This document shows, one piece after another, positions 1 through 64,000 of a DNA stretch of 64,000 nt. This DNA comes from Actinomadura sp. KC06 (GTDB lineage: Bacteria; Actinomycetota; Actinomycetes; Streptosporangiales; Streptosporangiaceae), in contig NZ_SMKT01000019.1 in NCBI RefSeq assembly GCF_004348735.1, positions 1 through 64,000 of the forward strand, read 5' to 3'. A program made the position numbers and the translations under genes. The stretch's first letter is position 1. Every line of letters starts with the position of its first letter. A model generated the notes under the pieces. That model saw only the letters and a program-made list of their open reading frames with translations, did not search any database and had not been told where the DNA came from.

Positions 1-1
1 G

Positions 2-67
2 CTCACACGAGCCCGCCCGGGCCCGCCCGCACGAGCCCGCCCGAAGCCGGGACGGCCAGGCCCGTGA
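2..67 (+). CDS. 3' end of an upstream gene, probably the ABC transporter ATP-binding subunit (partial)
   Basis: An open frame enters from the left edge and stops at TGA 65-67, overlapping the GTG start of the permease by the GTGA pattern. Only about 21 residues are visible, a Pro/Arg/Gly-rich tail with no diagnostic motif. The call as the ATPase partner rests solely on the tight overlap with an ABC-2 permease, the usual order in actinobacterial exporter pairs. It could be any gene of that operon. Confidence 0.4.
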   Translation, partial: LTRARPGPPARARPKPGRPGP

Positions 68-894
68 CCGCGTACGACGTCCGGCGGACGCTTCCGCTGC
101 GGGTGGAGGCGGTGCGCCAGTTCCGCCGCCGCCGCACGCTGGTCGCGTTCGGGATCCTGCTCGTCCTGCCGTGGGTGCTGGTCGTCGCGTTCAAGGTCGG
201 CGGCGACCCCGGCACGGACGGCGTGCCCGGCCTGGTCGACGTCGCCACGTCCAGCGCCCTGAACTTCGCCCTGTTCGCGTTGTTCGTCTCGACCGGATTC
301 CTGCTCGTCGTCGCGGTGGCCCTGTTCTGCGGCGACACCGTCGCGAGCGAAGCGGGCTGGTCGTCGCTGCGCTACCTCCTCGCCGCGCCCGTGCCGCGCG
401 GCCGCCTGCTCCGCCAGAAGCTGATCGTCGCGCTGTCGTACGCGGTCGTCGCGGTCGTCAGCCTGCCGCTGATGTCGCTGCTCGCCGGGACGGTCGCGTT
501 CGGCTGGGGCGACGTCGAGCTCCCGACCGGCGGCACCGTCCCGGTGAGCACGGCGCTCGACCGGATGGCGATCATCGTCGGGTACGCCCTCGTCTCGCAG
601 CTCGTCGTCGCGGCGCTGGCGTTCCTGCTCTCGGTCACCACCGACTCTCCGCTCGGCGCGGTCGGCGGCGCGGTCGGCCTCGTCATCGTCAGCAACATCC
701 TGGACGCCGTCACCGCGCTCGGCTCCTGGCGCGACTTCCTCCCGACCCACTGGATGTACGCGTGGATGGACGCCCTCCAGCCCGAGATCGCCTGGACGGG
801 CATGGCCAAGGGCGCGGCCGTCTCGATCGCTTACGCGGTCGTGCTGTTCGCGCTCGCGTTCCGCCGCTTCCGCAGCCGCGACATCGTGTCCTGA
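64..894 (+). CDS. ABC-2 type transporter permease
   Basis: 276 aa integral membrane protein with about six hydrophobic segments. The first lies near residues 27-45, then around 80-105, 115-145, 165-190, 195-220 and 250-268. The length, the cytoplasmic Arg-rich N-terminus and the spread of helices fit ABC-2 family permeases that work as a dimer with a separate ATPase to export drugs or other small molecules. GTG 64 overlaps the stop of the preceding frame, so translation is probably coupled. The substrate cannot be told from sequence. Confidence 0.75.
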   Translation: MTAYDVRRTLPLRVEAVRQFRRRRTLVAFGILLVLPWVLVVAFKVGGDPGTDGVPGLVDVATSSALNFALFALFVSTGFLLVVAVALFCGDTVASEAGWSSLRYLLAAPVPRGRLLRQKLIVALSYAVVAVVSLPLMSLLAGTVAFGWGDVELPTGGTVPVSTALDRMAIIVGYALVSQLVVAALAFLLSVTTDSPLGAVGGAVGLVIVSNILDAVTALGSWRDFLPTHWMYAWMDALQPEIAWTGMAKGAAVSIAYAVVLFALAFRRFRSRDIVS

Positions 895-1092
895 CCCCGG
901 CGACATCGCGTCCTGACCAGGGGCTGCCGACCGTCCGGGCACACTCCGCGACGTTCGCGCGGCTGAAAATCGGTCGAACGGGCAGAGGTTGTCGCATAAG
1001 CTCGGCGAACCTCGCGCAGGGTGAAGGCGTCCTACTTAGAGCAGCGCGACATCGGCTCGATCGCCGGGTTAGATCCAGCCCGGCGGGGGGAG

Positions 1093-1197
1093 ATGATCAA
1101 CATGGCACGGCAGCAGCTCATCAAACGCCCCAGGCCCCCACGTCAACCGAGCCAGCCCGACCTGCGGACCCCTTCGGGCCGCCTCCTGCCGTACTGA
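1093..1197 (+). CDS. candidate small basic peptide, 34 aa
   Basis: In the 363 bp gap between the permease and the esterase there is a short frame starting ATG 1093 right after a G-rich, Shine-Dalgarno-like run; an in-frame ATG at 1102 would give 31 aa with better spacing. The peptide is rich in Arg, Pro and Gln and ends LRTPSGRLLPY. Its stop lies 11 bp before a perfect 14-bp hairpin, so start signal, frame and terminator line up as one short transcription unit. It has no recognised family, and the same layout would also fit a small RNA or a leader transcript. Confidence 0.35.
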   Translation: MINMARQQLIKRPRPPRQPSQPDLRTPSGRLLPY

Positions 1198-1208
1198 CCG
1201 CTTCGTCC

Positions 1209-1240
1209 GCAGGGCCTTCCCGCGTTCGGGAAGGCCCTGC
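1209..1240. terminator. hairpin terminator
   Basis: Perfect 14-bp inverted repeat GCAGGGCCTTCCCG (1209-1222) and its complement (1227-1240) around a CGTT loop. It sits 11 bp after the stop of the small frame at 1093-1197 and 16 bp beyond the stop of the minus-strand esterase, so it could end transcription from either side. There is no U tract, as is common in high-GC actinobacteria. Confidence 0.7.
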
Positions 1241-1256
1241 GGCATTGTGAAAGTGC

Positions 1257-2546
1257 TCACTCGGGGCGGACGCCGCGCTGCGTCCAGTCGGCCAGCCGGG
1301 CGAAGGCGATCAGGAAGTCGGCCTGCATCGGGCGGACGAGCGCGGGAAACGCGCCGCTCAGCCCGTCCGTGTGAGTGCCGCCGGGCACGCGGTAGTAGCG
1401 GTGCAGCCCTTCCCGCCCGGCCCTTTTGACCATCTGCGCGTACACGTCGCCGTACTTGCTGATCGGCGTCAGGACGTCGAGCGTCCCCTGAACGCTGATG
1501 AGCGGACGGTGAATCCGCCCCGTCAACGACACCCGCCGGACGGCGTCCTGCACCTCGCGCGGGCGGGAGCCGTATTCGTAATCGGTATCGCATCCCGCGC
1601 CCGTCCCCTCCGCGCAGAAGGGCGTCCCCGCCTCCCGCGCGCCGTCATAGGACGGGTCGAGCTCCTCCCGGACGATCCGCTGGAGGAAATCCCACAGGTT
1701 CTTGTGGTGATAGCCCCAGAGCGGCTCCGAACCGGCCGGATATCCGGCGGCGAGCATCTCCTCGTGCGCCCCCGGCTTGCCCGCCGCATACCGCGGATAG
1801 GCGCGCAGCGCGGGGGGCAACGTCGTGAGCAGGCTCGGCCCCTTGGACGCGAAGAACAGCGAGTTCCAGTCGACCCCGCCGGTGTAAAGCCAGGGGAATC
1901 GTTCGAGCTGCCCGCGGACGAGGTAACCACCGGCCGACAACCCCGCCACGTACGTGTACCGCGGCTCGCGTCCGTACTTCTGCGCCGCGACGCGCTTGGC
2001 CGCCTGCGTCAGCTGCGCCATCCGCAGGTGCCATTCCTGAATGGCGTCACCCGGGCGGCGCCCGTCCGTGTGGATGGCCGGCCCGGTGTTGCCCTTGTCC
2101 GTCGCCGCGAACGCGTACCCCCTGGCCAGGACGTGGTCGCCGATGATGCGGTCGTTCGCGTACTGCTCCCTTACGCCGGGCGGGCCGCTGACGACCAGCC
2201 CGCCGTTCCAACGCCGCGGCAGTCGGATCACGAACTGCGAATCCTGGTTCCACCCGTGCGTTGGGTTGGTCTTGGACGAGTCAGGGAAATGGCCGTCGAT
2301 CTGGATTCCGGGAACGCCCGACGGATTGACCGTCCCGGGAGCCTCCAGCCCGGCCCAGTCGGCCGGGTCGGTATGCCCGGCCGGAACCGTCCCCGCCGTT
2401 GTCAGATCGGGCAGGCAAACCGCGACGGATCGCACGGCGCCCGGAACCCGCAGGCCCCGTTCACCGCACCCCGCATCCGCCGCCGCGCCGACCGGCACTG
2501 CCATCGCGGCCAGCAGGACGGAAACGAGCGCTATGGCACGCAACAT
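1257..2546 (-). CDS. secreted alpha/beta-hydrolase, tannase/oligoester hydrolase-like
   Basis: 429 aa from ATG 2546, chosen because GGAAGG lies 8 bp upstream; an in-frame GTG at 2555 overlaps that site. The first 25 residues form a Sec signal peptide (Arg, hydrophobic core, then AAADA). The nucleophile elbow is GLSAGG with Ser near residue 204; a later Asp in GTLDVLTP and His in GGTHTDG complete a plausible triad. Cys pairs (CGERG/VCLPD and FCAEG/GCDTD) suggest disulfides outside the cell. The overall look is of extracellular tannase/feruloyl-esterase or 3-hydroxybutyrate-oligomer hydrolase relatives. The substrate is not resolved. Confidence 0.6.
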   Translation of the reverse strand: MLRAIALVSVLLAAMAVPVGAAADAGCGERGLRVPGAVRSVAVCLPDLTTAGTVPAGHTDPADWAGLEAPGTVNPSGVPGIQIDGHFPDSSKTNPTHGWNQDSQFVIRLPRRWNGGLVVSGPPGVREQYANDRIIGDHVLARGYAFAATDKGNTGPAIHTDGRRPGDAIQEWHLRMAQLTQAAKRVAAQKYGREPRYTYVAGLSAGGYLVRGQLERFPWLYTGGVDWNSLFFASKGPSLLTTLPPALRAYPRYAAGKPGAHEEMLAAGYPAGSEPLWGYHHKNLWDFLQRIVREELDPSYDGAREAGTPFCAEGTGAGCDTDYEYGSRPREVQDAVRRVSLTGRIHRPLISVQGTLDVLTPISKYGDVYAQMVKRAGREGLHRYYRVPGGTHTDGLSGAFPALVRPMQADFLIAFARLADWTQRGVRPE

Positions 2547-2708
2547 GTCGAACACCTTCCGTGAGAGACATCACGCACCGTAATGAGCGTCGCCATTCAC
2601 GGATAAGTGCGAAACAGCCGGACCCGCTTGGCCCGAACGGCACATGACCTTTGGCCAGATTCCGTCCCGCCGGTGGCCGGGGCGTCCACGCCCACGTAGC
2701 CTCCGTCC

Positions 2709-3800
2709 ATGGCCTCGACGCGCCCGGTGCCCTGGGTGTCGCCCCTCCTCTGCCTCGCGGTACTGGCCGGAGGCGCGTACTACGCACTCGTGGACACCGG
2801 TCCGTCATTCCAGGTCGCGGCCTTCTCCGCGCTCCTGCTCCTCCTGATCGGACTCGACGCCGCCGAACGCCGCGTTCCAGCGGCCGTCCTCCTCCTCGTC
2901 CAGACCGGCCTCTACGTCGCCGTCAACGCGCTCGACGACTCCGGCATCGCGCGGGCCCTGTTCGTCCTCGTCCCGTTCACCGCGTACTTCACGTTCGGAC
3001 GCCGCACCGCTATCGTCCTCGGCACGGCCTTCGTCGCGGCGCTCCCGGTGCTGTTCACCGTCCGGGTCCCGGGCTGGCAGACCCGCGCGGAGCACGTCTC
3101 CGACGTCGTGATGTTCGCGCTCGGCATCGTCCTCGCGATCACGATGGCGGCCGTCGCCGTCCGCGAACGGGAGGCCCGCGTCCGGCTGGAAGGGATCATG
3201 CACGAGGTCGAGGCGCTGTCGGCGGCCCAGGAGCGCAACCGCCTCGCCCGCGAGATCCACGACAGCCTCGGCCACCACCTCACCGCGATCGCCGTCCAGC
3301 TGGAGAAGGCCGACGCGTTCGCCGAGCTCGACCCGTCCGGTGCTCGGGAGGCCGTCGGCAACGCCCGCTGGTCGGCGGACCGCGCGCTGACCGAGGTCCG
3401 CCAGTCGGTGCGTGCCCTAGGACGACGCCCATTCCGCCTCACCGACGCCCTGACCGACCTCATCAACCACCTGGACGGCCTGACCATCAGCCTCGACGTG
3501 ACCGGCGACGAGGAAGGCCGTCCACTCGCCTCCCTCACCGCCCTCTACCGCGCAGCCCAGGAGGCCCTGACCAACGCCTGCCGCCACTCCGGCGCCACCA
3601 ACGTCCGACTGACCCTCGCCTATGAGGACACAGGCGCGACCCTCACCATCAAGGACAACGGCCAGGGCTTCCCCGCCCATGAAGACGCCGAGGGATTCGG
3701 GCTGCGCGGCATGCGCGACCGCATCGCGCTCCTCGACGGCAGCCTCGACCTGGCGAGCGGCCCCGCGGGCACCACGATCTCGATCCGGGTGCCGTGGTGA
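2709..3800 (+). CDS. two-component sensor histidine kinase, NarL-partner type (HisKA_3)
   Basis: 363 aa. The first about 150 residues hold roughly six membrane helices with short loops, so sensing is probably within or at the membrane. A short coiled linker follows, then the dimerisation/phosphoacceptor segment with LAREIHDSLGHHLT, His near residue 184, typical of HisKA_3 kinases. The ATPase domain shows EALTNACRHS (N box) and DNGQGF with GLRGMRDR (G boxes). Its stop overlaps the start of the response regulator, so the two are co-translated and form a pair. The stimulus is unknown; DesK/LiaS-like membrane kinases share this architecture. Confidence 0.9.
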   Translation: MASTRPVPWVSPLLCLAVLAGGAYYALVDTGPSFQVAAFSALLLLLIGLDAAERRVPAAVLLLVQTGLYVAVNALDDSGIARALFVLVPFTAYFTFGRRTAIVLGTAFVAALPVLFTVRVPGWQTRAEHVSDVVMFALGIVLAITMAAVAVREREARVRLEGIMHEVEALSAAQERNRLAREIHDSLGHHLTAIAVQLEKADAFAELDPSGAREAVGNARWSADRALTEVRQSVRALGRRPFRLTDALTDLINHLDGLTISLDVTGDEEGRPLASLTALYRAAQEALTNACRHSGATNVRLTLAYEDTGATLTIKDNGQGFPAHEDAEGFGLRGMRDRIALLDGSLDLASGPAGTTISIRVPW

Positions 3801-4408
3801 ACCCGGTCCGCGTCCTCGTCGTCGACGACCAGGAACTGGTCCGCGAGGGGATCGCGTCGCTCCTCGGCATCCAGCCCGGCATCGAGGTGATCGGCACCGC
3901 CGCCGACGGGGCCGCCGCCGTCGAGGCCGCCGCGTCCGCCGACGTCGTCCTGATGGACGTCCGCATGCCCGGCATGGACGGCGTCACCGCCACCGCCGAG
4001 GTCCTCGCCCGCCACCCGTCCTGCAAGGTCGTGATGCTCACCACGTTCGACGACGACGAGTACGTCGTCCAGGCCATGCGCGCGGGGGCGTCCGGCTACC
4101 TCCTCAAGAACCTCCCGGCGGCCGAACTCGCCGCCGCCGTCCGGCTGGCCCGCTCCGGCGTCGCCCAGCTCGACTCCACGATCACCCGCCGCCTGGCCGC
4201 CGCCCTCCCCGACCCGGGCCTCCTCACCCCACGCGAGACCGAGGTGCTGCGCCTGATCGCCGCCGGCGCCACCAACAAGGAGATCGCCAAGCGCCTCTAC
4301 CTCAGCGAAGGCACGGTCAAGAACCACATCTCCCGCATCCTGCAACGCCTGGGCCTCCGCGACCGCACCCAGGCCGCCCTCTACGCCCGCGACCAGAACC
4401 TCATCTAA
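3794..4408 (+). CDS. response regulator, NarL/FixJ family
   Basis: About 204 aa. The N-terminal receiver has the acidic pair DDQE, phosphoacceptor Asp in VLMDVRMPG near residue 55, and the Thr/Lys switch residues (MLTTF, YLLKN). The C-terminal LuxR-type helix-turn-helix reads LTPRETEVLRLIA followed by NKEIAKRLYLSEGTVKNH. Two adjacent GTG codons (3794, 3797) could start it; 3797 gives the standard GTGA overlap with the kinase stop. It ends tail to tail with the MTHFR-like gene, sharing 4 bases. It is the likely output of the kinase just upstream. Confidence 0.92.
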   Translation: MVNPVRVLVVDDQELVREGIASLLGIQPGIEVIGTAADGAAAVEAAASADVVLMDVRMPGMDGVTATAEVLARHPSCKVVMLTTFDDDEYVVQAMRAGASGYLLKNLPAAELAAAVRLARSGVAQLDSTITRRLAAALPDPGLLTPRETEVLRLIAAGATNKEIAKRLYLSEGTVKNHISRILQRLGLRDRTQAALYARDQNLI

Positions 4409-5178
4409 CGCAATTCACGCTCCAGAACGGCCGCGACCTCCCGATACCGGCTGACCGGCACGAGATGTACCCCGTCGAACGCGCCGCTTTCCCGGACGGC
4501 CAGCACCTGCTCGCAAGCCGCCGCGACCCCCGCCGAACGATCCCGCTCAACGGCCTCGACGAGCTCCGCGGGAATGTCGATATCCGGAATGGACGACGCC
4601 AAATTCCGGGCCATTCCCCCACTCGCCAAGACCATCACGCCGGCGTAGACGGGACCGTCCACCTCGACGCTCTCCCGCCACCGCAACAGATTCTCGATCG
4701 AGTAACTGACCTGGACGAACATGAAGTCCGCGGCCTTCTTCCACTCCGGCACCTTACGCAGACCGGACGTCACCCCGACCTGGAACGGCCCGCAGCCCGC
4801 GAACGCCGCGTCGTCCCCGGCGGCCCGCGTCTCGTCCATCATCGCCCGGACGGTCAGCTCACTCGTCCGTCCGCCCGCCGAGGGCTTGTCCCCGTAAACG
4901 AACAGGAACCGCTCCACCCCATACGCCGCCGCCGTCAGCAAATCCCGACGAAAGCCCAGCAGATTACGGTCGCGCGAGTTCAAGCAGGCGATCCCCCGCG
5001 CCCCCATGGCCTGAACCTCGTGAGCGACGGCCACACTCGACACGGTGGCACGTCCAATATGGTTGTCCGGAATCAGAAACGAATCCGCGACAGGGCTCAG
5101 CACACCGATCTGATGCCGCACCCGCGTCAAATCCGGCCGCATCGGCGGCTCGACTTCACAAACGACCTCGAACCCCAT
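4405..5178 (-). CDS. methylenetetrahydrofolate reductase-family flavoprotein
   Basis: 257 aa beginning with a short beta strand and CEVEPP, which aligns with the EFFPP-type motif whose Glu is catalytic in MetF. Later segments, including an LNSRDRN stretch, FVYGDKP, GVTSG and the GVMVLASGGMARNL region, follow the FAD-binding TIM-barrel order of MTHFR. It is shorter than typical MetF (about 290 aa), and no methionine-cycle gene is nearby, so it may be one of the accessory MTHFR-like proteins rather than the main methyl-folate supplier. It ends within the stop region of the convergent response regulator. Confidence 0.7.
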   Translation of the reverse strand: MGFEVVCEVEPPMRPDLTRVRHQIGVLSPVADSFLIPDNHIGRATVSSVAVAHEVQAMGARGIACLNSRDRNLLGFRRDLLTAAAYGVERFLFVYGDKPSAGGRTSELTVRAMMDETRAAGDDAAFAGCGPFQVGVTSGLRKVPEWKKAADFMFVQVSYSIENLLRWRESVEVDGPVYAGVMVLASGGMARNLASSIPDIDIPAELVEAVERDRSAGVAAACEQVLAVRESGAFDGVHLVPVSRYREVAAVLERELR

Positions 5179-5218
5179 CCCCCGACCCTACCCACGTCCT
5201 CTGACAGCCGGGTTCACA

Positions 5219-5596
5219 TCACCGGGAAAGGCGCGAGAGAAACCGTTCCCGATCGACGACGACACGCTCAACGCGCCCGCTGCCCACCACTGTGCCGTGC
5301 TCATCAGTGGCCGTACACCCGAAGACGAGCCGCGCCCCTTCGACCTCCAGCAATTCGGCTTCGACCGTCACGCGCACGCCCACAGCACTGGCCGCCCGAT
5401 GCTCCAACTCCACACGCGTGCCGACCGACGTCTGCCCTCCGTCCAGAGACGGCCGGACGGCCTCGACCGTCACCGCCTCCATGACCGCGAGCAGCCTCGG
5501 CGTCGCCAGTACGGGGACGTCGCCGCTCCCCACGGTGGACGCGGTGTCCTCGTCCCCGACCACAATGGACGTCTCCGCCCGCAGCCCCGGCTCCAC
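5219..5596 (-). CDS. FlK-type hotdog acyl-CoA thioesterase
   Basis: 125 aa single hotdog domain. Thr32, Glu40 and His66 have the same spacings (8 and 26) as the catalytic Thr42-Glu50-His76 of fluoroacetyl-CoA thioesterase FlK, in the contexts VLATP, VMEAV and ELEHRAA. The family hydrolyses small acyl-CoA esters, and most actinobacterial members act on unknown substrates. No fluorometabolite genes are nearby, so fluoroacetyl-CoA itself is not implied. It lies 40 bp downstream of the MTHFR-like gene on the same strand and is probably transcribed separately or ahead of nothing else. Confidence 0.7.
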   Translation of the reverse strand: MEPGLRAETSIVVGDEDTASTVGSGDVPVLATPRLLAVMEAVTVEAVRPSLDGGQTSVGTRVELEHRAASAVGVRVTVEAELLEVEGARLVFGCTATDEHGTVVGSGRVERVVVDRERFLSRLSR

Positions 5597-5791
5597 GCGT
5601 CACACCTCCGACCACGTGCCAGGACCGGCCGCCACCCCGCCGAATGCCATGCCCCGACCGTACCTTCACAACGAGCCTCCTCCCGGTAGCGCGGACTCCC
5701 CCGACCGCGTAGCCGCGAGGTTCAGCCCCGCTCTCAACGGGGATCCCCTCCCCGGCATGACCCGACCGCACCCTCTTCCTTGGGAGTGACC

Positions 5792-6301
5792 ATGACCGAC
5801 CCGGTGACCCGTCTGGACGAACGGTTCAGCGATCCCAGCGCCCAAGCGACGTCCTGGACCACCACACGCGAAGCGCTGGAAAACGCACAACTGTTCTGGA
5901 TCACCACCGTCCGCCCGGACGGACGTCCCCACGTCACGCCCCTGGTGGCCGTGTGGCTTGACGACGCCCTGCACTTCTGCACCGGCCCGGGCGAGCAGAA
6001 AGCACGGAACCTCGCCGGGAATCCCCAGGTCGTCCTGACCACCGGCTGCAACCGATGGGACGAGGGACTCGACGTGATGGTCGAAGGCACGGCCCAACGC
6101 GTCACCGACCGCGCCACCCTCGAACGCCTCGCCACCGCCTGGGCGGCCAAATGGGAAGGCCAATGGCAATACCAGGTCACCGAAACCGGCTTCTCCCACA
6201 ACAAAGCCGACGACGTGCACGTCTTCACGGTTCGCCCGGCAAAGGCCCTCGCCTTCGGCAAAGGCGACTTCACCCACACCACCCACCGATTCCCCACCTG
6301 A
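5792..6301 (+). CDS. pyridoxamine 5'-phosphate oxidase-family (FMN/F420-binding split barrel) protein
   Basis: 169 aa from ATG 5792, preceded by GGGAG at 6-bp spacing. The split-barrel signature is seen in FWITTVRPDGRPHVTPL followed by ALHFCTGPGEQKARNL and a VEGTAQRVTD strand. Members bind FMN or F420 and include oxidases and deazaflavin-dependent reductases. True PNPOx residues are not obvious, so a flavin/F420 reductase of unknown substrate is more likely. The glyoxalase gene follows by 35 bp on the same strand, suggesting one transcript. Confidence 0.7.
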   Translation: MTDPVTRLDERFSDPSAQATSWTTTREALENAQLFWITTVRPDGRPHVTPLVAVWLDDALHFCTGPGEQKARNLAGNPQVVLTTGCNRWDEGLDVMVEGTAQRVTDRATLERLATAWAAKWEGQWQYQVTETGFSHNKADDVHVFTVRPAKALAFGKGDFTHTTHRFPT

Positions 6302-6336
6302 CCCCTGGCGGCCCATGCCGCACTAGCCTGCCGCTC

Positions 6337-6741
6337 ATGCGCATGCTGCACCTCGGGCTGCGGGTCACCGACCTGGAACGCTCGCTCACCTTCTACACCG
6401 CATTGGGCTACGCCGAACTCGGCCGTGTCCCCGAGACGGACTTCGGCAGCCTGACCATGCTCAAGCTGCCCGACGACCCGTTCGTCAGCCTCGAACTCGT
6501 CCACGACCCCGCGCGACCGGTCAACGACACCGGCGCCGTCAACCACCTCGTCGTCCAGGTGGACGATCTCGACACCACGATCGCCGACCTAGCGGACAAG
6601 GGCGTCACGGCCGAACCGCCGGCGGAACTGGGCCCGGGATTCAGGACGTCCTGGCTGACCGACCCCGACGGCTACAAGATCGAACTCGTCCAGTGGCCCC
6701 CCGGCCACCCACCCGGCATGACAGAAGCCGACTTCACCTGA
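6337..6741 (+). CDS. glyoxalase I-like protein (VOC superfamily)
   Basis: 134 aa with two beta-alpha-beta-beta-beta modules. The four expected metal ligands are present in register: His5, Glu53, His70 and Glu116 (contexts MLHLGL, SLELVH, AVNHLVV, KIELVQW). This pattern is that of metal-dependent lactoylglutathione lyases. Because actinobacteria use mycothiol rather than glutathione, the natural substrate may be a mycothiol hemithioacetal or another small molecule. Start ATG 6337 was chosen since the metal site begins five residues later. Confidence 0.75.
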   Translation: MRMLHLGLRVTDLERSLTFYTALGYAELGRVPETDFGSLTMLKLPDDPFVSLELVHDPARPVNDTGAVNHLVVQVDDLDTTIADLADKGVTAEPPAELGPGFRTSWLTDPDGYKIELVQWPPGHPPGMTEADFT

Positions 6742-7167
6742 CAAACAGCGCAGAGATGCAGCGGCGCGGCCACGGTCGCCGCGATCCTGATCGGCGACGC
6801 CCCATCGTGTTCGCTCCGATCGTGGCCGCCTTCTGGGCCGTCTTGATCGTCCTGGGGCGGTGGCCCTCCTGACCTCCCGCATCCTGCCTCCTCTCATAGC
6901 CCGCTCGGCGCCGGTCCTTCTGCTTCCGCTGAGGGCTGCACCGGCAGACCCGGGGAATCGCCGGTCGGCTCGTCGGGATCAGCAAGGAAATCAGAATTGA
7001 CCTTGAGCGGGCCGGCCACCCCTACTGGGAGTACGCGGGCTTCCGCAGCTATTTGTTCTTCCGCCAGCGCAGCACCATTTGCCACCGGCCGACTCTGCGG
7101 CGAACACCGTCAACCATCTCCGGCCCCTCTCGGCTGATCTGTTCGTTCCTCGGCTCGTCCGAGTAGG
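6742..7167. other. gene-poor stretch with possible gene remnants
   Basis: 426 bp with no convincing intact gene. On the plus strand, 6756-6872 could encode a 38-aa peptide with an Arg-rich start and one hydrophobic segment (PIVAAFWAVLIVLGRW). Further along, a plus-strand frame without a start codon reads HPYWEYAGFRSYLFF. Both look like worn fragments rather than working genes. The stretch borders the frameshifted ATPase and may be part of the same decaying island. Confidence 0.35.
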
Positions 7168-7639
7168 TCAAACGGCCATGCGAGCCCACACCCATTTCCC
7201 GGCCGGGGCAGTTTCGGTCACTCCACACTCCGAGGTCAGCGCCTGCACGATCGGCAGGCCCCGGCCGCCCGTCCGGAGTCGTATCCCGGGTTCAGCGCCT
7301 CAGGGTCCGCAGCCATGTCACCGGCCACAACGCCCAGCGCCCGCTTACGGACTGGCTTGCCGTCCGAGGAGTCCCACACCGCCAGCAGGACCCCGAGAGG
7401 CTCCCGCGCGAGCCTCACCCGGATCTCCCGCTCGTCCCCCATTTCAGTGAGTTGGTCACCAACTCACTGGCGATCAGCGCCATGTCGTCGCGCAGCCTGC
7501 CCAGCCCCCAGGACGCAAGCCGCAACTCAACCAGCGTGCGCACCTGAGCCGGAGCCGTCGCCGATGCCAGGAATGTCGTGTCCAGCGCCTCAACGGTCCC
7601 CACGCTCGCCGCCGTCCCGCTACGGGTCATCACGACCAC
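7168..7639 (-). pseudogene. frameshifted anti-sigma-like ATPase (RsbW/SpoIIAB-type HATPase)
   Basis: Three frames together make one ATP-binding regulator of about 157 aa. The start at 7639 leads to ALIASELVTNSLK (N box), then the frame breaks at a run of five C at 7436-7440. The next frame gives GDEREIRVRLAREP and VLLAVWDSSDGKPV, breaking again near 7255-7272. A third gives GRGLPIVQALTSE and KWVWARMAV to the stop at 7168. Each break is repaired by adding one base to a short homopolymer. Such single-domain ATPases usually sit beside XRE regulators in actinobacteria, as here. Either a true pseudogene or assembly error explains it. Confidence 0.75.
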
Positions 7640-7881
7640 CGCCTGATCTGCCGCAGGACCAACAGCGTCCGGTCCGCCGCCGCCGACTCCTTCCCCACAT
7701 CACCGATGACGTGTCCGCGCTCACCACCCCACCGGAAGCGCTGACCATCACAAGCGATCACTTGCTCACCACGCACGCCCAGCGACACCACGAGCGTGTC
7801 CCCGTACACCTGCGCCAGGCATCGCCGCTGGGAGAGTTGCTCCGCCAACTCGTCCAGCGGCCTGCCCGCACCGTCTGCCAT
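7630..7881 (-). CDS. conserved-looking hypothetical protein
   Basis: 83 aa from ATG 7881, which has GGAAGG at 7-bp spacing. The sequence is soluble, with an N-terminal helix rich in Leu/Glu (LDELAEQLSQR), a strand VYGDTLVVSLGV and a Trp/Gly-rich patch FRWGGERG. No family is recognised. It overlaps the start of the ATPase remnant by 10 bp and diverges from the XRE regulator, the usual position of the third member in such small regulatory islands. Unlike both neighbours, its frame is intact. Confidence 0.55.
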   Translation of the reverse strand: MADGAGRPLDELAEQLSQRRCLAQVYGDTLVVSLGVRGEQVIACDGQRFRWGGERGHVIGDVGKESAAADRTLLVLRQIRRWS

Positions 7882-8070
7882 GAGCCGTCCTTCCGTCGAG
7901 CACGGGGGATGCAAAGGAGCAGCACCCAGCGCCACCGCGATCGACCGGAGTTGACCGGTGGGGAGGTACCGCCGTTCCAGGGCTCTGAGCCTGTCTTTCT
8001 CACCGGATCTCCCGGAGGCACCAGCCGGGGAGCCAGGGAGGGGCCAGACTTAAGGGAGAGAGGGGCCAGC

Positions 8071-9308
8071 GTGGGCGACGCAAAGCGGAAGCGATTCGGC
8101 GCGTACCTCGCACAGATGCGCAGGGACGCACACAAGAGCCAGAGACAACTGGCAGAGACGTTGTGCCGGATGTCCGGGACCGTCTCTGTGACGCGGCACG
8201 AGGTCAGCCGATGGGAACGAGGTGAGCGCGTTCCGGATGTCTGGCTACCCGCCCTCGCGACGGCCCTGAGCGTTCCACTTGACACGCTTGAACGCGGAGC
8301 CGCCCATGCGCGAGGCGAGGACATCAGCGCCGGGCCGCGCAGTCCGGCTGAGGCGCTCGCCTACTTCTTGCCCGATCACGACGTGGATCTTGGCCCCCTA
8401 GCGAGCGAAGCAGGCCGCCGAGTGGGAGCCACCACAGCCGCCACCCTTGCCGACCGGGCGCACAGCCTGCGACTGGCCGACGACGTCATCGCCGGTGGCG
8501 ATCTACTCGCCCCCGCGCTCCGGGAACTGGACGGTGCCATCCGGCTCTACCGGGAGACGACGCATTCCGAGGAGACCGGCCGCTCTCTTCTGAGCAGCAT
8601 CGGAGAGATGGCGCAGATCACGGGATGGATCGCCAGCGACGCAGGCGAGCACGAGCAGGCGGCGCGCGTCTACCGGCTTGGAGTCTCGGCCGCTAGGGAA
8701 GCCGGAGACCTCGCCCTGGTTGGCAACCTCGCCGGAAGCCTCGCCTACCAGCTCTCCAACACTGGCCGCGAAGACGACGGGCTGAGCCTCGCCCTTGCGG
8801 CGCTAGAAGAGGCAGGGCCGGACGCCCCGGCCAAGGCCCGCGCGCTCTACCTTGACCGAGTCGCATGGGCCCACACCAAAGCAGGCGACACCCACCAGCG
8901 ATGCGCGCTCTCGCCGAGGCCCACGAAGCCATGGCCAACGAGGACTCGCAGGAGTCCCCAGACTGGGCCTATTGGGTCTCCCCCGAGGAACTCGATGTGA
9001 TGGACGCCCGCGTCTACACGGAGCTTCGGAAACCGTTGCGCGCCGTTCCGCTCCTGCAAGAGGTGCTCAGCCGCTACGACTCCACCCACACCCGCGAACT
9101 GGCCCTCTACCTCTCATGGCTCGCGGTCGCACTCGTAGACGCGAACGAGCCAGAGGAGGCTGCCCTGGCGGCGCGCAGGATGCTCGACCTTTCGGCCGAC
9201 TTCGCGAGCGACCGCACGACCCAGCGAGGCCGCATCGTCCTCACGAAGCTGGAGCCGTTCCGCGACATCCCCGAGGTACGCGAAGTGCTCGACACGTACG
9301 CGGCCTGA
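8071..9308 (+). pseudogene. frameshifted XRE-family regulator with TPR-like C-terminus
   Basis: GTG 8071 follows a GGGAGAGAGGGG stretch. The first frame gives a helix-turn-helix (QRQLAETLCRMSG, TRHEVSRWERGERVP) and then alpha-helical repeats through AWAHTKAGDT at about 8890. There the frame is lost; the next frame continues with AMRALAEAHEAM and more helices to DTYAA and the stop at 9308. Adding one C to CCC near 8891-8893 restores a single protein of about 412 aa, a normal length for XRE-TPR regulators. As read, the product would lack its last about 140 residues and gain an unrelated tail. Confidence 0.75.
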
Positions 9309-9331
9309 CGGGCGTTCCAGCAGGTCAGCCT

Positions 9332-9988
<657 letters not shown>

Positions 9989-10062
9989 GCCCTCAGGTTA
10001 GCTCGCCGCCGGAGTCATGAGTGTTTCTCTTATGGCTGATTACGTCCTGGTAGGTTGCTTTC

Positions 10063-10947
10063 GTGGTGAGGCGGGGGATCGCGTTCGGGGTCGCGGCGTA
10101 CGTGCTGTGGGGGTTGTTCCCGCTGTACTGGCCGCTGCTGAAGCCGGCGGGCGCGGTCGAGATCCTCGCGCACCGGATCATGTGGTCGCTGGTCGCGGTG
10201 GGGGCGGTGCTCGCCGCGCGGCGGAGCCTGCGGTGGGTCAGGACGCTGACCGTCCGGCAGGTCGTGCTGCTGGCGCTGGCGGCGGTGATGGTCACGGTCA
10301 ACTGGGGCACGTATATCTACGCCGTCAACAGCGGGCAGACGATCGAGGCGGCGCTGGGGTACTTCATCAACCCGCTGATCAGCGTGCTGTTCGGTGTCGT
10401 CGTTTTCCGGGAGCGGCTGCGGACGTGGCAGTGGTGCGCGGTCGGGATGGGCACGCTGGCGGTGGTCGTGCTGACCGTCGACTACGGGCGTCCTCCCTGG
10501 ATCGCGCTGGTGCTGGCGGTGGCCTTCGGGACGTACGGGCTGATCAAGAAGTTCGTCGACATGCCGTCGGCGGAGGGCTTGGCGGTCGAGACGGCCGTGC
10601 TGTTCCTGCCCGCCTTGGGCTTCGTGCTCGTGTTGGAGGGCGGAGGCGAGGGGACGTTCGGGCATCAGGGCGTCGGACAGGCGGTTCTGCTGGCCGCGGC
10701 GGGTGTGGTGACGGCTGTGCCGATGATGTTCTTCAACGCGGCGGCGATCAGGTTGCCGCTGACGGTCATCGGCATGTTGCAGTACCTGGCGCCTGTCCTG
10801 CAGTTCGCCATCGGAGTGTTCGTCCAGCACGAGGAGATGCCGGCGAGCCGCTGGACGGGCTTCCTGCTGGTGTGGCTCGCGCTGGTGATGCTCACCTGGG
10901 ACGGTCTGCGGGCCGCCCGCCGCGAAGCGCTCCCCGAGACCGCCTAG
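10063..10947 (+). CDS. rarD: RarD-type EamA/DMT-family transporter
   Basis: 294 aa with ten predicted membrane helices in two EamA halves. The opening with YVLWGLFPLYW and AHRIMWSL is the conserved RarD signature, followed by NWGTYIYAVN and a second half with PMMFFNAAAIRLPL. Family members are exporters, sometimes linked to chloramphenicol sensitivity; the true substrate is not known. It starts at GTG 10063, where a second GTG follows. It stands alone, divergent from msrA. Confidence 0.9.
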   Translation: MVRRGIAFGVAAYVLWGLFPLYWPLLKPAGAVEILAHRIMWSLVAVGAVLAARRSLRWVRTLTVRQVVLLALAAVMVTVNWGTYIYAVNSGQTIEAALGYFINPLISVLFGVVVFRERLRTWQWCAVGMGTLAVVVLTVDYGRPPWIALVLAVAFGTYGLIKKFVDMPSAEGLAVETAVLFLPALGFVLVLEGGGEGTFGHQGVGQAVLLAAAGVVTAVPMMFFNAAAIRLPLTVIGMLQYLAPVLQFAIGVFVQHEEMPASRWTGFLLVWLALVMLTWDGLRAARREALPETA

Positions 10948-10998
10948 GGAGGCTAAAGTGCCGGACGTCACACGCGCCCGGATCCGAGGGAGCTCTCG

Positions 10999-11358
10999 TT
11001 GCGGCTGGTCAGCGTCATCATCCTGGGAACGGCACTCGTCGCCGTCGGCCTCCTGGCTCCAGGAACGGGTGACGCGACCCCGGCCGAACGCGACGGTGTC
11101 TCAGTGCGGCCCGAGATAGTGAAGCCGGGAGAGCGGGTCCGGGTCTCGGTTCCGCGATGCGATGGCGTGAGGTCTGCGACGTCCGCGGCGTTCACCGGCC
11201 GGGCAGTGGACGGCGCGGCCACCGTCAGGCCGAACGCCGAACCCCGGACGTACGCGGTCGTGGCCTACTGCGGGTCGCGGAAGGTGACGGGCGAGGTGCG
11301 GGTGGCGGAGCGTCATGGATGGCCGGACCTGCTGCCCGCCGACCGAAACGTCCGCTGA
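10999..11358 (+). CDS. small secreted protein of unknown function
   Basis: 119 aa from TTG 10999, with GAGGGAG 7 bp upstream. Residues 1-27 form a signal peptide with a long hydrophobic core ending near DATPA. The mature part starts with VSVRPEIVKPGERVRVSVPRC, resembling the first strands of an Ig-like or cell-surface repeat domain, and holds two cysteines that could pair. Nothing closer can be recognised. It lies 51 bp after rarD on the same strand but is not obviously linked by function. Confidence 0.6.
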   Translation: MRLVSVIILGTALVAVGLLAPGTGDATPAERDGVSVRPEIVKPGERVRVSVPRCDGVRSATSAAFTGRAVDGAATVRPNAEPRTYAVVAYCGSRKVTGEVRVAERHGWPDLLPADRNVR

Positions 11359-11676
11359 CCTTCCTGCGGACTCGTCACCGGACGATTTCGCAAGCATATT
11401 CGATAGCAATTATCCCGAATTGTCGATCGAGCTCAGTTGAGATCTTTCTGACTGGACTGACGAATCGCTTGCAAAGTGAGCCACGTCACGCATGGATGAC
11501 CAAACCTACCCCCGGCTGGACACTTGTTTTCGTCAAATGATCATGTGATACTTCCTACAACTCGGTCAGAACGCCCATCTAACTACAAAATGCCCACGCA
11601 GCTCGATCTGCCTGAAAGTCCTCAAAGGTCACGAGCCGGTGGTCTTCTTGGCGCCGGCTTCACAGAGGGGTCGAGA
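11359..11676 (+). promoter_or_regulatory. 318-bp upstream region of the terpene cassette
   Basis: This gap is visibly richer in A and T than its surroundings, consistent with a promoter region for the P450-terpene operon. No convincing -35/-10 pair could be fixed by eye. A GTGA-N6-TCAC dyad lies at 11476-11489. An in-frame ATG at 11590 could extend the P450, but the sequence there has no P450 character and the start at 11677 has a better ribosome site. Confidence 0.4.
11476..11489. promoter_or_regulatory. GTGA-N6-TCAC dyad, CRP/FNR-type operator candidate
   Basis: GTGAGCCACGTCAC reads as GTGA, six bases, TCAC, the core of sites bound by CRP/FNR-family regulators. It is 188 bp upstream of the P450 start. 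Only the four-base arms are symmetrical, and a match this short is expected by chance at moderate frequency, so this is a suggestion only. Confidence 0.3.
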
Positions 11677-13032
11677 ATGTCCGTCGATGCCCGTATCCGG
11701 ACCGTCCATAAGGCACAGACGCTCTCAATCAGCCACCTGCCAGGGCTTCTGCGTGACCCTCTAAGAGAGTTCGAGGAGATGGGCAGGGAAGCGGACGGCC
11801 GGATCGTGCGCGCGAACCTCGGCCCCTTCCGCCCGTATCTGATCACACATCCGGATCACCTTCAGCACGTCCTGCGCGACAACGTCGACAACTACCGGCG
11901 TGACGGCATGATGTGGAAGCCGCTCAGCCGGCTGGTGGGCGAGACCTCCGATGCGGATCCGTCCTGGCCCGTCAAGAGGAGGGTGTACCAGGACCTGCTC
12001 TCGGGACCGAGCACCGCGCTGGTCGCCGACAAGATGGTGGCGACGATCTCCGATGCCGTGGGCGAACTGGGCGAACGAGCCGACCCGGAACGACCGGTCG
12101 ACGCCTACGAGGAGATGACCCGCATCGTGTACCGGACGATAATCCGCGTGCTCATCGGTGATCGGATCTCGGTGTCGCAGATCGACGAACTCGGCCAGGT
12201 GATGGTGACCGCCACGACCTCTTCGTTCCGATCGCGGATGCTGATGCCCTTCGTCCCGCTCTCGGTGCCGCTCCCGGGGGACAGGACCTTCAACCGATCC
12301 GTCCAGGCGGTGGACGACCTCATCTTCCCCATCGTCCGCGAGGCGCGCCGGAACGGCGCCGGCGGACGGGACGTCGTGTCCCTGCTCCTCAACGCGCGGG
12401 GCGAGGACGGCAAGGGGATCGATGACCGCGCGGTGCGGGACGGGATCACGGGCCTGTTCGTCGCGGCCACGGACACCACGGTCTCGGTACTGACGTTCCT
12501 GTGGGCGGCGCTGGACCTCAATCCCGAAGTCCGTGCCAGGCTCTACGACGAGATGGACCGGGTAGTAGGGGAGGGTCCGCCGTCGTTCGAGCACGTGGCG
12601 GACCTGACCTACACCAAGATGGTCCTGCACGAGGCGCTGCGCCTGTACTCGGTCGCCTGGATCGCCCCGCGGGTCGTCGAGGCGGACGACCTCATCGACG
12701 GAGTCCGCATCAAGGCGGGCGCCATCGTCGCCGTCAGCCCCTTCCTCACACACCGCCTGCCCGGAATATGGCCGCAGCCGTACGTCTTCGACCCGGAGCG
12801 ATTCGCCACGGGCAGATCTCGGCACAGGTTCGCGTTCATGGCGTTCGGTGGCGGCCCCAACCAGTGCGCGGGACGCGTCTTCTTCTTCATCGAGGCACCG
12901 CTCATCCTGGCCACGCTGCTCAGCAAGTATCGGCCGATACTTCACAGCCCACATCCGGTTGAGCCGCGAGTGGACATCACGCTGAAGCCCCGCGACCGCG
13001 TGAAGATCACGCTTGAGCCCGTTCGGCGCTGA
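11677..13032 (+). CDS. cytochrome P450 of a terpene cassette
   Basis: 451 aa from ATG 11677, which has GAGGGG at 6-bp spacing. The I-helix reads FVAATDTT near residues 262-269 (usual AGxDTT, Gly replaced by Ala), ExxR is EALR at 318-321, and the haem loop is FGGGPNQCAG with Cys397. The usual Arg or His two residues before the Cys is Asn. No N-terminal membrane anchor is seen, so it is a soluble bacterial P450 needing ferredoxin partners, which are not encoded here. The class I terpene synthase follows by 49 bp. The likely role is oxidation of the cyclised terpene. Confidence 0.85.
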   Translation: MSVDARIRTVHKAQTLSISHLPGLLRDPLREFEEMGREADGRIVRANLGPFRPYLITHPDHLQHVLRDNVDNYRRDGMMWKPLSRLVGETSDADPSWPVKRRVYQDLLSGPSTALVADKMVATISDAVGELGERADPERPVDAYEEMTRIVYRTIIRVLIGDRISVSQIDELGQVMVTATTSSFRSRMLMPFVPLSVPLPGDRTFNRSVQAVDDLIFPIVREARRNGAGGRDVVSLLLNARGEDGKGIDDRAVRDGITGLFVAATDTTVSVLTFLWAALDLNPEVRARLYDEMDRVVGEGPPSFEHVADLTYTKMVLHEALRLYSVAWIAPRVVEADDLIDGVRIKAGAIVAVSPFLTHRLPGIWPQPYVFDPERFATGRSRHRFAFMAFGGGPNQCAGRVFFFIEAPLILATLLSKYRPILHSPHPVEPRVDITLKPRDRVKITLEPVRR

Positions 13033-13081
13033 GCGACGGCGCGCCACGTCCGCATCCCGCACCGCGTGAGAAGGCCCGACA

Positions 13082-13978
13082 ATGACCTCCAGCGAGCATG
13101 CCCTCGAGTTCGACGACCTGCCTCCCGCCGTGGAGATCGGCAGGATCTGCGCCGTGGCCGGGCAGGCCGCACGAGACACCCAGCGCTGGACCGCCCAGTA
13201 CGGCCGCCTGTTCTCTGCCAAGCCCTTCGACACGACTCTGTACCACACGGTCTGCCAATGCATGTCATTCAGTGCGCCGTGGGCCGCAAGCGAAGAGTTG
13301 CGACTTGCGAACCGCGCGGCGCTGTGGGGCTTCGGTGCGGACTGGCTCGTCGACTACGCGGCGACGTCCCGGACGGCGGTGGAGGAGATCGTGGCCGGGT
13401 GCCTGGCCGTTGCGGACGGCGCCGTACCGCCCGACGACGACCTCCTGCTCTCGCTCGCCGACATCCGCGACGAGCTGGCGGAGGCGCCCGCCTGGGGCGC
13501 GCTCCGGCCCGTCTGGCGCGACCACCTCGCCCGCTTCCTGCGGGCGATGGCGCGCGAGTGGGACTGGCGGGAGGCCGGGGAGAAGGGGCGTCCCACCTTC
13601 GCCGAATACCTCGACAACGCGGACAACTTCGGATTCTCCTTCGCCTTCGTGTCGCACTGGGCATTCACGAGCCCGCCACCGACGGAACATGACATCGCGA
13701 CCATCCAGAACGCCGGCCTGGCGGCCCAGCGCACAGGACGATTGATCAACGATCTCGGCACCTACGAGCGAGACCTCGAGTGGGGCGATCTCAACGCGCT
13801 GCTGCTCGGTGTCGGCCGCGAAGAGGTCGCCCGGCGCATCGCCGAGTTGACTCGCGAGTTCCAGGAGGCGGCGGCCCCGATGCGGGCCGACCATCCGCGT
13901 CTGGCCCGGTACCTCGAGCGCCAGCTCGATTTCTGCACCGGCTTCTACGGAGGTTCCGACTACTGGGGAAACCTGTGA
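13082..13978 (+). CDS. class I terpene synthase with variant metal motifs
   Basis: 298 aa all-helical protein from ATG 13082 (GAAGG 7 bp upstream). The second metal motif is clear: NDLGTYERD at residues 223-231 fits NDxx(S/T)xx(K/R)(D/E). The first, normally DDxxD, is reduced to DWLVD at 87-91, keeping only the first and last acids. An Arg-rich helix and the C-terminal FCTGFYGGSDYW resemble the aromatic end of bacterial class I synthases. It would ionise a prenyl diphosphate, or the bicyclic diphosphate made by the class II partner. Its stop overlaps the GTG of the class II gene. Confidence 0.75.
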   Translation: MTSSEHALEFDDLPPAVEIGRICAVAGQAARDTQRWTAQYGRLFSAKPFDTTLYHTVCQCMSFSAPWAASEELRLANRAALWGFGADWLVDYAATSRTAVEEIVAGCLAVADGAVPPDDDLLLSLADIRDELAEAPAWGALRPVWRDHLARFLRAMAREWDWREAGEKGRPTFAEYLDNADNFGFSFAFVSHWAFTSPPPTEHDIATIQNAGLAAQRTGRLINDLGTYERDLEWGDLNALLLGVGREEVARRIAELTREFQEAAAPMRADHPRLARYLERQLDFCTGFYGGSDYWGNL

Positions 13979-15672
13979 GATCCGACTGCGCCTCATCGTG
14001 CGGAACTGAGCAGGAGGCTGCGGACACCAACGTGACCGCGGTGGCACATGAGCTACTGACCAGCCTTCTCACTCGTCCCTGGGGGCAGGTTTCCCTGTCC
14101 GTCTACGAAACGGGTCGCCTGATCTCGCTGTCTCCGTGGCTCGCGGGCCACAGTCGACGCGTCCAGTACATTCTGGATGCCCAGCGGCCGGACGGTCTCT
14201 GGGGCGCACCGGGCGCCTATGCGGTCGTCCCGACGCTGAGCGCGGTGGAGGCCTTGCTCACCGTGCTCCGGAGCCGCGCGGGCGGCGGGACGGATGATGA
14301 GGGGAACTCCGCGAGCAAAAGGAACGAGGCGGATCTCGGGAAGGTGTCCGGCGCGCTAGACCGGGCGTTGCCTCCGCTCCTGCGGCGATTGCCCGCCCTG
14401 AACTTCGGCATGTTCCCGGACCTGCCCGCGAGCGATCTGATCGTCGGCTCCCTGGTCGGCTCGATCAATCGGCACCTGGACCGGCTCGGCGGCTCCTCTC
14501 CGCCGTTCACCGGCCGCATCTCGACAGACGCTCGGCTGGGAACACCGAAGGGTCTGGACGGAGGACGTCTCGCCAAGATGCGCACGGCTCTCATCGCGGG
14601 CATCAACCTTCCGGAGAAGGTGCTGCACGCACTGGAGGTCGCCGGCGACCTCGCCGGCGGGGCGCGCACCGTCCACCCGGGTTCCAGCGGCGCGATCGGC
14701 GCGTCTCCCGCGGCCACCGCCGCATGGCTCGGCGGACGGGGCGCGTTTCGTCCGCGGCATCCGGCCCGGCTCTTCCTGGAGGCCGTCGCCGATGACCATG
14801 CGGGGCCGGTGCCGTGCGGCTTCCCCATCACCGTCTTCGAGCGAGCCTGGGTTCTGAGCACCCTCGCCCGCGCGGGGGTCATCTCCACCGCCCCGGCCGC
14901 GCTGATGAGGAATCTCGAGGCCGCGCTCGGACCGGTCGGGACCCCCGCCGCGGAGGGACTTCCCGCGGACGCGGATACGACGTCTGCCACCCTGTACGCC
15001 CTCGGACTGCTCGGGGTGTCTCGGTCCCCAGAGGCCCTGTGGACGTATGAAACACCCACGCACTTCTGCACCTGGCCAGGTGAAGGGGGCTTCTCGATCA
15101 CGGTCAACGCCCATGTGCTCGAAGCGTTCGGCCAGTACCTGCACAACGTCCTGAAGTGCGGAGAGTCCCTCCCGGCGTCCGTTCCGCGATACGCGAAGGC
15201 CGTCGACGAGCTCGTGACCCTGCTCAGCGACCAGCAGCGTGCGGACGGAAGCTGGGTGGACAGGTGGCACGCGTCCCCCTACTACGCGACGGCGTGCTGT
15301 GTCGCGGCGCTGGCCCGCTTCGGCGGGGCCAGGGCGGCCGGGGTCCTCGAACTGGCCCGCGCATGGGTACTGGAAACGCAGCGTCCCGACGGCTCTTGGG
15401 GGCTATGGGGCGGGACGGCGGAGGAAACGGCGTACGCACTGCAGATACTGCTGCCAACCCCCTCGGACACCGGAGCGCCTGAGCCGACAGAGATGTATAA
15501 GGAATCCATAACTCGGGGGGATAAATTCCTCTCGGTACTCTGGGCTCGCTCGAACAATGGACACATTGAGGGTCCGGCGCTGTGGCACGACAAGGACCTC
15601 TACCTTCCCGTGGCCATCGTGCGCGCCTCCATCCTGGCCGCTCAGCACCTCGCCAGGAAGTACGTCCCGTAG
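13975..15672 (+). CDS. class II (protonation-initiated) diterpene/sesquiterpene cyclase, DxDTT type
   Basis: 565 aa starting GTG 13975, overlapping the class I stop by GTGA. It has the beta-gamma alpha-barrel look of copalyl-diphosphate-synthase relatives, with QW-like repeats such as QRPDGLWG, QRADGSW and QRPDGSWGLWGG. The catalytic acid motif, normally DxDD, is DADTT at residues 332-336. DxDTT variants are known in some class II cyclases. No class I motif is present. It should cyclise GGPP or FPP by protonation while keeping the diphosphate, handing the product to the class I enzyme. The product cannot be inferred. Confidence 0.8.
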   Translation: MRSDCASSCGTEQEAADTNVTAVAHELLTSLLTRPWGQVSLSVYETGRLISLSPWLAGHSRRVQYILDAQRPDGLWGAPGAYAVVPTLSAVEALLTVLRSRAGGGTDDEGNSASKRNEADLGKVSGALDRALPPLLRRLPALNFGMFPDLPASDLIVGSLVGSINRHLDRLGGSSPPFTGRISTDARLGTPKGLDGGRLAKMRTALIAGINLPEKVLHALEVAGDLAGGARTVHPGSSGAIGASPAATAAWLGGRGAFRPRHPARLFLEAVADDHAGPVPCGFPITVFERAWVLSTLARAGVISTAPAALMRNLEAALGPVGTPAAEGLPADADTTSATLYALGLLGVSRSPEALWTYETPTHFCTWPGEGGFSITVNAHVLEAFGQYLHNVLKCGESLPASVPRYAKAVDELVTLLSDQQRADGSWVDRWHASPYYATACCVAALARFGGARAAGVLELARAWVLETQRPDGSWGLWGGTAEETAYALQILLPTPSDTGAPEPTEMYKESITRGDKFLSVLWARSNNGHIEGPALWHDKDLYLPVAIVRASILAAQHLARKYVP

Positions 15673-15745
15673 CATCGAACAGACCCAACGGCAACATGTC
15701 GTTCATGTTTCCTGCATCACAAGACGCGGCGACATTAACGAAAAA

Positions 15746-15760
15746 CCCATCACTGATGGG
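15746..15760. promoter_or_regulatory. 15-bp palindrome between the terpene cassette and the conservon
   Basis: CCCATCACTGATGGG is a perfect dyad (7-bp arms, one central base) set in an AT-rich patch, 73 bp after the cyclase stop and 154 bp before cvnA. It has no long stem or T run expected of a terminator, so an operator for a dimeric repressor is the simpler reading. No regulator can be named. Confidence 0.4.
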
Positions 15761-15913
15761 AACAAAGTACGTCATCTGAGCCCGCGAGGTTGCTAAGGTA
15801 CTGGCGCGTGCGAGGCGATCGCTTCCCGTCGCACTGCACGCCCGCTCACCACGGCCCCGAACCCCCTCTGCGGCGGTCCGCCGGCCGCTCGGGAACTCGT
15901 TGAGGACTGGTTG

Positions 15914-18358
15914 ATGCGCATCCGCAACTCACGTCTGCGGACGAAAATTGCCGCCCTGCTCCTATCGCTCACCGCGTTGTGGGCCTTCGCCGCATGGGTG
16001 ACCATGCGGGAGGGACTGAACCTCCTGGCCATCAACACGCTCGACCAGAAGATCGGCCGTCCCGCCGTCGAACTGGTCACCCAATTGCAGCAGGAGCGGC
16101 GCCTCTCGCTGGTCTACCTCGGCAGCCAGGGACGCCAGCAGCGGGCCGCGCTGGACCAGCAGCGCCGGAAGGTCGACGGGGCGGTGTCCGACTACCGGGA
16201 GAAGACCTCGAGCGGCGCCGTCTCCCGTGTGGCGGGCGACGCCGTCGAGCGACGGATCGAGGAATCATTCGCCCGGCTGGACGCGCTCGGCGCCGCCCGG
16301 AGCGCCGTCGACGGCCGCTCCGTAGACCGGAATGTGGCCGCCAAGCCGTTCAACGACGTCATCGACGCGGCCTACCGCCTCTACGGCTCGGCCGGCAACG
16401 TGGACGACGAAGCCATCGCCAAGGACAGCCGTACCCTCAACTCCCTGACCAGGGCCAAGGAGGTCCTCTCTCGTGAGGACGCGTTCCTCGCCGGGGTCAT
16501 CGCGTCCGGACGCTTCACCCCCGCCGAGCATGCGCAGTTCGTCGAACTCCGCGGCGTCCAGCGGTTCCTGCACACCGAGGCCGCGGCGGAACTTCCCAAG
16601 GCTGATCTCGCCCAGTACAACGCGGTGCTCAAGAGCGACGCGTACGCGCGACTCCGGCTGCTGGAGGAACGCGTCATCCAGAGCAGGCCCGGCGGTGCGG
16701 CGCCGAGGATCCGGGCCGAGGAATGGCGAGCGGCGATGGCCCCCGTCCAGGAGCTGTTGGAGCAGGTGGTCCTCGACGGCGGGGACCGGCTGGTCGAGCG
16801 CGCCAAGCCGATGGCCTTCGGCATCATCGTGCGATTGCTGCTGGCCGGAGGTCTGGGACTGCTGGCGGTCATCGCGTCCATCGTGATGTCGATCACCACC
16901 GCGCGTGCGCTGGTGCGGCAGCTCGAACGGCTGCGGAGCGCGGCGTGGGAGCTGGCGGAGCAGCGGTTGCCCGGGGTCGTCGAGCGGCTCGGGCATGGGG
17001 AGACGGTGGACGTCGCCGTGGAGGCGCCGCCGCTGGAGTTCGGTGCGGACGAGATCGGGCAGGTGGGGCGCGCGTTCAACGCCGTGCAGGAGACCGCGAT
17101 CCGGACCGCCGTCGAGCAGGCCGAGCTGCGGCGCGGTGTCCGGGACGTCCTGCTCAGCCTGGCCCGCCGCACCCAGACGCTCGTGCACCGGCAGCTGACC
17201 ATGCTCGACACCATGGAGCGCCGCCGCGACATCGAGGTCAAGGAGCTGGAGGAGCTGTTCAAGCTCGACCACCTCGCGACCCGGATGCGGCGCAACGCCG
17301 AGAACCTCATCGTGCTGTCCGGCGCGCTGCCCGCCCGCGGGTGGCGCAACTCCGTCCCGATGGTGGACGTCGTCCGCGCCGCGGTCGGCGAGGTCGAGGA
17401 CTACACCCGCGTCACCGTGCTGCCGTTCGGGCCGGTCGAGCTGGCCGGACGCGCCGTCGGCGACCTCACCCACCTGCTCGCCGAGCTGATCGAGAACGCC
17501 GTGTCGTTCTCCCCGCCCGAGACCGTCGTGCAGGTCGGCGGGCATCTGGTGGCCAGCGGCTACGCGATCGACATCGAGGACCGCGGGCTCGGCATGTCCG
17601 ACGAGAGGCTCGCCGAGATCAACGCGCGGATCGCCGACCCGCCCGACTTCAACCTGCAGAGTTCTGTCCAGCTCGGCCTGTTCGTGGTCAGCAGGCTCGC
17701 CGAGCGGTACAACGTGCAGGTATCGCTGAAGCGCTCCGCCTACGGCGGCACCACCGCCGTCGTCGTCATCCCCCGGGATCTCGTCGTCGAGCAGAGTCCG
17801 GCGCCCGCCACCACCAAGAACGGCCTGGAAGTGCGCCGGCCGGCCGCGGTCGGCGCCGCGTCCGGCGGCGGAGGCACGGGGCCGCAGCCCGCGCTGATCG
17901 CGGTGCCGCCGCCCGAGTCGGCTCCAGGGGCGTCGGGTGAACCGAACGGGCAGACCGCCGCCGGCGAGCCGCAGGCGGACCAGCCCGCCCGGCACGACGA
18001 CGGCGACCCACGGCCTGACGCGGATCCGCGGCCCGAGGCGGAGGACTCCCATCCCCGGCCGGAGGACCAGCCGCCAGTGCCCGACATCTCCATCACGCCG
18101 TCCGGCCTGCCCGTCCGGGTTCCGCAGGCGAACCTCGCCGAGCCCCTGCGCGGCGACGAACCGGCCGCCGCAGGCGAGCCGGACGAGCACGACGACCCCG
18201 GCCGCTCCCCTGAAGAGATCCAGCGGATCATGGGCGCCTACCAGCGCGGGACCCGGCAGGGCCGCACGGACGCAGCCCAGAACGAACAGGCCGTCCCGGC
18301 CGAACAGCGCGACAAGATCCTCGGCACCAACGCAGCGGAAGGCGAGGAAGATCAGTGA
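15914..18358 (+). CDS. cvnA: conservon sensor kinase-like protein CvnA
   Basis: 814 aa from ATG 15914 (GAGGA 8 bp before). A short cytoplasmic start leads to a membrane helix (about 10-30), an extracellular helical sensor like the nitrate/nitrite-sensing domain (30-295), a second helix (about 299-325) and a HAMP linker. A conserved block with LFKLDHLATRMRRNAENL (His near 453) precedes the ATPase domain, with N box LIENAVSFSPPE near 525 and DRGLGMSDERL. The last about 170 residues are Pro/Asp/Glu-rich and disordered. In Streptomyces, CvnA proteins act with CvnB-D as a membrane complex likened to eukaryotic G-protein systems. It is co-translated with cvnB. Confidence 0.9.
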   Translation: MRIRNSRLRTKIAALLLSLTALWAFAAWVTMREGLNLLAINTLDQKIGRPAVELVTQLQQERRLSLVYLGSQGRQQRAALDQQRRKVDGAVSDYREKTSSGAVSRVAGDAVERRIEESFARLDALGAARSAVDGRSVDRNVAAKPFNDVIDAAYRLYGSAGNVDDEAIAKDSRTLNSLTRAKEVLSREDAFLAGVIASGRFTPAEHAQFVELRGVQRFLHTEAAAELPKADLAQYNAVLKSDAYARLRLLEERVIQSRPGGAAPRIRAEEWRAAMAPVQELLEQVVLDGGDRLVERAKPMAFGIIVRLLLAGGLGLLAVIASIVMSITTARALVRQLERLRSAAWELAEQRLPGVVERLGHGETVDVAVEAPPLEFGADEIGQVGRAFNAVQETAIRTAVEQAELRRGVRDVLLSLARRTQTLVHRQLTMLDTMERRRDIEVKELEELFKLDHLATRMRRNAENLIVLSGALPARGWRNSVPMVDVVRAAVGEVEDYTRVTVLPFGPVELAGRAVGDLTHLLAELIENAVSFSPPETVVQVGGHLVASGYAIDIEDRGLGMSDERLAEINARIADPPDFNLQSSVQLGLFVVSRLAERYNVQVSLKRSAYGGTTAVVVIPRDLVVEQSPAPATTKNGLEVRRPAAVGAASGGGGTGPQPALIAVPPPESAPGASGEPNGQTAAGEPQADQPARHDDGDPRPDADPRPEAEDSHPRPEDQPPVPDISITPSGLPVRVPQANLAEPLRGDEPAAAGEPDEHDDPGRSPEEIQRIMGAYQRGTRQGRTDAAQNEQAVPAEQRDKILGTNAAEGEEDQ

Positions 18359-18777
18359 CGCAGAAGACCGGTTCCTCATCCGATCTGGGCTGGTTGCTGG
18401 ACGACCTGGTCCACCGGCTGCCGCACGCCCGGAGCGCGGTCGTCCTGTCGGCGGACGGCCTGCTCATGGCCGCCTCCGAGGGCCTGCCGCAGGACGACGG
18501 CGAGCACCTCGCCGCCGTCGCCGCCGGGATCCAGAGCCTCGCCAAGGGGGCCGGGACCCGGTTCGGCGGCGGGCCCGTCCGGCAGACGATCGTGGAGATG
18601 CAGTCGGCGTACCTGCTGGTGACGGTGGCCGGCAAGGGCGCCTGCCTCGCGGTCCTGGCCGAGGAGGACGCCGACGTGGGCCTCACCGCCTACGAGATGG
18701 CCATGCTCGTCACGGCGATGGGGCACCATCTCACGTCGCCGTCCCGTGCGGAGAGCGCGGAGGGACAGGCCGGATGA
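18355..18777 (+). CDS. cvnB: Roadblock/LC7-domain protein CvnB
   Basis: 140 aa Roadblock fold, seen in LGWLLDDLVHRLP, SAVVLSADGLLMAAS, the central helix DGEHLAAVAAGIQSLAKG and LLVTVAGKGACLAVLAEE. Such proteins bind small GTPases and in conservons link CvnA to the CvnD GTPase. GTG 18355 overlaps the cvnA stop and its own stop overlaps the cvnC start, so all are coupled. Confidence 0.92.
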   Translation: MTQKTGSSSDLGWLLDDLVHRLPHARSAVVLSADGLLMAASEGLPQDDGEHLAAVAAGIQSLAKGAGTRFGGGPVRQTIVEMQSAYLLVTVAGKGACLAVLAEEDADVGLTAYEMAMLVTAMGHHLTSPSRAESAEGQAG

Positions 18778-19214
18778 TCCCGCCCGACGACCCGTCGCCC
18801 GATTTCTGGGCGGAGGCGCCGCCGCCGGAGCCGGAGCCGGAACCGGACGCCGCGGAGCGCTGGCTCGACGAGAGCGCCGGCCCGATGGTGCGCCCGTACG
18901 TGATGACGAGCGGCCGCACCGAGCCGTCCCGCGGCACGTTCGACCTGATCACGATGGTGGTCGCGGTCGGCGTGGAACCCGACACCACGATCGGGCTCGG
19001 GCCCGAGCATCTGGCCATCGTCCGGCTCTGCCAGGACGTGATGTCGGTCGCCGAGATCACCGGCCACCTCGACCTTCCCGTCGCGACGGTGCGGGTGATG
19101 CTCGGCGATCTGCTCGACAAGGGGTTCGTCTCCCTGCAGGAACCCGAACCGGAGGCGGACATGCACGACATCAGGATCTACAAGGCGGTGATCGATGGTC
19201 TCCGGGCCCTCTAG
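18774..19214 (+). CDS. cvnC: DUF742 protein CvnC
   Basis: 146 aa, starting at ATG 18774 in an ATGA overlap with cvnB. An N-terminal acidic run of Pro-Glu repeats (around residues 15-24) is followed by the DUF742 core: MVRPYVMTSGRTEPS, GPEHLAIVRLCQDVMSVAEI and a winged-helix-like end with LPVATVRVMLGDLLDKG. It is the third fixed member of every conservon. Its exact role is not known. Confidence 0.92.
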   Translation: MIPPDDPSPDFWAEAPPPEPEPEPDAAERWLDESAGPMVRPYVMTSGRTEPSRGTFDLITMVVAVGVEPDTTIGLGPEHLAIVRLCQDVMSVAEITGHLDLPVATVRVMLGDLLDKGFVSLQEPEPEADMHDIRIYKAVIDGLRAL

Positions 19215-19824
19215 GCGCAGCACCCCGGCAGGGGGTGTGCGCGCCCGCCGGCTCCCCACCGCGGTCAAGATCGTGATCGCGGGCGGCTTCGGGGTCGGCA
19301 AGACCACCATGGTGGGCACGGTCTCGGAGACCCAGCCGCTGCGCACCGAGGAACTCCTCACCGACCGCGGCGTCGGCGTGGACGACGTCGCCGGCGTCGA
19401 ACGCAAGGACACCACCACGGTCGCGATGGACTTCGGCCGCATCACGATGCGGGACGAGTACGTCGTCTACCTGTTCGGCACCCCCGGCCAGAAGCGGTTC
19501 TGGTTCATGTGGGACGAGGTCGCGCTCGGCGCGCTCGGCGCGGTCGTCCTCGCCGACACGCGGCGCCTGTCCGACTGCTTCCCGTCGGTCGACTACTTCG
19601 AGCGCCGCAAGACGCCGTTCGTCGTCGCCGTCAACTGCTTCGAGGGCGCCAAGCGGTACGACCTCGCGGAGATCGAGATGGCCCTCAACCTGGGCCCCAA
19701 GGTTCCCGTGATGCTCTGCGACGCGCGCAGGCTCGACTCCTGCAAGGAGGTCCTCATCGACCTCGTCGTGCATGCGATGAAGTACCGCGGCCTGTCCGAG
19801 GAGGCCCAGCCGCAGAACGTGTGA
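19195..19824 (+). CDS. cvnD: conservon GTPase CvnD
   Basis: 209 aa small GTP-binding protein. The P loop is GGFGVGKTT (near residues 30-38), the switch region holds ERKDTTTVAMDFGRI, G3 is LFGTPGQKRFW (DxxG replaced by GTPG, as is normal in this family) and the base-recognition region reads VAVNCFEGAKRY. It starts 20 bp inside cvnC. CvnD is expected to cycle between GDP and GTP under control of CvnA and CvnB. It ends 8 bp from the convergent prenyl synthase gene. Confidence 0.92.
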   Translation: MVSGPSRRSTPAGGVRARRLPTAVKIVIAGGFGVGKTTMVGTVSETQPLRTEELLTDRGVGVDDVAGVERKDTTTVAMDFGRITMRDEYVVYLFGTPGQKRFWFMWDEVALGALGAVVLADTRRLSDCFPSVDYFERRKTPFVVAVNCFEGAKRYDLAEIEMALNLGPKVPVMLCDARRLDSCKEVLIDLVVHAMKYRGLSEEAQPQNV

Positions 19825-19832
19825 AGGCCGCG

Positions 19833-20870
19833 TCAGCCCGTCCTGGAGACGACGTAGTCGCAGAGGTGGGTGAGGGCGTCGCGGGCCGGGATGGCGGGGA
19901 GGGTGAGGAGTTCGGCGCGGGCGTCCTCGGCCCAGCGGCGGAGGTCGGCGCGGGCGCGGTCCATCGCGGGGTGGGCGCGCAGCAGCGCGAGGGCCTCGGC
20001 GTGGAGCGCGTCGTCGGACAGGTCGCGGACGAGGAGTTCGCGGAGGCGGGCGTCGTCCGCGCCCGAACCGATCCCGGCGAGGACGTGGTGCATCGGCAGA
20101 GTCCGGATGCCTTCGCGGAGGTCGGTGCCGGGGGTCTTGCCCGACTCTTCCGTCTCGGACGCGATGTCCAGGATGTCGTCGGAGAGCTGGAACGCCACGC
20201 CGATCTTCTCGCACGCGGACGTGACCGTCCGGACGACCTGGTCGGGTGCGCCCGCGAGCAGGGCGCCGAAATGGCCGGAGACGGCGATGAGGGAACCGGT
20301 CTTGTCGGCCACGACCTGCAGGTAGTGCTCGAGCTGGTCGGCTCCGGGACGCGGCCCGACGGTCTCCTGGATCTGGCCGCGGACGAGCCGTCCGAACGCG
20401 CGGGCCTGGATCCGGACGGCGTCAGGGCCGAGGTCGGCGAGCAGGTCGGACGCGCGGGCGAACAGGTAGTCGCCGGTGAGGATCGCGACGGTGTTCGTCC
20501 AGCGGGAGTTGGCGGACTGCTGGCCGCGGCGGACGGTCGCCTCGTCCATCACGTCGTCGTGGTAGAGGGTGCCGAGGTGCGTCAGCTCCACGACGACCGC
20601 GGCGGGGACGACGCCCGGCGCGGACGGGTCGCCGAAGTGGGAGGCCAGCAGCACGAGCATCGGCCGGAACCGCTTGCCGCCCGCCTCGACCAGGTGCTTG
20701 GAGGCGTCGGAGAGCAGCGGGTCCTCGCCGCGGACGCGGTCGAGGAGGAGGGCCTCGACGGCGGCGAGGCGCTCCTTGGCGTCGGCCGCGAGAGCCGCGT
20801 CGACGGAAAGCCCGAACGGGCCGGTCTCGGTGGCCGGCCCGCCGGGCTTCTCAGTGGAAGGGTTGCTCAC
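19833..20870 (-). CDS. long-chain polyprenyl diphosphate synthase
   Basis: 345 aa from GTG 20870 (GGGAG 6 bp before). The two Asp-rich motifs are DDVMD at about 105-109 and DDILD at 231-235, with GKRFRP and the second-half KTGSL motif typical of trans-prenyltransferases. Small residues before the first Asp motif (LGTLYHDD) allow a long product. Position next to nuo, menG and the reductase suggests the menaquinone side chain. It is also the only prenyl synthase in view, lying 4 kb from the terpene cassette, so a shorter product cannot be excluded. It follows nuoN by 10 bp and may be the last gene of that operon. Confidence 0.88.
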   Translation of the reverse strand: MSNPSTEKPGGPATETGPFGLSVDAALAADAKERLAAVEALLLDRVRGEDPLLSDASKHLVEAGGKRFRPMLVLLASHFGDPSAPGVVPAAVVVELTHLGTLYHDDVMDEATVRRGQQSANSRWTNTVAILTGDYLFARASDLLADLGPDAVRIQARAFGRLVRGQIQETVGPRPGADQLEHYLQVVADKTGSLIAVSGHFGALLAGAPDQVVRTVTSACEKIGVAFQLSDDILDIASETEESGKTPGTDLREGIRTLPMHHVLAGIGSGADDARLRELLVRDLSDDALHAEALALLRAHPAMDRARADLRRWAEDARAELLTLPAIPARDALTHLCDYVVSRTG

Positions 20871-20880
20871 CCAGGACTCC

Positions 20881-22476
20881 CTACCGGACGAACATGTGGG
20901 TCGTGGCTTGTCCCGCAAGGTCCAGAATGGGCTGTGGGAGCACGCCGAGTACCACAGTAGCCGTCGCGCCGAGCGCGACCGCGACCGCGGTCGCCGGCCC
21001 GGCCACCACGACCGGCCCGTCCGCGTCCGGCTCGCTGAAGAACATGACGACGATCACACGGACGTAGAAGAACGCGGCCACGGCGGACGAGATGACCGCG
21101 ACGACGACCAGCGGCGTCGCGCCCTCCTCGATCGCCGCCTTGAACACCGCGAACTTCCCGGTGAAGCCGCTTGTCAGCGGGATGCCCGCGAACGCCAGCA
21201 GGAAGAAGGCGAACACGCCCGCGACGACCGGGGAGCGTTTGCCCAGGCCGGCCCACCGCGACAGGTGGCCCGCCTCGCCGCCCGCGTCCCGCACCATCGT
21301 GACGACGGCGAACGCGCCGACGGAGGTGAACCCGTAGGCGAGCAGGTAGAACAGGGTGCTGGACAGGCCGTCCGGGGACGAGGCGATCACGCCCATGAGC
21401 AGGAAGCCCGCGTGCGCGATCGACGAGTACGCCAGCATCCGCTTGATGTCGGTCTGGGTGATCGCGATGATCGACCCGATGGCCATCGTGAGAATGGCCA
21501 CACCCCACATGAACGGCCGCCAGTCCCATTCGAGGGTCTCGAACACGACGTAGTAGACGCGCAGGATCGCGCCGAACGCGGACACGACCGTGCAGGACGC
21601 CATCAGCGCGGTGATCGGCGTCGGGGCGCCCTGGTACACGTCCGGCTTCCACATGTGGAACGGGACGCCGCCGAGCTTGAACAGCAGCCCGACCGACAGG
21701 AGCGCGACCCCGGCGAGGAGCAGCGTCTCGTTGCCGGCGTCCTTGCCGATCTGCGCGGAGATGTCCGACAGCCGCACCGACCCGGCGTAGCCGTAGAGGA
21801 GCGCGGCGCCGTACAGGAAGAACGCCGAGGAGAACGCGCCGAGCAGGAAGTACTTGACCGCCGCCTCCTGCGACAGCAGCCGCCGCCGGCGGGCGAGCCC
21901 GCACAGCAGGTACAGCGGCAGCGACAGGACCTCCAGCGCGACGAACATCGTGAGCAGGTCGTTCGACGCCGGGAACATCAGCATGCCGCCGACGGCGAAC
22001 ATCATCAGCGGGAAGACCTCGGTCTGGATGACGCCCGCCTGGGTGGTTCGCTGCTCGGCCTCGCTGCCAGGCAGCGCGGACGCCTGCGCGGCGAAGTGCC
22101 CGCCGACCGCTCCGGCCCGGCCGTCGCCGCGCTCGGCGATCAGCAGGAGGCTGACGAGCGCGAGCACCAGGATGGTGCCCTGCAGGAACAGGGTGGGGCC
22201 GTCCACGGCGAGGGCGCCTTCGGCGGCGACGTGGTGCGGGTCGTCGCGCCATGCGAGCGCCGCCGTCCAGGCGAAGCCTCCGGCGAGGCCGAGGAACGCG
22301 AGCGGCACCTGCAGGTAGTAGCGCCACGTGCGGCCGACGAACGCCTCGACCAGCACGCCCGCCACGGCGACGCCGAAGACCAGCAGCATCGGGGCGAGCT
22401 GCCCGTACTCGATGTGCGGCGCGGGGATGTCACCCCCCTGCGCGAGGATCATGGTCCCGTGGGCGCCGGTGTTCAT
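20881..22476 (-). CDS. nuoN: NADH-quinone oxidoreductase subunit N
   Basis: 531 aa antiporter-like membrane subunit with about 14 helices. Functional segments include a Lys/His-bearing helix (LKRMLAYSSIAHAGFLLMG) and KLGGVPFHMWKPDVY. NuoN is one of three proton-pumping channels of complex I. Its start overlaps the stop of nuoM by four bases. Confidence 0.96.
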   Translation of the reverse strand: MNTGAHGTMILAQGGDIPAPHIEYGQLAPMLLVFGVAVAGVLVEAFVGRTWRYYLQVPLAFLGLAGGFAWTAALAWRDDPHHVAAEGALAVDGPTLFLQGTILVLALVSLLLIAERGDGRAGAVGGHFAAQASALPGSEAEQRTTQAGVIQTEVFPLMMFAVGGMLMFPASNDLLTMFVALEVLSLPLYLLCGLARRRRLLSQEAAVKYFLLGAFSSAFFLYGAALLYGYAGSVRLSDISAQIGKDAGNETLLLAGVALLSVGLLFKLGGVPFHMWKPDVYQGAPTPITALMASCTVVSAFGAILRVYYVVFETLEWDWRPFMWGVAILTMAIGSIIAITQTDIKRMLAYSSIAHAGFLLMGVIASSPDGLSSTLFYLLAYGFTSVGAFAVVTMVRDAGGEAGHLSRWAGLGKRSPVVAGVFAFFLLAFAGIPLTSGFTGKFAVFKAAIEEGATPLVVVAVISSAVAAFFYVRVIVVMFFSEPDADGPVVVAGPATAVAVALGATATVVLGVLPQPILDLAGQATTHMFVR

Positions 22477-24053
22477 GGACGGGCTCCGTTCTCGGCGACG
22501 TTACCGGTGATGTCCGGCGCCGGGTCGTGCTTGTCGACCCGCACCAGCGTCTCCTTCACCGAAGGGTTGATCACGTTCAGCACCGGCTGGGGGAAGACGC
22601 CCATCGCGATGATGATCGCGATGATCGGGGCGACGGCCCATTTCTCGCGGGCGTTCAGGTCCTTCATGCCCTCGACGGCCGGGGCCTTCGGGCCGCCCAT
22701 GGTCCGCTGGTACATCCACAGGATGTAGATCGCCGCCAGGACGACACCGCTGACGGCGAGCGCACCGGCCCACTTGTAGCGGTCGAACGTCCCGACGATG
22801 ACGAGGAACTCCGAGACGAACGTGGACAGGCCGGGCAGCGACAGCCCGGACAGGCCCGCGACGAGGAACGTCCCGGCGAGGACGGGCGCCGCCTTCTGCA
22901 CCCCGCCGTAGTCGGAGATCTTCGCCGACCGCCGCCGGACGATCATGAACCCGATGACCAGGAACAGCGCGCCGGTGGAGAACCCGTGGTTCACCATGTA
23001 CAGCGTCGCGCCGGACTGGCCCTGCGACGTCATCGCGAAGATGCCGAGGACGATGAACCCGAAGTGCGACACCGACGTGTAGGCGATGAGCCGCTTCAGG
23101 TCGACCTGCCCGATCGCGAGGACCGCGCCGTAGATGATGCTGAGCACCGCGAACCCGAGCACGACCGGCGTCGCCCACTTGGACGCGCCGGGGAACAGCT
23201 CCAGGCAGAACCGCAGCATCCCGTACGTGCCGACCTTGTCGAGGACGCCGACGATCAGCACCAGCGCGCCGGGCGGGGACTGCTGCGCCGCGTCCGGGAG
23301 CCAGGTGTGCACCGGCACCATCGGCGCCTTGATCGCGAACGCGACGAAGAAGCCGAGGAACAGCCATTTCGCCGTCGTCGGGTCGACGTTCATCTTCGAC
23401 AGCTCGTCGAACATGAACGTGCCCTGCCCGAGGCCGCCCTCGGACGTCGGCCTGCTCGACAGCGGGTACAGCCAGATCACCGCGACGAGCATCAGCAGCC
23501 CGCCGAACAGCGAGTACAGCAGGAACTTCACCGCGGCGTAGGAGCGCTGCGCGCCGCCGTAGTACCCGATGATGAAGTACACCGGGATGAGCATCGCCTC
23601 GAAGAAGACGTAGAACAGGAACACGTCGGTCGCGGCGAACACGCCGATCATGGCCGCTTCGAGCGACAGCAGCAGCGCGAAGTACGTCTTCACCGAGCGC
23701 TTGGCGGGGACGTCCACGCCGCCGGACCGGTCGGCCTCCGTCCAGGACGCCAGCATGACCAGCGGGACGAGGATCACCGACAGCAGGATCAGCACGAGCG
23801 CGACGCCGTCGACGCCGACCGCCCAGTGGACGCCGAACTCCTTGATCCACCAGTACTTCTCGTCGTACTGGAAGCGGGCGCCGTCCGCGTCGAACCCGGC
23901 CGCCATGACACCGGCGAGGACCGCGACGACGAGGGAGACGCCGAGCGCGAACTGCTTGACCAGCGTCTCCCGCTCGCGCGGGATGACGCTGAGCAGCACC
24001 GCGCCCACCAGTGGCAGCGCGATGAGGACGCTCAGCCAGGGAAAGTCGTTCAC
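22473..24053 (-). CDS. nuoM: NADH-quinone oxidoreductase subunit M
   Basis: 526 aa from GTG 24053, in GTGA overlap with nuoL. About 14 membrane helices; the pump motifs [17 protein letters not shown] and [19 protein letters not shown] are intact. A long frame continues upstream in the same register across nuoL, but it is only an antisense-like shadow of nuoL codons, so the coupled GTG is preferred. Confidence 0.96.
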
Positions 24054-25966
24054 GAGACATTCACCGCCAGCAGGGCGGCGACCACGAGGGCGGCGCCGCA
24101 GAACATTGAGAGGGCGTAGGAACGGGCGAAGCCGGTCTGGACGCGGCGGAACCGGCCGGACGTCCCGCCGATCCCGGCGGCGGTGCCGTTGACGGCGCCG
24201 TCGACGCCGCGGCCGTCGAACCAGACCGCGAGCCGGGTCAGCCACTGGCCGGGACGCATCAGCAGCGACTCGTTGAGCGCGTCGCCGTACAGGTCCTTGC
24301 GGGCCGCGACGGTGACGAACGAGCCCTTCGGCGCCTCGCGCGGCACCTTCCGGCTGCCGTACTGCCGCCACGCGATCGCCGCACCGATGATCATCAGGAC
24401 GAAGGTGGCGATGCCGGGCGCGGCGAGCGGCTTGAACTCGTGGTGGTGCTCGGGCGCCCCGACGACCGGTTCGAGGAAGTCGGCGAACCCGCCGAGGACG
24501 AGGAACCCGCCCGCGCCGATCGAGCCGACCGCCAGCAGGATCAGCGGCCAGGTCATGACGGCCGGGGACTCGTGCGGGTGGACGTCGTCCGACCAGCGCT
24601 TCTCGCCGAAGAACGTCATGAACATGACCCGCGACATGTAGTACGCGGTGATCCCCGCGCCGACCAGCGCACAGGAGCCGAGGATCATCCCGGACGTGCC
24701 GCCCTTGTCGAACGCGACCTCGATGATGGCGTCCTTGGTGAACCAGCCGGACAGGCCCGGGAAGCCGATGATGGCGAGGTAGCCGAGCCCGAACGTGGCG
24801 TAGGTGAGGATCATCACCGAGCGGAGCGCGCCGTAGTGGCGCATGTTCACGTCGTCCTTCATGCCGTGCATGACGGATCCGGCCCCGAGGAACAGTCCCG
24901 CCTTGAAGAAGCCGTGCGCGATGAGGTGCGCGATGGCGAAGACGTAGCCCGGCTTGCCGAGCCCGGCGGCGAGGTGCATGTAGCCGATCTGCGACATCGT
25001 CGACCCGGCGAGGGCCTTCTTGATGTCGTCCTTGCCGCACCCGATGATCGCACCGAACAGCAGCGTGGCCGCGCCGACGATCGCGACGACGAGCTGCGCC
25101 GTGTCGGACATCTCGAAGATAGGCCCGGCCCGGACGATCAGGTACACGCCCGCGGTCACCATCGTCGCCGCATGGATGAGGGCCGACACGGGGGTCGGGC
25201 CCTCCATCGCGTCCAGCAGCCAGGACTGGAGCGGGAGCTGCGCCGACTTGCCGCACGCACCGAGCAGGAGCAGCAGCCCGATCGCGGTGGCGGTGCCGGT
25301 GCCGAGCTGGGACGCGAGGCCCGCGTGCTCGGCGCCCTCGCCGAGGATCGGGCCGTAGCCGACCGTCCCGAACGTGGCGAACATCAGCGCGATCGCGATG
25401 ATCAGCCCCATGTCGCCGACGCGGTTGACGACGAACGCCTTCTTCGCCGCGGTCGCGGCGGTCGGCTTGTACTGCCAGAACCCGATCAGCAGGTACGAGG
25501 CGAGGCCGACGCCCTCCCAGCCGAGGAACATGACCAGGAAGTTGTCGCCGAGCACCAGCAGCAGCATCGCCGCGACGAACAGGTTCAGGTAGGCGAAGAA
25601 CTTGCGCCGCTCGGGGTCCTCGGCCATGTAGCCGATGGAGTAGATGTGGATCAGCGACCCGACGCCGGTGATCAGCAGGACGAAGCTGATGGACAGCGGG
25701 TCCACCAGCAGGTCCATGCCGACCTTGAACGAGCCGACGTCGATGAAGTCCCACAGGTGCAGGGTGCGGCGCCTTTCCTCGGCCTCGTACCCGAGCATCT
25801 GGACGAACATCGCCGCGCCCACCGCGAACGACGCCACCGACATCGTGACGCCGAGCAGATGCCCCCACTTGTCGGTGCGCCGCCCCCCGAGCAGGAGGAT
25901 CGCCGCGCCGGCGAGCGGGAGCGCGATGAGGAGCCAGGACGCGGCCTGGATGCCTTCCGCTTTCAT
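24050..25966 (-). CDS. nuoL: NADH-quinone oxidoreductase subunit L
   Basis: 638 aa, the largest pump subunit. The core shows [40 protein letters not shown] and [14 protein letters not shown]. The C-terminal part has the amphipathic lateral helix region and a final membrane anchor. It lies 10 bp after nuoK. Confidence 0.96.
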
Positions 25967-25976
25967 TACCGGCCTC

Positions 25977-26276
25977 TCAGTACTTCAGCAGGTTCACGTC
26001 GTCCACCGACGACGACCTGCGGGTCCGGAAGACGGTCATGATGATCGCCAGGCCGACCACGACCTCCGCCGCGGCCACCACCATCACGAAGAAGGCGATG
26101 ATCTGGCCGTCCAGGTTGCCGTGCATGCGGGAGAACGACACGAACGCCAGGTTCGTCGCGTTCAGCATGAGCTCGACGCACATGAACACCACGATCGCGT
26201 TGCGGCGCACGAGGACGCCGAGAGCTCCGATGGTGAACAGGATCGCCGAGAGCGCCAGGTAGTGCCCCGGACTCAT
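25977..26276 (-). CDS. nuoK: NADH-quinone oxidoreductase subunit K
   Basis: 99 aa with three membrane helices. The conserved acidic residues lie in [11 protein letters not shown] and [13 protein letters not shown], which form part of the proton path. Start and stop are coupled to nuoJ by an ATGA overlap. Confidence 0.96.
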
Positions 26277-27172
26277 TGACCAGCCTCGCCTTCGTTACCG
26301 GAGGTGGGAGACCCGGACTTGACGGCGCGGCCCTCGGCGTCGGCGTTCTTCGCGTCCTCCGTGACGGCCTGCACCGCGCGGACGTCCCGCTCCAGGGCCT
26401 CTTCCTCGGTCCCGCCGTACAGGTCGGGGTGCCGCTCCGCGGTGTCGGTGCGGGCGGCGATGACCGGGTTGACCGACAGCTCGGACGGCGTCCCGTCGGG
26501 CAGCAGGGCCGGCATGTCGACGGCGTTGTGCCGGGCGTAGGTGCCGGGGCCGGGCAGCGGGCCCGGGTGGTCGCCGGACAGGAACCGTCCCTTGGACAGG
26601 TCCTTCTGCGTCGGCTTCGGATCGACGCGCTCCCGGTGCGCCAGCACCATCGCGCCCAGCGCCGCGGTGATCAGCAGCGCGCTGGTCACCTCGAACGCGA
26701 ACACGTACTTGGAGAACAGCAGCCGGGCCAGGCCGACGACGTTGCCCTCCGCGTTGGCCTGGGCCAGGCCCGCCGAGTTGCTCAGCGCCGCGTTCCCGAG
26801 CCCGACCGTCAGCAGGACGATGAACCCGACCGCGGCGATCACCGCCCAGAAGCGCTGCCCCCGGATCGTCTCCACCAGCGAGTCGGTGGAGCTGACCCCG
26901 ACGAGCATCAGCACGAACAGGAACAGCATCAGCACCGCGCCGGTGTACACGATGACCTGGACGAACGCCAGGAACGGCGCGTTCTGGATCGCGTACAGCG
27001 CGGCGAGCGACAGCATCACGGTCGCCAGCAGCAGCGCCGAGTGGACGGCCTTGCGCACGAGGATCATGCCGAGCGCGCCGCAGACCGAGACCACGGCCAG
27101 CAGCCAGAAGAAGAACGGCTCACCCGACTGCTTGTCCGCGACCTCCGCGGCGAGCAGATGAGCGGAGGTCAT
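26273..27172 (-). CDS. nuoJ: NADH-quinone oxidoreductase subunit J
   Basis: 299 aa. The first about 190 residues carry five membrane helices, including [18 protein letters not shown]. The remaining about 110 residues are a polar, charged extension with Glu-rich stretches, longer than in E. coli NuoJ (184 aa) but common in actinobacteria. It overlaps nuoI by four bases. Confidence 0.95.
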
Positions 27173-27813
27173 TTGCCCTCACCGCCCTTGCGGGACTTCC
27201 CGCGCTTCGCGGCCTTCTCCTGCTTGGCCGCCTCCTGCTTGGCGGCCTCGGCGGCGCTGGCCCGCGCGCCGCCCTCGGACGGGACGGTGGGCGCGTCGTC
27301 GGACGACTGGAGGCCGAGGCGGTAGTAGTCCTCCTCGGTGTCGCCGAGCCGCATCTCGTGCGGCGGCGCCTCCATGCCCTCGCGCAGCGGCGCCAGCAGC
27401 ATCTCCTTGGTGTAGATCAGGCTCTCGCGGCTGTCGTCGGCGAGCTCGTACTCGTTCGTCATCGTCAGCGCCCGGGTCGGGCACGCCTCGATGCACAGCC
27501 CGCAGAGGATGCAGCGCAGATAGTTGATCTGGTAGATGCGGCCGTACCGCTCGCCGGGCGAGTACCGCTCGTCCGGGTCGTTGTCGGCGCCCTCGACGAA
27601 GATCGCGTCGGCCGGGCACGCCCAGGCGCACAGCTCGCAGCCGATGCACTTCTCCAGGCCGTCCGGCCACCGGTTGAGCTGGTGCCGCCCGTGGAAGCGC
27701 GGGGCGGTCGGCTTCTTCACCTCGGGGTACTGAACGGTCTCGCTCTTCATGAACATCTGGTGGAACGAGACCCCGAACCCCTTGACCGGGTTCAGGAAAT
27801 CAGTGAGTCCCAC
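27169..27813 (-). CDS. nuoI: NADH-quinone oxidoreductase subunit I
   Basis: 214 aa peripheral subunit carrying two 4Fe-4S clusters: [12 protein letters not shown] and [12 protein letters not shown]. These relay electrons from NuoG to NuoB. The last about 40 residues are Ala/Lys/Glu-rich and probably disordered. Its start lies inside the end of nuoH by 14 bp. Confidence 0.96.
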
Positions 27814-29137
27814 TGGTGACCTCCTCAGGAGGGGTTGCGATGGATGCCCCGGCCGGCTTCCCGCCCCGTCCGTGGTAGTGGGGAGCGTCCATGGGCGGCA
27901 CCGGGAACCCGCCGGCGGACGGATCGGGCCCGCCGCCCGGCTCCGCCGCGCCCGGCACGATCTCCTTCTCGTCCTCGCCGCCGCGGATCATCTCCCAGAC
28001 CACCGTCGCGAGCAGCACCACCGCCGCGGCGACCGCGGCGTAGATCACGATCTGCCGCATGTCGTAGCCGTCGTTGCGCAGCGCGCGGATGGTCGCGACC
28101 AGCAGGATCCAGCCGAGCGAGAAGGGCATCAGCACCTTCCAGCCGAGCTTCATCAGCTGGTCGTAGCGGACGCGCGGGAGCGTGCCGCGCAGCCAGATGA
28201 AGAAGAAGATGAACAGGAAGACCTTGGCCAGGAACCACAGGATCGGCCACCAGCCGGAGTTGGCGCCCGCCCACACCGTGGAGATCGGGAAGGGGGCGCG
28301 CCAGCCGCCGAGGAACAGCGTGGTGGCGAGCGCGGACAGCGTCGCGAGGTTGATGTACTCCGCGAGGAAGAACATCGCGAACTTCAGCGACGAGTACTCG
28401 GTGTGGAAGCCGCCGACCAGCTCGCCCTCGCCCTCGGGCAGGTCGAACGGGATGCGGTTGGACTCGCCCATCATCGTGATCACGTAGACGATGAAGGACG
28501 GCAGCAGCAGGATCACGAACCACTTGTCGTGCTGCGCCGCGACGATCTCCGACGTGGACATCGAGCCCGCGAACATGAACACCGCGACGAACGACAGTCC
28601 CATCGCGATCTCGTAGGAGATCATCTGCGCGGACGAGCGAAGCCCGCCGAGCAGCGAGTACGGCGACATCGACGACCAGCCCGCCAGCACGACCCCGTAG
28701 ATCCCGAGCGACGACATCGCGAGGACGAGCAGCACCGCCACCGGAAGGTCGGTGAGCTGCAGCGCCGTGCGCTCCCCGAAGATCGACACCTCCGGGCCGA
28801 ACGGGATGATGGCGAACGAGATGAACGCCGGCACCGCCGACATGACCGGCGCCAGGACGAACACGACCTTGTCGACCTGGCGGGGGACGATGTCCTCCTT
28901 CAGGGCGAGCTTCACGCCGTCCGCGAGGCCCTGCAGCAGGCCGAAGGGCCCGGCGCGGTTCGGGCCGACGCGCAGCTGCATCCGGCCAATGACGCGCCGC
29001 TCGATCCACATCGTCAGCAGGACGGTCACGACCAGGAACGCGAAGACGACGACGACCTTGCCGCCGATCAGCCACCACGGGTCGTTGCCGAAACCCTCAA
29101 GCGGCGCCTGCGCGGGGGCCGACGGGTTCGGGTTCAT
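27800..29137 (-). CDS. nuoH: NADH-quinone oxidoreductase subunit H
   Basis: 445 aa from ATG 29137, ATGA-overlapped with nuoG. Eight membrane helices; the quinone-site motifs [32 protein letters not shown] and [14 protein letters not shown] are present. A Pro/Gly-rich tail of about 60 residues ends the protein. Confidence 0.96.
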
Positions 29138-31632
29138 TTCACGCCTCCGGCATTTTCCGTCGCCGCGGCCGTGCCGGACGAGGCAGGCGCGGCGGTCGCG
29201 CCCGGGAGCGTCCCGCTCGCGATCTTCACGACGCCTCCGGCGGCCGCGCCCAGGTCCCGGTGGACCGCGCAGCCGGCGGAGTTCGTCGGCAGCCACACCA
29301 CCCGGTCGGGCAGGTCGGCGGTGATCTCCAGCGGGAGCACGACCTCGCCGCGCGCCGCCGTCACCTTCACCGCGCCGGTCGCGCCGATCTCGGCGGCCGT
29401 CGCGGGCGACAGCCGGGCGACCGCGGCCTTGGCGGTGCCCGCGAGGAACGGCTCGCCGTCCTGCAGGCGGCCCCGGTCGAGCAGCAGCCGCCAGGTCGCG
29501 AGCAGCGCCTCGCCCGCGTCCGGGTGCGGCGGCAGCGACTGCGCGACGTTCGGCGCGGCCGGGCGCTCGCCCCGGTAGGCGCCGAGCTCGGCCAGCTCGC
29601 GGCGCGCCGCGTCCGGGCCCGGGAGGGCCAGGTGGACGTCCATCTCGTCGGCCAGCGCGTCCAGGACCCGCAGGTCGGACATCTTCCCGGCCGCCTTCAG
29701 CACGATGTCGAACTGGCGGCCGCGGCCCTCCCAGTCGACGAACGTCCCGGACTTCTCCGCGACGGCCGCGACCGGGAACACCACGTCGGCGCGGTCGGTG
29801 ACCGCGCTCGGCCGCTGCTCCAGGCTCACCACGAACTCGGTGGCGTCCAGCGCGCGGAGCATCGCGTCCGGGTCGGGCAGGTCGTAGGGGTCGACGCCGC
29901 CGACGAGCAGCGCGCCGCGCCGTCCGTCCGCCGCGGCGGCGATGATGCCGTCGGCGGCCTGGCCGGGCGCTGCGGGCAGTTCCGCGACGCCCCAGCGGCG
30001 GGCGACCTCGGCCCGCGCCTCCGGGTCGGTCACCGGACGGCCGATCGGCAGCAGCCCGGGCAGCGCCCCGGCCTCGATCGCGCCGCGCTCCCCGGCCCGG
30101 CGCGGCACCCACGCCAGCTTCGCGCCGGTCACCTGCGCCAGCCGCACCGCCGCCGTCAGCGCGCCGGGGCTGGTCGCGAGCCGCTCGCCGACGAGGATCA
30201 CGGCGCCGGGCGTCTCCAGCAGCGTCCGGACGTCGGAGCGCGCCGCGTCCCCGATGACGGAGCCGAGCGTCTCGGCCTCCGCGCCGGGCGGCGTCGCCAG
30301 CAGCGTCCCGCCGACCTTGCTGAGCCCGCGCGTCGCGAACGGCGCGACGCCGAACACCTTCAGCCGGTTCTTGCGGTGGGCCTTGCGGAGCCGCAGGAAC
30401 ACGATCGGCGACTCCTCCTCCGGCTCGAAGCCGGCCAGGAGCACCGCCGGGGCCTTCTCCAGGTCGGAGTACGACACCTCGATGGACCGTCCCGCGACGG
30501 ACGAGGCCAGGAACTGCGCCTCCTCGTCCGACGCCGGACGGGCCCGGAAGTCGACGTCGTTGGTGCCGAGCGCGATGCGGGCGAACTTGGCGTAGGCGTA
30601 GGCGTCCTCAAGCGTGACGCGGCCGCCGGTCAGGACGCCCGCGGAGCCGCGCGCCGCCGCGAGCCCTTCGGCCGCGAAGGTGAGCGCCTCCGGCCACGAC
30701 GCCGGTTCCAGCACGCCGTCCTCGTTGCGGACGAGCGGATGCGTCAGCCGCTCCGGCTGCGTCCCGTAGGTGAACGCCCAGCGGCCCTTGTCGCAGTTCC
30801 ATTCCTCGTTGACCTGCGGGTCGTCCCCGGCCAGCCGCCGCGTGATCTTCCCGCGCCGGTGGTCGGTGCGCATCGAGCAGCCGGACGCGCAGTGCTCGCA
30901 CACGCTCGGCGTCGACACCAGGTCGAACGGCCGCGACCGGAACCGGTACGCGGTGCCGGTCAGCGCGCCGACCGGGCAGATCTGCACGGTGTTGCCGGAG
31001 AAGTACGACTGGAACGGCTTGCCGTCCGCCGCGCCGACCTGCTCCTTCGCGCCGCGCTCGAACAGGTCGATGAACGCGTCCCCGGCGATCTGGTCGGAGA
31101 ACCGGGTGCAGCGGGCGCACTGGATGCAGCGCTCGCGGTCGAGCAGCACCTGGCTGGACAGCGGGATCGGCTTCGGGAACGTCCGCTTGACCTCGACGAA
31201 CCGGGTCTCGCCGCGCCCGTTGGACATCGCCTGGTTCTGCAGCGGGCACTCGCCGCCCTTGTCGCAGATCGGGCAGTCCAGCGGGTGGTTGATGAGCAGG
31301 AACTCCATGATGCCGTGCTGGGCCTTGTCGGCCACCGGCGAGGTGAGCTGGGTCTTGACGACCATGCCCGGCATCACGGCGGTGGTGCACGACGCCTGCG
31401 GCTTCGGCATCCCGCGGCCGTTCCCGGCGTCGGGGATCTCCACCAGGCACTGCCGGCACGCCCCGACCGGGTCGAGCAGCGGATGGTCGCAGAACCGGGG
31501 GATCTGGATGCCGAGCAGCTCGGCGGCCCGGATGATCAGCGTGCCCTTCGGCACCTCGATCTCGAAGCCGTCGATGGTGCACGAGACCATCTCGGTCTTC
31601 TCCACCGCCGACTTGTCGTCGGTGACGGTCAC
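29134..31632 (-). CDS. nuoG: NADH-quinone oxidoreductase subunit G
   Basis: 832 aa from GTG 31632, with GGAGG 6 bp upstream and GTGA overlap with nuoF. The N-terminus binds a 2Fe-2S cluster ([15 protein letters not shown] then C), followed by the His-ligand region ([19 protein letters not shown]) and [18 protein letters not shown] begins the molybdopterin-oxidoreductase-like part, which is structural. The end is low in conservation and Ala-rich. Confidence 0.95.
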
Positions 31633-32927
31633 TTGGCACCTCCCCAGAGGGTGGACTTGGCCGGGTCGAACGGGCAGGCGCCCTGCTCGAAGTGCCGCAC
31701 GTACTCGTCCCGGAACAGCTTGATGGACGAGACGACCGGGCTCGTCGCGCCGTCGCCGAGGGCGCAGAACGCGCGGCCGAGGATGTTGTCGGAGATGTCG
31801 AGGAGCGTCTCCAGGTCCTCCTCGGTGCCCTGCCCGGACTCCAGCCGCTTCAGCATGAGCTTGTACCAGTAGGTGCCCTCGCGGCACGGCGTGCACTTGC
31901 CGCACGACTCGTGCGCGTAGAACTCCGACCAGCGCAGCACCGCCCGGACGACGCACGTCGTCTCGTCGAAGATCTGCAGGGCCCGGGTGCCGAGCATCGA
32001 CCCTGCGGCGCCGACGGACTCGAAGTCGAGCGGGACGTCCAGGTGCTCCTCGGTGAAGATCGGCGTGGACGAGCCGCCGGGCGTCCAGAACTTCAGCCGG
32101 TGCCCCTCCCGGATCCCGCCCGCCATGTCGAGCAGTTCCCGCAGCGTGATGCCGAGCGGCGCCTCGTACTGGCCGGGACGCGTCACGTGCCCCGACAGCG
32201 AGAAGATCCCGAAGCCCTGCGACTTCTCCGTGCCCATCGAGGCGAACCAGTCCGGCCCGTTCCCGACGATCGAGGGAACCGACGCGATCGACTCGACGTT
32301 GTTGATGACAGTGGGCCCGCCGTACAGGCCCGCCACGGCGGGGAAGGGAGGCTTCAGCCGGGGCTGGCCGCGGAACCCTTCGAGGGAGTCCAGCAGCGCG
32401 GTCTCCTCGCCGCAGATGTAGGCGCCGGCGCCGCTGTGGACGACGACGTCCAGGTCGTAGCCGGAGCCGAGGATGTCCTTGCCGAGGTAGCCGGCCTCGT
32501 ACGCCTCCGCGACCGCCTGGTGCAGCCGGCGGATCACGTGCAGCACCTCGCCGCGCACGTAGATGAACGCGACGTTCGACCTGATCGCGTACGAGCTGAT
32601 GATGACGCCCTCGACCAGCACGTGCGGGTTGGCCATCATCAACGGGATGTCCTTGCACGTGCCCGGCTCGGACTCGTCCGCGTTGACGACGAGGTAGCGC
32701 GGGTTCGGGCTGGTCGGCGGCAGGAAGCCCCACTTCATGCCGGTGGGGAAGCCCGCACCGCCGCGGCCGCGGAGCCCGGAGTCCTTGACCGCCTGGACGA
32801 TCTCGTCCGGCTCCATCCCGAACGCCTTGCGCAGCGCCTTGTAGCCGCCGTCGCGCTCGTAGCCCGCGCGGGTGAACGAGTCGGCCTGGTCCCAGTTCTT
32901 GGTGAGGACGGGGGTGAGCGTGGTCAC
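31629..32927 (-). CDS. nuoF: NADH-quinone oxidoreductase subunit F
   Basis: 432 aa NADH-dehydrogenase subunit. FMN/NADH-binding motifs [14 protein letters not shown] and [12 protein letters not shown] are intact, and [12 protein letters not shown] with a later Cys binds the N3 4Fe-4S cluster. GTG 32927 overlaps the nuoE stop. Confidence 0.96.
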
Positions 32928-33703
32928 TTGTTCCGGCCCTCCTGGCTGCCGGGCTTCGCGTCCCCGGGAACGGGCTTGCCCGGCTCGTGCGGCGGCTCGC
33001 TGATCTCTCCCGGCCGCACCGGCTCGTCCGGGCGCTCCCGGTCGACGTCGGTGCGCGGGGCGGCCCAGCCGCGCTCCTGCGCCAGCTTCAGGCCGCGGAG
33101 CGACTCGGGACCGGCCTGGACGCCCTCGCCGGCGCGCCCGTCCGGGAACCCGGCGAGGACGCGGGACGCCTCCTGCCACGTGGCGAGGTGCTCCGCGCCG
33201 CGTGAGGGAAGCACGCGCTCGCCCGAGCGCAGGTCGTCGACGAGCTTCTTCGCCTTCTCGGGAGTCATGTTGTCGAAGAACTCCCAGTTGACCATCATCA
33301 CCGGCGCGAAGTCGCAGGCGGCGTTGCACTCGATCCGCTCCAGGCTGACCTTGCCGTCCGGGGTGGCCTCGTCGTGGCCGACCCCGGCGTGCTCGCTCAG
33401 CTCGTCCCAGATCTGGTCGCCGCCCATCACCGCGCACAGCGTGTTGATGCACACGCCGACGTGGTACTCGCCGACCGGCTTCTGCTTGTACTGCGTGTAG
33501 AACGTCACGACGCCGACGACCTGCGCCGGCGTGATCCCGAGCTGCTCCGCGCAGAACTCGATGCCGTCCTGCGTGATGTGCCCCTCCGCCGACTGCACCA
33601 GGTGCAGCATCGGCAGCAGCGCCGACCTAGGCCGGGGATACCGGCCGATGATCTCCTTCGCGTCCCGCTCCAGGCGTTCGCGAACGTCGGGTTCGTACGT
33701 CAT
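32924..33703 (-). CDS. nuoE: NADH-quinone oxidoreductase subunit E
   Basis: 259 aa thioredoxin-like subunit with the 2Fe-2S ligands in CINTLC and [10 protein letters not shown]. The core ends around residue 165; the rest is a charged, Pro-rich tail (about 90 aa) absent from E. coli NuoE. ATG 33703 overlaps nuoD. Confidence 0.95.
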
Positions 33704-35046
33704 CGGTCCACTCCCCCCATGACCGGGTCCAAACTGGCCACCGCGGCGATGATGTCGGCGACCATGCCGCCCTCCGACATCGCCGGCGTGGCCTGCAGGT
33801 TGACGAAGGACGGCTCGCGGAAGTGCACGCGATACGGGCGGGTGCCGCCGTCGCTGACCACGTGGGCGCCGAGCTCGCCGCGCGGCGACTCGATCGGCGC
33901 GTACGCCTGCCCCGCCGGCACCCGGAAGCCCTCCGTCACCAGCTTGAAGTGGTGGATCAGCGCCTCCATCGAGGTGCCCATGATGTGCGCGATGTGCCGG
34001 GGCGAGTTGCCCATGCCGTCCGCGCCGATCGCGAGCTGCGCCGGCCAGCCGATCTTCTTGTCCTCGATCATCACCGGGCCCTTGGCGGTCTGCAGCCGGT
34101 CCAGGCACTGCTCGACGATCTTCAGCGACTCCTCCATCTCGTCCATCCGGACGAGGTAGCGGCCGTACACGTCGCAGGTGTCCTGCGTCGCGACCTCGAA
34201 GTCGTAGGTCTCGTAACCGCAGTAGGGCTGCGACTTGCGCAGGTCCCACGGCAGGCCGGTCGAGCGCAGGACGGGGCCGGTGATGCCGAGCGCCATGCAG
34301 CCGGTCAGGTCCAGGTACGCGACGTTCTGCGTCCGCGCCTTGAAGACCGGGTTGTCGTCCATCAGCTTCCGCAGCGCCTGGATGCGCTTCGGCATCCGGT
34401 CCAGATAGTCGCGGATCTTGCTGGTCGCGCCGCTCGGCAGGTCCTGCGCGACCCCGCCCGGACGGACGTAGGCCATGTTCATCCGCAGGCCAGTGATCTC
34501 CTCGAACAGGTCGAGGGTGTACTCGCGCTCGATGAACCCGTTGAGCATCACCGTCGTCGCGCCGAGTTCGAGGCCGAACGTGGCGATCGCGACCAGGTGC
34601 GAGGAGATCCGGTTCAGCTCCATCATCATCACGCGGATGATCTGGGCGCGCTCGGGGATCTGGTCGGTGATGCCGAGCAGCTTCTCCACGCTCATGCAGT
34701 ACGCCGTCTCGTTGAAGATCGGCGCGAGGTAGTCCATCCGGGTGCAGAACGTGGTGCCCTGCGTCCAGGTGCGGAACTCCATGTTCTTCTCGATGCCGGT
34801 GTGCAGGTACCCGATGCCCACCCGGGCCTCGTTCACCGTCTCGCCGTCGAGCGTGAGGATCAGCCGGAGCACCCCGTGCGTGGACGGGTGCTGCGGCCCC
34901 ATGTTGACGACGAGCCGCTCGTCGCCGAGGTCCTCCGCGCCGGCGACGACCTTGTCCCAGTCCTGCCCGCCGACGTCGAACACCTTGCCCTCGGCGGCCT
35001 CGTCGGCCGCGTAGGCGTCGTACTCGGTGTACTTGGCCGAGCTCAT
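33700..35046 (-). CDS. nuoD: NADH-quinone oxidoreductase subunit D
   Basis: 448 aa, homologous to hydrogenase large subunits. [15 protein letters not shown] near residue 48 and the C-terminal DPVMGGVDR are characteristic; it shapes the quinone pocket together with NuoB. Start ATG 35046 overlaps the nuoC stop. Confidence 0.96.
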
Positions 35047-35789
35047 GTGTACGACCTCCGCTCGTCGGGCGGCGGGATCTCCGCTCCGCGGTACTCGACG
35101 GGGATGCCGCCGAGAGGGTAGTCCTTGCGCTGCGGATGGCCGACCCAGTCGTCGGGCATCTCGATGCGCGTGAGCGCGGGATGACCGTCGTAGATGATCC
35201 CGAAGAAGTCGTAGGTCTCCCGCTCGTGCCAGTCGCTCGTCGGGTAGACGGGCACCAGCGACGGGATGTGCGGGTCGGCGTCCGGGCAGGTCGTCTCCAG
35301 CCGGACGCGCCGGTTGTGCGTGATCGACAGCAGGTGCGTCACGGAGTGCAGCTCGGCGCCCTCGTCCTTCGGGTAGTGCACGCCGGACACGCCGGAGCAC
35401 AGCTCGAAGCGGAGGGACGGCTCGTCCCGCATCTTCTTCGCGACCTCGCGCAGGTGCTCGCGCTTGACGAAGAACGTCAGCTCGCCGCGGTCGACCACGA
35501 CCCGCTCGACCGCGTCGCCGAAATCGGGGTAGGCGCGTTCGAGCTCGTCGGCGATCTCGTCGTACTCGCCGGGTTCGGCGGCGCCGCCCGGCCCGCCGTA
35601 GGGGCGGGCGGCCGACACCTTCGGGCTCTGCCGGACGATCAGCCCGCCGTACCCGGACGTGTCGCCCGTCGTCCCCGCGCCGAACATGCCCTTGCGGACG
35701 ACCGGCTGCTCCCGGCGCTCCTCCTCGGTGTGCGCCGGGAGCTTGTCGGCGCCCTGCTCGGCCTGCTGCTCGGGGTGCTCGGAACTCAT
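35043..35789 (-). CDS. nuoC: NADH-quinone oxidoreductase subunit C
   Basis: 248 aa. The first about 80 residues are a Glu/Gln-rich extension; the NuoC core follows with [35 protein letters not shown] and [12 protein letters not shown], ending in the RKDYPLGG signature. It begins one base after the nuoB stop. Confidence 0.95.
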
Positions 35790-35790
35790 C

Positions 35791-36336
35791 TCAGGCCCCC
35801 TGTCCGAGCAGCGGGAGCCGGCGGCGCTTGGCCTCTTCCAGCTCCGTGATCTGCTTCGCGCGCTGCGGGCCGAGCTTGGTGTTCTGGATCTTGTCGTGCA
35901 GCTTCAGGATCGAGTCCAGCAGCATCTCCGGCCGCGGCGGGCAGCCGGGCAGGTAGATGTCCACCGGGACGATGTGGTCCACGCCCTGCACGATCGCGTA
36001 GTTGTTGAACATTCCGCCGGACGACGCGCACACGCCCATCGCGATGACCCATTTCGGCTCGGTCATCTGGTCGTAGATCTGCCGCAGGACCGGCGCCATC
36101 TTCTGGCTCACCCGGCCCGCGACGATCATCAGATCGGCCTGCCGCGGCGTCGCCGAGGCGCGCTCCATGCCCCACCGGGAGAAGTCGTGCCGGGGGTCGC
36201 CGGTCGCCATCATCTCGATCGCGCAACACGCCAGGCCGAACGTCGCCGGCCACACCGAACTCTTCCGCGCCCACCCCGCGACCTGCTCGACCGTGGTCAG
36301 CAGGAAGCCGCTGGGGAGTTTCTCCTCAAGACCCAT
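35791..36336 (-). CDS. nuoB: NADH-quinone oxidoreductase subunit B
   Basis: 181 aa from ATG 36336. Ligands of the terminal N2 4Fe-4S cluster are the tandem Cys in [10 protein letters not shown], Cys in [10 protein letters not shown] and Cys in [10 protein letters not shown]. An upstream extension of the frame through nuoA is not coding. It starts one base after the nuoA stop. Confidence 0.97.
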
Positions 36337-36337
36337 G

Positions 36338-36697
36338 TCAGTCCCACTCCAGACCGCCGCGCCGCCAGATGTAGGCGTACGCCACAAGCACGGTGACGAT
36401 GAAAAGGACCATCTCCACAAGACCGAAAATGCCCATCCGGTCGAAAGCGACCGCCCAGGGGTAAAGGAAGATGATCTCAATGTCGAAGACGATGAACAGC
36501 ATCGCCGTCAGGTAGTACTTGACCGGGAAACGCCCGCCGCCGACCGGCTGCGGGGTCGGCTCGATGCCGCATTCGTAGGCGTCGAGCCGGGCCCGGTTCC
36601 ACCGCTTCGGCCCGGTGAGCGAGGCCATGACCACGGAGAACGCGGCGAAGCCGAAGGCGAGCACCCCCAGCACGATGACCGGAATATAGAGATCCAT
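36338..36697 (-). CDS. nuoA: NADH-quinone oxidoreductase subunit A
   Basis: 119 aa, three membrane helices, with the conserved YECGIEP motif and [12 protein letters not shown]. It is the first gene of the nuo cluster; 176 bp separate it from the upstream flavoprotein gene on the same strand, enough for its own promoter. Confidence 0.97.
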
Positions 36698-36873
36698 GTC
36701 TCTACAGCCTCTCCTCGCGACGTACGGCGTTGTACGGGACAGGGTTGTACGCGTCCGGCCCTCCGCGAGCCGCCGCCACCCTAGCCAAGGCGATCAATAG
36801 CACTCCCCTCCAGGGGGTCGGGTAATGCACAATAGTCCGCTCACCTGCGGAAGCTTGGTTCTCAATGCGTGCC

Positions 36874-38157
36874 TCATGCCGCGGGAGCCACCTTCTGCAT
36901 CGCGTTGATGACGCGGTCCATCGCGTCCCCGCCCTTGGGGTCGGTCAGGTTGGCGAGGAGCTTGAGCGTGAACCGCATGAGCGTCGGGTGCGGCAGGCCG
37001 TGCGCGGTGAGGAACTTCATGATCCGCGGGTCGCCGATGGCCTGGACGAACAGCCGCGCCAGGGTGAAGTAGCCGCCGTGCTCGTCCTTCAGGATGCGCG
37101 GGTACTCGTAGAGCGTCCGCTCGCGCTGCGCGGGGGTGCGGCGCGCGAGCGCCTGCACCATGATGTCGGCGGCCAGCCGGCCGGACTCCAGGGCGTAGTC
37201 GATGCCCTCCCCGTTGAACGGGTTGATCATGCCGCCGGCGTCGCCGACGAGCAGCATCCCGCGTGTGTAGTGCGGCTGCCGGTTGAAGCCCATCGGCAGC
37301 GCCGCGCCGCGGATCTTGGACGTGGCGTGCTCCTCGTCGAACTGCCAGTCCTCGGGCATCTGGGCGCACCAGCGTTTCAGCATGCCGCGGTAGTCGACGC
37401 TCTGGAACGCCTTGCTGGTGTTGAGCAGCCCGAGCCCGACGTTGGACGTCCCGTCCCCGACGCCGAAGACCCAGCCGTAGCCGGGCAGGAGGCGCTCGCC
37501 GTCCCACAGCTCCAGCCACGCCTCCATGAAGTCGTCGTCGTGCCGCGGGGTCTGGAAGTAGCGCCGGACGGCGACGCCCATCGGACGGTCCTCCCGCCGC
37601 CGCAGGCCCATGGCGAGGGAGAGCCGGGTCGAGTTCCCGTCGGCCGCGACGACCAGCGGGGCGTGGAACTCGACCGCCTCGCCCTCGTACTGGGCGGTGA
37701 CGCCGGTGATGCGGTCGGTGCGCTCGTCCAGGATCGGGCCGGTGACGTTGCAGCCCTGCAACAGCCGCGCGCCCGCCTTCGCGGCGTGCTCGGCGAGGAA
37801 CTGGTCGAAGTCGGTGCGCTTGCGGACGAGCCCGAAGTCGGGGAAGCTCGCGAGCTCCGGCCACGGCAGCTCCACCTTGACGCCGCCGCCGTAGATGCGC
37901 AGGCCGCGGTTGCGTCCCCAGCCTGGGTCGTTGACGTCGACGCCCATGCCGATGAGCGCGCGGACGGCGCGCGGGGTGAGGCCGTCGCCGCAGATCTTGT
38001 CGCGCGGGAAGGTGGCCTTCTCCAGCAGGAACACCTCCAGGCCGGCCTGCGCCAACCAGTAGGCGGTCGACGCGCCGGCGGGGCCTGCCCCGACGACGAC
38101 CACATCTGCGTGTCGGACGTCTGCGTGCCGGGCGGAGTCGGTCACGGCGTTCCTCAT
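36874..38157 (-). CDS. geranylgeranyl reductase-family FAD-dependent oxidoreductase
   Basis: 427 aa. The Rossmann motif GAGPAGASTAYWLA lies near residues 23-36, LLEKATFPRDKICGDGLTP follows, and GDAGGMINPFNGEGI marks the second FAD motif, as in the GGR family. Members reduce isoprenoid double bonds; in actinobacteria such proteins include the menaquinone side-chain saturase (MenJ type). Linkage to nuo, menG and a prenyl synthase favours a quinone role. ATG 38157 has no clear ribosome site; GTG 38145 after GAGGAA may be the real start. A perfect Rex-type operator lies 13 bp upstream. Confidence 0.82.
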   Translation of the reverse strand: MRNAVTDSARHADVRHADVVVVGAGPAGASTAYWLAQAGLEVFLLEKATFPRDKICGDGLTPRAVRALIGMGVDVNDPGWGRNRGLRIYGGGVKVELPWPELASFPDFGLVRKRTDFDQFLAEHAAKAGARLLQGCNVTGPILDERTDRITGVTAQYEGEAVEFHAPLVVAADGNSTRLSLAMGLRRREDRPMGVAVRRYFQTPRHDDDFMEAWLELWDGERLLPGYGWVFGVGDGTSNVGLGLLNTSKAFQSVDYRGMLKRWCAQMPEDWQFDEEHATSKIRGAALPMGFNRQPHYTRGMLLVGDAGGMINPFNGEGIDYALESGRLAADIMVQALARRTPAQRERTLYEYPRILKDEHGGYFTLARLFVQAIGDPRIMKFLTAHGLPHPTLMRFTLKLLANLTDPKGGDAMDRVINAMQKVAPAA

Positions 38158-38169
38158 TCAGCTCGTTCG

Positions 38170-38189
38170 CTTGTGAAGCACTTCACAAG
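38170..38189. promoter_or_regulatory. Rex operator (perfect 20-bp palindrome)
   Basis: CTTGTGAAGCACTTCACAAG, with 9-bp arms and no mismatch, matches the Rex consensus TTGTGAA-N4-TTCACAA. It lies 13 bp before the flavoprotein start, with nuoA-N downstream on the same strand. Rex binds such sites when NAD+ is high relative to NADH and lets go when NADH rises. The core also reads TGTGA-N6-TCACA, so a CRP-family protein could bind too; a Rex gene in the same window makes Rex the better call. Confidence 0.85.
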
Positions 38190-38289
38190 GGTCCGGTGGG
38201 GAGTCTATTCCTTTATCACGACCGGTGCGTAATTCGGGGCCGGTCGAGCATGGACCGGTCCCGAACTTCGGGCCCGATCCCGCCCGGGA

Positions 38290-38991
38290 TCATCCCGGGT
38301 TGACGGCGTGGTGCAGCGCGGCGACCCCGAACGTCAGGTCGCGCCAGCGCACGTTCCCCCAGCCCGCGTCCTGGATCAGCCGGGCCAGGGCGGGCTGGTC
38401 GGGCCAGGCCAGCGTCGACTCGGCGAGGTAGCGGTAGGAGTCGGGATTGGAGCTGACCCGCGCCAGCAGCGGCAGCCCGTACCGCAGATGCGTCTTGTGC
38501 CCGAAGGCCAGCAGCGCGTTCGGCGGATGGCTCACCTCGCAGACCACCAGCCGCCCGCCGGGCTTCGCGACCCGCCGCAGCTCGCGCAGCGCCTTGCCCG
38601 TGTCGGCGACGTTGCGGAGGCCGAACGAGATCGTCACGGCGTCGAACGATCCGTCCGCGAAGGGCAGGCGCAGCGCGTCCCCGGCGACGAAGCTCAGCCC
38701 CTGGACGCCGGCCTGCCTGCGCGCCCCGACGCGGAGCATGCCGAGCGAGAAGTCGCACGCCACCGTCTCGGCGCCCGCCTCGGCGAACGGCACCGACGAC
38801 GTGCCCGTCCCGGCGGCGAGGTCGAGGACCCGCTCGCCCGGACGCGCCGCCAGCGCCCGCACGACCTCGCGCCGCCACCGCCGGTCGCGCCCGCCGGTCA
38901 TCAGCGTGTTCAGCAGGTCGTACCGCTCGGCGGTGCCGTCGAACATCGCCGCGACGTCGGCGGGCTTCTTCTCCAGAGAGGCGCGGCTCAT
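38290..38991 (-). CDS. menG: demethylmenaquinone methyltransferase (UbiE/MenG family)
   Basis: 233 aa SAM-dependent methyltransferase. The family opening with [19 protein letters not shown], motif [13 protein letters not shown], and the signature [16 protein letters not shown] are all present. It methylates demethylmenaquinone in the last step of menaquinone synthesis. It lies upstream of the flavoprotein gene on the same strand, separated by the Rex-operator region. Confidence 0.92.
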
Positions 38992-39038
38992 GCCCCCACC
39001 CTAAAAGCCGTGTTCACCTATCCCGCACCCCGGGTGCG

Positions 39039-39278
39039 TCAGGCGTCCTCACGGGTGACGGACTTCTCGAACTTCGCGCGCTGGGCGCGGGCGCCGCGGG
39101 CGACGGCGGCCGACATCCGGTCGCGCTGCCCGGACAGCAGGACGTAGCTGACGACGCCGCTGACCAGCAGCGCCAGCAGCAGGAGCAGGAACCCGCGGGC
39201 CCCGAGCAGCGCCAGCACGCCCGCGGTCACCGCGAAGATCGCGAGCCGCGCGAGGGTGTAGAGGATCACGGAACTCAT
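39039..39278 (-). CDS. DUF4229 small membrane protein
   Basis: 79 aa. Two hydrophobic helices at about 5-25 and 29-48 are separated by a short Arg-containing turn; a basic cytoplasmic tail of 30 residues follows (SGQRDRMSAAVARGARAQR). This is the DUF4229 pattern found beside menaquinone genes in many actinobacteria. Function unknown. It sits 47 bp upstream of menG on the same strand. Confidence 0.8.
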   Translation of the reverse strand: MSSVILYTLARLAIFAVTAGVLALLGARGFLLLLLALLVSGVVSYVLLSGQRDRMSAAVARGARAQRAKFEKSVTREDA

Positions 39279-39297
39279 GGCCCTTCGAGCGTAACGC

Positions 39298-40290
39298 CTA
39301 CCTCAGGACGTCCAGGAAGAGGGCCGGGTCTACGTTGCCGCCCGACAGGACGGACACGTAGACGTGCCCCTCGGGGAGTTCGGCGCGGTGGTAGAGGTAG
39401 GCGGCGGTGGCGACGGCGCCCGCGGGTTCGGCGATGAGACGGGTCTCGCGGGCGAGGCGGCGCATCGTCAGGCGGATCTCGTCCTCGGAGACCGTGACGA
39501 CGCCCTCCACGAGCGCGCGCATGTGCGCGAACGGCAGGTCGCCGACCTGCTGGACGCGGAGCCCGTCGGCGATGGTGCGGCCCGTCTCCTCCGCCTCCCA
39601 CGCGACGGGACGTCCCGCGGCCATCGAGTCGCGGGCGTCGGCGGCGAGCTCCGGTTCGACGCCGACCACCCGGGCCTCGGGGCGCAGCGCCTTGACGGCG
39701 GCGGCGACGCCCGAGATGAGGCCGCCGCCGCTGATCGGGACGAGCACCACGTCCACGTCCGGACGGTCCCGGACGATCTCCAGCCCCACCGTGCCCTGCC
39801 CCGCGATCACCCGCGCGTCGTCGTAGGGCGGGATCATCGTGAAGCCGTGCGCGCCGGCGAGCTTGGCCGCGGTCTCCGAGCGGGCCTGCGCGGTCGGCTC
39901 GACGTACACGACCTCGGCGCCGAGCGCGATGCACGCGTCCACCTTCACGCCCGGCGTGGTGTGCGGCATGACCAGGACGGCCTTGATCCCGAGCGCGCGG
40001 GCCGCGTACGCGACGGCCTGCGCGTGGTTGCCGCTGGAGTGCGTGACGACGCCGCGCTCGCGCTGCTCGGGCGGGAGGGAGGCGATGGCGGAGTAGGCGC
40101 CGCGCACCTTGAAGGCGCCGATCGGCTGCAGCGATTCCGCCTTCACCAGCAGCGCCGGCTCCCCGGCGGATCCGGCTCCGGGCGAGGCGGCGGGGCCGTA
40201 CGGGAACGGGACGAGGGGCGTCCGGACGGCGACGCCCGCGATGCGTTCGGCGGCCCGTTCGATCTCCGGGAGCGATACAAGATCGGACAT
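39298..40290 (-). CDS. PLP-dependent threonine/serine dehydratase-like enzyme
   Basis: 330 aa fold-type II PLP enzyme. The Schiff-base Lys is in LQPIGAFKVRGAY, the substrate loop is SSGNHAQAVAYAA, and the phosphate-binding glycines are in ISGGGLISG. It lacks the C-terminal ACT-like regulatory domain of biosynthetic IlvA, so it resembles catabolic threonine dehydratase or serine racemase. No branched-chain genes are nearby, so the physiological substrate is open. Confidence 0.85.
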   Translation of the reverse strand: MSDLVSLPEIERAAERIAGVAVRTPLVPFPYGPAASPGAGSAGEPALLVKAESLQPIGAFKVRGAYSAIASLPPEQRERGVVTHSSGNHAQAVAYAARALGIKAVLVMPHTTPGVKVDACIALGAEVVYVEPTAQARSETAAKLAGAHGFTMIPPYDDARVIAGQGTVGLEIVRDRPDVDVVLVPISGGGLISGVAAAVKALRPEARVVGVEPELAADARDSMAAGRPVAWEAEETGRTIADGLRVQQVGDLPFAHMRALVEGVVTVSEDEIRLTMRRLARETRLIAEPAGAVATAAYLYHRAELPEGHVYVSVLSGGNVDPALFLDVLR

Positions 40291-40510
40291 GGACGGAGAC
40301 TACTTCCCAGGGGCCCGGCGCGGCGGGCGCGGCGTGTCGGACGGGACGCTTTCACACCCCCGTTCAATGCGTTACTTGGCAGGTCAAACGGGGTCAGCGG
40401 GAGGCATGCCCCGAAAGTCGCCCGCACCGAGGGTGATCGGTCCTGCTCGGAAAACTACGGTGCGTGATCTTTTCCGAAAACAAGGGAGAAATCGGTCTTG
40501 ACCCGCCACA

Positions 40511-40521
40511 CTGTTAAACAG
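40511..40521. promoter_or_regulatory. short palindrome upstream of bldC
   Basis: CTGTTAAACAG (5-bp arms, one central base) lies 41 bp before the bldC start, just after a TTGACC hexamer at 40498-40503. No -10 with proper spacing to that hexamer is evident. It may be an operator, but the dyad is short. Confidence 0.3.
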
Positions 40522-40561
40522 TCCACCCGCGCCGAGAGCGGGACAAAGGGGGAGAGAAAAC

Positions 40562-40765
40562 GTGGAGAGCACGAGCGAGCGCCTGCTGACCCCAGGAGAG
40601 GTCGCCGCCCTCTTCCGGGTCGACCCGAAGACGGTCACCCGGTGGGCCGCCGCGGGCCGGATCAGCAGCATCCGCACTCCGGGGGGCCACCGGCGCTTCC
40701 GCGAGTCCGAGGTGCACGCGCTGCTGCGCGGCGATGAGCCCATCGCCGAGCATTCGGCCCGCTGA
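40562..40765 (+). CDS. bldC: developmental DNA-binding protein BldC
   Basis: 67 aa, a lone MerR-type winged helix: LLTPGEVAALFRVDPKTV, RWAAAGRISSIRTPGGH and RRFRESEVHALL. Length and sequence match BldC, which in Streptomyces binds direct repeats cooperatively and holds back the onset of sporulation. GTG 40562 follows GGGGGAGAG. It is monocistronic, with a 270-bp upstream region and a convergent gene after it. Confidence 0.93.
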   Translation: MESTSERLLTPGEVAALFRVDPKTVTRWAAAGRISSIRTPGGHRRFRESEVHALLRGDEPIAEHSAR

Positions 40766-40952
40766 CCTGCCTGAACCTCGCTGATCGCAGGGCCCGCCCG
40801 CCGACATCGGGGCCCGCCACCGGCCTCAGCCGCCCGGACCGCCGCGCCGTGGTAGTCCCCCGGGGGAGACCCTCGCCCGGGCGGCCGGGGCCGTTTCGTT
40901 TCCAGAACCGAGCCGTTTCCGAGACCCTTTCGCATTTCCCGGGTGTTACCGG

Positions 40953-41255
40953 TCAGTCGCCGTTCTCTCCGGTGGTCTCCGGCTCCCCTGGCGCGTCGGA
41001 CTTCCATTCCTCGAACCGGCGGAGCAGGTCGGCGTCCTCGTCCCGCCAGCGGCGCCGTTTCTCCTCCAGCTCGTCCTCCGTCAGCGACTCGCGGAGCAGC
41101 CGGTCGTAGTCGGGGTCGCCGGGCCCGATCTCCACGTACGCGTCGGCGATGATCCGTCCCTCGCGCGCCGCGGGCCCGGACCCGCCCTCGCCGCCGTCGG
41201 CGAGAACGCTGTGCGGAACCCGGAGCGTGCCGTCCGGGAGCCGGATCACGTACAT
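40953..41255 (-). CDS. hypothetical protein, acidic
   Basis: 100 aa. Starts MYVIRLPDGTLRVPHSVL, then a polar region and a charged helix rich in Glu/Arg/Asp (EDELEEKRRRWRDEDADL), ending in an acidic tail. No known domain is recognised. It lies 50 bp downstream of the lethal-factor-like protease gene on the same strand and could be its partner or inhibitor, but nothing in the sequence proves this. Confidence 0.6.
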   Translation of the reverse strand: MYVIRLPDGTLRVPHSVLADGGEGGSGPAAREGRIIADAYVEIGPGDPDYDRLLRESLTEDELEEKRRRWRDEDADLLRRFEEWKSDAPGEPETTGENGD

Positions 41256-41305
41256 CGTCGTCCACCCTCGCGATTCGCTTGTGCGCGCCCTGCCATCAGG
41301 ATGTC

Positions 41306-42337
41306 CTAGATCCCGTACCTGCGGTTGAAGAAGAGCATGACCTCCAGCGCCATCCGGATGTTGCCGGCGAGCATATCGACGAGGGCCGGGCGCTGCCGGG
41401 AGGAGATCGCGGCGAACGCGTCCGCGAAGAACTCGCGGCGGCCGAGCGCGTTCGGCTGGCGGTGGAAGTCGCTCGCGAGATGCGGCAGGCACTCCTCGTA
41501 CAGCCGCTGGAAGGCGGGGCTGTCGGACGTCCACTCGCCGTCGTCGCCGTCGATGTCGTCGAGCGCGTGCCCGACCTCGTGCAGCATCACGTCCGGCGTC
41601 GGCGACGGCCGGTCCCCAACGACGATCTTGTGGTCGCCGTACGCGCCCGCGCAGATGTCCCAGGTGGCGCGGCCGGACGGCAGCGGACGGTCGCGCAGAT
41701 GGCCCATGTCGTCCAGCTGCGGAACGCCGCCCGGCCCCACGTAGATGCCGTCGAGCCCGGCCGCGAGCTTCTCCTTGAGCTGCTCCGGCAGGGCCGCCAG
41801 GCTGTCCACCGCCCCGATCACCTCGCGGCTCGGGGGTCCGTCCCGGACGTCCCACTGCCGGTACAGGACGTTCTCCAGGACGCCGCAGTTCCGGCGGCCG
41901 TCGGAGACGTGCGGCATGCCCGGCGGGTACGGCTCCACGCGCAGCCGGTCGTCGTCGAGCTCGAAGTCGCTCCACGAGTAGTCGCCCGCCCGCGGACGGC
42001 CTTTCTTGCGGCGCCCGAACCGGCCGGCGAGCAGGCCCGTCGTGTCCCCGCCGTCGCCGTTCTCAGGGGCGTCGCGGTCGCCGTCCATGCCGCCGGGGCC
42101 CAGCGCGAAGTCGTCGTCGCGGCCCGCCTTGCGGAACCGGCCGAACCGGTCGCGCGGCTGGTTGCTGCGCGGGCGCACCTGCCCCGAGTCGGGCGGCGAC
42201 GGGGAGTAGGCCGCGTCGTCCCGCCGGAGCGTGCGGTCCTGGGCCGCGCCGTCCCCGCGCATGCGCCCGCCGCGGGACGGATCGCGATGCCACAGCTCCC
42301 TGGGGCGGGGCTTGCGATGGACGCCTTTGAAGCGCAT
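41306..42337 (-). CDS. protein with anthrax lethal-factor-like zinc metalloprotease domain
   Basis: 343 aa. The first about 125 residues are Arg/Gly/Asp-rich and look disordered. The C-terminal part carries HEVGHALDD with zinc ligands His253 and His257 and catalytic Glu254, then EFFADAFA with Glu302. The His257-Glu302 distance of 45 equals His690-Glu735 in anthrax lethal factor, whose motifs HEFGHAVDD and EFFAEAF are nearly the same. The Tyr that precedes the Glu ligand in lethal factor is not conserved. There is no signal peptide, so action inside the cell, or export by an unseen route, must be considered. Target unknown. Confidence 0.7.
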   Translation of the reverse strand: MRFKGVHRKPRPRELWHRDPSRGGRMRGDGAAQDRTLRRDDAAYSPSPPDSGQVRPRSNQPRDRFGRFRKAGRDDDFALGPGGMDGDRDAPENGDGGDTTGLLAGRFGRRKKGRPRAGDYSWSDFELDDDRLRVEPYPPGMPHVSDGRRNCGVLENVLYRQWDVRDGPPSREVIGAVDSLAALPEQLKEKLAAGLDGIYVGPGGVPQLDDMGHLRDRPLPSGRATWDICAGAYGDHKIVVGDRPSPTPDVMLHEVGHALDDIDGDDGEWTSDSPAFQRLYEECLPHLASDFHRQPNALGRREFFADAFAAISSRQRPALVDMLAGNIRMALEVMLFFNRRYGI

Positions 42338-42501
42338 CGGGCTCCTCTGTCAGCGGACCCGCGGGGTAGCGAGCGGCGTCCGCCGCGCGACCGGGTCCCT
42401 GAGGAAGGGTAAGCCGGAACCCGACACGCCGTCATCTCCGGGAGTCACGGATCCCCCGAAATCTTCCCGGACGCGAAGTCTTCTCAGGCGGTGAAGTCTT
42501 C

Positions 42502-43506
42502 TCAGGCGTAGGAGTGGAGGCCGGAGAACATGTAGTTCACGCCGAAGAAGTTGAACAGCAGCGCGGCGAACGCCAGGAGCGAGAGGAACGCCGCCTTGCG
42601 GCCCTTCCAGCCGGACGTCGCGCGGGCGTGCAGGTAGGCCGCGTAGATGATCCAGGTGACGAAGGACCAGATCTCCTTCGGGTCCCAGCCCCAGTAGCGT
42701 CCCCACGCCTGGTCGGCCCAGATCGCGCCCATGATGATCGCGGCCGTCCAGATCGGGAACGCGAACATCGTGACGCGCATCGCGAGCCGGTCGAGGGTCT
42801 CCGCGGACGGGACGTGCGACAGCGCACCGCCCCCGGCCTTGCCCCCGGCCCCCGCGCGGGCCTCCTCGCGGGACTTCAGGAAGTAGAGGATCGTGGCCGC
42901 GCCCGCGACGGTGAACGCCCCCGTCGCGATGATCGCGGCGGACACGTGGATGGCGATCCAGTACGAGTTGAGCGCCGGGGTCACCGGGCCCACCGAGTCG
43001 TACAGCCAGATGTTCGCCGCGCCCAGCGCGATGACGGCCGCGAACATGACGGGCGCGCCGAGGAAGCGCGCCTTGTACCGGACCATCACGACCATGAACG
43101 CGGCGACGGCGGCGAACGAGATGGCGGTGAGGAACTCGTACATGTTGCCCCACGGCCACCGGCTCGCGGCCAGCCCGCGCGACACCAGGACGCCGAGGTG
43201 CGCGCCGACGCCCAGCACGCTCAGGAAGATCGCGAGGCGGGCCCAGTCGACCTGGGGGCCGTCCGCGCCGTCCTCGTCGGCCACGGCCTCGACCTCGGTG
43301 CCGTCGACGTCCGCCGCGCCACCGGCCCCGACCAGGACCTTGGCCTCGGCCTTCTCCCGCACCGACGCCTTGGCGGCGGCGGTCGTCGCCGCGCCGCGGC
43401 GGCCGAAGCCCATGTCGGCGGCGTACGCGACCAGCGCGATGATGTACATCACCACCGTGGTCAGCATGAGCTTGTCGCTCAGGTTCGCGAGGTCGGCGTT
43501 GCTCAC
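42502..43506 (-). CDS. ccsB: cytochrome c biogenesis protein CcsB
   Basis: 334 aa from GTG 43506, four bases after the resB stop and with GGAG 8 bp ahead. Eight or so membrane helices and the haem-handling motif WGRYWGWDPKEIWSFVTW define the CcsA/CcsB family. With ResB it moves haem across the membrane and attaches it to apocytochrome c. A hydrophilic segment of about 70 residues separates helix 1 from the rest. Confidence 0.93.
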   Translation of the reverse strand: MSNADLANLSDKLMLTTVVMYIIALVAYAADMGFGRRGAATTAAAKASVREKAEAKVLVGAGGAADVDGTEVEAVADEDGADGPQVDWARLAIFLSVLGVGAHLGVLVSRGLAASRWPWGNMYEFLTAISFAAVAAFMVVMVRYKARFLGAPVMFAAVIALGAANIWLYDSVGPVTPALNSYWIAIHVSAAIIATGAFTVAGAATILYFLKSREEARAGAGGKAGGGALSHVPSAETLDRLAMRVTMFAFPIWTAAIIMGAIWADQAWGRYWGWDPKEIWSFVTWIIYAAYLHARATSGWKGRKAAFLSLLAFAALLFNFFGVNYMFSGLHSYA

Positions 43507-43510
43507 CTCG

Positions 43511-45184
43511 TCACTCCTTCGATTCGGTCGGGGTCGCCGGGCCATCCGGTTCCCCGGGCTCGTCCGGTTCCGCGGGGCCGGGCTCCTGCTCGGGACCGCG
43601 CAGGGCGGTCACGATGTCGTCGAATTCGGAGGTCGGGCTCCCGAGGGTGAGACCGCCGACCTCGACCACCGTACGCCCGCCCTCCGCGGCGCTCGCACGG
43701 ACCCACACCCTGCGCCGCCTGACCATGAACGAGGTCGCCACGCCCAGCACGGCCAGGATGGCCGCGACCAGCGCGGGGATGCGTCCGGGGTCGTGGTTGA
43801 CCGACAGGGTCGCGTACTCCTTGAGGCCGTCGAACGTGACCGAGCCGGCGCCGCCGGGGAGCTGGAACGTCTCGCCCGGCTCCAGCAGCTTCTGGCCGTC
43901 CTTGACCGGCTGGAGCGTCTTGCCGATGCCTTCCAGCTTGTAGACCGACTGCGGGGAGCCGGAGTCCAGGCCGATGTCGCCCTTGAACGAGGTGATCGTG
44001 ATGACGGGGCGGAGCGGCGCCGGGAACGCGGAGATGATCTGCTTGCCGTCCTCGCTGGCCATCGCGGTCGGCCACAGGATCGCGTAGAAGGCGAGCTGGT
44101 CGGGCTCGGCGTCGGGGGCCTTGATGACGCCTTCGGACGTCAGGTTCCGCGGCTCCATCTCCAGGAACGGCACCGAGTCCTGGAACGCGACGTTGCCCTT
44201 GGCGTCCCGGACGGTGAACGTCGGCGCGTACCCGTGCCCGAGCAGGTACACCTTCGCGCCGCCGACCTTCAGCGGATGGTTGATCCGCAGGTCGTGCGTC
44301 TTCTCCCCGCCGCCGGGCGCGGCGCGGTAGCGGATCTTGGCGTTGAACTCGGTGGCCTGGCCGCGCTTGTCGCCGCTGGTCTCGTACTCGGCCTTGAAGT
44401 CGTCCAGGCTGACGGTGAACGGGGCCAGCTCACCGTCGTCGAACACGCGTCCGGGCGTGAACTGGTCGTACTGGTTCAGCGAGTTCGCGAACGTCCGGCC
44501 CTCCATGAGCAGGACGTCGCCGCGGTAGCCGAACAGGTTCCCGATGCCGAGCGCGAACAGCAGCGCCAGCAGCGCCAGGTGGAACAGCAGGTTGCCGGTC
44601 TCGCCGAGGTAGCCCTTCTCGGCGGACGCGGCGCCGCTGGAGACGTCGACCCGGAACCGCCGCCCGCGCAGGGCCGTGCGGGCCTCGGCGAGGACGTCCT
44701 CCGGGGACGTGTCCGTCTCGTACGTCGCGGACTGCGGCAGCCGTCCCAGGTTCCGGGGCGCGGCGGGCGGACGGGCCCGCATCGACCGGTAGTGCTTCCC
44801 CGCGCGCGGGATGACGCACCCGGCCAGCGACACGAACAGCAGGATGTAGATCGCCGCGAACCAGGGGGCGGCGAACACGTCGAACATGGAGAACTTGTCG
44901 AGCCACGGGCCGAGCGTCTTGTGCTCGTCCAGGTAGGCCGCGACGTCCTCGGGCGCCTGGCCCCGCTGCGGCAGGATCGACCCGGGCACAGCGCCCAGCG
45001 CCACCAGGAACAGCAGGATCAGCGCGGTGCGCATCGTGGTGAGCTGGCGCCAGCCCCAGCGCAGCCAGCCGATGGGGCCGAGGCCCTTCGGGCGCGGCAC
45101 CTCCTCCGGCGCCTGGCGCGCGGCGGGGGCCTGCGTGCCCGACTCGGGGCCCGATTCCTTGACGTCGTCCCTGGTGTCAGTCAT
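43511..45184 (-). CDS. resB: cytochrome c biogenesis protein ResB (Ccs1)
   Basis: 557 aa with four membrane helices, three in the first 240 residues, and a large external domain before the last helix near residue 465. PGSILPQRGQAPEDVAAYL and NLLFHLALLALLFALG are typical of ResB. It pairs with CcsB as the haem lyase. It follows ccdA by one base. Confidence 0.93.
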   Translation of the reverse strand: MTDTRDDVKESGPESGTQAPAARQAPEEVPRPKGLGPIGWLRWGWRQLTTMRTALILLFLVALGAVPGSILPQRGQAPEDVAAYLDEHKTLGPWLDKFSMFDVFAAPWFAAIYILLFVSLAGCVIPRAGKHYRSMRARPPAAPRNLGRLPQSATYETDTSPEDVLAEARTALRGRRFRVDVSSGAASAEKGYLGETGNLLFHLALLALLFALGIGNLFGYRGDVLLMEGRTFANSLNQYDQFTPGRVFDDGELAPFTVSLDDFKAEYETSGDKRGQATEFNAKIRYRAAPGGGEKTHDLRINHPLKVGGAKVYLLGHGYAPTFTVRDAKGNVAFQDSVPFLEMEPRNLTSEGVIKAPDAEPDQLAFYAILWPTAMASEDGKQIISAFPAPLRPVITITSFKGDIGLDSGSPQSVYKLEGIGKTLQPVKDGQKLLEPGETFQLPGGAGSVTFDGLKEYATLSVNHDPGRIPALVAAILAVLGVATSFMVRRRRVWVRASAAEGGRTVVEVGGLTLGSPTSEFDDIVTALRGPEQEPGPAEPDEPGEPDGPATPTESKE

Positions 45185-45185
45185 C

Positions 45186-45929
45186 TCAAATAACCGGTTC
45201 GAAGCCGCTGATCCACGACCTCAGCTCGATGGTCAGATCGCCCCACAGGCCGCTCACCAGCAGCACCCCGAGCAGGACGAGCATGCCCCCGCCCGTCCGC
45301 ATGACCAGGGGGTAGTGACGCTTCACCGCGCCGAACGCGCCGAACGCCCATCGGTAGGCGACCGCGGTGGCCACGAACGGCAGGCCAAGCCCCACACAGT
45401 ACGCCAGGGAGAGGAGAGCGCCCCGTCCGGCGCTGGCCTCGGTGATGGCGAGGCCCTGCACCGCGCCGAGCGTGGGGCCGATGCAGGGCGTCCAGCCGAG
45501 CCCGAACAGGACGCCGAGCAGCGGCGCGCCCGCGAGCCCGGCGGCGGGCAGGTGGCTCGACTTCATGGTCCGCTGCAGGCCGGGGACGAAGCCCATGAAC
45601 GCGAGGCCGAACACGATCGTGATGACGCCGAGGACGCGGGTTATAGGGTCCTGGTACTCCAGCAGCCACCGTCCGAGCCCCCCGAAGATCACGCCGTAGC
45701 TGACGAACACGGCGCTGAACCCGGCGATGAACAGCACGGCGCCCGCGAGGAGCCGTCCGCGCCGCTGGTCGGCCAGGTCGGCGCCGGTCATGCCCGTCAC
45801 GTACGACAGGTAGCCGGGGACGAGCGGCAGGACGCACGGCGAGGCGAACGACACGAGCCCGGCCAGGGCCGCCAGCGGCGCCGCCGCCACCAGCGAGCCG
45901 CTGACGACGGTCTCGCTGACGGTGCTCAT
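45186..45929 (-). CDS. ccdA: thiol-disulfide transporter CcdA
   Basis: 247 aa, six membrane helices. The redox Cys pair is seen in FASPCVLPLVPGYLS and GWTPCIGPTLGA. It passes reducing power from cytoplasmic thioredoxin to the extracytoplasmic ResA, keeping the CxxCH haem sites reduced. Start ATG 45929 lies 32 bp after the resA stop. Confidence 0.93.
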   Translation of the reverse strand: MSTVSETVVSGSLVAAAPLAALAGLVSFASPCVLPLVPGYLSYVTGMTGADLADQRRGRLLAGAVLFIAGFSAVFVSYGVIFGGLGRWLLEYQDPITRVLGVITIVFGLAFMGFVPGLQRTMKSSHLPAAGLAGAPLLGVLFGLGWTPCIGPTLGAVQGLAITEASAGRGALLSLAYCVGLGLPFVATAVAYRWAFGAFGAVKRHYPLVMRTGGGMLVLLGVLLVSGLWGDLTIELRSWISGFEPVI

Positions 45930-45961
45930 CTCGCTGTGCTCATTCTTTCGGGCCCATCGGC

Positions 45962-46552
45962 TCACGTCCCCGCGAGGGCCTTGGCGACCAGCGGGTTCAG
46001 CTTGGAGTACGTCGTCGCGCCGATGATCCGGGCGGCGACGCGGCCCTGCCGGTCCAGGACGAGCGTGCTCGGGATCGCGCTGGGCGGGACCTCGCGGAAC
46101 GCCAGCGTGACCTGCCCGCCGTCGTCGAACAGGCTCGGGTAGGTGATCTTGAACTTGCGCTCGAACGCCTGCGCGTTGGCCATGGAGTCCTTGAAGTTGA
46201 CGCCGAGGAACTCGACGCCCTTGGCCTTGTTCTGGTCGTACACGTGCTGCAGGGACGGCGCCTCGCCGCGGCACGGCGCGCACCACGACGCCCAGAAGTT
46301 GACGACGACGACCTTGCCCTTGAAGTCGGCGAGCTTGAACGGCTTGCCGTCCAGGCGCCGGCCGCTGACGTCCTGGACGCTCTTGCGGTCGGCGGGCTTG
46401 TACTCCGTCACGTTCCCGTCGCCCGAGACGAAGCGCGTGTCGTCGCCGCCCTGCCCGCTCTCCGAGGCGCCCGTCCCGGCGCACCCGGCCAGCAGCCCGC
46501 ACAGCACGGCGGCAGCGGCGACGGCGCGCGGCGGGGAGACTCGGGGGCTCAA
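45962..46552 (-). CDS. resA: thioredoxin-like lipoprotein ResA/TlpA
   Basis: 196 aa from TTG 46552, chosen because GGAGGG stands 4 bp ahead; a TTG at 46564 would add four residues. A signal sequence ends in the lipobox LLAGC, so the protein is anchored outside the membrane. The thioredoxin fold has WASWCAPCRGEAP as active site and PPSAIPSTLVLD with a cis-Pro. It reduces apocytochrome c, using electrons from CcdA. First gene of resA-ccdA-resB-ccsB. Confidence 0.92.
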   Translation of the reverse strand: MSPRVSPPRAVAAAAVLCGLLAGCAGTGASESGQGGDDTRFVSGDGNVTEYKPADRKSVQDVSGRRLDGKPFKLADFKGKVVVVNFWASWCAPCRGEAPSLQHVYDQNKAKGVEFLGVNFKDSMANAQAFERKFKITYPSLFDDGGQVTLAFREVPPSAIPSTLVLDRQGRVAARIIGATTYSKLNPLVAKALAGT

Positions 46553-46622
46553 CGGACCCTCCAATTCAGGGCGGATTCAGGGCGAGCTACTACAAGACGT
46601 AGTACACAACTTAGCGGTGGGG

Positions 46623-47261
46623 TCAGGCACCGGCGACACTGGGGCCCTTGGCGATTCCCGCCGCGGGCTCGCAGTAGGCGACCTCCACCAGGCGGCTGCC
46701 CTCGAACGTCAGGCTCGTCAGGCTGGCCAGCCCGCACTCGCGCCGCTTCGGGTGATGCCAGAGGCGGCGGCGCTCGGCGTGCAGGCGCAGCACATAGATC
46801 GGCAGCTGGTGGCTGACGCACACGGCCTCGTGGCCCTTCGCCGACTCCCGCGCCCTGATCACGGCCGAGCGCATCCGGGCGGCGAGCTCGGTGTAGGGCT
46901 CCCCCCAGGACGGCTTGAACGGGTTGACCAGGTGCCGCCAGTGCTCGGGACGGCGCAGCGAGCCGGCCCCGGCCCCGAACGTCAGCCCCTCGAAGCGGTT
47001 GTCGGCCTCGATCAGACGGTCGTCCACCGTCACGGGCAGGTCGAACGCGTCGGCCAGCGGCGCGGCCGTCTCCAGCGCCCGCTGCATCGGCGACGAGAGG
47101 ATGGCGGTCACGTCCCGGTCGGCGAACCATTTGGCGACGGCCTTCGCCATGAGGACGCCGTCCTCACTGAGGCGGTAGCCGGGCAGCCGCCCGTACAGGA
47201 TCCCCTCGGGATTGTGCACCTCACCGTGCCGCAACAGGTGAACGGTCGTTTTCTCGGTCAT
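46623..47261 (-). CDS. histidine phosphatase family protein
   Basis: 212 aa. The catalytic motif is LLRHGEVHNP with the phosphohistidine His near residue 11; ILSSPMQRALETA and CVSHQLPI give the other Arg and His. It belongs to the phosphoglycerate-mutase-like phosphatases with a small unknown phosphorylated substrate. It precedes resA on the same strand by 70 bp and may share its promoter. Confidence 0.88.
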   Translation of the reverse strand: MTEKTTVHLLRHGEVHNPEGILYGRLPGYRLSEDGVLMAKAVAKWFADRDVTAILSSPMQRALETAAPLADAFDLPVTVDDRLIEADNRFEGLTFGAGAGSLRRPEHWRHLVNPFKPSWGEPYTELAARMRSAVIRARESAKGHEAVCVSHQLPIYVLRLHAERRRLWHHPKRRECGLASLTSLTFEGSRLVEVAYCEPAAGIAKGPSVAGA

Positions 47262-47326
47262 CGCCAGCAAGATTACCTACGCGCATCTGCGCTTCCGTCC
47301 ACCGGCATGGCGTTTGCCCGCGGGGG

Positions 47327-48253
47327 TCAGTGGGAGATGGCGGAGACGGCAGGAACGTCGGCCGAGACGGCCGCGCGCAGGGCGCCGAGAGCGGCGCGGA
47401 TGGCGGGACGGCGGGCGGCCTCCTCGCGCCACACCGCGTACACGCGGCGCGACAGCGGGTCCGACAGCGGGACGATCGCCACGCCCGGCGGGACGTCGCA
47501 GCGCCCGAGCCGCGGCAGGATCGCGTTGCCGAGCCCGGCGGAGACGAGGGAGAGCTGCGTGGCGAACTCGTAGGCCATGTGGTCGATGCTGGGTTCGCTG
47601 TCGACGGCGCGGAGCGTCCGCAGGAGCCAGTCGCAGCAGATGCTGTCGGGCGACGAGCTGATCCACGGGTCGCCGGCCAGCTCCTTGAGGTCGATGGTGT
47701 CGCGCCCGGCGAGCGGATGGGTGGACGGGAGCGCCACGTCGGCGACGTCCTCGCAGATGACGCCCTTGTGGAGGCCCTCGGGCATCGGCAGCGGCTCGTT
47801 GTTCCAGTCCTGGACGACGGCCATGTCGAAGTCGCCGCGCGAGACGAGCGGCATGCTGCGCATCGGGTCCTCCTCGAGGAGCTGGACGCGCAGGTCGGGG
47901 TGGTCGGCGCGGAGGGCGCGCAGCGCGGCGGGCATCAGCCCGCGGATCGCGGTGGGGAACGAGGCGACGGTGAGCTGCCCGACGACGGAGCCGCGGTGGG
48001 CCTCCAGGTCGGCCTGCGCCTGCTCGACCAGCGACAGGATCCGCTCGGCGTGGGCGACGAGCAGTTCGGCGGCGTCGGTGAGCCGGACGCCGCGGCCGTT
48101 GCGTTCGAGGAGCTTCTGGCCGGTCTCCCGCTCCAGCTTGGCGAGCTGCTGGGACACCGCCGACGTGGTCACGTGCAGGACGTCGGCGGCGGCGCTGACC
48201 GAGCCGTACGTCGCGACGGAGTGCAGGGCGCGCAGCCGCTCCAAATCAAGCAT
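47327..48253 (-). CDS. LysR-family transcriptional regulator
   Basis: 308 aa. The N-terminal helix-turn-helix is in LRALHSVATYGSVSAAADVL and SAVSQQLAKLERETG. The rest is a periplasmic-binding-like effector domain. It is divergent from the EamA exporter gene with only 73 bp between starts, the standard layout for a LysR regulator and its target. The effector is unknown. Confidence 0.92.
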   Translation of the reverse strand: MLDLERLRALHSVATYGSVSAAADVLHVTTSAVSQQLAKLERETGQKLLERNGRGVRLTDAAELLVAHAERILSLVEQAQADLEAHRGSVVGQLTVASFPTAIRGLMPAALRALRADHPDLRVQLLEEDPMRSMPLVSRGDFDMAVVQDWNNEPLPMPEGLHKGVICEDVADVALPSTHPLAGRDTIDLKELAGDPWISSSPDSICCDWLLRTLRAVDSEPSIDHMAYEFATQLSLVSAGLGNAILPRLGRCDVPPGVAIVPLSDPLSRRVYAVWREEAARRPAIRAALGALRAAVSADVPAVSAISH

Positions 48254-48285
48254 GTAGTAATACTAAAGCGATGTGTCAAGAAGTT

Positions 48286-48305
48286 CTCGCTTGTCCTAAA
48301 GCGAG
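48286..48305. promoter_or_regulatory. candidate LysR operator
   Basis: CTCGCTT (48286-48292), six bases, AAGCGAG (48299-48305) make a perfect 7-bp dyad, located between the LysR and EamA starts. An extra copy of TAAAGCGA lies at 48264-48271, nearer the LysR gene. Two linked sites of this kind are typical of LysR promoters. Confidence 0.5.
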
Positions 48306-48326
48306 TTTCTCGCCCACGATCGGGGC

Positions 48327-49256
48327 ATGAGATCGCGCCACGTCCTGCTGGCCACGCTGGTCGCCGCGCTGTGGGGCTTCAACTTCGTACCCATCCACTG
48401 GGCGCTCGACGACATCTCGCCGCTGCTGATGGCGGCGCTGCGGTTCGTCCTCGCGGCGGTGCCCGCGGTGTTCTTCGTCCGGCGCCCGCCGATTCCGGTC
48501 CGCTGGCTGATCCTGATCGGCCTGCCGCTCGGCGTCGGGCAGTTCGGCCTGCTGTTCATCGGCATGGACATGGGCATGCCCGCGGGTCTGGCGTCGGTCG
48601 TGCTGCAGGTCCAGGCGATCTTCACGGCGCTGTTCGCGGGGCTGCTGCTGCGCGAGCGGCTCGGCGTCCGGCAGGTCGCGGGCATGGCCGTCGCGTTCGG
48701 CGGCGTCACCTTGCTCGGCGTGGCCCAGGCCGAGGGCGGCAGCCCGGTCGGCGCGTTCCTCGTCTGCCTCCTCGCGGCGGCGAGCTGGGGGCTGGCGAAC
48801 GTCGCCATGCGGCGCATGAACCAGGCGGCCACCGGGCGGGTCGACCCGCTGGGCTTCATGGTGTGGGTGTCGCTGGTGCCGCCGCTCCCGCTCCTCGCCC
48901 TCTCGCTGATCTTCGAGGGGCCGGGCGCCGTGCCGGACGCGGCGCGCGACCTGTCCCTCGCCGGGCTCGGCTCGATGGCGTTCATCGCCTACATCTCCAC
49001 GCTGTTCGGATTCGGCGTGTGGGGATGGCTGATGCGCCGGTACGAGGCCAGCACGGTCGCCATGTACTCGCTGCTCGTCCCGCCGTTCGGGCTGGTCTCG
49101 GCGGGCCTGCTGCTCGGCGAGCACGTGGACGCGGTCCGGCTCACCGCCGCCGCCCTGATCATCGCGGGCGTCGCCGCGGGCAGCGTCCGCCCGCGCTCCC
49201 GCGTCGAGATCGCGCCCGCCGCCGAACCCGAACCCGAACCCGCAGAATTGAGGTGA
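48327..49256 (+). CDS. EamA/DMT-family exporter
   Basis: 309 aa, ten membrane helices in two EamA repeats (ALWGFNFVPIHWAL starts the first, ASWGLANVAMRRMNQ the second). A short Glu-Pro repeat ends the protein. Similar transporters export amino acids or metabolites. The aldolase gene follows by 5 bp, and the LysR gene diverges, so exporter and aldolase are likely one regulated unit. Confidence 0.9.
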   Translation: MRSRHVLLATLVAALWGFNFVPIHWALDDISPLLMAALRFVLAAVPAVFFVRRPPIPVRWLILIGLPLGVGQFGLLFIGMDMGMPAGLASVVLQVQAIFTALFAGLLLRERLGVRQVAGMAVAFGGVTLLGVAQAEGGSPVGAFLVCLLAAASWGLANVAMRRMNQAATGRVDPLGFMVWVSLVPPLPLLALSLIFEGPGAVPDAARDLSLAGLGSMAFIAYISTLFGFGVWGWLMRRYEASTVAMYSLLVPPFGLVSAGLLLGEHVDAVRLTAAALIIAGVAAGSVRPRSRVEIAPAAEPEPEPAELR

Positions 49257-49261
49257 GACCC

Positions 49262-50128
49262 GTGCGCGGACTCCACGCGTCGCTCGTGACGCCGTTCACC
49301 CGCTCCGGCGAGGTGGACGCCAAGTCGCTCGAACGCCTCGCCGTCCACTGCTTGGACCGCGGCGCGGACGGCCTGGTCGCGCTCGGCACGACCGGCGAGG
49401 CCGCCATGCTGAGCCCCGCCGAGCAGCGGACGGTCCTGGAGGTGTGCCGCGCCGTCTCGATCGAGCATGGGACGCCGCTGACCATCGGCGCCGGGACGAT
49501 GGGCACCGAGGACTCGATCCGGCAGGCCCGCGAGCGCGCTCCGCTCGCGGACGCGCTGCTGGTCGTCGTCCCGTACTACCTGCGCCCGTCGGACGAGGGC
49601 GTCGTCGACCACTTCGCGGCCATCGGCGCCGCCGTGGACGTGCCGCTCGTCCCGTACAACATCCCGTACCGGACGGGGAAGCACCTCTCCGCCGGCACGC
49701 TCCTGGAGATCCTCGCGCTCGACTGCGTCGCCGCCATCAAGCACTGCGCGGGCGCCGTCGACCACGACACCCTCGTCGTGCTCGCCGCCGGCTCCGGCAA
49801 GCCGATCCTGTGCGGGGACGACATGTACATCTATCCGATGCTCCAGCTCGGCGCGTCCGGGGGAATCGCCGCGTCGGCCTGCCTCGCGCCCGCCGCGTAC
49901 GCCGCGATGGCCGCCGCGGCGCGCGACGGCAACGCGCCGCGCGGGCTCGCGCTGCACAACGCGCTGCTGCCGATGGCGGAGGCGCTGTTCGGCGAACCGT
50001 CCCCGGGCGTCCTCAAGGCGTGCCTGGTGGAGGAGGGGCTCATCGACGACGCCGCGGTGCGCGCTCCGCTGCGCGCGCCGCGTCCCGAATCGGTCGCCGC
50101 GGCGATGAGGGCGTTCAGGGCCGTCTAG
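49262..50128 (+). CDS. dihydrodipicolinate synthase (DapA)-family aldolase
   Basis: 288 aa TIM-barrel from GTG 49262. The conserved GTTGE, the Tyr in [10 protein letters not shown] and the Schiff-base Lys in AAIKHCAG are all there. The family includes DapA, N-acetylneuraminate lyase and several sugar-acid aldolases. As it sits behind an exporter under a LysR regulator, a side role rather than core lysine synthesis is possible. It runs 4 bp into the end of the convergent hemL. Confidence 0.8.
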
Positions 50129-51423
50129 GAGGACGACGCCCGGGCCGCGGCTCGGACGGCGTGCGGGAGGGCGTCCAGGACGCGTCCGAGCGCCTCCTCG
50201 TCGTGCGCCGCCGACAGGAACCACACCTCGTACGCCGACGGCGGCAGGTACACGCCGCGGTCCAGCGCGGCGTGGAAGAACGCGGCGTAGGCCTTGGCGT
50301 CCTGGCGCTGCGCGGCCGCGAAGTCGCCGACCTTCCCCTCGGTGAAGAAGATCGAGAAGAGGTTCCCGGCGTTCTGCATGGAGTGCTGGACGCCCGCCCG
50401 CGTCAGCTCCTCCGACGCGGCCTTCGACACGAGCTCCGCCGCGCGGTCGACCGCCGCGTACACCTCGCCGGTCGCGTGCCGGAGCGTGGCGAGCCCGGCG
50501 GCGGTGGCGAGCGGGTTCCCCGAAAGGGTCCCCGCCTGGTAGACGGGGCCGGCCGGGGCGAGCTGGTCCATGATGTCGGCGCGGCCGCCGAACGCGGCGG
50601 CGGGCAGCCCGCCGCCCATCACCTTCCCGAACGTCATCAGGTCGCCCGGCACGCCCTCGACCCCGAACCACCCGGACGGCGACGCGCGGAACCCGGTGAG
50701 CACCTCGTCCATCACCAGCAGCGCGCCGTACCGCTCGCAGAGCCGCTTCAGCAGCGCGTTGAAACCCGGCAGCGGCGGCACCACGCCCATGTTGCACGGC
50801 ACGGCCTCGGTGATGACGCAGGCGATGTCGGTGCCGTGCTCGTCGAACACCGTCTCCAGGGCCGGGACGTCGTTGTAGGTCAGGATCAGCGTGTCGCCGG
50901 TGGTCGCGCCGGTCACGCCGGGGGTGTCGGGCAGGCCGAACGTGGCGACGCCGGACCCGGCCGCGGCGAGCAGCGCGTCGACGTGCCCGTGGTAGCAGCC
51001 CGCGAACTTCACGATCTTGGTGCGTCCGGTGAAGCCCCGCGCGAGCCGGATCGCCGACATCGTCGCCTCGGTGCCGGAGTTGACGAGCCGGACCTTCTCC
51101 ACCGGGGTCCGGGACGCGATCTCCTCGGCCAGCTCGACCTCGCCGGGCGTCGGCGCGCCGTAGGACGTGCCGCGTCCCGCCGCGTCCCGCACCGCCTCGA
51201 CCACGGCCGGGTGGGCGTGCCCGAGGATCATCGGGCCCCACGAGCACACGAGGTCGACGTACTCGTTGCCGTCGGCGTCGGTCAGGTACGGGCCGCGCGC
51301 CGACGCGATGAACCGGGGCGTCCCGCCGACGGCGCCGAACGCCCGCACCGGGGAGTTCACACCGCCGGGCACCACCCGGGAGGCACGATCGAACAAGTCC
51401 TGGGAGCGATCAATACCTGTCAT
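50125..51423 (-). CDS. hemL: glutamate-1-semialdehyde 2,1-aminomutase
   Basis: 432 aa PLP enzyme making 5-aminolevulinate from glutamate-1-semialdehyde, the product of HemA. Signatures include [19 protein letters not shown], the Asp in [12 protein letters not shown] and the Schiff-base Lys in [12 protein letters not shown]. It lies about 3 kb from hemB and is divergent from the pseudokinase gene. Confidence 0.95.
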
Positions 51424-51581
51424 TGACTCAGTCTCTCAGTTGCAGTTCGGGAACTTGCCTTGACCTCGCCGGGTACGGGCCGATATTCCACCAAGTACGA
51501 CATGGCGCCCTGTCTCTGCCTGCGGTCTCACGGCGCCGCCGGACTCCCCGGGCGGCTCACCGGGACAGGCGTATCGGAGGG

Positions 51582-53300
51582 ATGGCTTACACCGTGGTCA
51601 ACGGCTGGACGGTCCCGGGCTTCACCCACGAACGGGAGCTGGGTGGCGGCGCCGCGGGCCGGGTGGTGCTGGCGGTCGACGACCTGACCAGGACGAAGGT
51701 CGCGATCAAGTACCTCGCCGGCGGGCTGCTCGCCGACGAGGCGTTCCTGACGCGGTTCCGCGCGGCCGCGCGCAGCCTGTCCCAGCTCGAGGACCCGAAC
51801 GTCGTCGACCTGTACGACTTCGTGGAGACCTCGGACGGCGCCGCGATCGTGATGCAGTGCGTGGAGGGCGTCAGCCTGCGGCGCGTCCTCGCCGCGCAGG
51901 GCCCCGCCGGGCCGCTCGCCGCCCTGTCCATGCTCGGCGGGACGCTGCTCGGGCTCGCGTCGGCGGGCGAGCACGGGGTGCCCGTGCACGGCGCGCTGCG
52001 TCCGGCGAACATCATGATCGACGCGGAGGGCAACGCTCGGCTCACCGACTTCGCGACGACGCCGCCGGGCACCGAGGCGCAGTCCGGCCCGGCGTACGCG
52101 GCGCCCGAACTGTGGGACGGCGTGCCCGCCACCGTCGCCACCGACCTCTACGCCGCCACCGCGGTCTTCTACGAATGCCTCACCGGGCGTCCCCCCTTCG
52201 CCGGACGGAACATGGCGCGCCAGCACCGGGAGGCGCCGATCCCGGCCGAGGGGGTCCCCGGGCCGCTGCGCGATCTCGTCCACCAGGGCCTTGCGAAGGA
52301 CCCGGCCCGGCGCCCCGCCTCCGCCGCCGACTACCTCGCGGCGCTGGAGGAGGCGGCCGTGTCGGCGTACGGGCCGTCCTGGGAGGCGCAGGGCCGCGGA
52401 CGCCTCACCGAACTGGCCGCGCAGGCCGCCCAGCAGCCCGAACCGCCGAAGCCCAAGCCCGCCCGCAGCAGCGGCCGCAACCCCGTCGTCGCGGCCAAGC
52501 AGCCGGGCGGCGGAGGTACCCGGACGCGCTGGGTCCTCGCCGCCGTCGCCGTCCTCGTGGTCGCGGGCGCCGGGGCGAGCGCCGCGACGCTGCTGAACAG
52601 CGACAAGAAGCAGCCCGCCGCGCCGGCGACGGCGCAGAGCAGCACCCCGCAGCCTTCGCCGCCGGCCGGGGGCGTCGACGCGAAGGCGCTCGTCGCGCGG
52701 ATCGACCGGGCCGTCGCGCAGGCGCCCGGCGCCCTGTTCAGCTACCGGCAGACGGGCTGCTGCGGCTTCCCCGCCGGGGGCAAGGGAACTGTCGGCCTGG
52801 CGCCGGGCGGGCAGGCGTCCGCCGCGCTGCCGTCGTACTCGCTGACGCTCTCGGGGGCGGGCTCGGCCCGCAAGCCGGTCCGCGCCGTCATCGTCGAGGA
52901 CCGGTTCTACGTGCGCGTCGGCAAGAAGTGGCGTTCGTCGCCGCTGAGCGGGCGCGGCTACCCGGCGGCGGCCGACCAGGTGCGCCAGGGCAGTTCGGTC
53001 GCGAACCTGACGGCGCTGCTGCGGTCGTCCACGAAGCTCACCAAGTCCGGCGCGATCTACGAGGGCGAGGCGCCGGCGGCGGCGCTGGCGCAGGTCCCCG
53101 AGCTCGGGCCCATGTACGCGCGGATGGCCGAAGCGACCGGCGTCCAGCGGATCGCGTTCGCCATCAAGCTCGACGCGGGCCACCGTCCGGTCAAGTTCTG
53201 GGTCCGCGCCGGGCCGGAGAAGGGCCGCAACCAGACCATGCGCGGCTCCTTCACCAAGTGGGGCCGCAAGCCCGCCATCCAGGCGCCCCAGTCGGGCTGA
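51582..53300 (+). CDS. membrane-anchored serine/threonine pseudokinase
   Basis: 572 aa from ATG 51582. A PknB-like kinase fold spans about 15-265: glycine loop LGGGAAGRVV, Lys43 in VAIKYL, and DF(A) at 156-158. The catalytic loop, HRDLKPxN in active kinases, reads HGALRPANI (136-144), so the proton-accepting Asp is Ala138. A membrane helix follows near 315-337 and then an outer domain of about 200 residues that has LppX/LprG-like character with a Cys-Cys in TGCCGFP. It probably senses or scaffolds rather than phosphorylates. Confidence 0.8.
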   Translation: MAYTVVNGWTVPGFTHERELGGGAAGRVVLAVDDLTRTKVAIKYLAGGLLADEAFLTRFRAAARSLSQLEDPNVVDLYDFVETSDGAAIVMQCVEGVSLRRVLAAQGPAGPLAALSMLGGTLLGLASAGEHGVPVHGALRPANIMIDAEGNARLTDFATTPPGTEAQSGPAYAAPELWDGVPATVATDLYAATAVFYECLTGRPPFAGRNMARQHREAPIPAEGVPGPLRDLVHQGLAKDPARRPASAADYLAALEEAAVSAYGPSWEAQGRGRLTELAAQAAQQPEPPKPKPARSSGRNPVVAAKQPGGGGTRTRWVLAAVAVLVVAGAGASAATLLNSDKKQPAAPATAQSSTPQPSPPAGGVDAKALVARIDRAVAQAPGALFSYRQTGCCGFPAGGKGTVGLAPGGQASAALPSYSLTLSGAGSARKPVRAVIVEDRFYVRVGKKWRSSPLSGRGYPAAADQVRQGSSVANLTALLRSSTKLTKSGAIYEGEAPAAALAQVPELGPMYARMAEATGVQRIAFAIKLDAGHRPVKFWVRAGPEKGRNQTMRGSFTKWGRKPAIQAPQSG

Positions 53301-53963
53301 CTAGCCCGCGAGGTCGCAGCTGTCGGAGAGCACTTCGAGGAGCCGCAGCGGGTCGGGCAGCGGGTCGCTGGACGGCGGCCGCAGCCAGCTGACCTCCCGC
53401 CCGGACGGCAGGACGGACGGCGGCGCCACCACGTAGCTGTCGCGGCAGTGCCACCGCATGCCGGGCGTCTCCGCGACGTCCTCCGGGGAGCAGTCGAGGT
53501 GGCAGGACCACCATTCGTCCTCGTCGACGGGTGCGCCGCGGGTCGCGACGAAGAACAGGCTCCGGTCGCCGCCGACCGACGCGACCGGCCCGACGGGCAG
53601 GCCGTCGCGGGAGATCCGGTCGAGCGCGAGGGTGCCCGCGGCGGCGGGGACGTCGAACACGTCGAAGACGCGGCCGGTCGGCAGGATGATGTTGGCCTGC
53701 GGGCGTTCGGCCCACCAGCGCCCGATGACGGCGGCGTCCACGCTGGCCTGGTGCGCCCAGGCCGCCGACACCGGATGCGCGCCCGGGTCGGGACAGCCGA
53801 TCCGGTCGCACGAACACGCTCTGTCACCGCCCTTGCGGTCGGCGGAGTTCGGGGGATGGGCGCCGGGAAAGCTGGGCCAGCCGAGGGCGGCGTACTCCCG
53901 CGCCGCCGAGGACATCCGGTCACGTGCCGCTTTCAGCCGCCTGTTCCCCGAGACCGCCAGCAT
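53301..53963 (-). CDS. bifunctional DNA primase/polymerase (Prim-Pol) N-terminal-like protein
   Basis: 220 aa from ATG 53963; a frame extension to 54044 adds 27 residues without support. It shows the Prim-Pol layout: AAREYAALGWPSFPG, a Cys cluster CSCDRIGCPDPGAHP, RWWAERPQANIILPTG, and the acidic pair in VFDVFDVPAA, plus a later WHCRDSYVVAPPS. No helicase domain follows, so it is a stand-alone version. Many actinobacterial chromosomes carry such genes near hemB. Whether it keeps primase activity is unknown. Confidence 0.65.
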   Translation of the reverse strand: MLAVSGNRRLKAARDRMSSAAREYAALGWPSFPGAHPPNSADRKGGDRACSCDRIGCPDPGAHPVSAAWAHQASVDAAVIGRWWAERPQANIILPTGRVFDVFDVPAAAGTLALDRISRDGLPVGPVASVGGDRSLFFVATRGAPVDEDEWWSCHLDCSPEDVAETPGMRWHCRDSYVVAPPSVLPSGREVSWLRPPSSDPLPDPLRLLEVLSDSCDLAG

Positions 53964-54122
53964 CTCCGCCCCCAATACCCCAAGGTCGAACGTGGGTTCC
54001 TGGTCACCGATGATGCCCGGCGCCCGAAAGCCCGGGCACGGCAACCCCCGGAAAACGACCCTAAGTAACTATGAGGCGTCCCAGGACGGCGGGACCCCGG
54101 GCCAACCTCTCAGACCGACCAT

Positions 54123-55106
54123 TCAGGCCAGCCGGCGGGCGACTTCCTTGGCCCAGTAGGTGAGGACGATGTCGGCGCCGGCGCGGCGGATGGAGAGCAG
54201 CGACTCCAGGATCGTGCGGTCGCGGTCGATCCAGCCCTTCTCGGCGGCGGCCTCGATCATCGCGTACTCGCCGCTCACCTGGTAGGCGGCGACGGGGACG
54301 TCCACGGTGTCGCGGACGCGGCGGACGATGTCGAGGTAGGCCCCGGCGGGCTTCACCATGACCATGTCGGCGCCCTCGTCCAGGTCGAGGAGCACCTCGC
54401 GGAGCGCCTCGTCGGCGTTCGCCGGGTCCTGCTGGTGGGCGGAGCGGTCGCCGAACTGGGGCGCGCACTCGGCGGCCTCGCGGAACGGGCCGTAGTACGC
54501 CGACGCGTACTTCACCGAGTACGCCATGATCGGGATGTCGGGGTGGCCCGCCGTGTCGAGCGCCGCGCGGATCGCGGCGACCTGGCCGTCCATCATGCCG
54601 CTCGGGCCGACCACCCCCGTGCCCGCCTCGGCCTGCGCGACCGCGATGGACGCGTACCGCTCCAGTGTCGCGTCGTTGTCGATCTCGCCGGACGCGGTGA
54701 CGATGCCGCAGTGCCCGTGGTCGGTGTACTCGTCCAGGCACAGGTCCGTCATGATCACGGTCGAGTCGCCGAGATCGGAGTTCAGGTCGCGCAGGGCGTG
54801 CTGGACGATCCCGTCCGGGTCGTCGGCGGCGGAGCCGGCGCCGTCCTTGACCGCCGGGATGCCGAACAGGATGAGCCCGCCGACGCCGGCCTCGACCGCC
54901 TCGTGCGCGGCCTTGCGGAGGCTGTCGCGGGTGTGCTGGACGACCCCCGGCATGGACGTGACCGGCTGCGGCTCGTCGATGCCCTCCTTGACGAACATCG
55001 GCAGCACCAGGTCGGCGGGGCTGAGCCGCGTCTCGGCCGTCATCCGGCGCAGCGCGGGCGTGCGGCGCAGCCGGCGCGGCCGCGCCACCGGAAACTGAGC
55101 AGACAT
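54123..55106 (-). CDS. hemB: delta-aminolevulinic acid dehydratase (porphobilinogen synthase)
   Basis: 327 aa from ATG 55106 with GGAGAAGG 5 bp upstream. Active-site lysines are in MAYSVKYASAYYGP and MVMVKPAGAYLD. The metal loop DLCLDEYTDHGHCG keeps two of the Cys typical of zinc enzymes. It condenses two 5-aminolevulinate to porphobilinogen. It lies 40 bp after cobA/hemD in the hem operon. Confidence 0.96.
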   Translation of the reverse strand: MSAQFPVARPRRLRRTPALRRMTAETRLSPADLVLPMFVKEGIDEPQPVTSMPGVVQHTRDSLRKAAHEAVEAGVGGLILFGIPAVKDGAGSAADDPDGIVQHALRDLNSDLGDSTVIMTDLCLDEYTDHGHCGIVTASGEIDNDATLERYASIAVAQAEAGTGVVGPSGMMDGQVAAIRAALDTAGHPDIPIMAYSVKYASAYYGPFREAAECAPQFGDRSAHQQDPANADEALREVLLDLDEGADMVMVKPAGAYLDIVRRVRDTVDVPVAAYQVSGEYAMIEAAAEKGWIDRDRTILESLLSIRRAGADIVLTYWAKEVARRLA

Positions 55107-55146
55107 GATCCTTCTCCCCGTGAGGTGAGGCGCTACCGCGATCGCG

Positions 55147-56805
55147 TCATTTGCGGCGCCTGGCGCCGCGGCGCATCTGGCTGGGCTTGCGGGGCGGCTC
55201 CCCCGCCTCGGCCCGGGACGTCCGCCATCTCGCACCGTACTCGGCGAGGGCGTCCGCGAGGGCGGAGACCGACGGTTTGTCCGCCATGACGTCGACGCGC
55301 AGCCCGTACTCCTCGGCCGTCTTCGCCGTCTGCGGGCCGATCACCGCGATCACCGTCACCTTGTGCGGCTTGCCGGCGATCCCGATCAGGTTCTTCACCG
55401 TGGACGACGAGGTGAACAGCACGGCGTCGAACCCGCCGCCCTTGATCGCGTTGCGGATCGGCTCGGGCGGCGGGGCGGCGCGGACCGTCCGGTAGGCGGT
55501 CACGTCCTCGCACTCCCAGCCGAGCTCCGTCAGCCGGGCGATGAGCACGTCCGTGGCGATGTCGGCGCGCGGCAGCAGCACCCGGTTGATCGGGTCGAGG
55601 TCCTCGTCGTAGGGCGGCCACTCGCGCGCCAGGCCCTCGCCCGACTGCTCGCCGGACGGCACCAGATCGGGCTGGATGCCGAACTCGACGAGCGCGGCGG
55701 CGGTCTGCTCGCCGACGGCGGCGACCTTCAGCCCGGCGAACGCGCGGGCGTCGAGACCGTAGTCGGTGAACTTCTCCCGGACGGCCTTGACCGCGTTGGT
55801 GGAGGTGAACACCACCCACTCGTACCGTCCGGTGACGAGGCCCTTGACGGCCCGCTCCATCTGCTGCGGGGTGCGCGGCGGCTCGACGGAGATCGTCGGG
55901 ACCTCGTCCGGGACGGCCCCGTACCCGCGCAGCTGCTCCGACAGCGACGCGGCCTGCTCCTTCGTCCGCGGCACCAGGACGCGCCACCCGAACAGCGGCT
56001 TCGTCTCGAACCAGGACAGCTCGTCGCGCCAGCCGACCACGTCCCCGACGACGATCAGCGCGGGCGCCTCCATGCCCTTGGCGTCGGACGCCAGCTTCTG
56101 CAGCGTCGACACGACCGTCTCCTGCTCGGTGGTCGTGCCGAGGCTCGTCATCGCGGCCGGGGTGGAGTCGGGGCGTCCGGCGGCGACGAGGCCCTTGCAG
56201 ACCTCCGCGACCGCGGTCTCCGCCCCGATGATCACGAGGGTCGCGTCGGGGTCGGAGAAGCGCTCCCAGTCGACGCCGCCCTCGGCCGCGTCGATGACCC
56301 TGACCTCGCGGTGCTTGGCGTCGGTCAGCGGGATGCCCGCGTAGCCGGGCACGCCCGTCACGGCGGACACACCTGGAACGACCTCGAACGCGACCCCGGC
56401 CTTGGCCAGCGCGCCGCCCTCGGCGGCAAGATCGCACGCCAGCCCCGGGTCGCCCTGCAGCAGCCGCACGACGCGGCGCCCGGCCTTCGCGGCCCGAGCG
56501 GCCATCGTGACGGGGTCGCCGTCCGCCGAGTCGATGATCTCGGCGTCCGGACGGCAGTGGGACAGGATCTCCGCCGGGCAGTGCGCCCGGCTCACGACGA
56601 CCGTGTCGGCGCGCTCAAGCTCGGCGGCGGCACGGAGCGTCAGCAGGCCCGGGTCGCCCGGTCCCATCCCGACGATCACGACGCCGCCCGGCCCGGCCTC
56701 CCGGGCCGGCGCGCCGTCCTCGATCGGCACGGCCTCCTCGGCCGCGCCCTCGGCCGGTGCGCCCGGCGTGGTCTCTGCGGTGGTGCTCTTCGCGGCGGGG
56801 CTCAA
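55147..56805 (-). CDS. hemD: fused uroporphyrinogen-III C-methyltransferase / uroporphyrinogen-III synthase
   Basis: 552 aa from TTG 56805, overlapping hemC by TTGA and preceded by GGGGGAG. Residues about 40-280 are a SAM-methyltransferase of the CobA/SUMT type (VGMGPGDPGLLTLRA, VVPGVSAVTGVPGYAGIP). Residues about 290-535 are the HemD domain (VLVPRTKEQAASL, VFTSTNAVKAVRE, VLFTSSSTVKNL). The protein can both close the tetrapyrrole ring and methylate it towards precorrin-2, joining haem and cobalamin/sirohaem supply. Confidence 0.93.
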   Translation of the reverse strand: MSPAAKSTTAETTPGAPAEGAAEEAVPIEDGAPAREAGPGGVVIVGMGPGDPGLLTLRAAAELERADTVVVSRAHCPAEILSHCRPDAEIIDSADGDPVTMAARAAKAGRRVVRLLQGDPGLACDLAAEGGALAKAGVAFEVVPGVSAVTGVPGYAGIPLTDAKHREVRVIDAAEGGVDWERFSDPDATLVIIGAETAVAEVCKGLVAAGRPDSTPAAMTSLGTTTEQETVVSTLQKLASDAKGMEAPALIVVGDVVGWRDELSWFETKPLFGWRVLVPRTKEQAASLSEQLRGYGAVPDEVPTISVEPPRTPQQMERAVKGLVTGRYEWVVFTSTNAVKAVREKFTDYGLDARAFAGLKVAAVGEQTAAALVEFGIQPDLVPSGEQSGEGLAREWPPYDEDLDPINRVLLPRADIATDVLIARLTELGWECEDVTAYRTVRAAPPPEPIRNAIKGGGFDAVLFTSSSTVKNLIGIAGKPHKVTVIAVIGPQTAKTAEEYGLRVDVMADKPSVSALADALAEYGARWRTSRAEAGEPPRKPSQMRRGARRRK

Positions 56806-57749
56806 TCGCGCTCCCCCATCAACTGGTCGGCCCCCTGCGCGAGCAGCCGGTCCGCGAGATCGCGTCCCAGCCGTTCCGCGTCGTCCGGGTGGCCGCTTGC
56901 GGACAGCCGCACCTGCCGGGTCCCGTCGTACGCCACGACGGTCGCCGTCAGATGGAGCTTTTCATCTACTTCGGCAGCGTACGTCCCCACGGGCGCGGAG
57001 CAACCCGCCTCCAGCACGGCGAGGACGGTCCGCTCGGCGGTGACGGCCCGCCTGGTCGCGGCGTCATCGACCGTTCCAAGGATCTCCCGGAGGCCGGGCC
57101 GGTCGGCTCGGCATTCGAGCGCGAGCGCGCCCTGCCCGGGCGCGGGCAGCATCTGGCTGGGGTCGAAGACCTCGGCGACCGCGTCCAGGCGGCCGATCCG
57201 CTTCAGGCCCGCATGGGCGAGGACGACGGCGTCCAGCTCGCCGTCGGTGACCTTGCGAAGCCGGGTGTCGGCGTTGCCGCGGATCGGGACGATCTCCAGA
57301 TCGGGCCGCATCGCGCGCAGCTGCGCCACCCGGCGCGGCGAGCCGGTGCCGATGCGCGCCCCGCGCGGCAGGTCGGCGAGCTTCGCCGGGCCGCACAGCG
57401 CGTCGCGGGGGTCGTCGCGGTGCGGGGTGGCGGCGATGGCGATCCCCGGCGTCGCGGACGTCGGCAGGTCCTTCAGCGAGTGCACGGCGAAGTCCACCTC
57501 GCCGGACAGGATCTTGTCGCGGAGGGCGTTGACGAAGACCCCCGTCCCGCCGATCTGGGCGAGCAGGGCCTTGGAGACATCACCCTCCGTGGTTACCCCC
57601 ACCAGCTCCACGGCATGCCCGGTCGCCCGCGTCAGCGCGTCCGCGACCTGCCGCGACTGGGTCGTCGCCATCAGGCTCTTGCGGGTGCCGAGCCGCAGCG
57701 GACGCCGGCCGGGCTCCCCGGCCGCTCCCCCGCCTGCTTCCCCGTTCAT
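56802..57749 (-). CDS. hemC: porphobilinogen deaminase (hydroxymethylbilane synthase)
   Basis: 315 aa. RLGTRKSLMATTQSRQVAD opens the protein, HSLKDLPT and GTGSPRRVAQL form the substrate site, and the dipyrromethane cofactor Cys is in LEAGCSAPVG. It makes the linear tetrapyrrole for HemD. Its start overlaps hemA by four bases. Confidence 0.96.
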   Translation of the reverse strand: MNGEAGGGAAGEPGRRPLRLGTRKSLMATTQSRQVADALTRATGHAVELVGVTTEGDVSKALLAQIGGTGVFVNALRDKILSGEVDFAVHSLKDLPTSATPGIAIAATPHRDDPRDALCGPAKLADLPRGARIGTGSPRRVAQLRAMRPDLEIVPIRGNADTRLRKVTDGELDAVVLAHAGLKRIGRLDAVAEVFDPSQMLPAPGQGALALECRADRPGLREILGTVDDAATRRAVTAERTVLAVLEAGCSAPVGTYAAEVDEKLHLTATVVAYDGTRQVRLSASGHPDDAERLGRDLADRLLAQGADQLMGERD

Positions 57750-59284
57750 CTCTCGTCTCCTCCGCGCCCCGCCACGGTGTCGCGGGCGCTCACCGCCCGG
57801 ACGTTCGCGGCCTGCGCGTTCACCGTCTCCGCGCTCAGCCCGTGGTCACTCGGTTCCCGCGCGCTCGGCCCGTCCATCGCGGGCATGGTGCTCACGCAGT
57901 CGGCCTCAGCGCATTCCGGGTCCACCGTACGGGCGGAGGCCGTCCGCGCGCCTTCCTCGCCCTTGCGCACTTCGGTGTCGCGCATGTCGGCGCGGGCCAC
58001 CGCCTCCGGGGCCTTCGGGTCGAGGTCGAACAGCTCGCGCAGCGCGTCGGCGTAGGAGTCGCCGCCCGGCGCCGACGCCAGCTCCTTGACCCGGACGGTC
58101 GGCGCGTGGAGCAGCTTGTCCACCACGCGCCGGACGGTCTGCTCGATCTCCTTGCGGGCCCGGTCGTCGATCCCGGGCACCCGTCCGGCCAGCCGGGCCA
58201 GCTCGGCCTCGACGACGTCGGCCGCCTTGCTGCGCAGCGCGACGACCGTCGGGGCGACGGCGGCGGCGCGGGCGGCGCTGAGGAACGCCTCCACCTCGTC
58301 GCAGACGATGCGCCGGACGGCCTCGACCGCCTTCGGGCCGATGGCGTGCGCGGCCTCCTCGGCCGTCCGCAGGTCGTCCAGCCCGGCCAGGCCGACGCCC
58401 GGCAGGTCGCGGACGGACCGCTCGACGTCGTGCGGCAGCGCCAGATCGAGGAAGAACCGGTTCCGCCCGTCGGAGCCGACGCCCTGCGCCTGCAACCGCT
58501 CCGCCGTCAGCACCAGCCCGGTCGCCCCCGTGCAGGACACCACCAGGTCGGCCGCGGCGGCCGCGGAGTCGACCGCCGGCAGCTCGATCGCGCGGGACGG
58601 CGTGTCCAGCGACTCGGCCAGCCGCACCGCCCGCTCGTGGGTGCGGTTCGCGACCACGATCTCGCGCGCCCCGGCGCGGCTCAGCGTCGCCGCGGCGAGC
58701 GAGCTCATCGACCCGGCGCCGACGACCAGCGCGCGGGCGCCGTCCAGCGGGCCGAGATGCCGGGCGGCGACGTCCAGCCCGACGCTGACCAGCGAGGCGC
58801 CCGCCCTGTCGATGCCCGTCTCATGGTGGGCGCGCTTGCCGACCCGCAGCGACTGCTGCAGGACGTCGTGCAGCTCGCGGCCGAGCGTGCCTTCCTCGTG
58901 CGCGACGCGGAACGCCTGCCTGATCTGCCCGAGGATCTGCCCCTCGCCGACGACCATCGACTCCAGCCCGCACGCCACCGCGAACACGTGCTGGACGGCC
59001 CGCTCCTCGTAGTGGACGTAGAGGTGCCGCGACAGCTCGTCCAGCGGGACGCCGGACTGCTGCGCGAGACGCTCGGAGACCGCCGAGACGCCGCCGTGGA
59101 ACTTGTCGACCACCGTGTAGATCTCGACCCGGTTGCACGTCGAGACGATCGCGGCCTCGGCCACGTGCGCCGAGCCGTGCACGGCGTGCAGCAGCTTCAC
59201 CAGGTCGTCCCCGGCCACCGCAGCCCGCTCCAGCACCGCGACTGGAGCGCTCCGGTGACTGAGCCCCACGACCAGAACGCTCAC
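57746..59284 (-). CDS. hemA: glutamyl-tRNA reductase
   Basis: 512 aa. Catalytic Cys is in VSTCNRVEIY; GLSHRSAPVAVLE and LVVGAGSMSSLAA (NADPH) are conserved, and ESMVVGEGQILGQ is a family signature. The last about 75 residues are an unusual polar, Ala/Thr/Glu-rich tail beyond the normal end near residue 435. It commits glutamyl-tRNA to tetrapyrrole synthesis and follows rex by 28 bp. Confidence 0.95.
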   Translation of the reverse strand: MSVLVVGLSHRSAPVAVLERAAVAGDDLVKLLHAVHGSAHVAEAAIVSTCNRVEIYTVVDKFHGGVSAVSERLAQQSGVPLDELSRHLYVHYEERAVQHVFAVACGLESMVVGEGQILGQIRQAFRVAHEEGTLGRELHDVLQQSLRVGKRAHHETGIDRAGASLVSVGLDVAARHLGPLDGARALVVGAGSMSSLAAATLSRAGAREIVVANRTHERAVRLAESLDTPSRAIELPAVDSAAAAADLVVSCTGATGLVLTAERLQAQGVGSDGRNRFFLDLALPHDVERSVRDLPGVGLAGLDDLRTAEEAAHAIGPKAVEAVRRIVCDEVEAFLSAARAAAVAPTVVALRSKAADVVEAELARLAGRVPGIDDRARKEIEQTVRRVVDKLLHAPTVRVKELASAPGGDSYADALRELFDLDPKAPEAVARADMRDTEVRKGEEGARTASARTVDPECAEADCVSTMPAMDGPSAREPSDHGLSAETVNAQAANVRAVSARDTVAGRGGDER

Positions 59285-59312
59285 GCCCTGCCTCCCGACT
59301 CTCCCGCTGGCC

Positions 59313-60053
59313 TCATGCTTCGACCGTCTCCACGTACTGCTTGGTGCCGGGCGGCGCGTCGCCGCCGGGCAGGGCGGCGGGGCCGTCCGGTCCGCCGGCC
59401 TTGCGCTGCTCGTGGAACGCGAGGATCTGCAGTTCGATGGACAGGTCGACCTTGCGCACGTCGACGCCGTCGGGCACCGAGAGCACGACCGGCGCGAAGT
59501 TCAGGACGCTCGTCACGCCCGCCGCCACGACGCGATCGCAGACCCCCTGGGCCGCTCCCGCGGGGGTCGCGATGACGGCGATGGAGACGCCGTGGCCCGC
59601 GATGATGTCCTCCAGCCGGTCGATGTGCTGCACCGTCATGCCGGCGATCTCCTGGCCGACGATGGAGTCGTCCGCGTCGAGCAGGCCCGCCACGCGGAAC
59701 CCGCGGGACGCGAAACCGCCGTAGCCGGCCAACGCACGGCCCAGGTTACCCACACCGATGATCGCCACGACCCAGTCCTGCGTCAGCCCGAGTTCCCGGG
59801 AGATCTGGTAGACGAGGTACTCGACCTCGTACCCCACGCCGCGCGTGCCATACGAGCCCAGGTGGGAAAGATCCTTCCGGAGCTTGGCCGAGTTGACCCC
59901 GGCCGCCGCGGCGAGCTCCTCCGACGACACGGTCGCGACGCCGCGCTCCTGCAGCCCGGTGAGGGCCCGCAGGTACACCGGAAGCCGCGCCACGGTGGCT
60001 TCGGGGATGCCGCGTCCTGCGCGGTCGCGTTGGCGGTTCTGTCGAGGTGTCAC
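59313..60053 (-). CDS. rex: redox-sensing transcriptional repressor Rex
   Basis: 246 aa from GTG 60053. The winged helix holds TVSSEELAAAAGVNSAKLRKD; the Rossmann part has IGVGNLGRALAGYGGF; and the C-terminal helix used for domain swapping includes LSIELQILAFHEQ. Rex releases DNA when NADH binds. Its own promoter carries a Rex-type dyad, so it is likely self-regulated together with hemA-hemC-hemD-hemB. Confidence 0.95.
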   Translation of the reverse strand: MTPRQNRQRDRAGRGIPEATVARLPVYLRALTGLQERGVATVSSEELAAAAGVNSAKLRKDLSHLGSYGTRGVGYEVEYLVYQISRELGLTQDWVVAIIGVGNLGRALAGYGGFASRGFRVAGLLDADDSIVGQEIAGMTVQHIDRLEDIIAGHGVSIAVIATPAGAAQGVCDRVVAAGVTSVLNFAPVVLSVPDGVDVRKVDLSIELQILAFHEQRKAGGPDGPAALPGGDAPPGTKQYVETVEA

Positions 60054-60089
60054 GGCCTGCTCTTCGGGCTCGCTGGGAAGGACGCTCGG

Positions 60090-60111
60090 ACGGGGGCCGC
60101 GAGACCCCCGT
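60090..60111 (-). other. hairpin in the rex 5' leader
   Basis: ACGGGGG (60090-60096), 8 bases, CCCCCGT (60105-60111) form a perfect 7-bp stem between the predicted rex promoter and its start. It may affect mRNA stability or translation. No riboswitch class is recognised. Confidence 0.35.
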
Positions 60112-60177
60112 GCCCCGGCTCGCGCGGCCGGGAGACGGCCTCACGGCCGCGGCCTGACCGCCTCGGGGCCGTCCACC

Positions 60178-60206
60178 AGGGTAAGCCTTTGTGAATACGC
60201 GCACAA
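60178..60206 (-). promoter_or_regulatory. predicted promoter of rex-hem operon
   Basis: On the minus strand TTGTGC (60201-60206) and TACCCT (60178-60183) are spaced by exactly 17 bases, a fair sigma-70 (HrdB-like) promoter. The Rex-type dyad covers the -35 and much of the spacer, so a bound repressor would block polymerase. The leader to GTG 60053 would be about 118 bases. Confidence 0.55.
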
Positions 60207-60207
60207 A
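60188..60207. promoter_or_regulatory. Rex operator upstream of rex
   Basis: TTTGTGAATACGCGCACAAA: outer arms TTTGTG/CACAAA are perfect, while the inner bases depart from the consensus TTGTGAA-N4-TTCACAA on one side. Location over the rex promoter fits autoregulation as known in Streptomyces. Confidence 0.75.
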
Positions 60208-60352
60208 GTCGCCCCCCTCCGTAGCCCCACCGGCGGTACGGACGGGTACGGCCGTGAAGCTCTATCCAGCAGGGACTTCCAGAGCGGGGCGCACATCCCG
60301 GACGCGCGCCGGACGCGGGCCGGATGTGACCGACCAGACACCCCGGGCCGGG

Positions 60353-60607
60353 TCAGGAGCCGCGCAGCGCGCCGATCGCCGCGCGGAGGCGGTCCTCGTC
60401 GACGCGCCAGAAGTCGTGCTGGACGCCGTTGATCAACGTGACGGGGATCTGCTCCCAGTACTGCTCGGTGTCCCGCTCCGATTTCGTGATGTCGCGCTCT
60501 TCCCAGGGGACGTCCAGCTCGCGGGCGACACGTTCGATCACCGCGCGGGCGTCGTCGCACAGGTGGCAGCCGGGCTTGCCGAGCAGCGTGATCGTGACGC
60601 CGGCCAT
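60353..60607 (-). CDS. glutaredoxin-like (thioredoxin-fold, DUF836-type) protein
   Basis: 84 aa with a CxxC active site, KPGCHLCDDA (Cys14, Cys17), and the cis-Pro in QIPVTLING. The size and motif fit small glutaredoxin-like proteins found beside rex and bldN in actinobacteria. It probably takes part in thiol reduction, but the partner is unknown. It follows the membrane protein gene by 5 bp. Confidence 0.8.
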   Translation of the reverse strand: MAGVTITLLGKPGCHLCDDARAVIERVARELDVPWEERDITKSERDTEQYWEQIPVTLINGVQHDFWRVDEDRLRAAIGALRGS

Positions 60608-60612
60608 CGCCG

Positions 60613-61983
60613 TCACCGTCCGGGGAACTCCGGCGCCGGCAGCGGCACCTTGGCCGGGCCGAGCCGCAGCTCGATCACGTTGGTCGCCAGTACATGCGTG
60701 CGGGACTCGGCCAGGAACCGCTGCAGATGCGGCTGCTGCCGGTGCGCGGCGAACGCCGCCTCGTCCCGGAAGAGCTGGTAGAAGATCCGCTGCGTGGGGG
60801 CGCCGACCACCTCGTGGCAGGCGAAGATCACCGTGTCGGGCTCGGCGGCCAGCGCCGCCTTGACGAGGTCGGTGGCGAGCCGGTCGAAGGCGTCCTCGCG
60901 GCCGTCCAGGAGCGTGTAGACGGTGATCTGGCCGCACGCGTCGGCCAGCCGGCTCAGCCCGGCCTGCGGCGCCCCGGCGGGACGCGCCTGCTCGGGGACG
61001 AGCGCGCCGCCGATGCCCGCGGCACCGATGCCCGCGGCACCGGCAGCGGAGCCGACGCCGTCGACGGCGGTGGGCCCGGCCGGATTGTCCCGGAACCGGA
61101 AGTCGTCGATCGGGGCCGCCGGGACGGGGGCGGGGAACCGGAGCTCTCCCCGCCTCGGGTCCTGGGCCGGGGGCGTCGGCGCCGAGACGGGCTCGTGCCG
61201 CGCACCCGCGTAGCCCTGCTCCTCGTAGCCGGTCGCGGGCTCGTCCCTGTACCCGTCGCCGTACTCGTCCCTGCCCTCGTAGCCCTCGTACCCCTCGTAC
61301 CCCTCGTAGCCTTCCTCGTCCTCGTACACCGGGATCGTGCGCATCGCGCCGTACCAGACGAGCCCGGCCGCGCCGCCGAGCGCGATCACCGCGAGCGGCG
61401 CGGGCAGGAACCCGCGGGTGCCGCTGACCACCAGCACGCCCGCGAGGGCGACCAGCGCGACCGGGATCAGCAGCTCGGCGGCCTCCTGGTCGCGCTTGCT
61501 CGCCAGCCACGCGGTGACGCCCGTGCACGCCGCGAGCGCGAGTACCGCGACGACGTGCGCGCCGTCGATCAGCAGCAGCGGCAGCGCGTCGTACGTGGAG
61601 CCCGGCTTCGGCAGCTTCTTGGACAGCTCGCCCTTGAGCGGGTCCAGGACGAGGATGACGGTCGCGACGACCGTGTAGGAGATCGCGAACAGCCAGCCGG
61701 CGAACCGCACCTGCACGTACCGCGCGATCAGCTCGATCATGCCGAGCGCGAGCCAGATCGGCCCGATGAGCGCCGCGCCGAGCTCCGCGACGCGGAACAG
61801 CACGCCGTTGAACCCGGCCAGGAATCCGACGGTCATGCACAGCAGCGCCAGCGACAGCCCCACCTGCGTGAACGTCCAGGCGATGAGGTAGAGCAGCCGG
61901 TCCTTGTTGGCGCGCGAGATCAGCAACCCCGTGGCCACTAAGGCACCAAGGGTCGCCACCAGCGCGAGAAGAGCATCGACCAT
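60613..61983 (-). CDS. membrane protein fused to an ABM-like ferredoxin-fold domain, with EGY repeats
   Basis: 456 aa from ATG 61983. Residues 1-225 hold about seven membrane helices. A linker then contains four tandem Glu-Gly-Tyr units (near residues 233-244), more Tyr/Asp/Glu-rich sequence, and Ala/Pro-rich spacers. The last about 100 residues (from ITVYTLLDG to VIELRLGPA) look like an antibiotic-biosynthesis-monooxygenase/dimeric alpha-beta barrel domain. The gene stands just upstream of the glutaredoxin-like gene and is divergent from bldN. Function unknown. Confidence 0.65.
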   Translation of the reverse strand: MVDALLALVATLGALVATGLLISRANKDRLLYLIAWTFTQVGLSLALLCMTVGFLAGFNGVLFRVAELGAALIGPIWLALGMIELIARYVQVRFAGWLFAISYTVVATVILVLDPLKGELSKKLPKPGSTYDALPLLLIDGAHVVAVLALAACTGVTAWLASKRDQEAAELLIPVALVALAGVLVVSGTRGFLPAPLAVIALGGAAGLVWYGAMRTIPVYEDEEGYEGYEGYEGYEGRDEYGDGYRDEPATGYEEQGYAGARHEPVSAPTPPAQDPRRGELRFPAPVPAAPIDDFRFRDNPAGPTAVDGVGSAAGAAGIGAAGIGGALVPEQARPAGAPQAGLSRLADACGQITVYTLLDGREDAFDRLATDLVKAALAAEPDTVIFACHEVVGAPTQRIFYQLFRDEAAFAAHRQQPHLQRFLAESRTHVLATNVIELRLGPAKVPLPAPEFPGR

Positions 61984-62230
61984 CGCGCCCCATGGTGCCC
62001 GATGGCGGCCCCGGAGGGGTAACCGCCTCCAGGTGAACGCACCCATGCGGCACGCGCGGGTGGCGTGCGCGCCTACGCCCGCCGGCCAGTGCGCATACGT
62101 CAAGTGGCATGTCATCGCCAGTGGCCGAGGTACGCCATTTGGGGGTCGCATGCGGCATTGCCTCTGGTACCTGGCGGTATCTAGAGTGGCAAATCACGCC
62201 GGAGGTCGCGTAAGCCCCGAGGAGAACTGC

Positions 62231-62935
62231 ATGAGCAGCTTGTCCCTCGATGCCGGGGTCCTCCCGCGGCCCCGGCCCCCACGAGGAGGCTTCGGCCCGC
62301 TGGGCACCGCCGGCCTCCGCGGCACCGACCGGACCATTCCCGGACGGGACGCCGCCGACCGCACCGCCGAGCAGGACTCCGGACGCGCGGAGATCCTCAA
62401 GGCGCTCGTGCTGCGGGCGCGGGACGGCGACGCCGAGGCGTTCGGCTCCCTCTACGACCACTACGTCGAGCTGGTCTACCGCTACGTCTACTACCGGGTC
62501 GGGACGCACTCGCTCACCGAGGACCTCACCAGCGAGACGTTCCTGCGAGCACTGCGCCGGATCTGCGACTTCCACTGGCAGGGCAAGGACTTCGGGGCCT
62601 GGCTGGTCACGATCGCCCGGAACCTGGTCGCCGACCACTTCAAGTCCAGCCGCTACCGGCTGGAGGTCTGCACCGCCGAGCTCGTCGAGCCGGACCGGCA
62701 CCAGGAGGGGCCCGAGCGGGCCGTCCTGGACTCGATGACCAACCGGACGCTGCTGGAGGCCGTCCGGCGGCTGGGGTCGGAGCAGCAGGAATGCATCGTC
62801 CTGCGGTTCCTGCACGGCCTGTCGGTCGCCGAGACGGCGCTGGTCATGGGCAAGAAGACGGGTGCGATCAAGGCGCTGCAGTACCGGGCCGTCCGGTCGC
62901 TCGGCCGCATGCTCCCGGACGACCTGCGCCACTGA
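62231..62935 (+). CDS. bldN: ECF sigma factor BldN
   Basis: 234 aa from ATG 62231 (GAGGAGA 6 bp before). Region 2 includes FGSLYDHYVELVYRYVYYR and LTSETFLRALRRI; WQGKDFGAWLVTIARNLVADHFKSS is nearly identical to Streptomyces BldN from memory. Region 4 ends SVAETALVMGKKTGAIK. The N-terminal extension before the sigma core is about 58 residues, shorter than the roughly 86-residue processed region in S. coelicolor. BldN drives the aerial-growth programme (chaplins, bldM). Gene order rex-hem-bldN agrees. Confidence 0.85.
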   Translation: MSSLSLDAGVLPRPRPPRGGFGPLGTAGLRGTDRTIPGRDAADRTAEQDSGRAEILKALVLRARDGDAEAFGSLYDHYVELVYRYVYYRVGTHSLTEDLTSETFLRALRRICDFHWQGKDFGAWLVTIARNLVADHFKSSRYRLEVCTAELVEPDRHQEGPERAVLDSMTNRTLLEAVRRLGSEQQECIVLRFLHGLSVAETALVMGKKTGAIKALQYRAVRSLGRMLPDDLRH

Positions 62936-63056
62936 CCCCCGCGCCTCGCTCTATTGAATTGATCGTCTATTCGCGGTGCGGCCGTAACCCTCCGCGCCGC
63001 CCGATCGTTTGTGCGGTCAGGAGAGCGTTTACGCCTGGACTCCAGAAGGAGAGCCA

Positions 63057-63245
63057 GTGAGAACCAGGCGAGGGAAGATCATCGAACAAGGGAACGCGCT
63101 TGCCCGCCTGCGGGCCAGCGAGGCGGGGCCCGACCCGCGGTTCCGTGCCGTGCTGCGCGAGCGGCTCGTCGCGGCCGCGGGCGACCGGAGTGACGGCCGT
63201 CGCAATCACGGGCGAGACGGCGGCCACAAGGAGGCGGTTGACTAG
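63057..63245 (+). CDS. very short candidate anti-sigma (RsbN/DUF5667-like) protein
   Basis: 62 aa from GTG 63057 with GAAGGAG 5 bp ahead. The segment LARLRASEAGPDPRFRAVL then RERLVAAAG resembles the N-terminal sigma-binding part of RsbN-type anti-sigma factors, which follow bldN in Streptomyces. The membrane helix and outer domain of RsbN are absent; a stop comes after a basic, Gly/His-rich tail. It may be a cytoplasmic mini-antagonist or a degenerate remnant. Confidence 0.5.
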   Translation: MRTRRGKIIEQGNALARLRASEAGPDPRFRAVLRERLVAAAGDRSDGRRNHGRDGGHKEAVD

Positions 63246-63254
63246 AGTCGGCCC

Positions 63255-64000
63255 ATGCGGCAGATACGGCAGCGGTCGTTTCGGCAGGGCCCGCTTCGGC
63301 GGGGCTCGTTCTGGCAGCTCCCTTTCTGGCAGCGGGGCAAGGACGAAGACCATGTGAGTGCCGGAGAGGCCGCCGCGGCGGCAGCGGCGGAGCACGAGCC
63401 GCTGCCCGAGCCCGATCCCGCCGCGGCGGCGTTCTTCGACGTCGACAACACGATGATGCGCGGCGCGTCCATCTACTACTTCGCGCGCGGGCTCGCCGCG
63501 CGCAAGCTGTTCACCATGCGCGACCTCGCCATGTTCGCGTGGGGGCAGGCCACCTTCCGGGTGCGCGGCACCGAGAACTCCGAGCACATCGGCAGCGCCA
63601 AGGAGGCCGCGCTCGCGTTCGTCGCCGGGCAGAAGGTCGCCGGGATCGTCAAGCTCAGCGAGGAGATCTACGACGAGGTGATGGCCGACCGGATCTGGCA
63701 CGGCACCCGCACCCTCGCCCTCCAGCATCTCGACGCGGGCCAGCAGGTCTGGCTCGTCACCGCCACGCCCGTCGAGGTCGCCCGGACGATCGCACACCGC
63801 CTCGGCCTCACCGGCGCGCTCGGCACCGTCGCCGAGACCCGCGACGGCGTCTACACCGGACGGCTCGTCGGGAACCTGCTGCACGGCCCCGCGAAGGCGG
63901 AGGCCGTCCGCGCCCTCGCGCACCGGGAGGGCCTCGACCTGGCGCGCTGCGCCGCCTACAGCGACTCGATCAACGACCTGCCGATGCTGACGGCCGTCGG
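63255..64000 (+). CDS. HAD-superfamily (IB) phosphatase, 3'-truncated by window edge
   Basis: About 248 codons are visible. The nucleophile motif is [14 protein letters not shown]; motif [14 protein letters not shown] and motif [15 protein letters not shown] are present, as in SerB-like phosphatases. The start is uncertain: ATG 63255 begins an Arg/Gln-rich leader with aromatic residues, and GTG 63354 would remove it. The substrate could be phosphoserine or a lipid phosphate. The last part lies beyond base 64000. Confidence 0.8.

Follow-up and report, generated by a model that had tools for sequence, protein, structure and literature searches.

A terpene cyclase cassette co-diversifies with the sensor segment of its neighbouring conservon in Actinomadura and related actinomycetes

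In the 64,000-nucleotide stretch of the Actinomadura sp. KC06 genome analysed here (the window), genes for a P450, a class I terpene synthase and a class II terpene cyclase immediately precede a full cvnABCD set. This arrangement raises the question of whether the conservon governs, or reacts to, a terpene product of its neighbours, as was suggested in an earlier note on this DNA. All seven genes described in that note were recovered at their positions on a single strand. The P450 and class I genes are separated by 49 bp, the class I and class II genes overlap in GTGA, and 241 bp lie between the class II gene and cvnA. Pfam matches and coordinates place a kinase-like CvnA, a roadblock CvnB, a DUF742 CvnC and a GTPase CvnD in that order, with a HAMP match in CvnA (PF00672) below the Pfam cut-off; gene order, domains and overlaps are the same as in the known conservons, or actinobacterial G protein systems, Cvn8 and Cvn9. 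Open reading frames of at least 90 aa were listed for the window. No transcription factor is encoded inside the seven-gene unit, and neither an Rfam nor a tRNA scan found a match in the window.

Features of the cassette-conservon locus of Actinomadura sp. KC06 (positions in the window)
Feature	Position	Strand	Evidence or description
Candidate cassette promoter	11523-11552	+	TTGTTT (11524-11529), 17-nt spacer, GATACT (11547-11552)
Conserved core of candidate cassette promoter, TGATCATGTGATACT	11538-11552	+	
P450	11677-13032	+	451 aa; PF00067 3.5e-59; first gene of variable block
Class I terpene synthase	13082-13978	+	298 aa; PF19086 6.2e-13; DWLVD, NDLGTYERD; Sat1646 (7e4n) 5e-73
Class II terpene cyclase	13975-15672	+	565 aa; SQHop_cyclase_C 3.8e-13; ent-CPP synthase 5bp8 8.7e-99
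Conserved element GTTGCTAAGGTACT, candidate separate cvnA promoter	15789-15802	+	Alignment of 22 chosen Actinomadura class II-cvnA intergenic regions
cvnA, sensor kinase-like	15914-18358	+	TM1, NIT (PF08376 1.3e-46), TM2, HAMP, HATPase (PF02518), low-complexity tail
CvnA residues 31-310, hypervariable extracytoplasmic NIT segment	16004-16843	+	Right-hand part of variable block; distances, partial correlations, breakpoints
cvnB, roadblock/LC7 (Robl_LC7)	18355-18777	+	PF03259 2.5e-26
cvnC, DUF742 protein	18774-19214	+	PF05331 4.4e-34
cvnD, small GTPase	19195-19824	+	PF03029 7.9e-30; small_GTP domain 1.7e-5, below cut-off

The core of the candidate cassette promoter was sought, with at most two mismatches, in the 43 in-place Actinomadura loci (710,560 bases in all): 35 of them contain it, always 119-201 nt upstream of the P450 gene and at no other position. 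When three mismatches were allowed, the window contained only the match at the candidate promoter itself. Because a separate conserved element precedes cvnA, two transcription units are more likely than one for the cassette and the cvn genes.

The motifs of the three enzymes were compared with those of characterized relatives. By eye, the P450 shows an I-helix ATDTT and a heme motif FGGGPNQCAG. The class II protein carries D-A-D-T-T (residues 332-336) rather than the DxDD expected of a bacterial class II diterpene cyclase, and retains the general-acid middle Asp; DAD[TS][TS] is present in 141 of 142 aligned class II sequences. The same DxDTT variant occurs in the class II domain of HAD-type drimenol synthases, where the middle Asp is described as required (PMC9128629); unlike them, the KC06 protein is stand-alone, lacks a HAD domain match and is nearest to 5bp8. 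The metal motif of the class I enzyme is DWLVD instead of DDxxD and, with its NSE motif, agrees with the Sat1646 subfamily (DWxxD, NSE); in the class I alignment, D...D and NSE are each kept in 135 of 138 sequences. Sat1646, its closest solved relative (249 bits), has metal motifs of the same kind (EDWQVD/NDLASYERD) and is reported to convert CPP to isopimaradiene (PMC9814573). The labdane-type diterpene proposed in the earlier note is therefore plausible by homology. The Salinispora terp1/sat isopimaradienol cluster (Sat1646, a class II DTS and CYP1051A1) shares the toolkit of P450, class I and class II enzymes, but the main text of the paper describing it does not mention a conservon (PMC9814573). 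Salinispora was absent from our genome sample, in which the best match to a Sat1646 fragment had 58% identity. In the three Nonomuraea cassettes examined, a short-chain prenyl synthase gene lies divergent to the cassette; its nearest models, encapsulin-cargo/IdsB, score below their NCBIfam cut-offs.

The earlier note had also pointed out that conservons are linked to P450 genes in Streptomyces. A P450 gene does accompany the conservon here, but it probably does not represent CvnE, the P450 known as a conservon accessory. CvnE P450s are described as overwhelmingly paired with a CvnA that lacks a sensory domain (PMC13343842), whereas the NIT domain of the KC06 CvnA is complete, and the AlphaFold model of this segment matches the NasR structure 4akk (E 6.9e-7). 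This assignment is made from the domains of CvnA.

To place the locus in a wider context, we examined cyclase homologues in other genomes. A conservon gene was located within 8 kb at 39 of 40 named, 60 of 60 same-genus, 10 of 10 class-wide and 36 of 40 Micromonosporaceae loci, or 145 of 150 in total, where the four sets share a few genomes and one locus (L238) was scored as linked on CvnD alone. The Micromonosporaceae set covers 40 of 43 places, G260 being already in the class set and G339 and G371 being left out. All seven genes occur together at 32, 41, 9 and 34 loci of these sets, respectively. Chance does not account for the linkage: with 8 CvnA-like matches (E <= 1e-10) across the 9.4 Mb of the KC06 genome, about 2% of randomly chosen sites are expected to lie within 8 kb of one. 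None of four class II paralogues has a conservon gene within the same distance. The linkage is thus conserved in several families and at different genomic sites; the earlier note had named cassettes that are never near a conservon as the contrary outcome, and homologous cassettes nearly always have one close by. Within the genus, both cyclases are present in the same 61 of 65 genomes, and in the other four the MsrA-nuoN site also lacks the conservon. The polyprenyl synthase gene at 19833-20918 (minus strand), which adjoins nuoN at those four empty sites too, and 10017-11072 and MsrA, also present there, were excluded from the cassette because they occur at sites without it. Inheritance from the nuo site alone was rejected as the source of the linkage: outside Actinomadura, the unit occurs at loci whose surrounding stretches contain no NuoN relative.

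In the CvnA tree, 62 cassette-linked and 28 other rows are split by a branch with 100% support; L149, L150, L176, L190 and L194 (controls below 240 bits or fragments) were left out, as were, to limit size, about half of the rows from the genus and the majority of those from Micromonospora. NIT matches of at least 248 bits occur in 12 genomes of the 246-genome class sample, 11 of which carry the cassette, and all other NIT matches score at most 190 bits. In 17 split genomes the class II gene stays with CvnBCD; a separate NIT-bearing CvnA lies beside a P450 in 16 of them and beside a class I synthase in 15.

Several loci depart from this arrangement. In G159 (L206), the conservon is typical of the clade (CvnA 765 bits), but the 19-kb stretch contains no cyclase. 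The 18-kb stretch of L219 encodes both cyclases without a conservon, and reading it in one frame added nothing. L239 and L242 have a class I gene but no conservon proper, and their class II gene is a poor remnant (81-86 bits).

We then asked which parts of the unit vary together. The 43 in-place genus loci and the window (44) were analysed apart from the 17 split loci; the permutation test used the 29 with complete data, 41 were assigned to classes and 36 entered the backbone tree. Median distances across the 44 loci were 0.95 for the NIT, 0.68 for the P450 and 0.73-0.79 for the cyclases; for the CvnA kinase half and CvnB-D they were 0.095 and 0.13-0.20. With the species signal removed (29 complete rows), partial correlations with the NIT were 0.90 for the P450, 0.77 for the class II and 0.58 for the class I enzyme (p 0.001), and 0.03 for CvnB and 0.06 for CvnD. 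This pattern holds after dereplication and within each class. Neither the kinase half nor CvnB-D co-varies with the P450 and the cyclases, unlike the NIT of CvnA. The 51 Micromonosporaceae loci replicate the result (0.76 P450, 0.81 class II, 0.66 class I), and there a correlation of the NIT with CvnC is seen as well (0.30, p 0.002); in the split group, the NIT is additionally correlated with CvnD (0.55) and CvnB (0.32).

As a control, six other conservon families were compared. In every family the kinase half diverges more slowly than the NIT, with a NIT/kinase ratio of about 3-11 in five (NIT distances up to 1.09) and 15-40 in the sixth; ten cassette pairs in the same comparison gave 3.7-48. 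NIT hypervariability of this degree is therefore neither a general property of CvnA nor unique to the cassette-linked proteins. Because the sixth family has no cyclase or P450 relative within 1.5 kb, a variable NIT is not by itself specific.

Different blocks are present in genomes whose CvnA kinase halves are 95-98% identical, and a breakpoint falls at the NIT/TM2 junction (residue 294-310) in all nine Actinomadura pairs examined, of 13 swap pairs. At four-fold sites of four of the 13, divergence is 0.35-0.65 inside the block and 0.03-0.26 outside, which indicates replacement rather than fast point mutation. Block types are scattered over the species tree. P450 and NIT classes, at cut-offs chosen by the analyst, agree in 41 of 41 loci and change jointly in seven of seven independent pairs.

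Together, the linkage, the joint presence and loss, the dedicated CvnA clade and the co-diversification, which like the breakpoints are read directly from the genomes, support the suggestion that the conservon may control or respond to the terpene product. We consider it reasonably probable that the seven genes are one functional unit, in which the block produces an oxidised diterpenoid, the NIT of the cognate CvnA binds it as its ligand, and the output runs through a G protein. In such a scheme, the DADTT class II enzyme would convert GGPP to a copalyl-type diphosphate, which the class I enzyme would ionise and cyclise further and the P450 would oxidise. The diffusible product would be bound outside the membrane by the NIT, and CvnB, CvnC and CvnD would relay the signal through the GTPase to gene expression, possibly including the candidate cassette promoter. 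The P450, both cyclases and the NIT would form an allelic block exchanged between species, with the kinase half, CvnB-D and the flanks held constant.

A different explanation, which we regard as rather unlikely, is that only the exchange of the biosynthetic genes is under selection and that the conservon regulates the cassette in response to another cue. The NIT would be dragged along, because homologous recombination needs a conserved right arm and no long one is available before the kinase half of CvnA. The NIT does lie between the block and this arm, its correlation with the adjacent class II enzyme is high (0.77-0.81; adjusted Rand index (ARI) 0.91 at 10 clusters, the cluster cut-off again chosen by the analyst), and in Micromonosporaceae, and in Actinomadura at fine clustering, it tracks that enzyme no less closely than the distal P450. 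The hypervariable control family, with no cyclase or P450 relative within 1.5 kb, points the same way. However, the Actinomadura partial correlations are higher for the distal P450 than for the adjacent enzyme. In the mosaics window/L122 and L082/L094, P450 and NIT remain closer while both cyclases between them differ, and in the split genomes CvnA is parted from the class II gene and stays with the P450. The TM1 stretch of CvnA (73-97% identical) could also serve as an arm that spares the NIT, yet P450 and NIT classes agree without exception.

Self-protection or feedback, in which the NIT senses an antibiotic-like diterpenoid for resistance or to limit production and no cell-to-cell signalling is involved, would produce the same genetics of matched synthesis and sensing with allelic exchange. 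Conservon regulation of specialised metabolism has precedent, and S. coelicolor Cvn8 is reported to repress an adjacent lanthipeptide cluster (PMC8510531, PMC13343842). We judge this explanation quite improbable: in the window, no transporter or resistance gene was seen from the P450 to cvnD, and the cassette is nearly universal in the genus, which is unusual for an antibiotic cluster. That the conservon is a pathway-specific regulator answering an unrelated signal, with enzymes and sensor varying independently under local adaptation, is very improbable: conservons are embedded in indole prenyltransferase (PMC3617294) and frankiamicin (PMC4383371, where such a role was suggested) clusters, but this reading predicts neither a NIT-enzyme correlation beyond the species signal nor coincident breakpoints.

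The proposed diterpenoid-sensing unit differs from known conservons in its separate CvnA clade tied to cyclases, in a NIT exchanged along with biosynthetic genes, and in a P450 that accompanies a NIT-bearing CvnA. The clusters for 5-dimethylallylindole-3-acetonitrile, described as always beside a conservon across actinomycetes, are likewise small, isoprenoid-type and conservon-associated; they combine a prenyltransferase with a tryptophanase or FMO instead of cyclases and a P450, their conservon lies upstream of the structural genes rather than downstream, and the available text of that report describes no sensor co-variation such as that seen here (PMC3617294).

Synthesis genes and a sensor segment that co-vary beside a conserved kinase and output are the pattern of a pherotype system. 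The agr system is, like ComQXP, a pherotype quorum-sensing system, with a variable segment in its sensor AgrC as in ComP. ComQXP likewise has hypervariable signal synthesis and a hypervariable sensor segment beside a conserved kinase and output (PMC4408185). KC06 has terpene cyclases and a P450 where ComQXP and agr have a peptide signal, and roadblock, DUF742 and GTPase proteins where they have a response regulator. We give about an even chance to the idea that the locus is a terpenoid pherotype system, with about ten block types in one genus, in which its own kind would be recognised through type-specific oxidised diterpenoids read by an exchangeable NIT. Our literature search found no report of a diterpene cassette co-varying with a conservon sensor.

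The inputs of conservons are largely unexplored, and here a specific class of candidate ligand can be named together with the genes for making it; naturally type-swapped pairs serve as controls. If the proposal is correct, it would supply a ligand for conservons and reveal diterpenoid signalling with self and non-self types in bacteria, and it would also explain why the diterpene cassette is nearly universal in the genus.

The earlier note's gene positions for the P450, both cyclases and cvnABCD were borne out, with matching coordinates (see table). The solved structure nearest to the class I terpene synthase (TSI) is Sat1646 (7e4n, 5e-73), which has metal motifs of the same kind and, according to a passage of PMC9814573, yields isopimara-8,15-diene from CPP. 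The nearest match of the class II cyclase (TSII) is the ent-CPP synthase 5bp8 (8.7e-99), although the window enzyme carries DADTT where 5bp8 has DSDD; DAD[TS][TS] is kept in 141 of 142 aligned class II sequences. Among four class II paralogues, L103 and L107 have DSDD and DTDD, and with the pattern used neither form turned up in the other two. Two loci of the genus (L081 and L083, in genomes G035 and G059) have one in-frame TAG in the class II match, reflecting decay or sequencing error.

Coordinates of the cassette and conservon genes in the window, and of two features elsewhere in the same genome
Feature	Sequence	Position
P450	window	11677-13032
class I synthase	window	13082-13978
class II cyclase	window	13975-15672
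cvnA	window	15914-18358
cvnB	window	18355-18777
cvnC	window	18774-19214
cvnD	window	19195-19824
734-aa frame and CvnA L144	G000 contig C312	40076-41746 and 54428-56545

The earlier note had asked whether homologous cassettes lie beside a conservon in other genomes, and they nearly always did so in four sets, which overlap in some genomes. A named set of 40 loci from Actinomadura, Microbispora, Micromonospora, Microtetraspora, Nonomuraea and one MAG was retrieved with the class I protein alone and the neighbours then read; a conservon gene lay within 8 kb in 39, the sole exception (L026) being a 6-kb contig. The class II enzyme (E <= 1e-60) occurred in 61 of 65 Actinomadura genomes and the class I enzyme (E <= 1e-25) in the identical 61. 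All 60 loci of this genus set, the window's own excluded, had conservon genes within 8 kb, with CvnD included in 55 and all seven genes in 41; none of the four class II paralogues (42-44% identity) did. A class-wide sample of 246 genomes held the class II enzyme in 11, with a conservon in 10/10 apart from the window; for one of these loci, L200, the search in place revealed no class I relative. A class I homologue occurred in 42 of 150 Micromonosporaceae genomes, and 36 of the 40 places examined (of 43) had a conservon gene, L238 by CvnD alone; the exceptions were L219, L239, L242 and L249, the last at a contig end. The Actinomadura unit is flanked by a 351-aa ORF on one side and polyprenyl synthase (PPS)/nuoN on the other, and in the interval between these flanks the four cyclase-free genomes had no cassette or conservon relative; their CvnD genes were on other contigs. 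Upstream of MsrA and the cassette, the window also encodes an NsdA-family TPR-like regulator (7315-9000; NF053720, above cut-off), with good NsdA matches likewise in L095, L096, L112, L131 and L133.

A tree built from 90 CvnA proteins separated the 62 cassette-linked members, by a branch with 100% support, from the other 28, which came from six genus genomes and one MAG. When the 246 genomes were searched with only NIT, the extracytoplasmic sensor domain of CvnA, 12 genomes reached 248 bits or more, the 11 cassette carriers among them, and all remaining matches scored at most 190 bits. The twelfth (G159, Micromonosporaceae) carries an orphan cassette-type conservon (L206; CvnA 765 bits, CvnB-D complete), with no P450 or cyclase relative within the 19-kb stretch. 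AlphaFold predicts an all-helical NIT domain (mean pLDDT 80.6), for which the best PDB match is NasR (4akk, 6.9e-7).

NIT diverges with the enzymes. Across 44 unsplit genus loci, median protein distances were 0.95 for NIT, 0.79 for class I, 0.73 for class II and 0.68 for P450, and 0.095 for the kinase half of CvnA, 0.13-0.20 for CvnB-D and 0.15-0.18 for NuoN, PPS and MsrA. With NuoN and kinase distances removed (29 complete loci, permutation test), NIT showed partial correlations with P450 (0.90), class II (0.77) and class I (0.58; p 0.001 each), and none with CvnB (0.03) or CvnD (0.06). Dereplication to 29 rows with mutual NIT distances of at least 0.3 gave 0.88, 0.67 and 0.51 for the enzymes and 0.00, 0.04 and -0.07 for CvnB, CvnC and CvnD. 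The correlations with P450, class II and class I were 0.89, 0.89 and 0.60 inside P450 class 1, and 0.60, 0.66 and 0.69 inside class 2. For 51 Micromonosporaceae loci, controlled for kinase half, CvnD and CvnB, they were 0.76, 0.81 and 0.66, with CvnC at 0.30. The two P450 classes agreed with two NIT classes in 41/41 loci (13 and 28); mapped on a 36-locus backbone tree, each requires 8 changes, and they switch jointly in 7/7 independent pairs (p 0.016). Ten block types require 22 changes on this tree against a shuffled mean of 25.2, and therefore are scattered over species.

At ten clusters, the NIT groupings match those of TSII (ARI 0.91), TSI (0.75) and P450 (0.68), and not those of the kinase half (0.04) or CvnD (-0.03). 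The strongest rival explanation is that NIT hitch-hikes with the block during exchange. The high agreement of NIT with TSII leaves room for it; mosaics that conserve P450 and NIT while the cyclases differ speak against it. At two clusters, ARI with NIT was 1.0 for P450, 0.63 for TSII and -0.04 for TSI.

Replacement of the block is seen in 13 genus pairs with kinase distance <0.04 and CvnD <0.06, yet NIT >0.5. In four swap pairs examined (L077/L137, L116/L129, L095/L131, L122/L123) identity between block proteins is 38-59%, and differences at 4-fold sites are 0.35-0.65 inside the block versus 0.03-0.26 outside (kinase, tail, CvnB-D, PPS, NuoN, 351-aa ORF, and MsrA where read), a contrast absent from two same-type pairs. 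The best single CvnA breakpoint fell at residue 294-310 in 9/9 Actinomadura pairs examined; for three Micromonosporaceae pairs it was at residues 304, 320 and 355. Residues 1-30 (TM1) are 73-97% identical.

At the other end, TGATCATGTGATACT, with a TTG box ahead of it, lies, at up to 2 mismatches, 119-201 nt upstream of P450 in 35/43 in-place loci, and the 710,560 bases of these loci contain no further copy. Split loci, where the NIT-bearing CvnA lies apart from TSII, keep it at that threshold on the cyclase side in 9/17 cases, and none of 14 separate CvnA loci (two with only 1.5-kb flanks) has it. Allowing up to 3 mismatches, it preceded the cassette in 9/36 named loci outside Actinomadura, 7/10 class loci and 0/40 Micromonosporaceae loci. 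Because of this distribution, and because cvnA has a conserved upstream element of its own, the left edge of the block is probably its candidate promoter, at least outside Micromonosporaceae. The spacer separating the class II gene from cvnA contains an inverted repeat, CCCATCACTGATGGG (window 15746-15760).

The behaviour of the split loci also speaks against hitch-hiking. In 17/61 genus genomes, the cvnA next to TSII is reduced or was not found, and cvnB-D are kept. Reduced frames retain a C-terminal motif (RSPEEIxRIMGSYQ-like), as well as SGLPVRVPQ in all seven whose upstream part was readable; those of L113, L115 and L119 also retain the N-terminal start, with cvnBCD intact downstream. Retention of tail motifs upstream of intact cvnBCD suggests that the CvnA tail has a role independent of sensor and kinase. 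The split genomes have their NIT-bearing CvnA as a separate gene, at another site or, in L079, L139 and L115, within the same locus but inverted or further on (that of L115 runs into the stretch end). This gene adjoins a P450 in 16/17 split genomes (none was found in L162) and, in 15/17, a class I synthase (none within 1.5 kb in L169 and L170). These proteins form one clade (99%) nested in the cassette CvnA clade, and 12 of their loci examined had no CvnB or CvnD relative and weak CvnC-like ones in three. In a second split case, from another genus (L201), TSII, a reduced cvnA and cvnBCD are divergent from P450, class I and a complete cvnABCD. Given these arrangements, the enzymes and the signalling parts are divided between the same pair of sites, which is what a joint function would predict.

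Fast evolution of NIT in unrelated conservon families too is a further point for hitch-hiking. A second family of the genus with hypervariable NIT (L148 at G000:C398:19608-21470, L192, L184, L186, L195) has NIT/kinase distance ratios of 15-40 and is possibly another matched sensor system. In L148, L192, L186 and L195 an adjoining ORF, judged by eye, resembles an ABC-transporter substrate-binding lipoprotein. About 13 kb from another CvnA of the window's genome (L144) lies a 734-aa open frame with two Terpene_syn_C_2 domains, a layout that we take to be geosmin-synthase-like.

The literature search, which covered subscription journals thinly, found no paper whose title or abstract opening describes a P450-cyclases-conservon unit; passages of PMC3617294, PMC4383371 and PMC8510531 provide precedents for a conservon in or beside a biosynthetic cluster. 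Pherotype quorum sensing is marked by synthesis genes and a sensor segment that vary beside a kinase and relay that stay conserved, and the cassette loci show the same pattern. The agr system is a parallel case. Polymorphism of comQXP is described in a passage of PMC4408185. We infer that the ligand of NIT is the putative diterpenoid of the same block.
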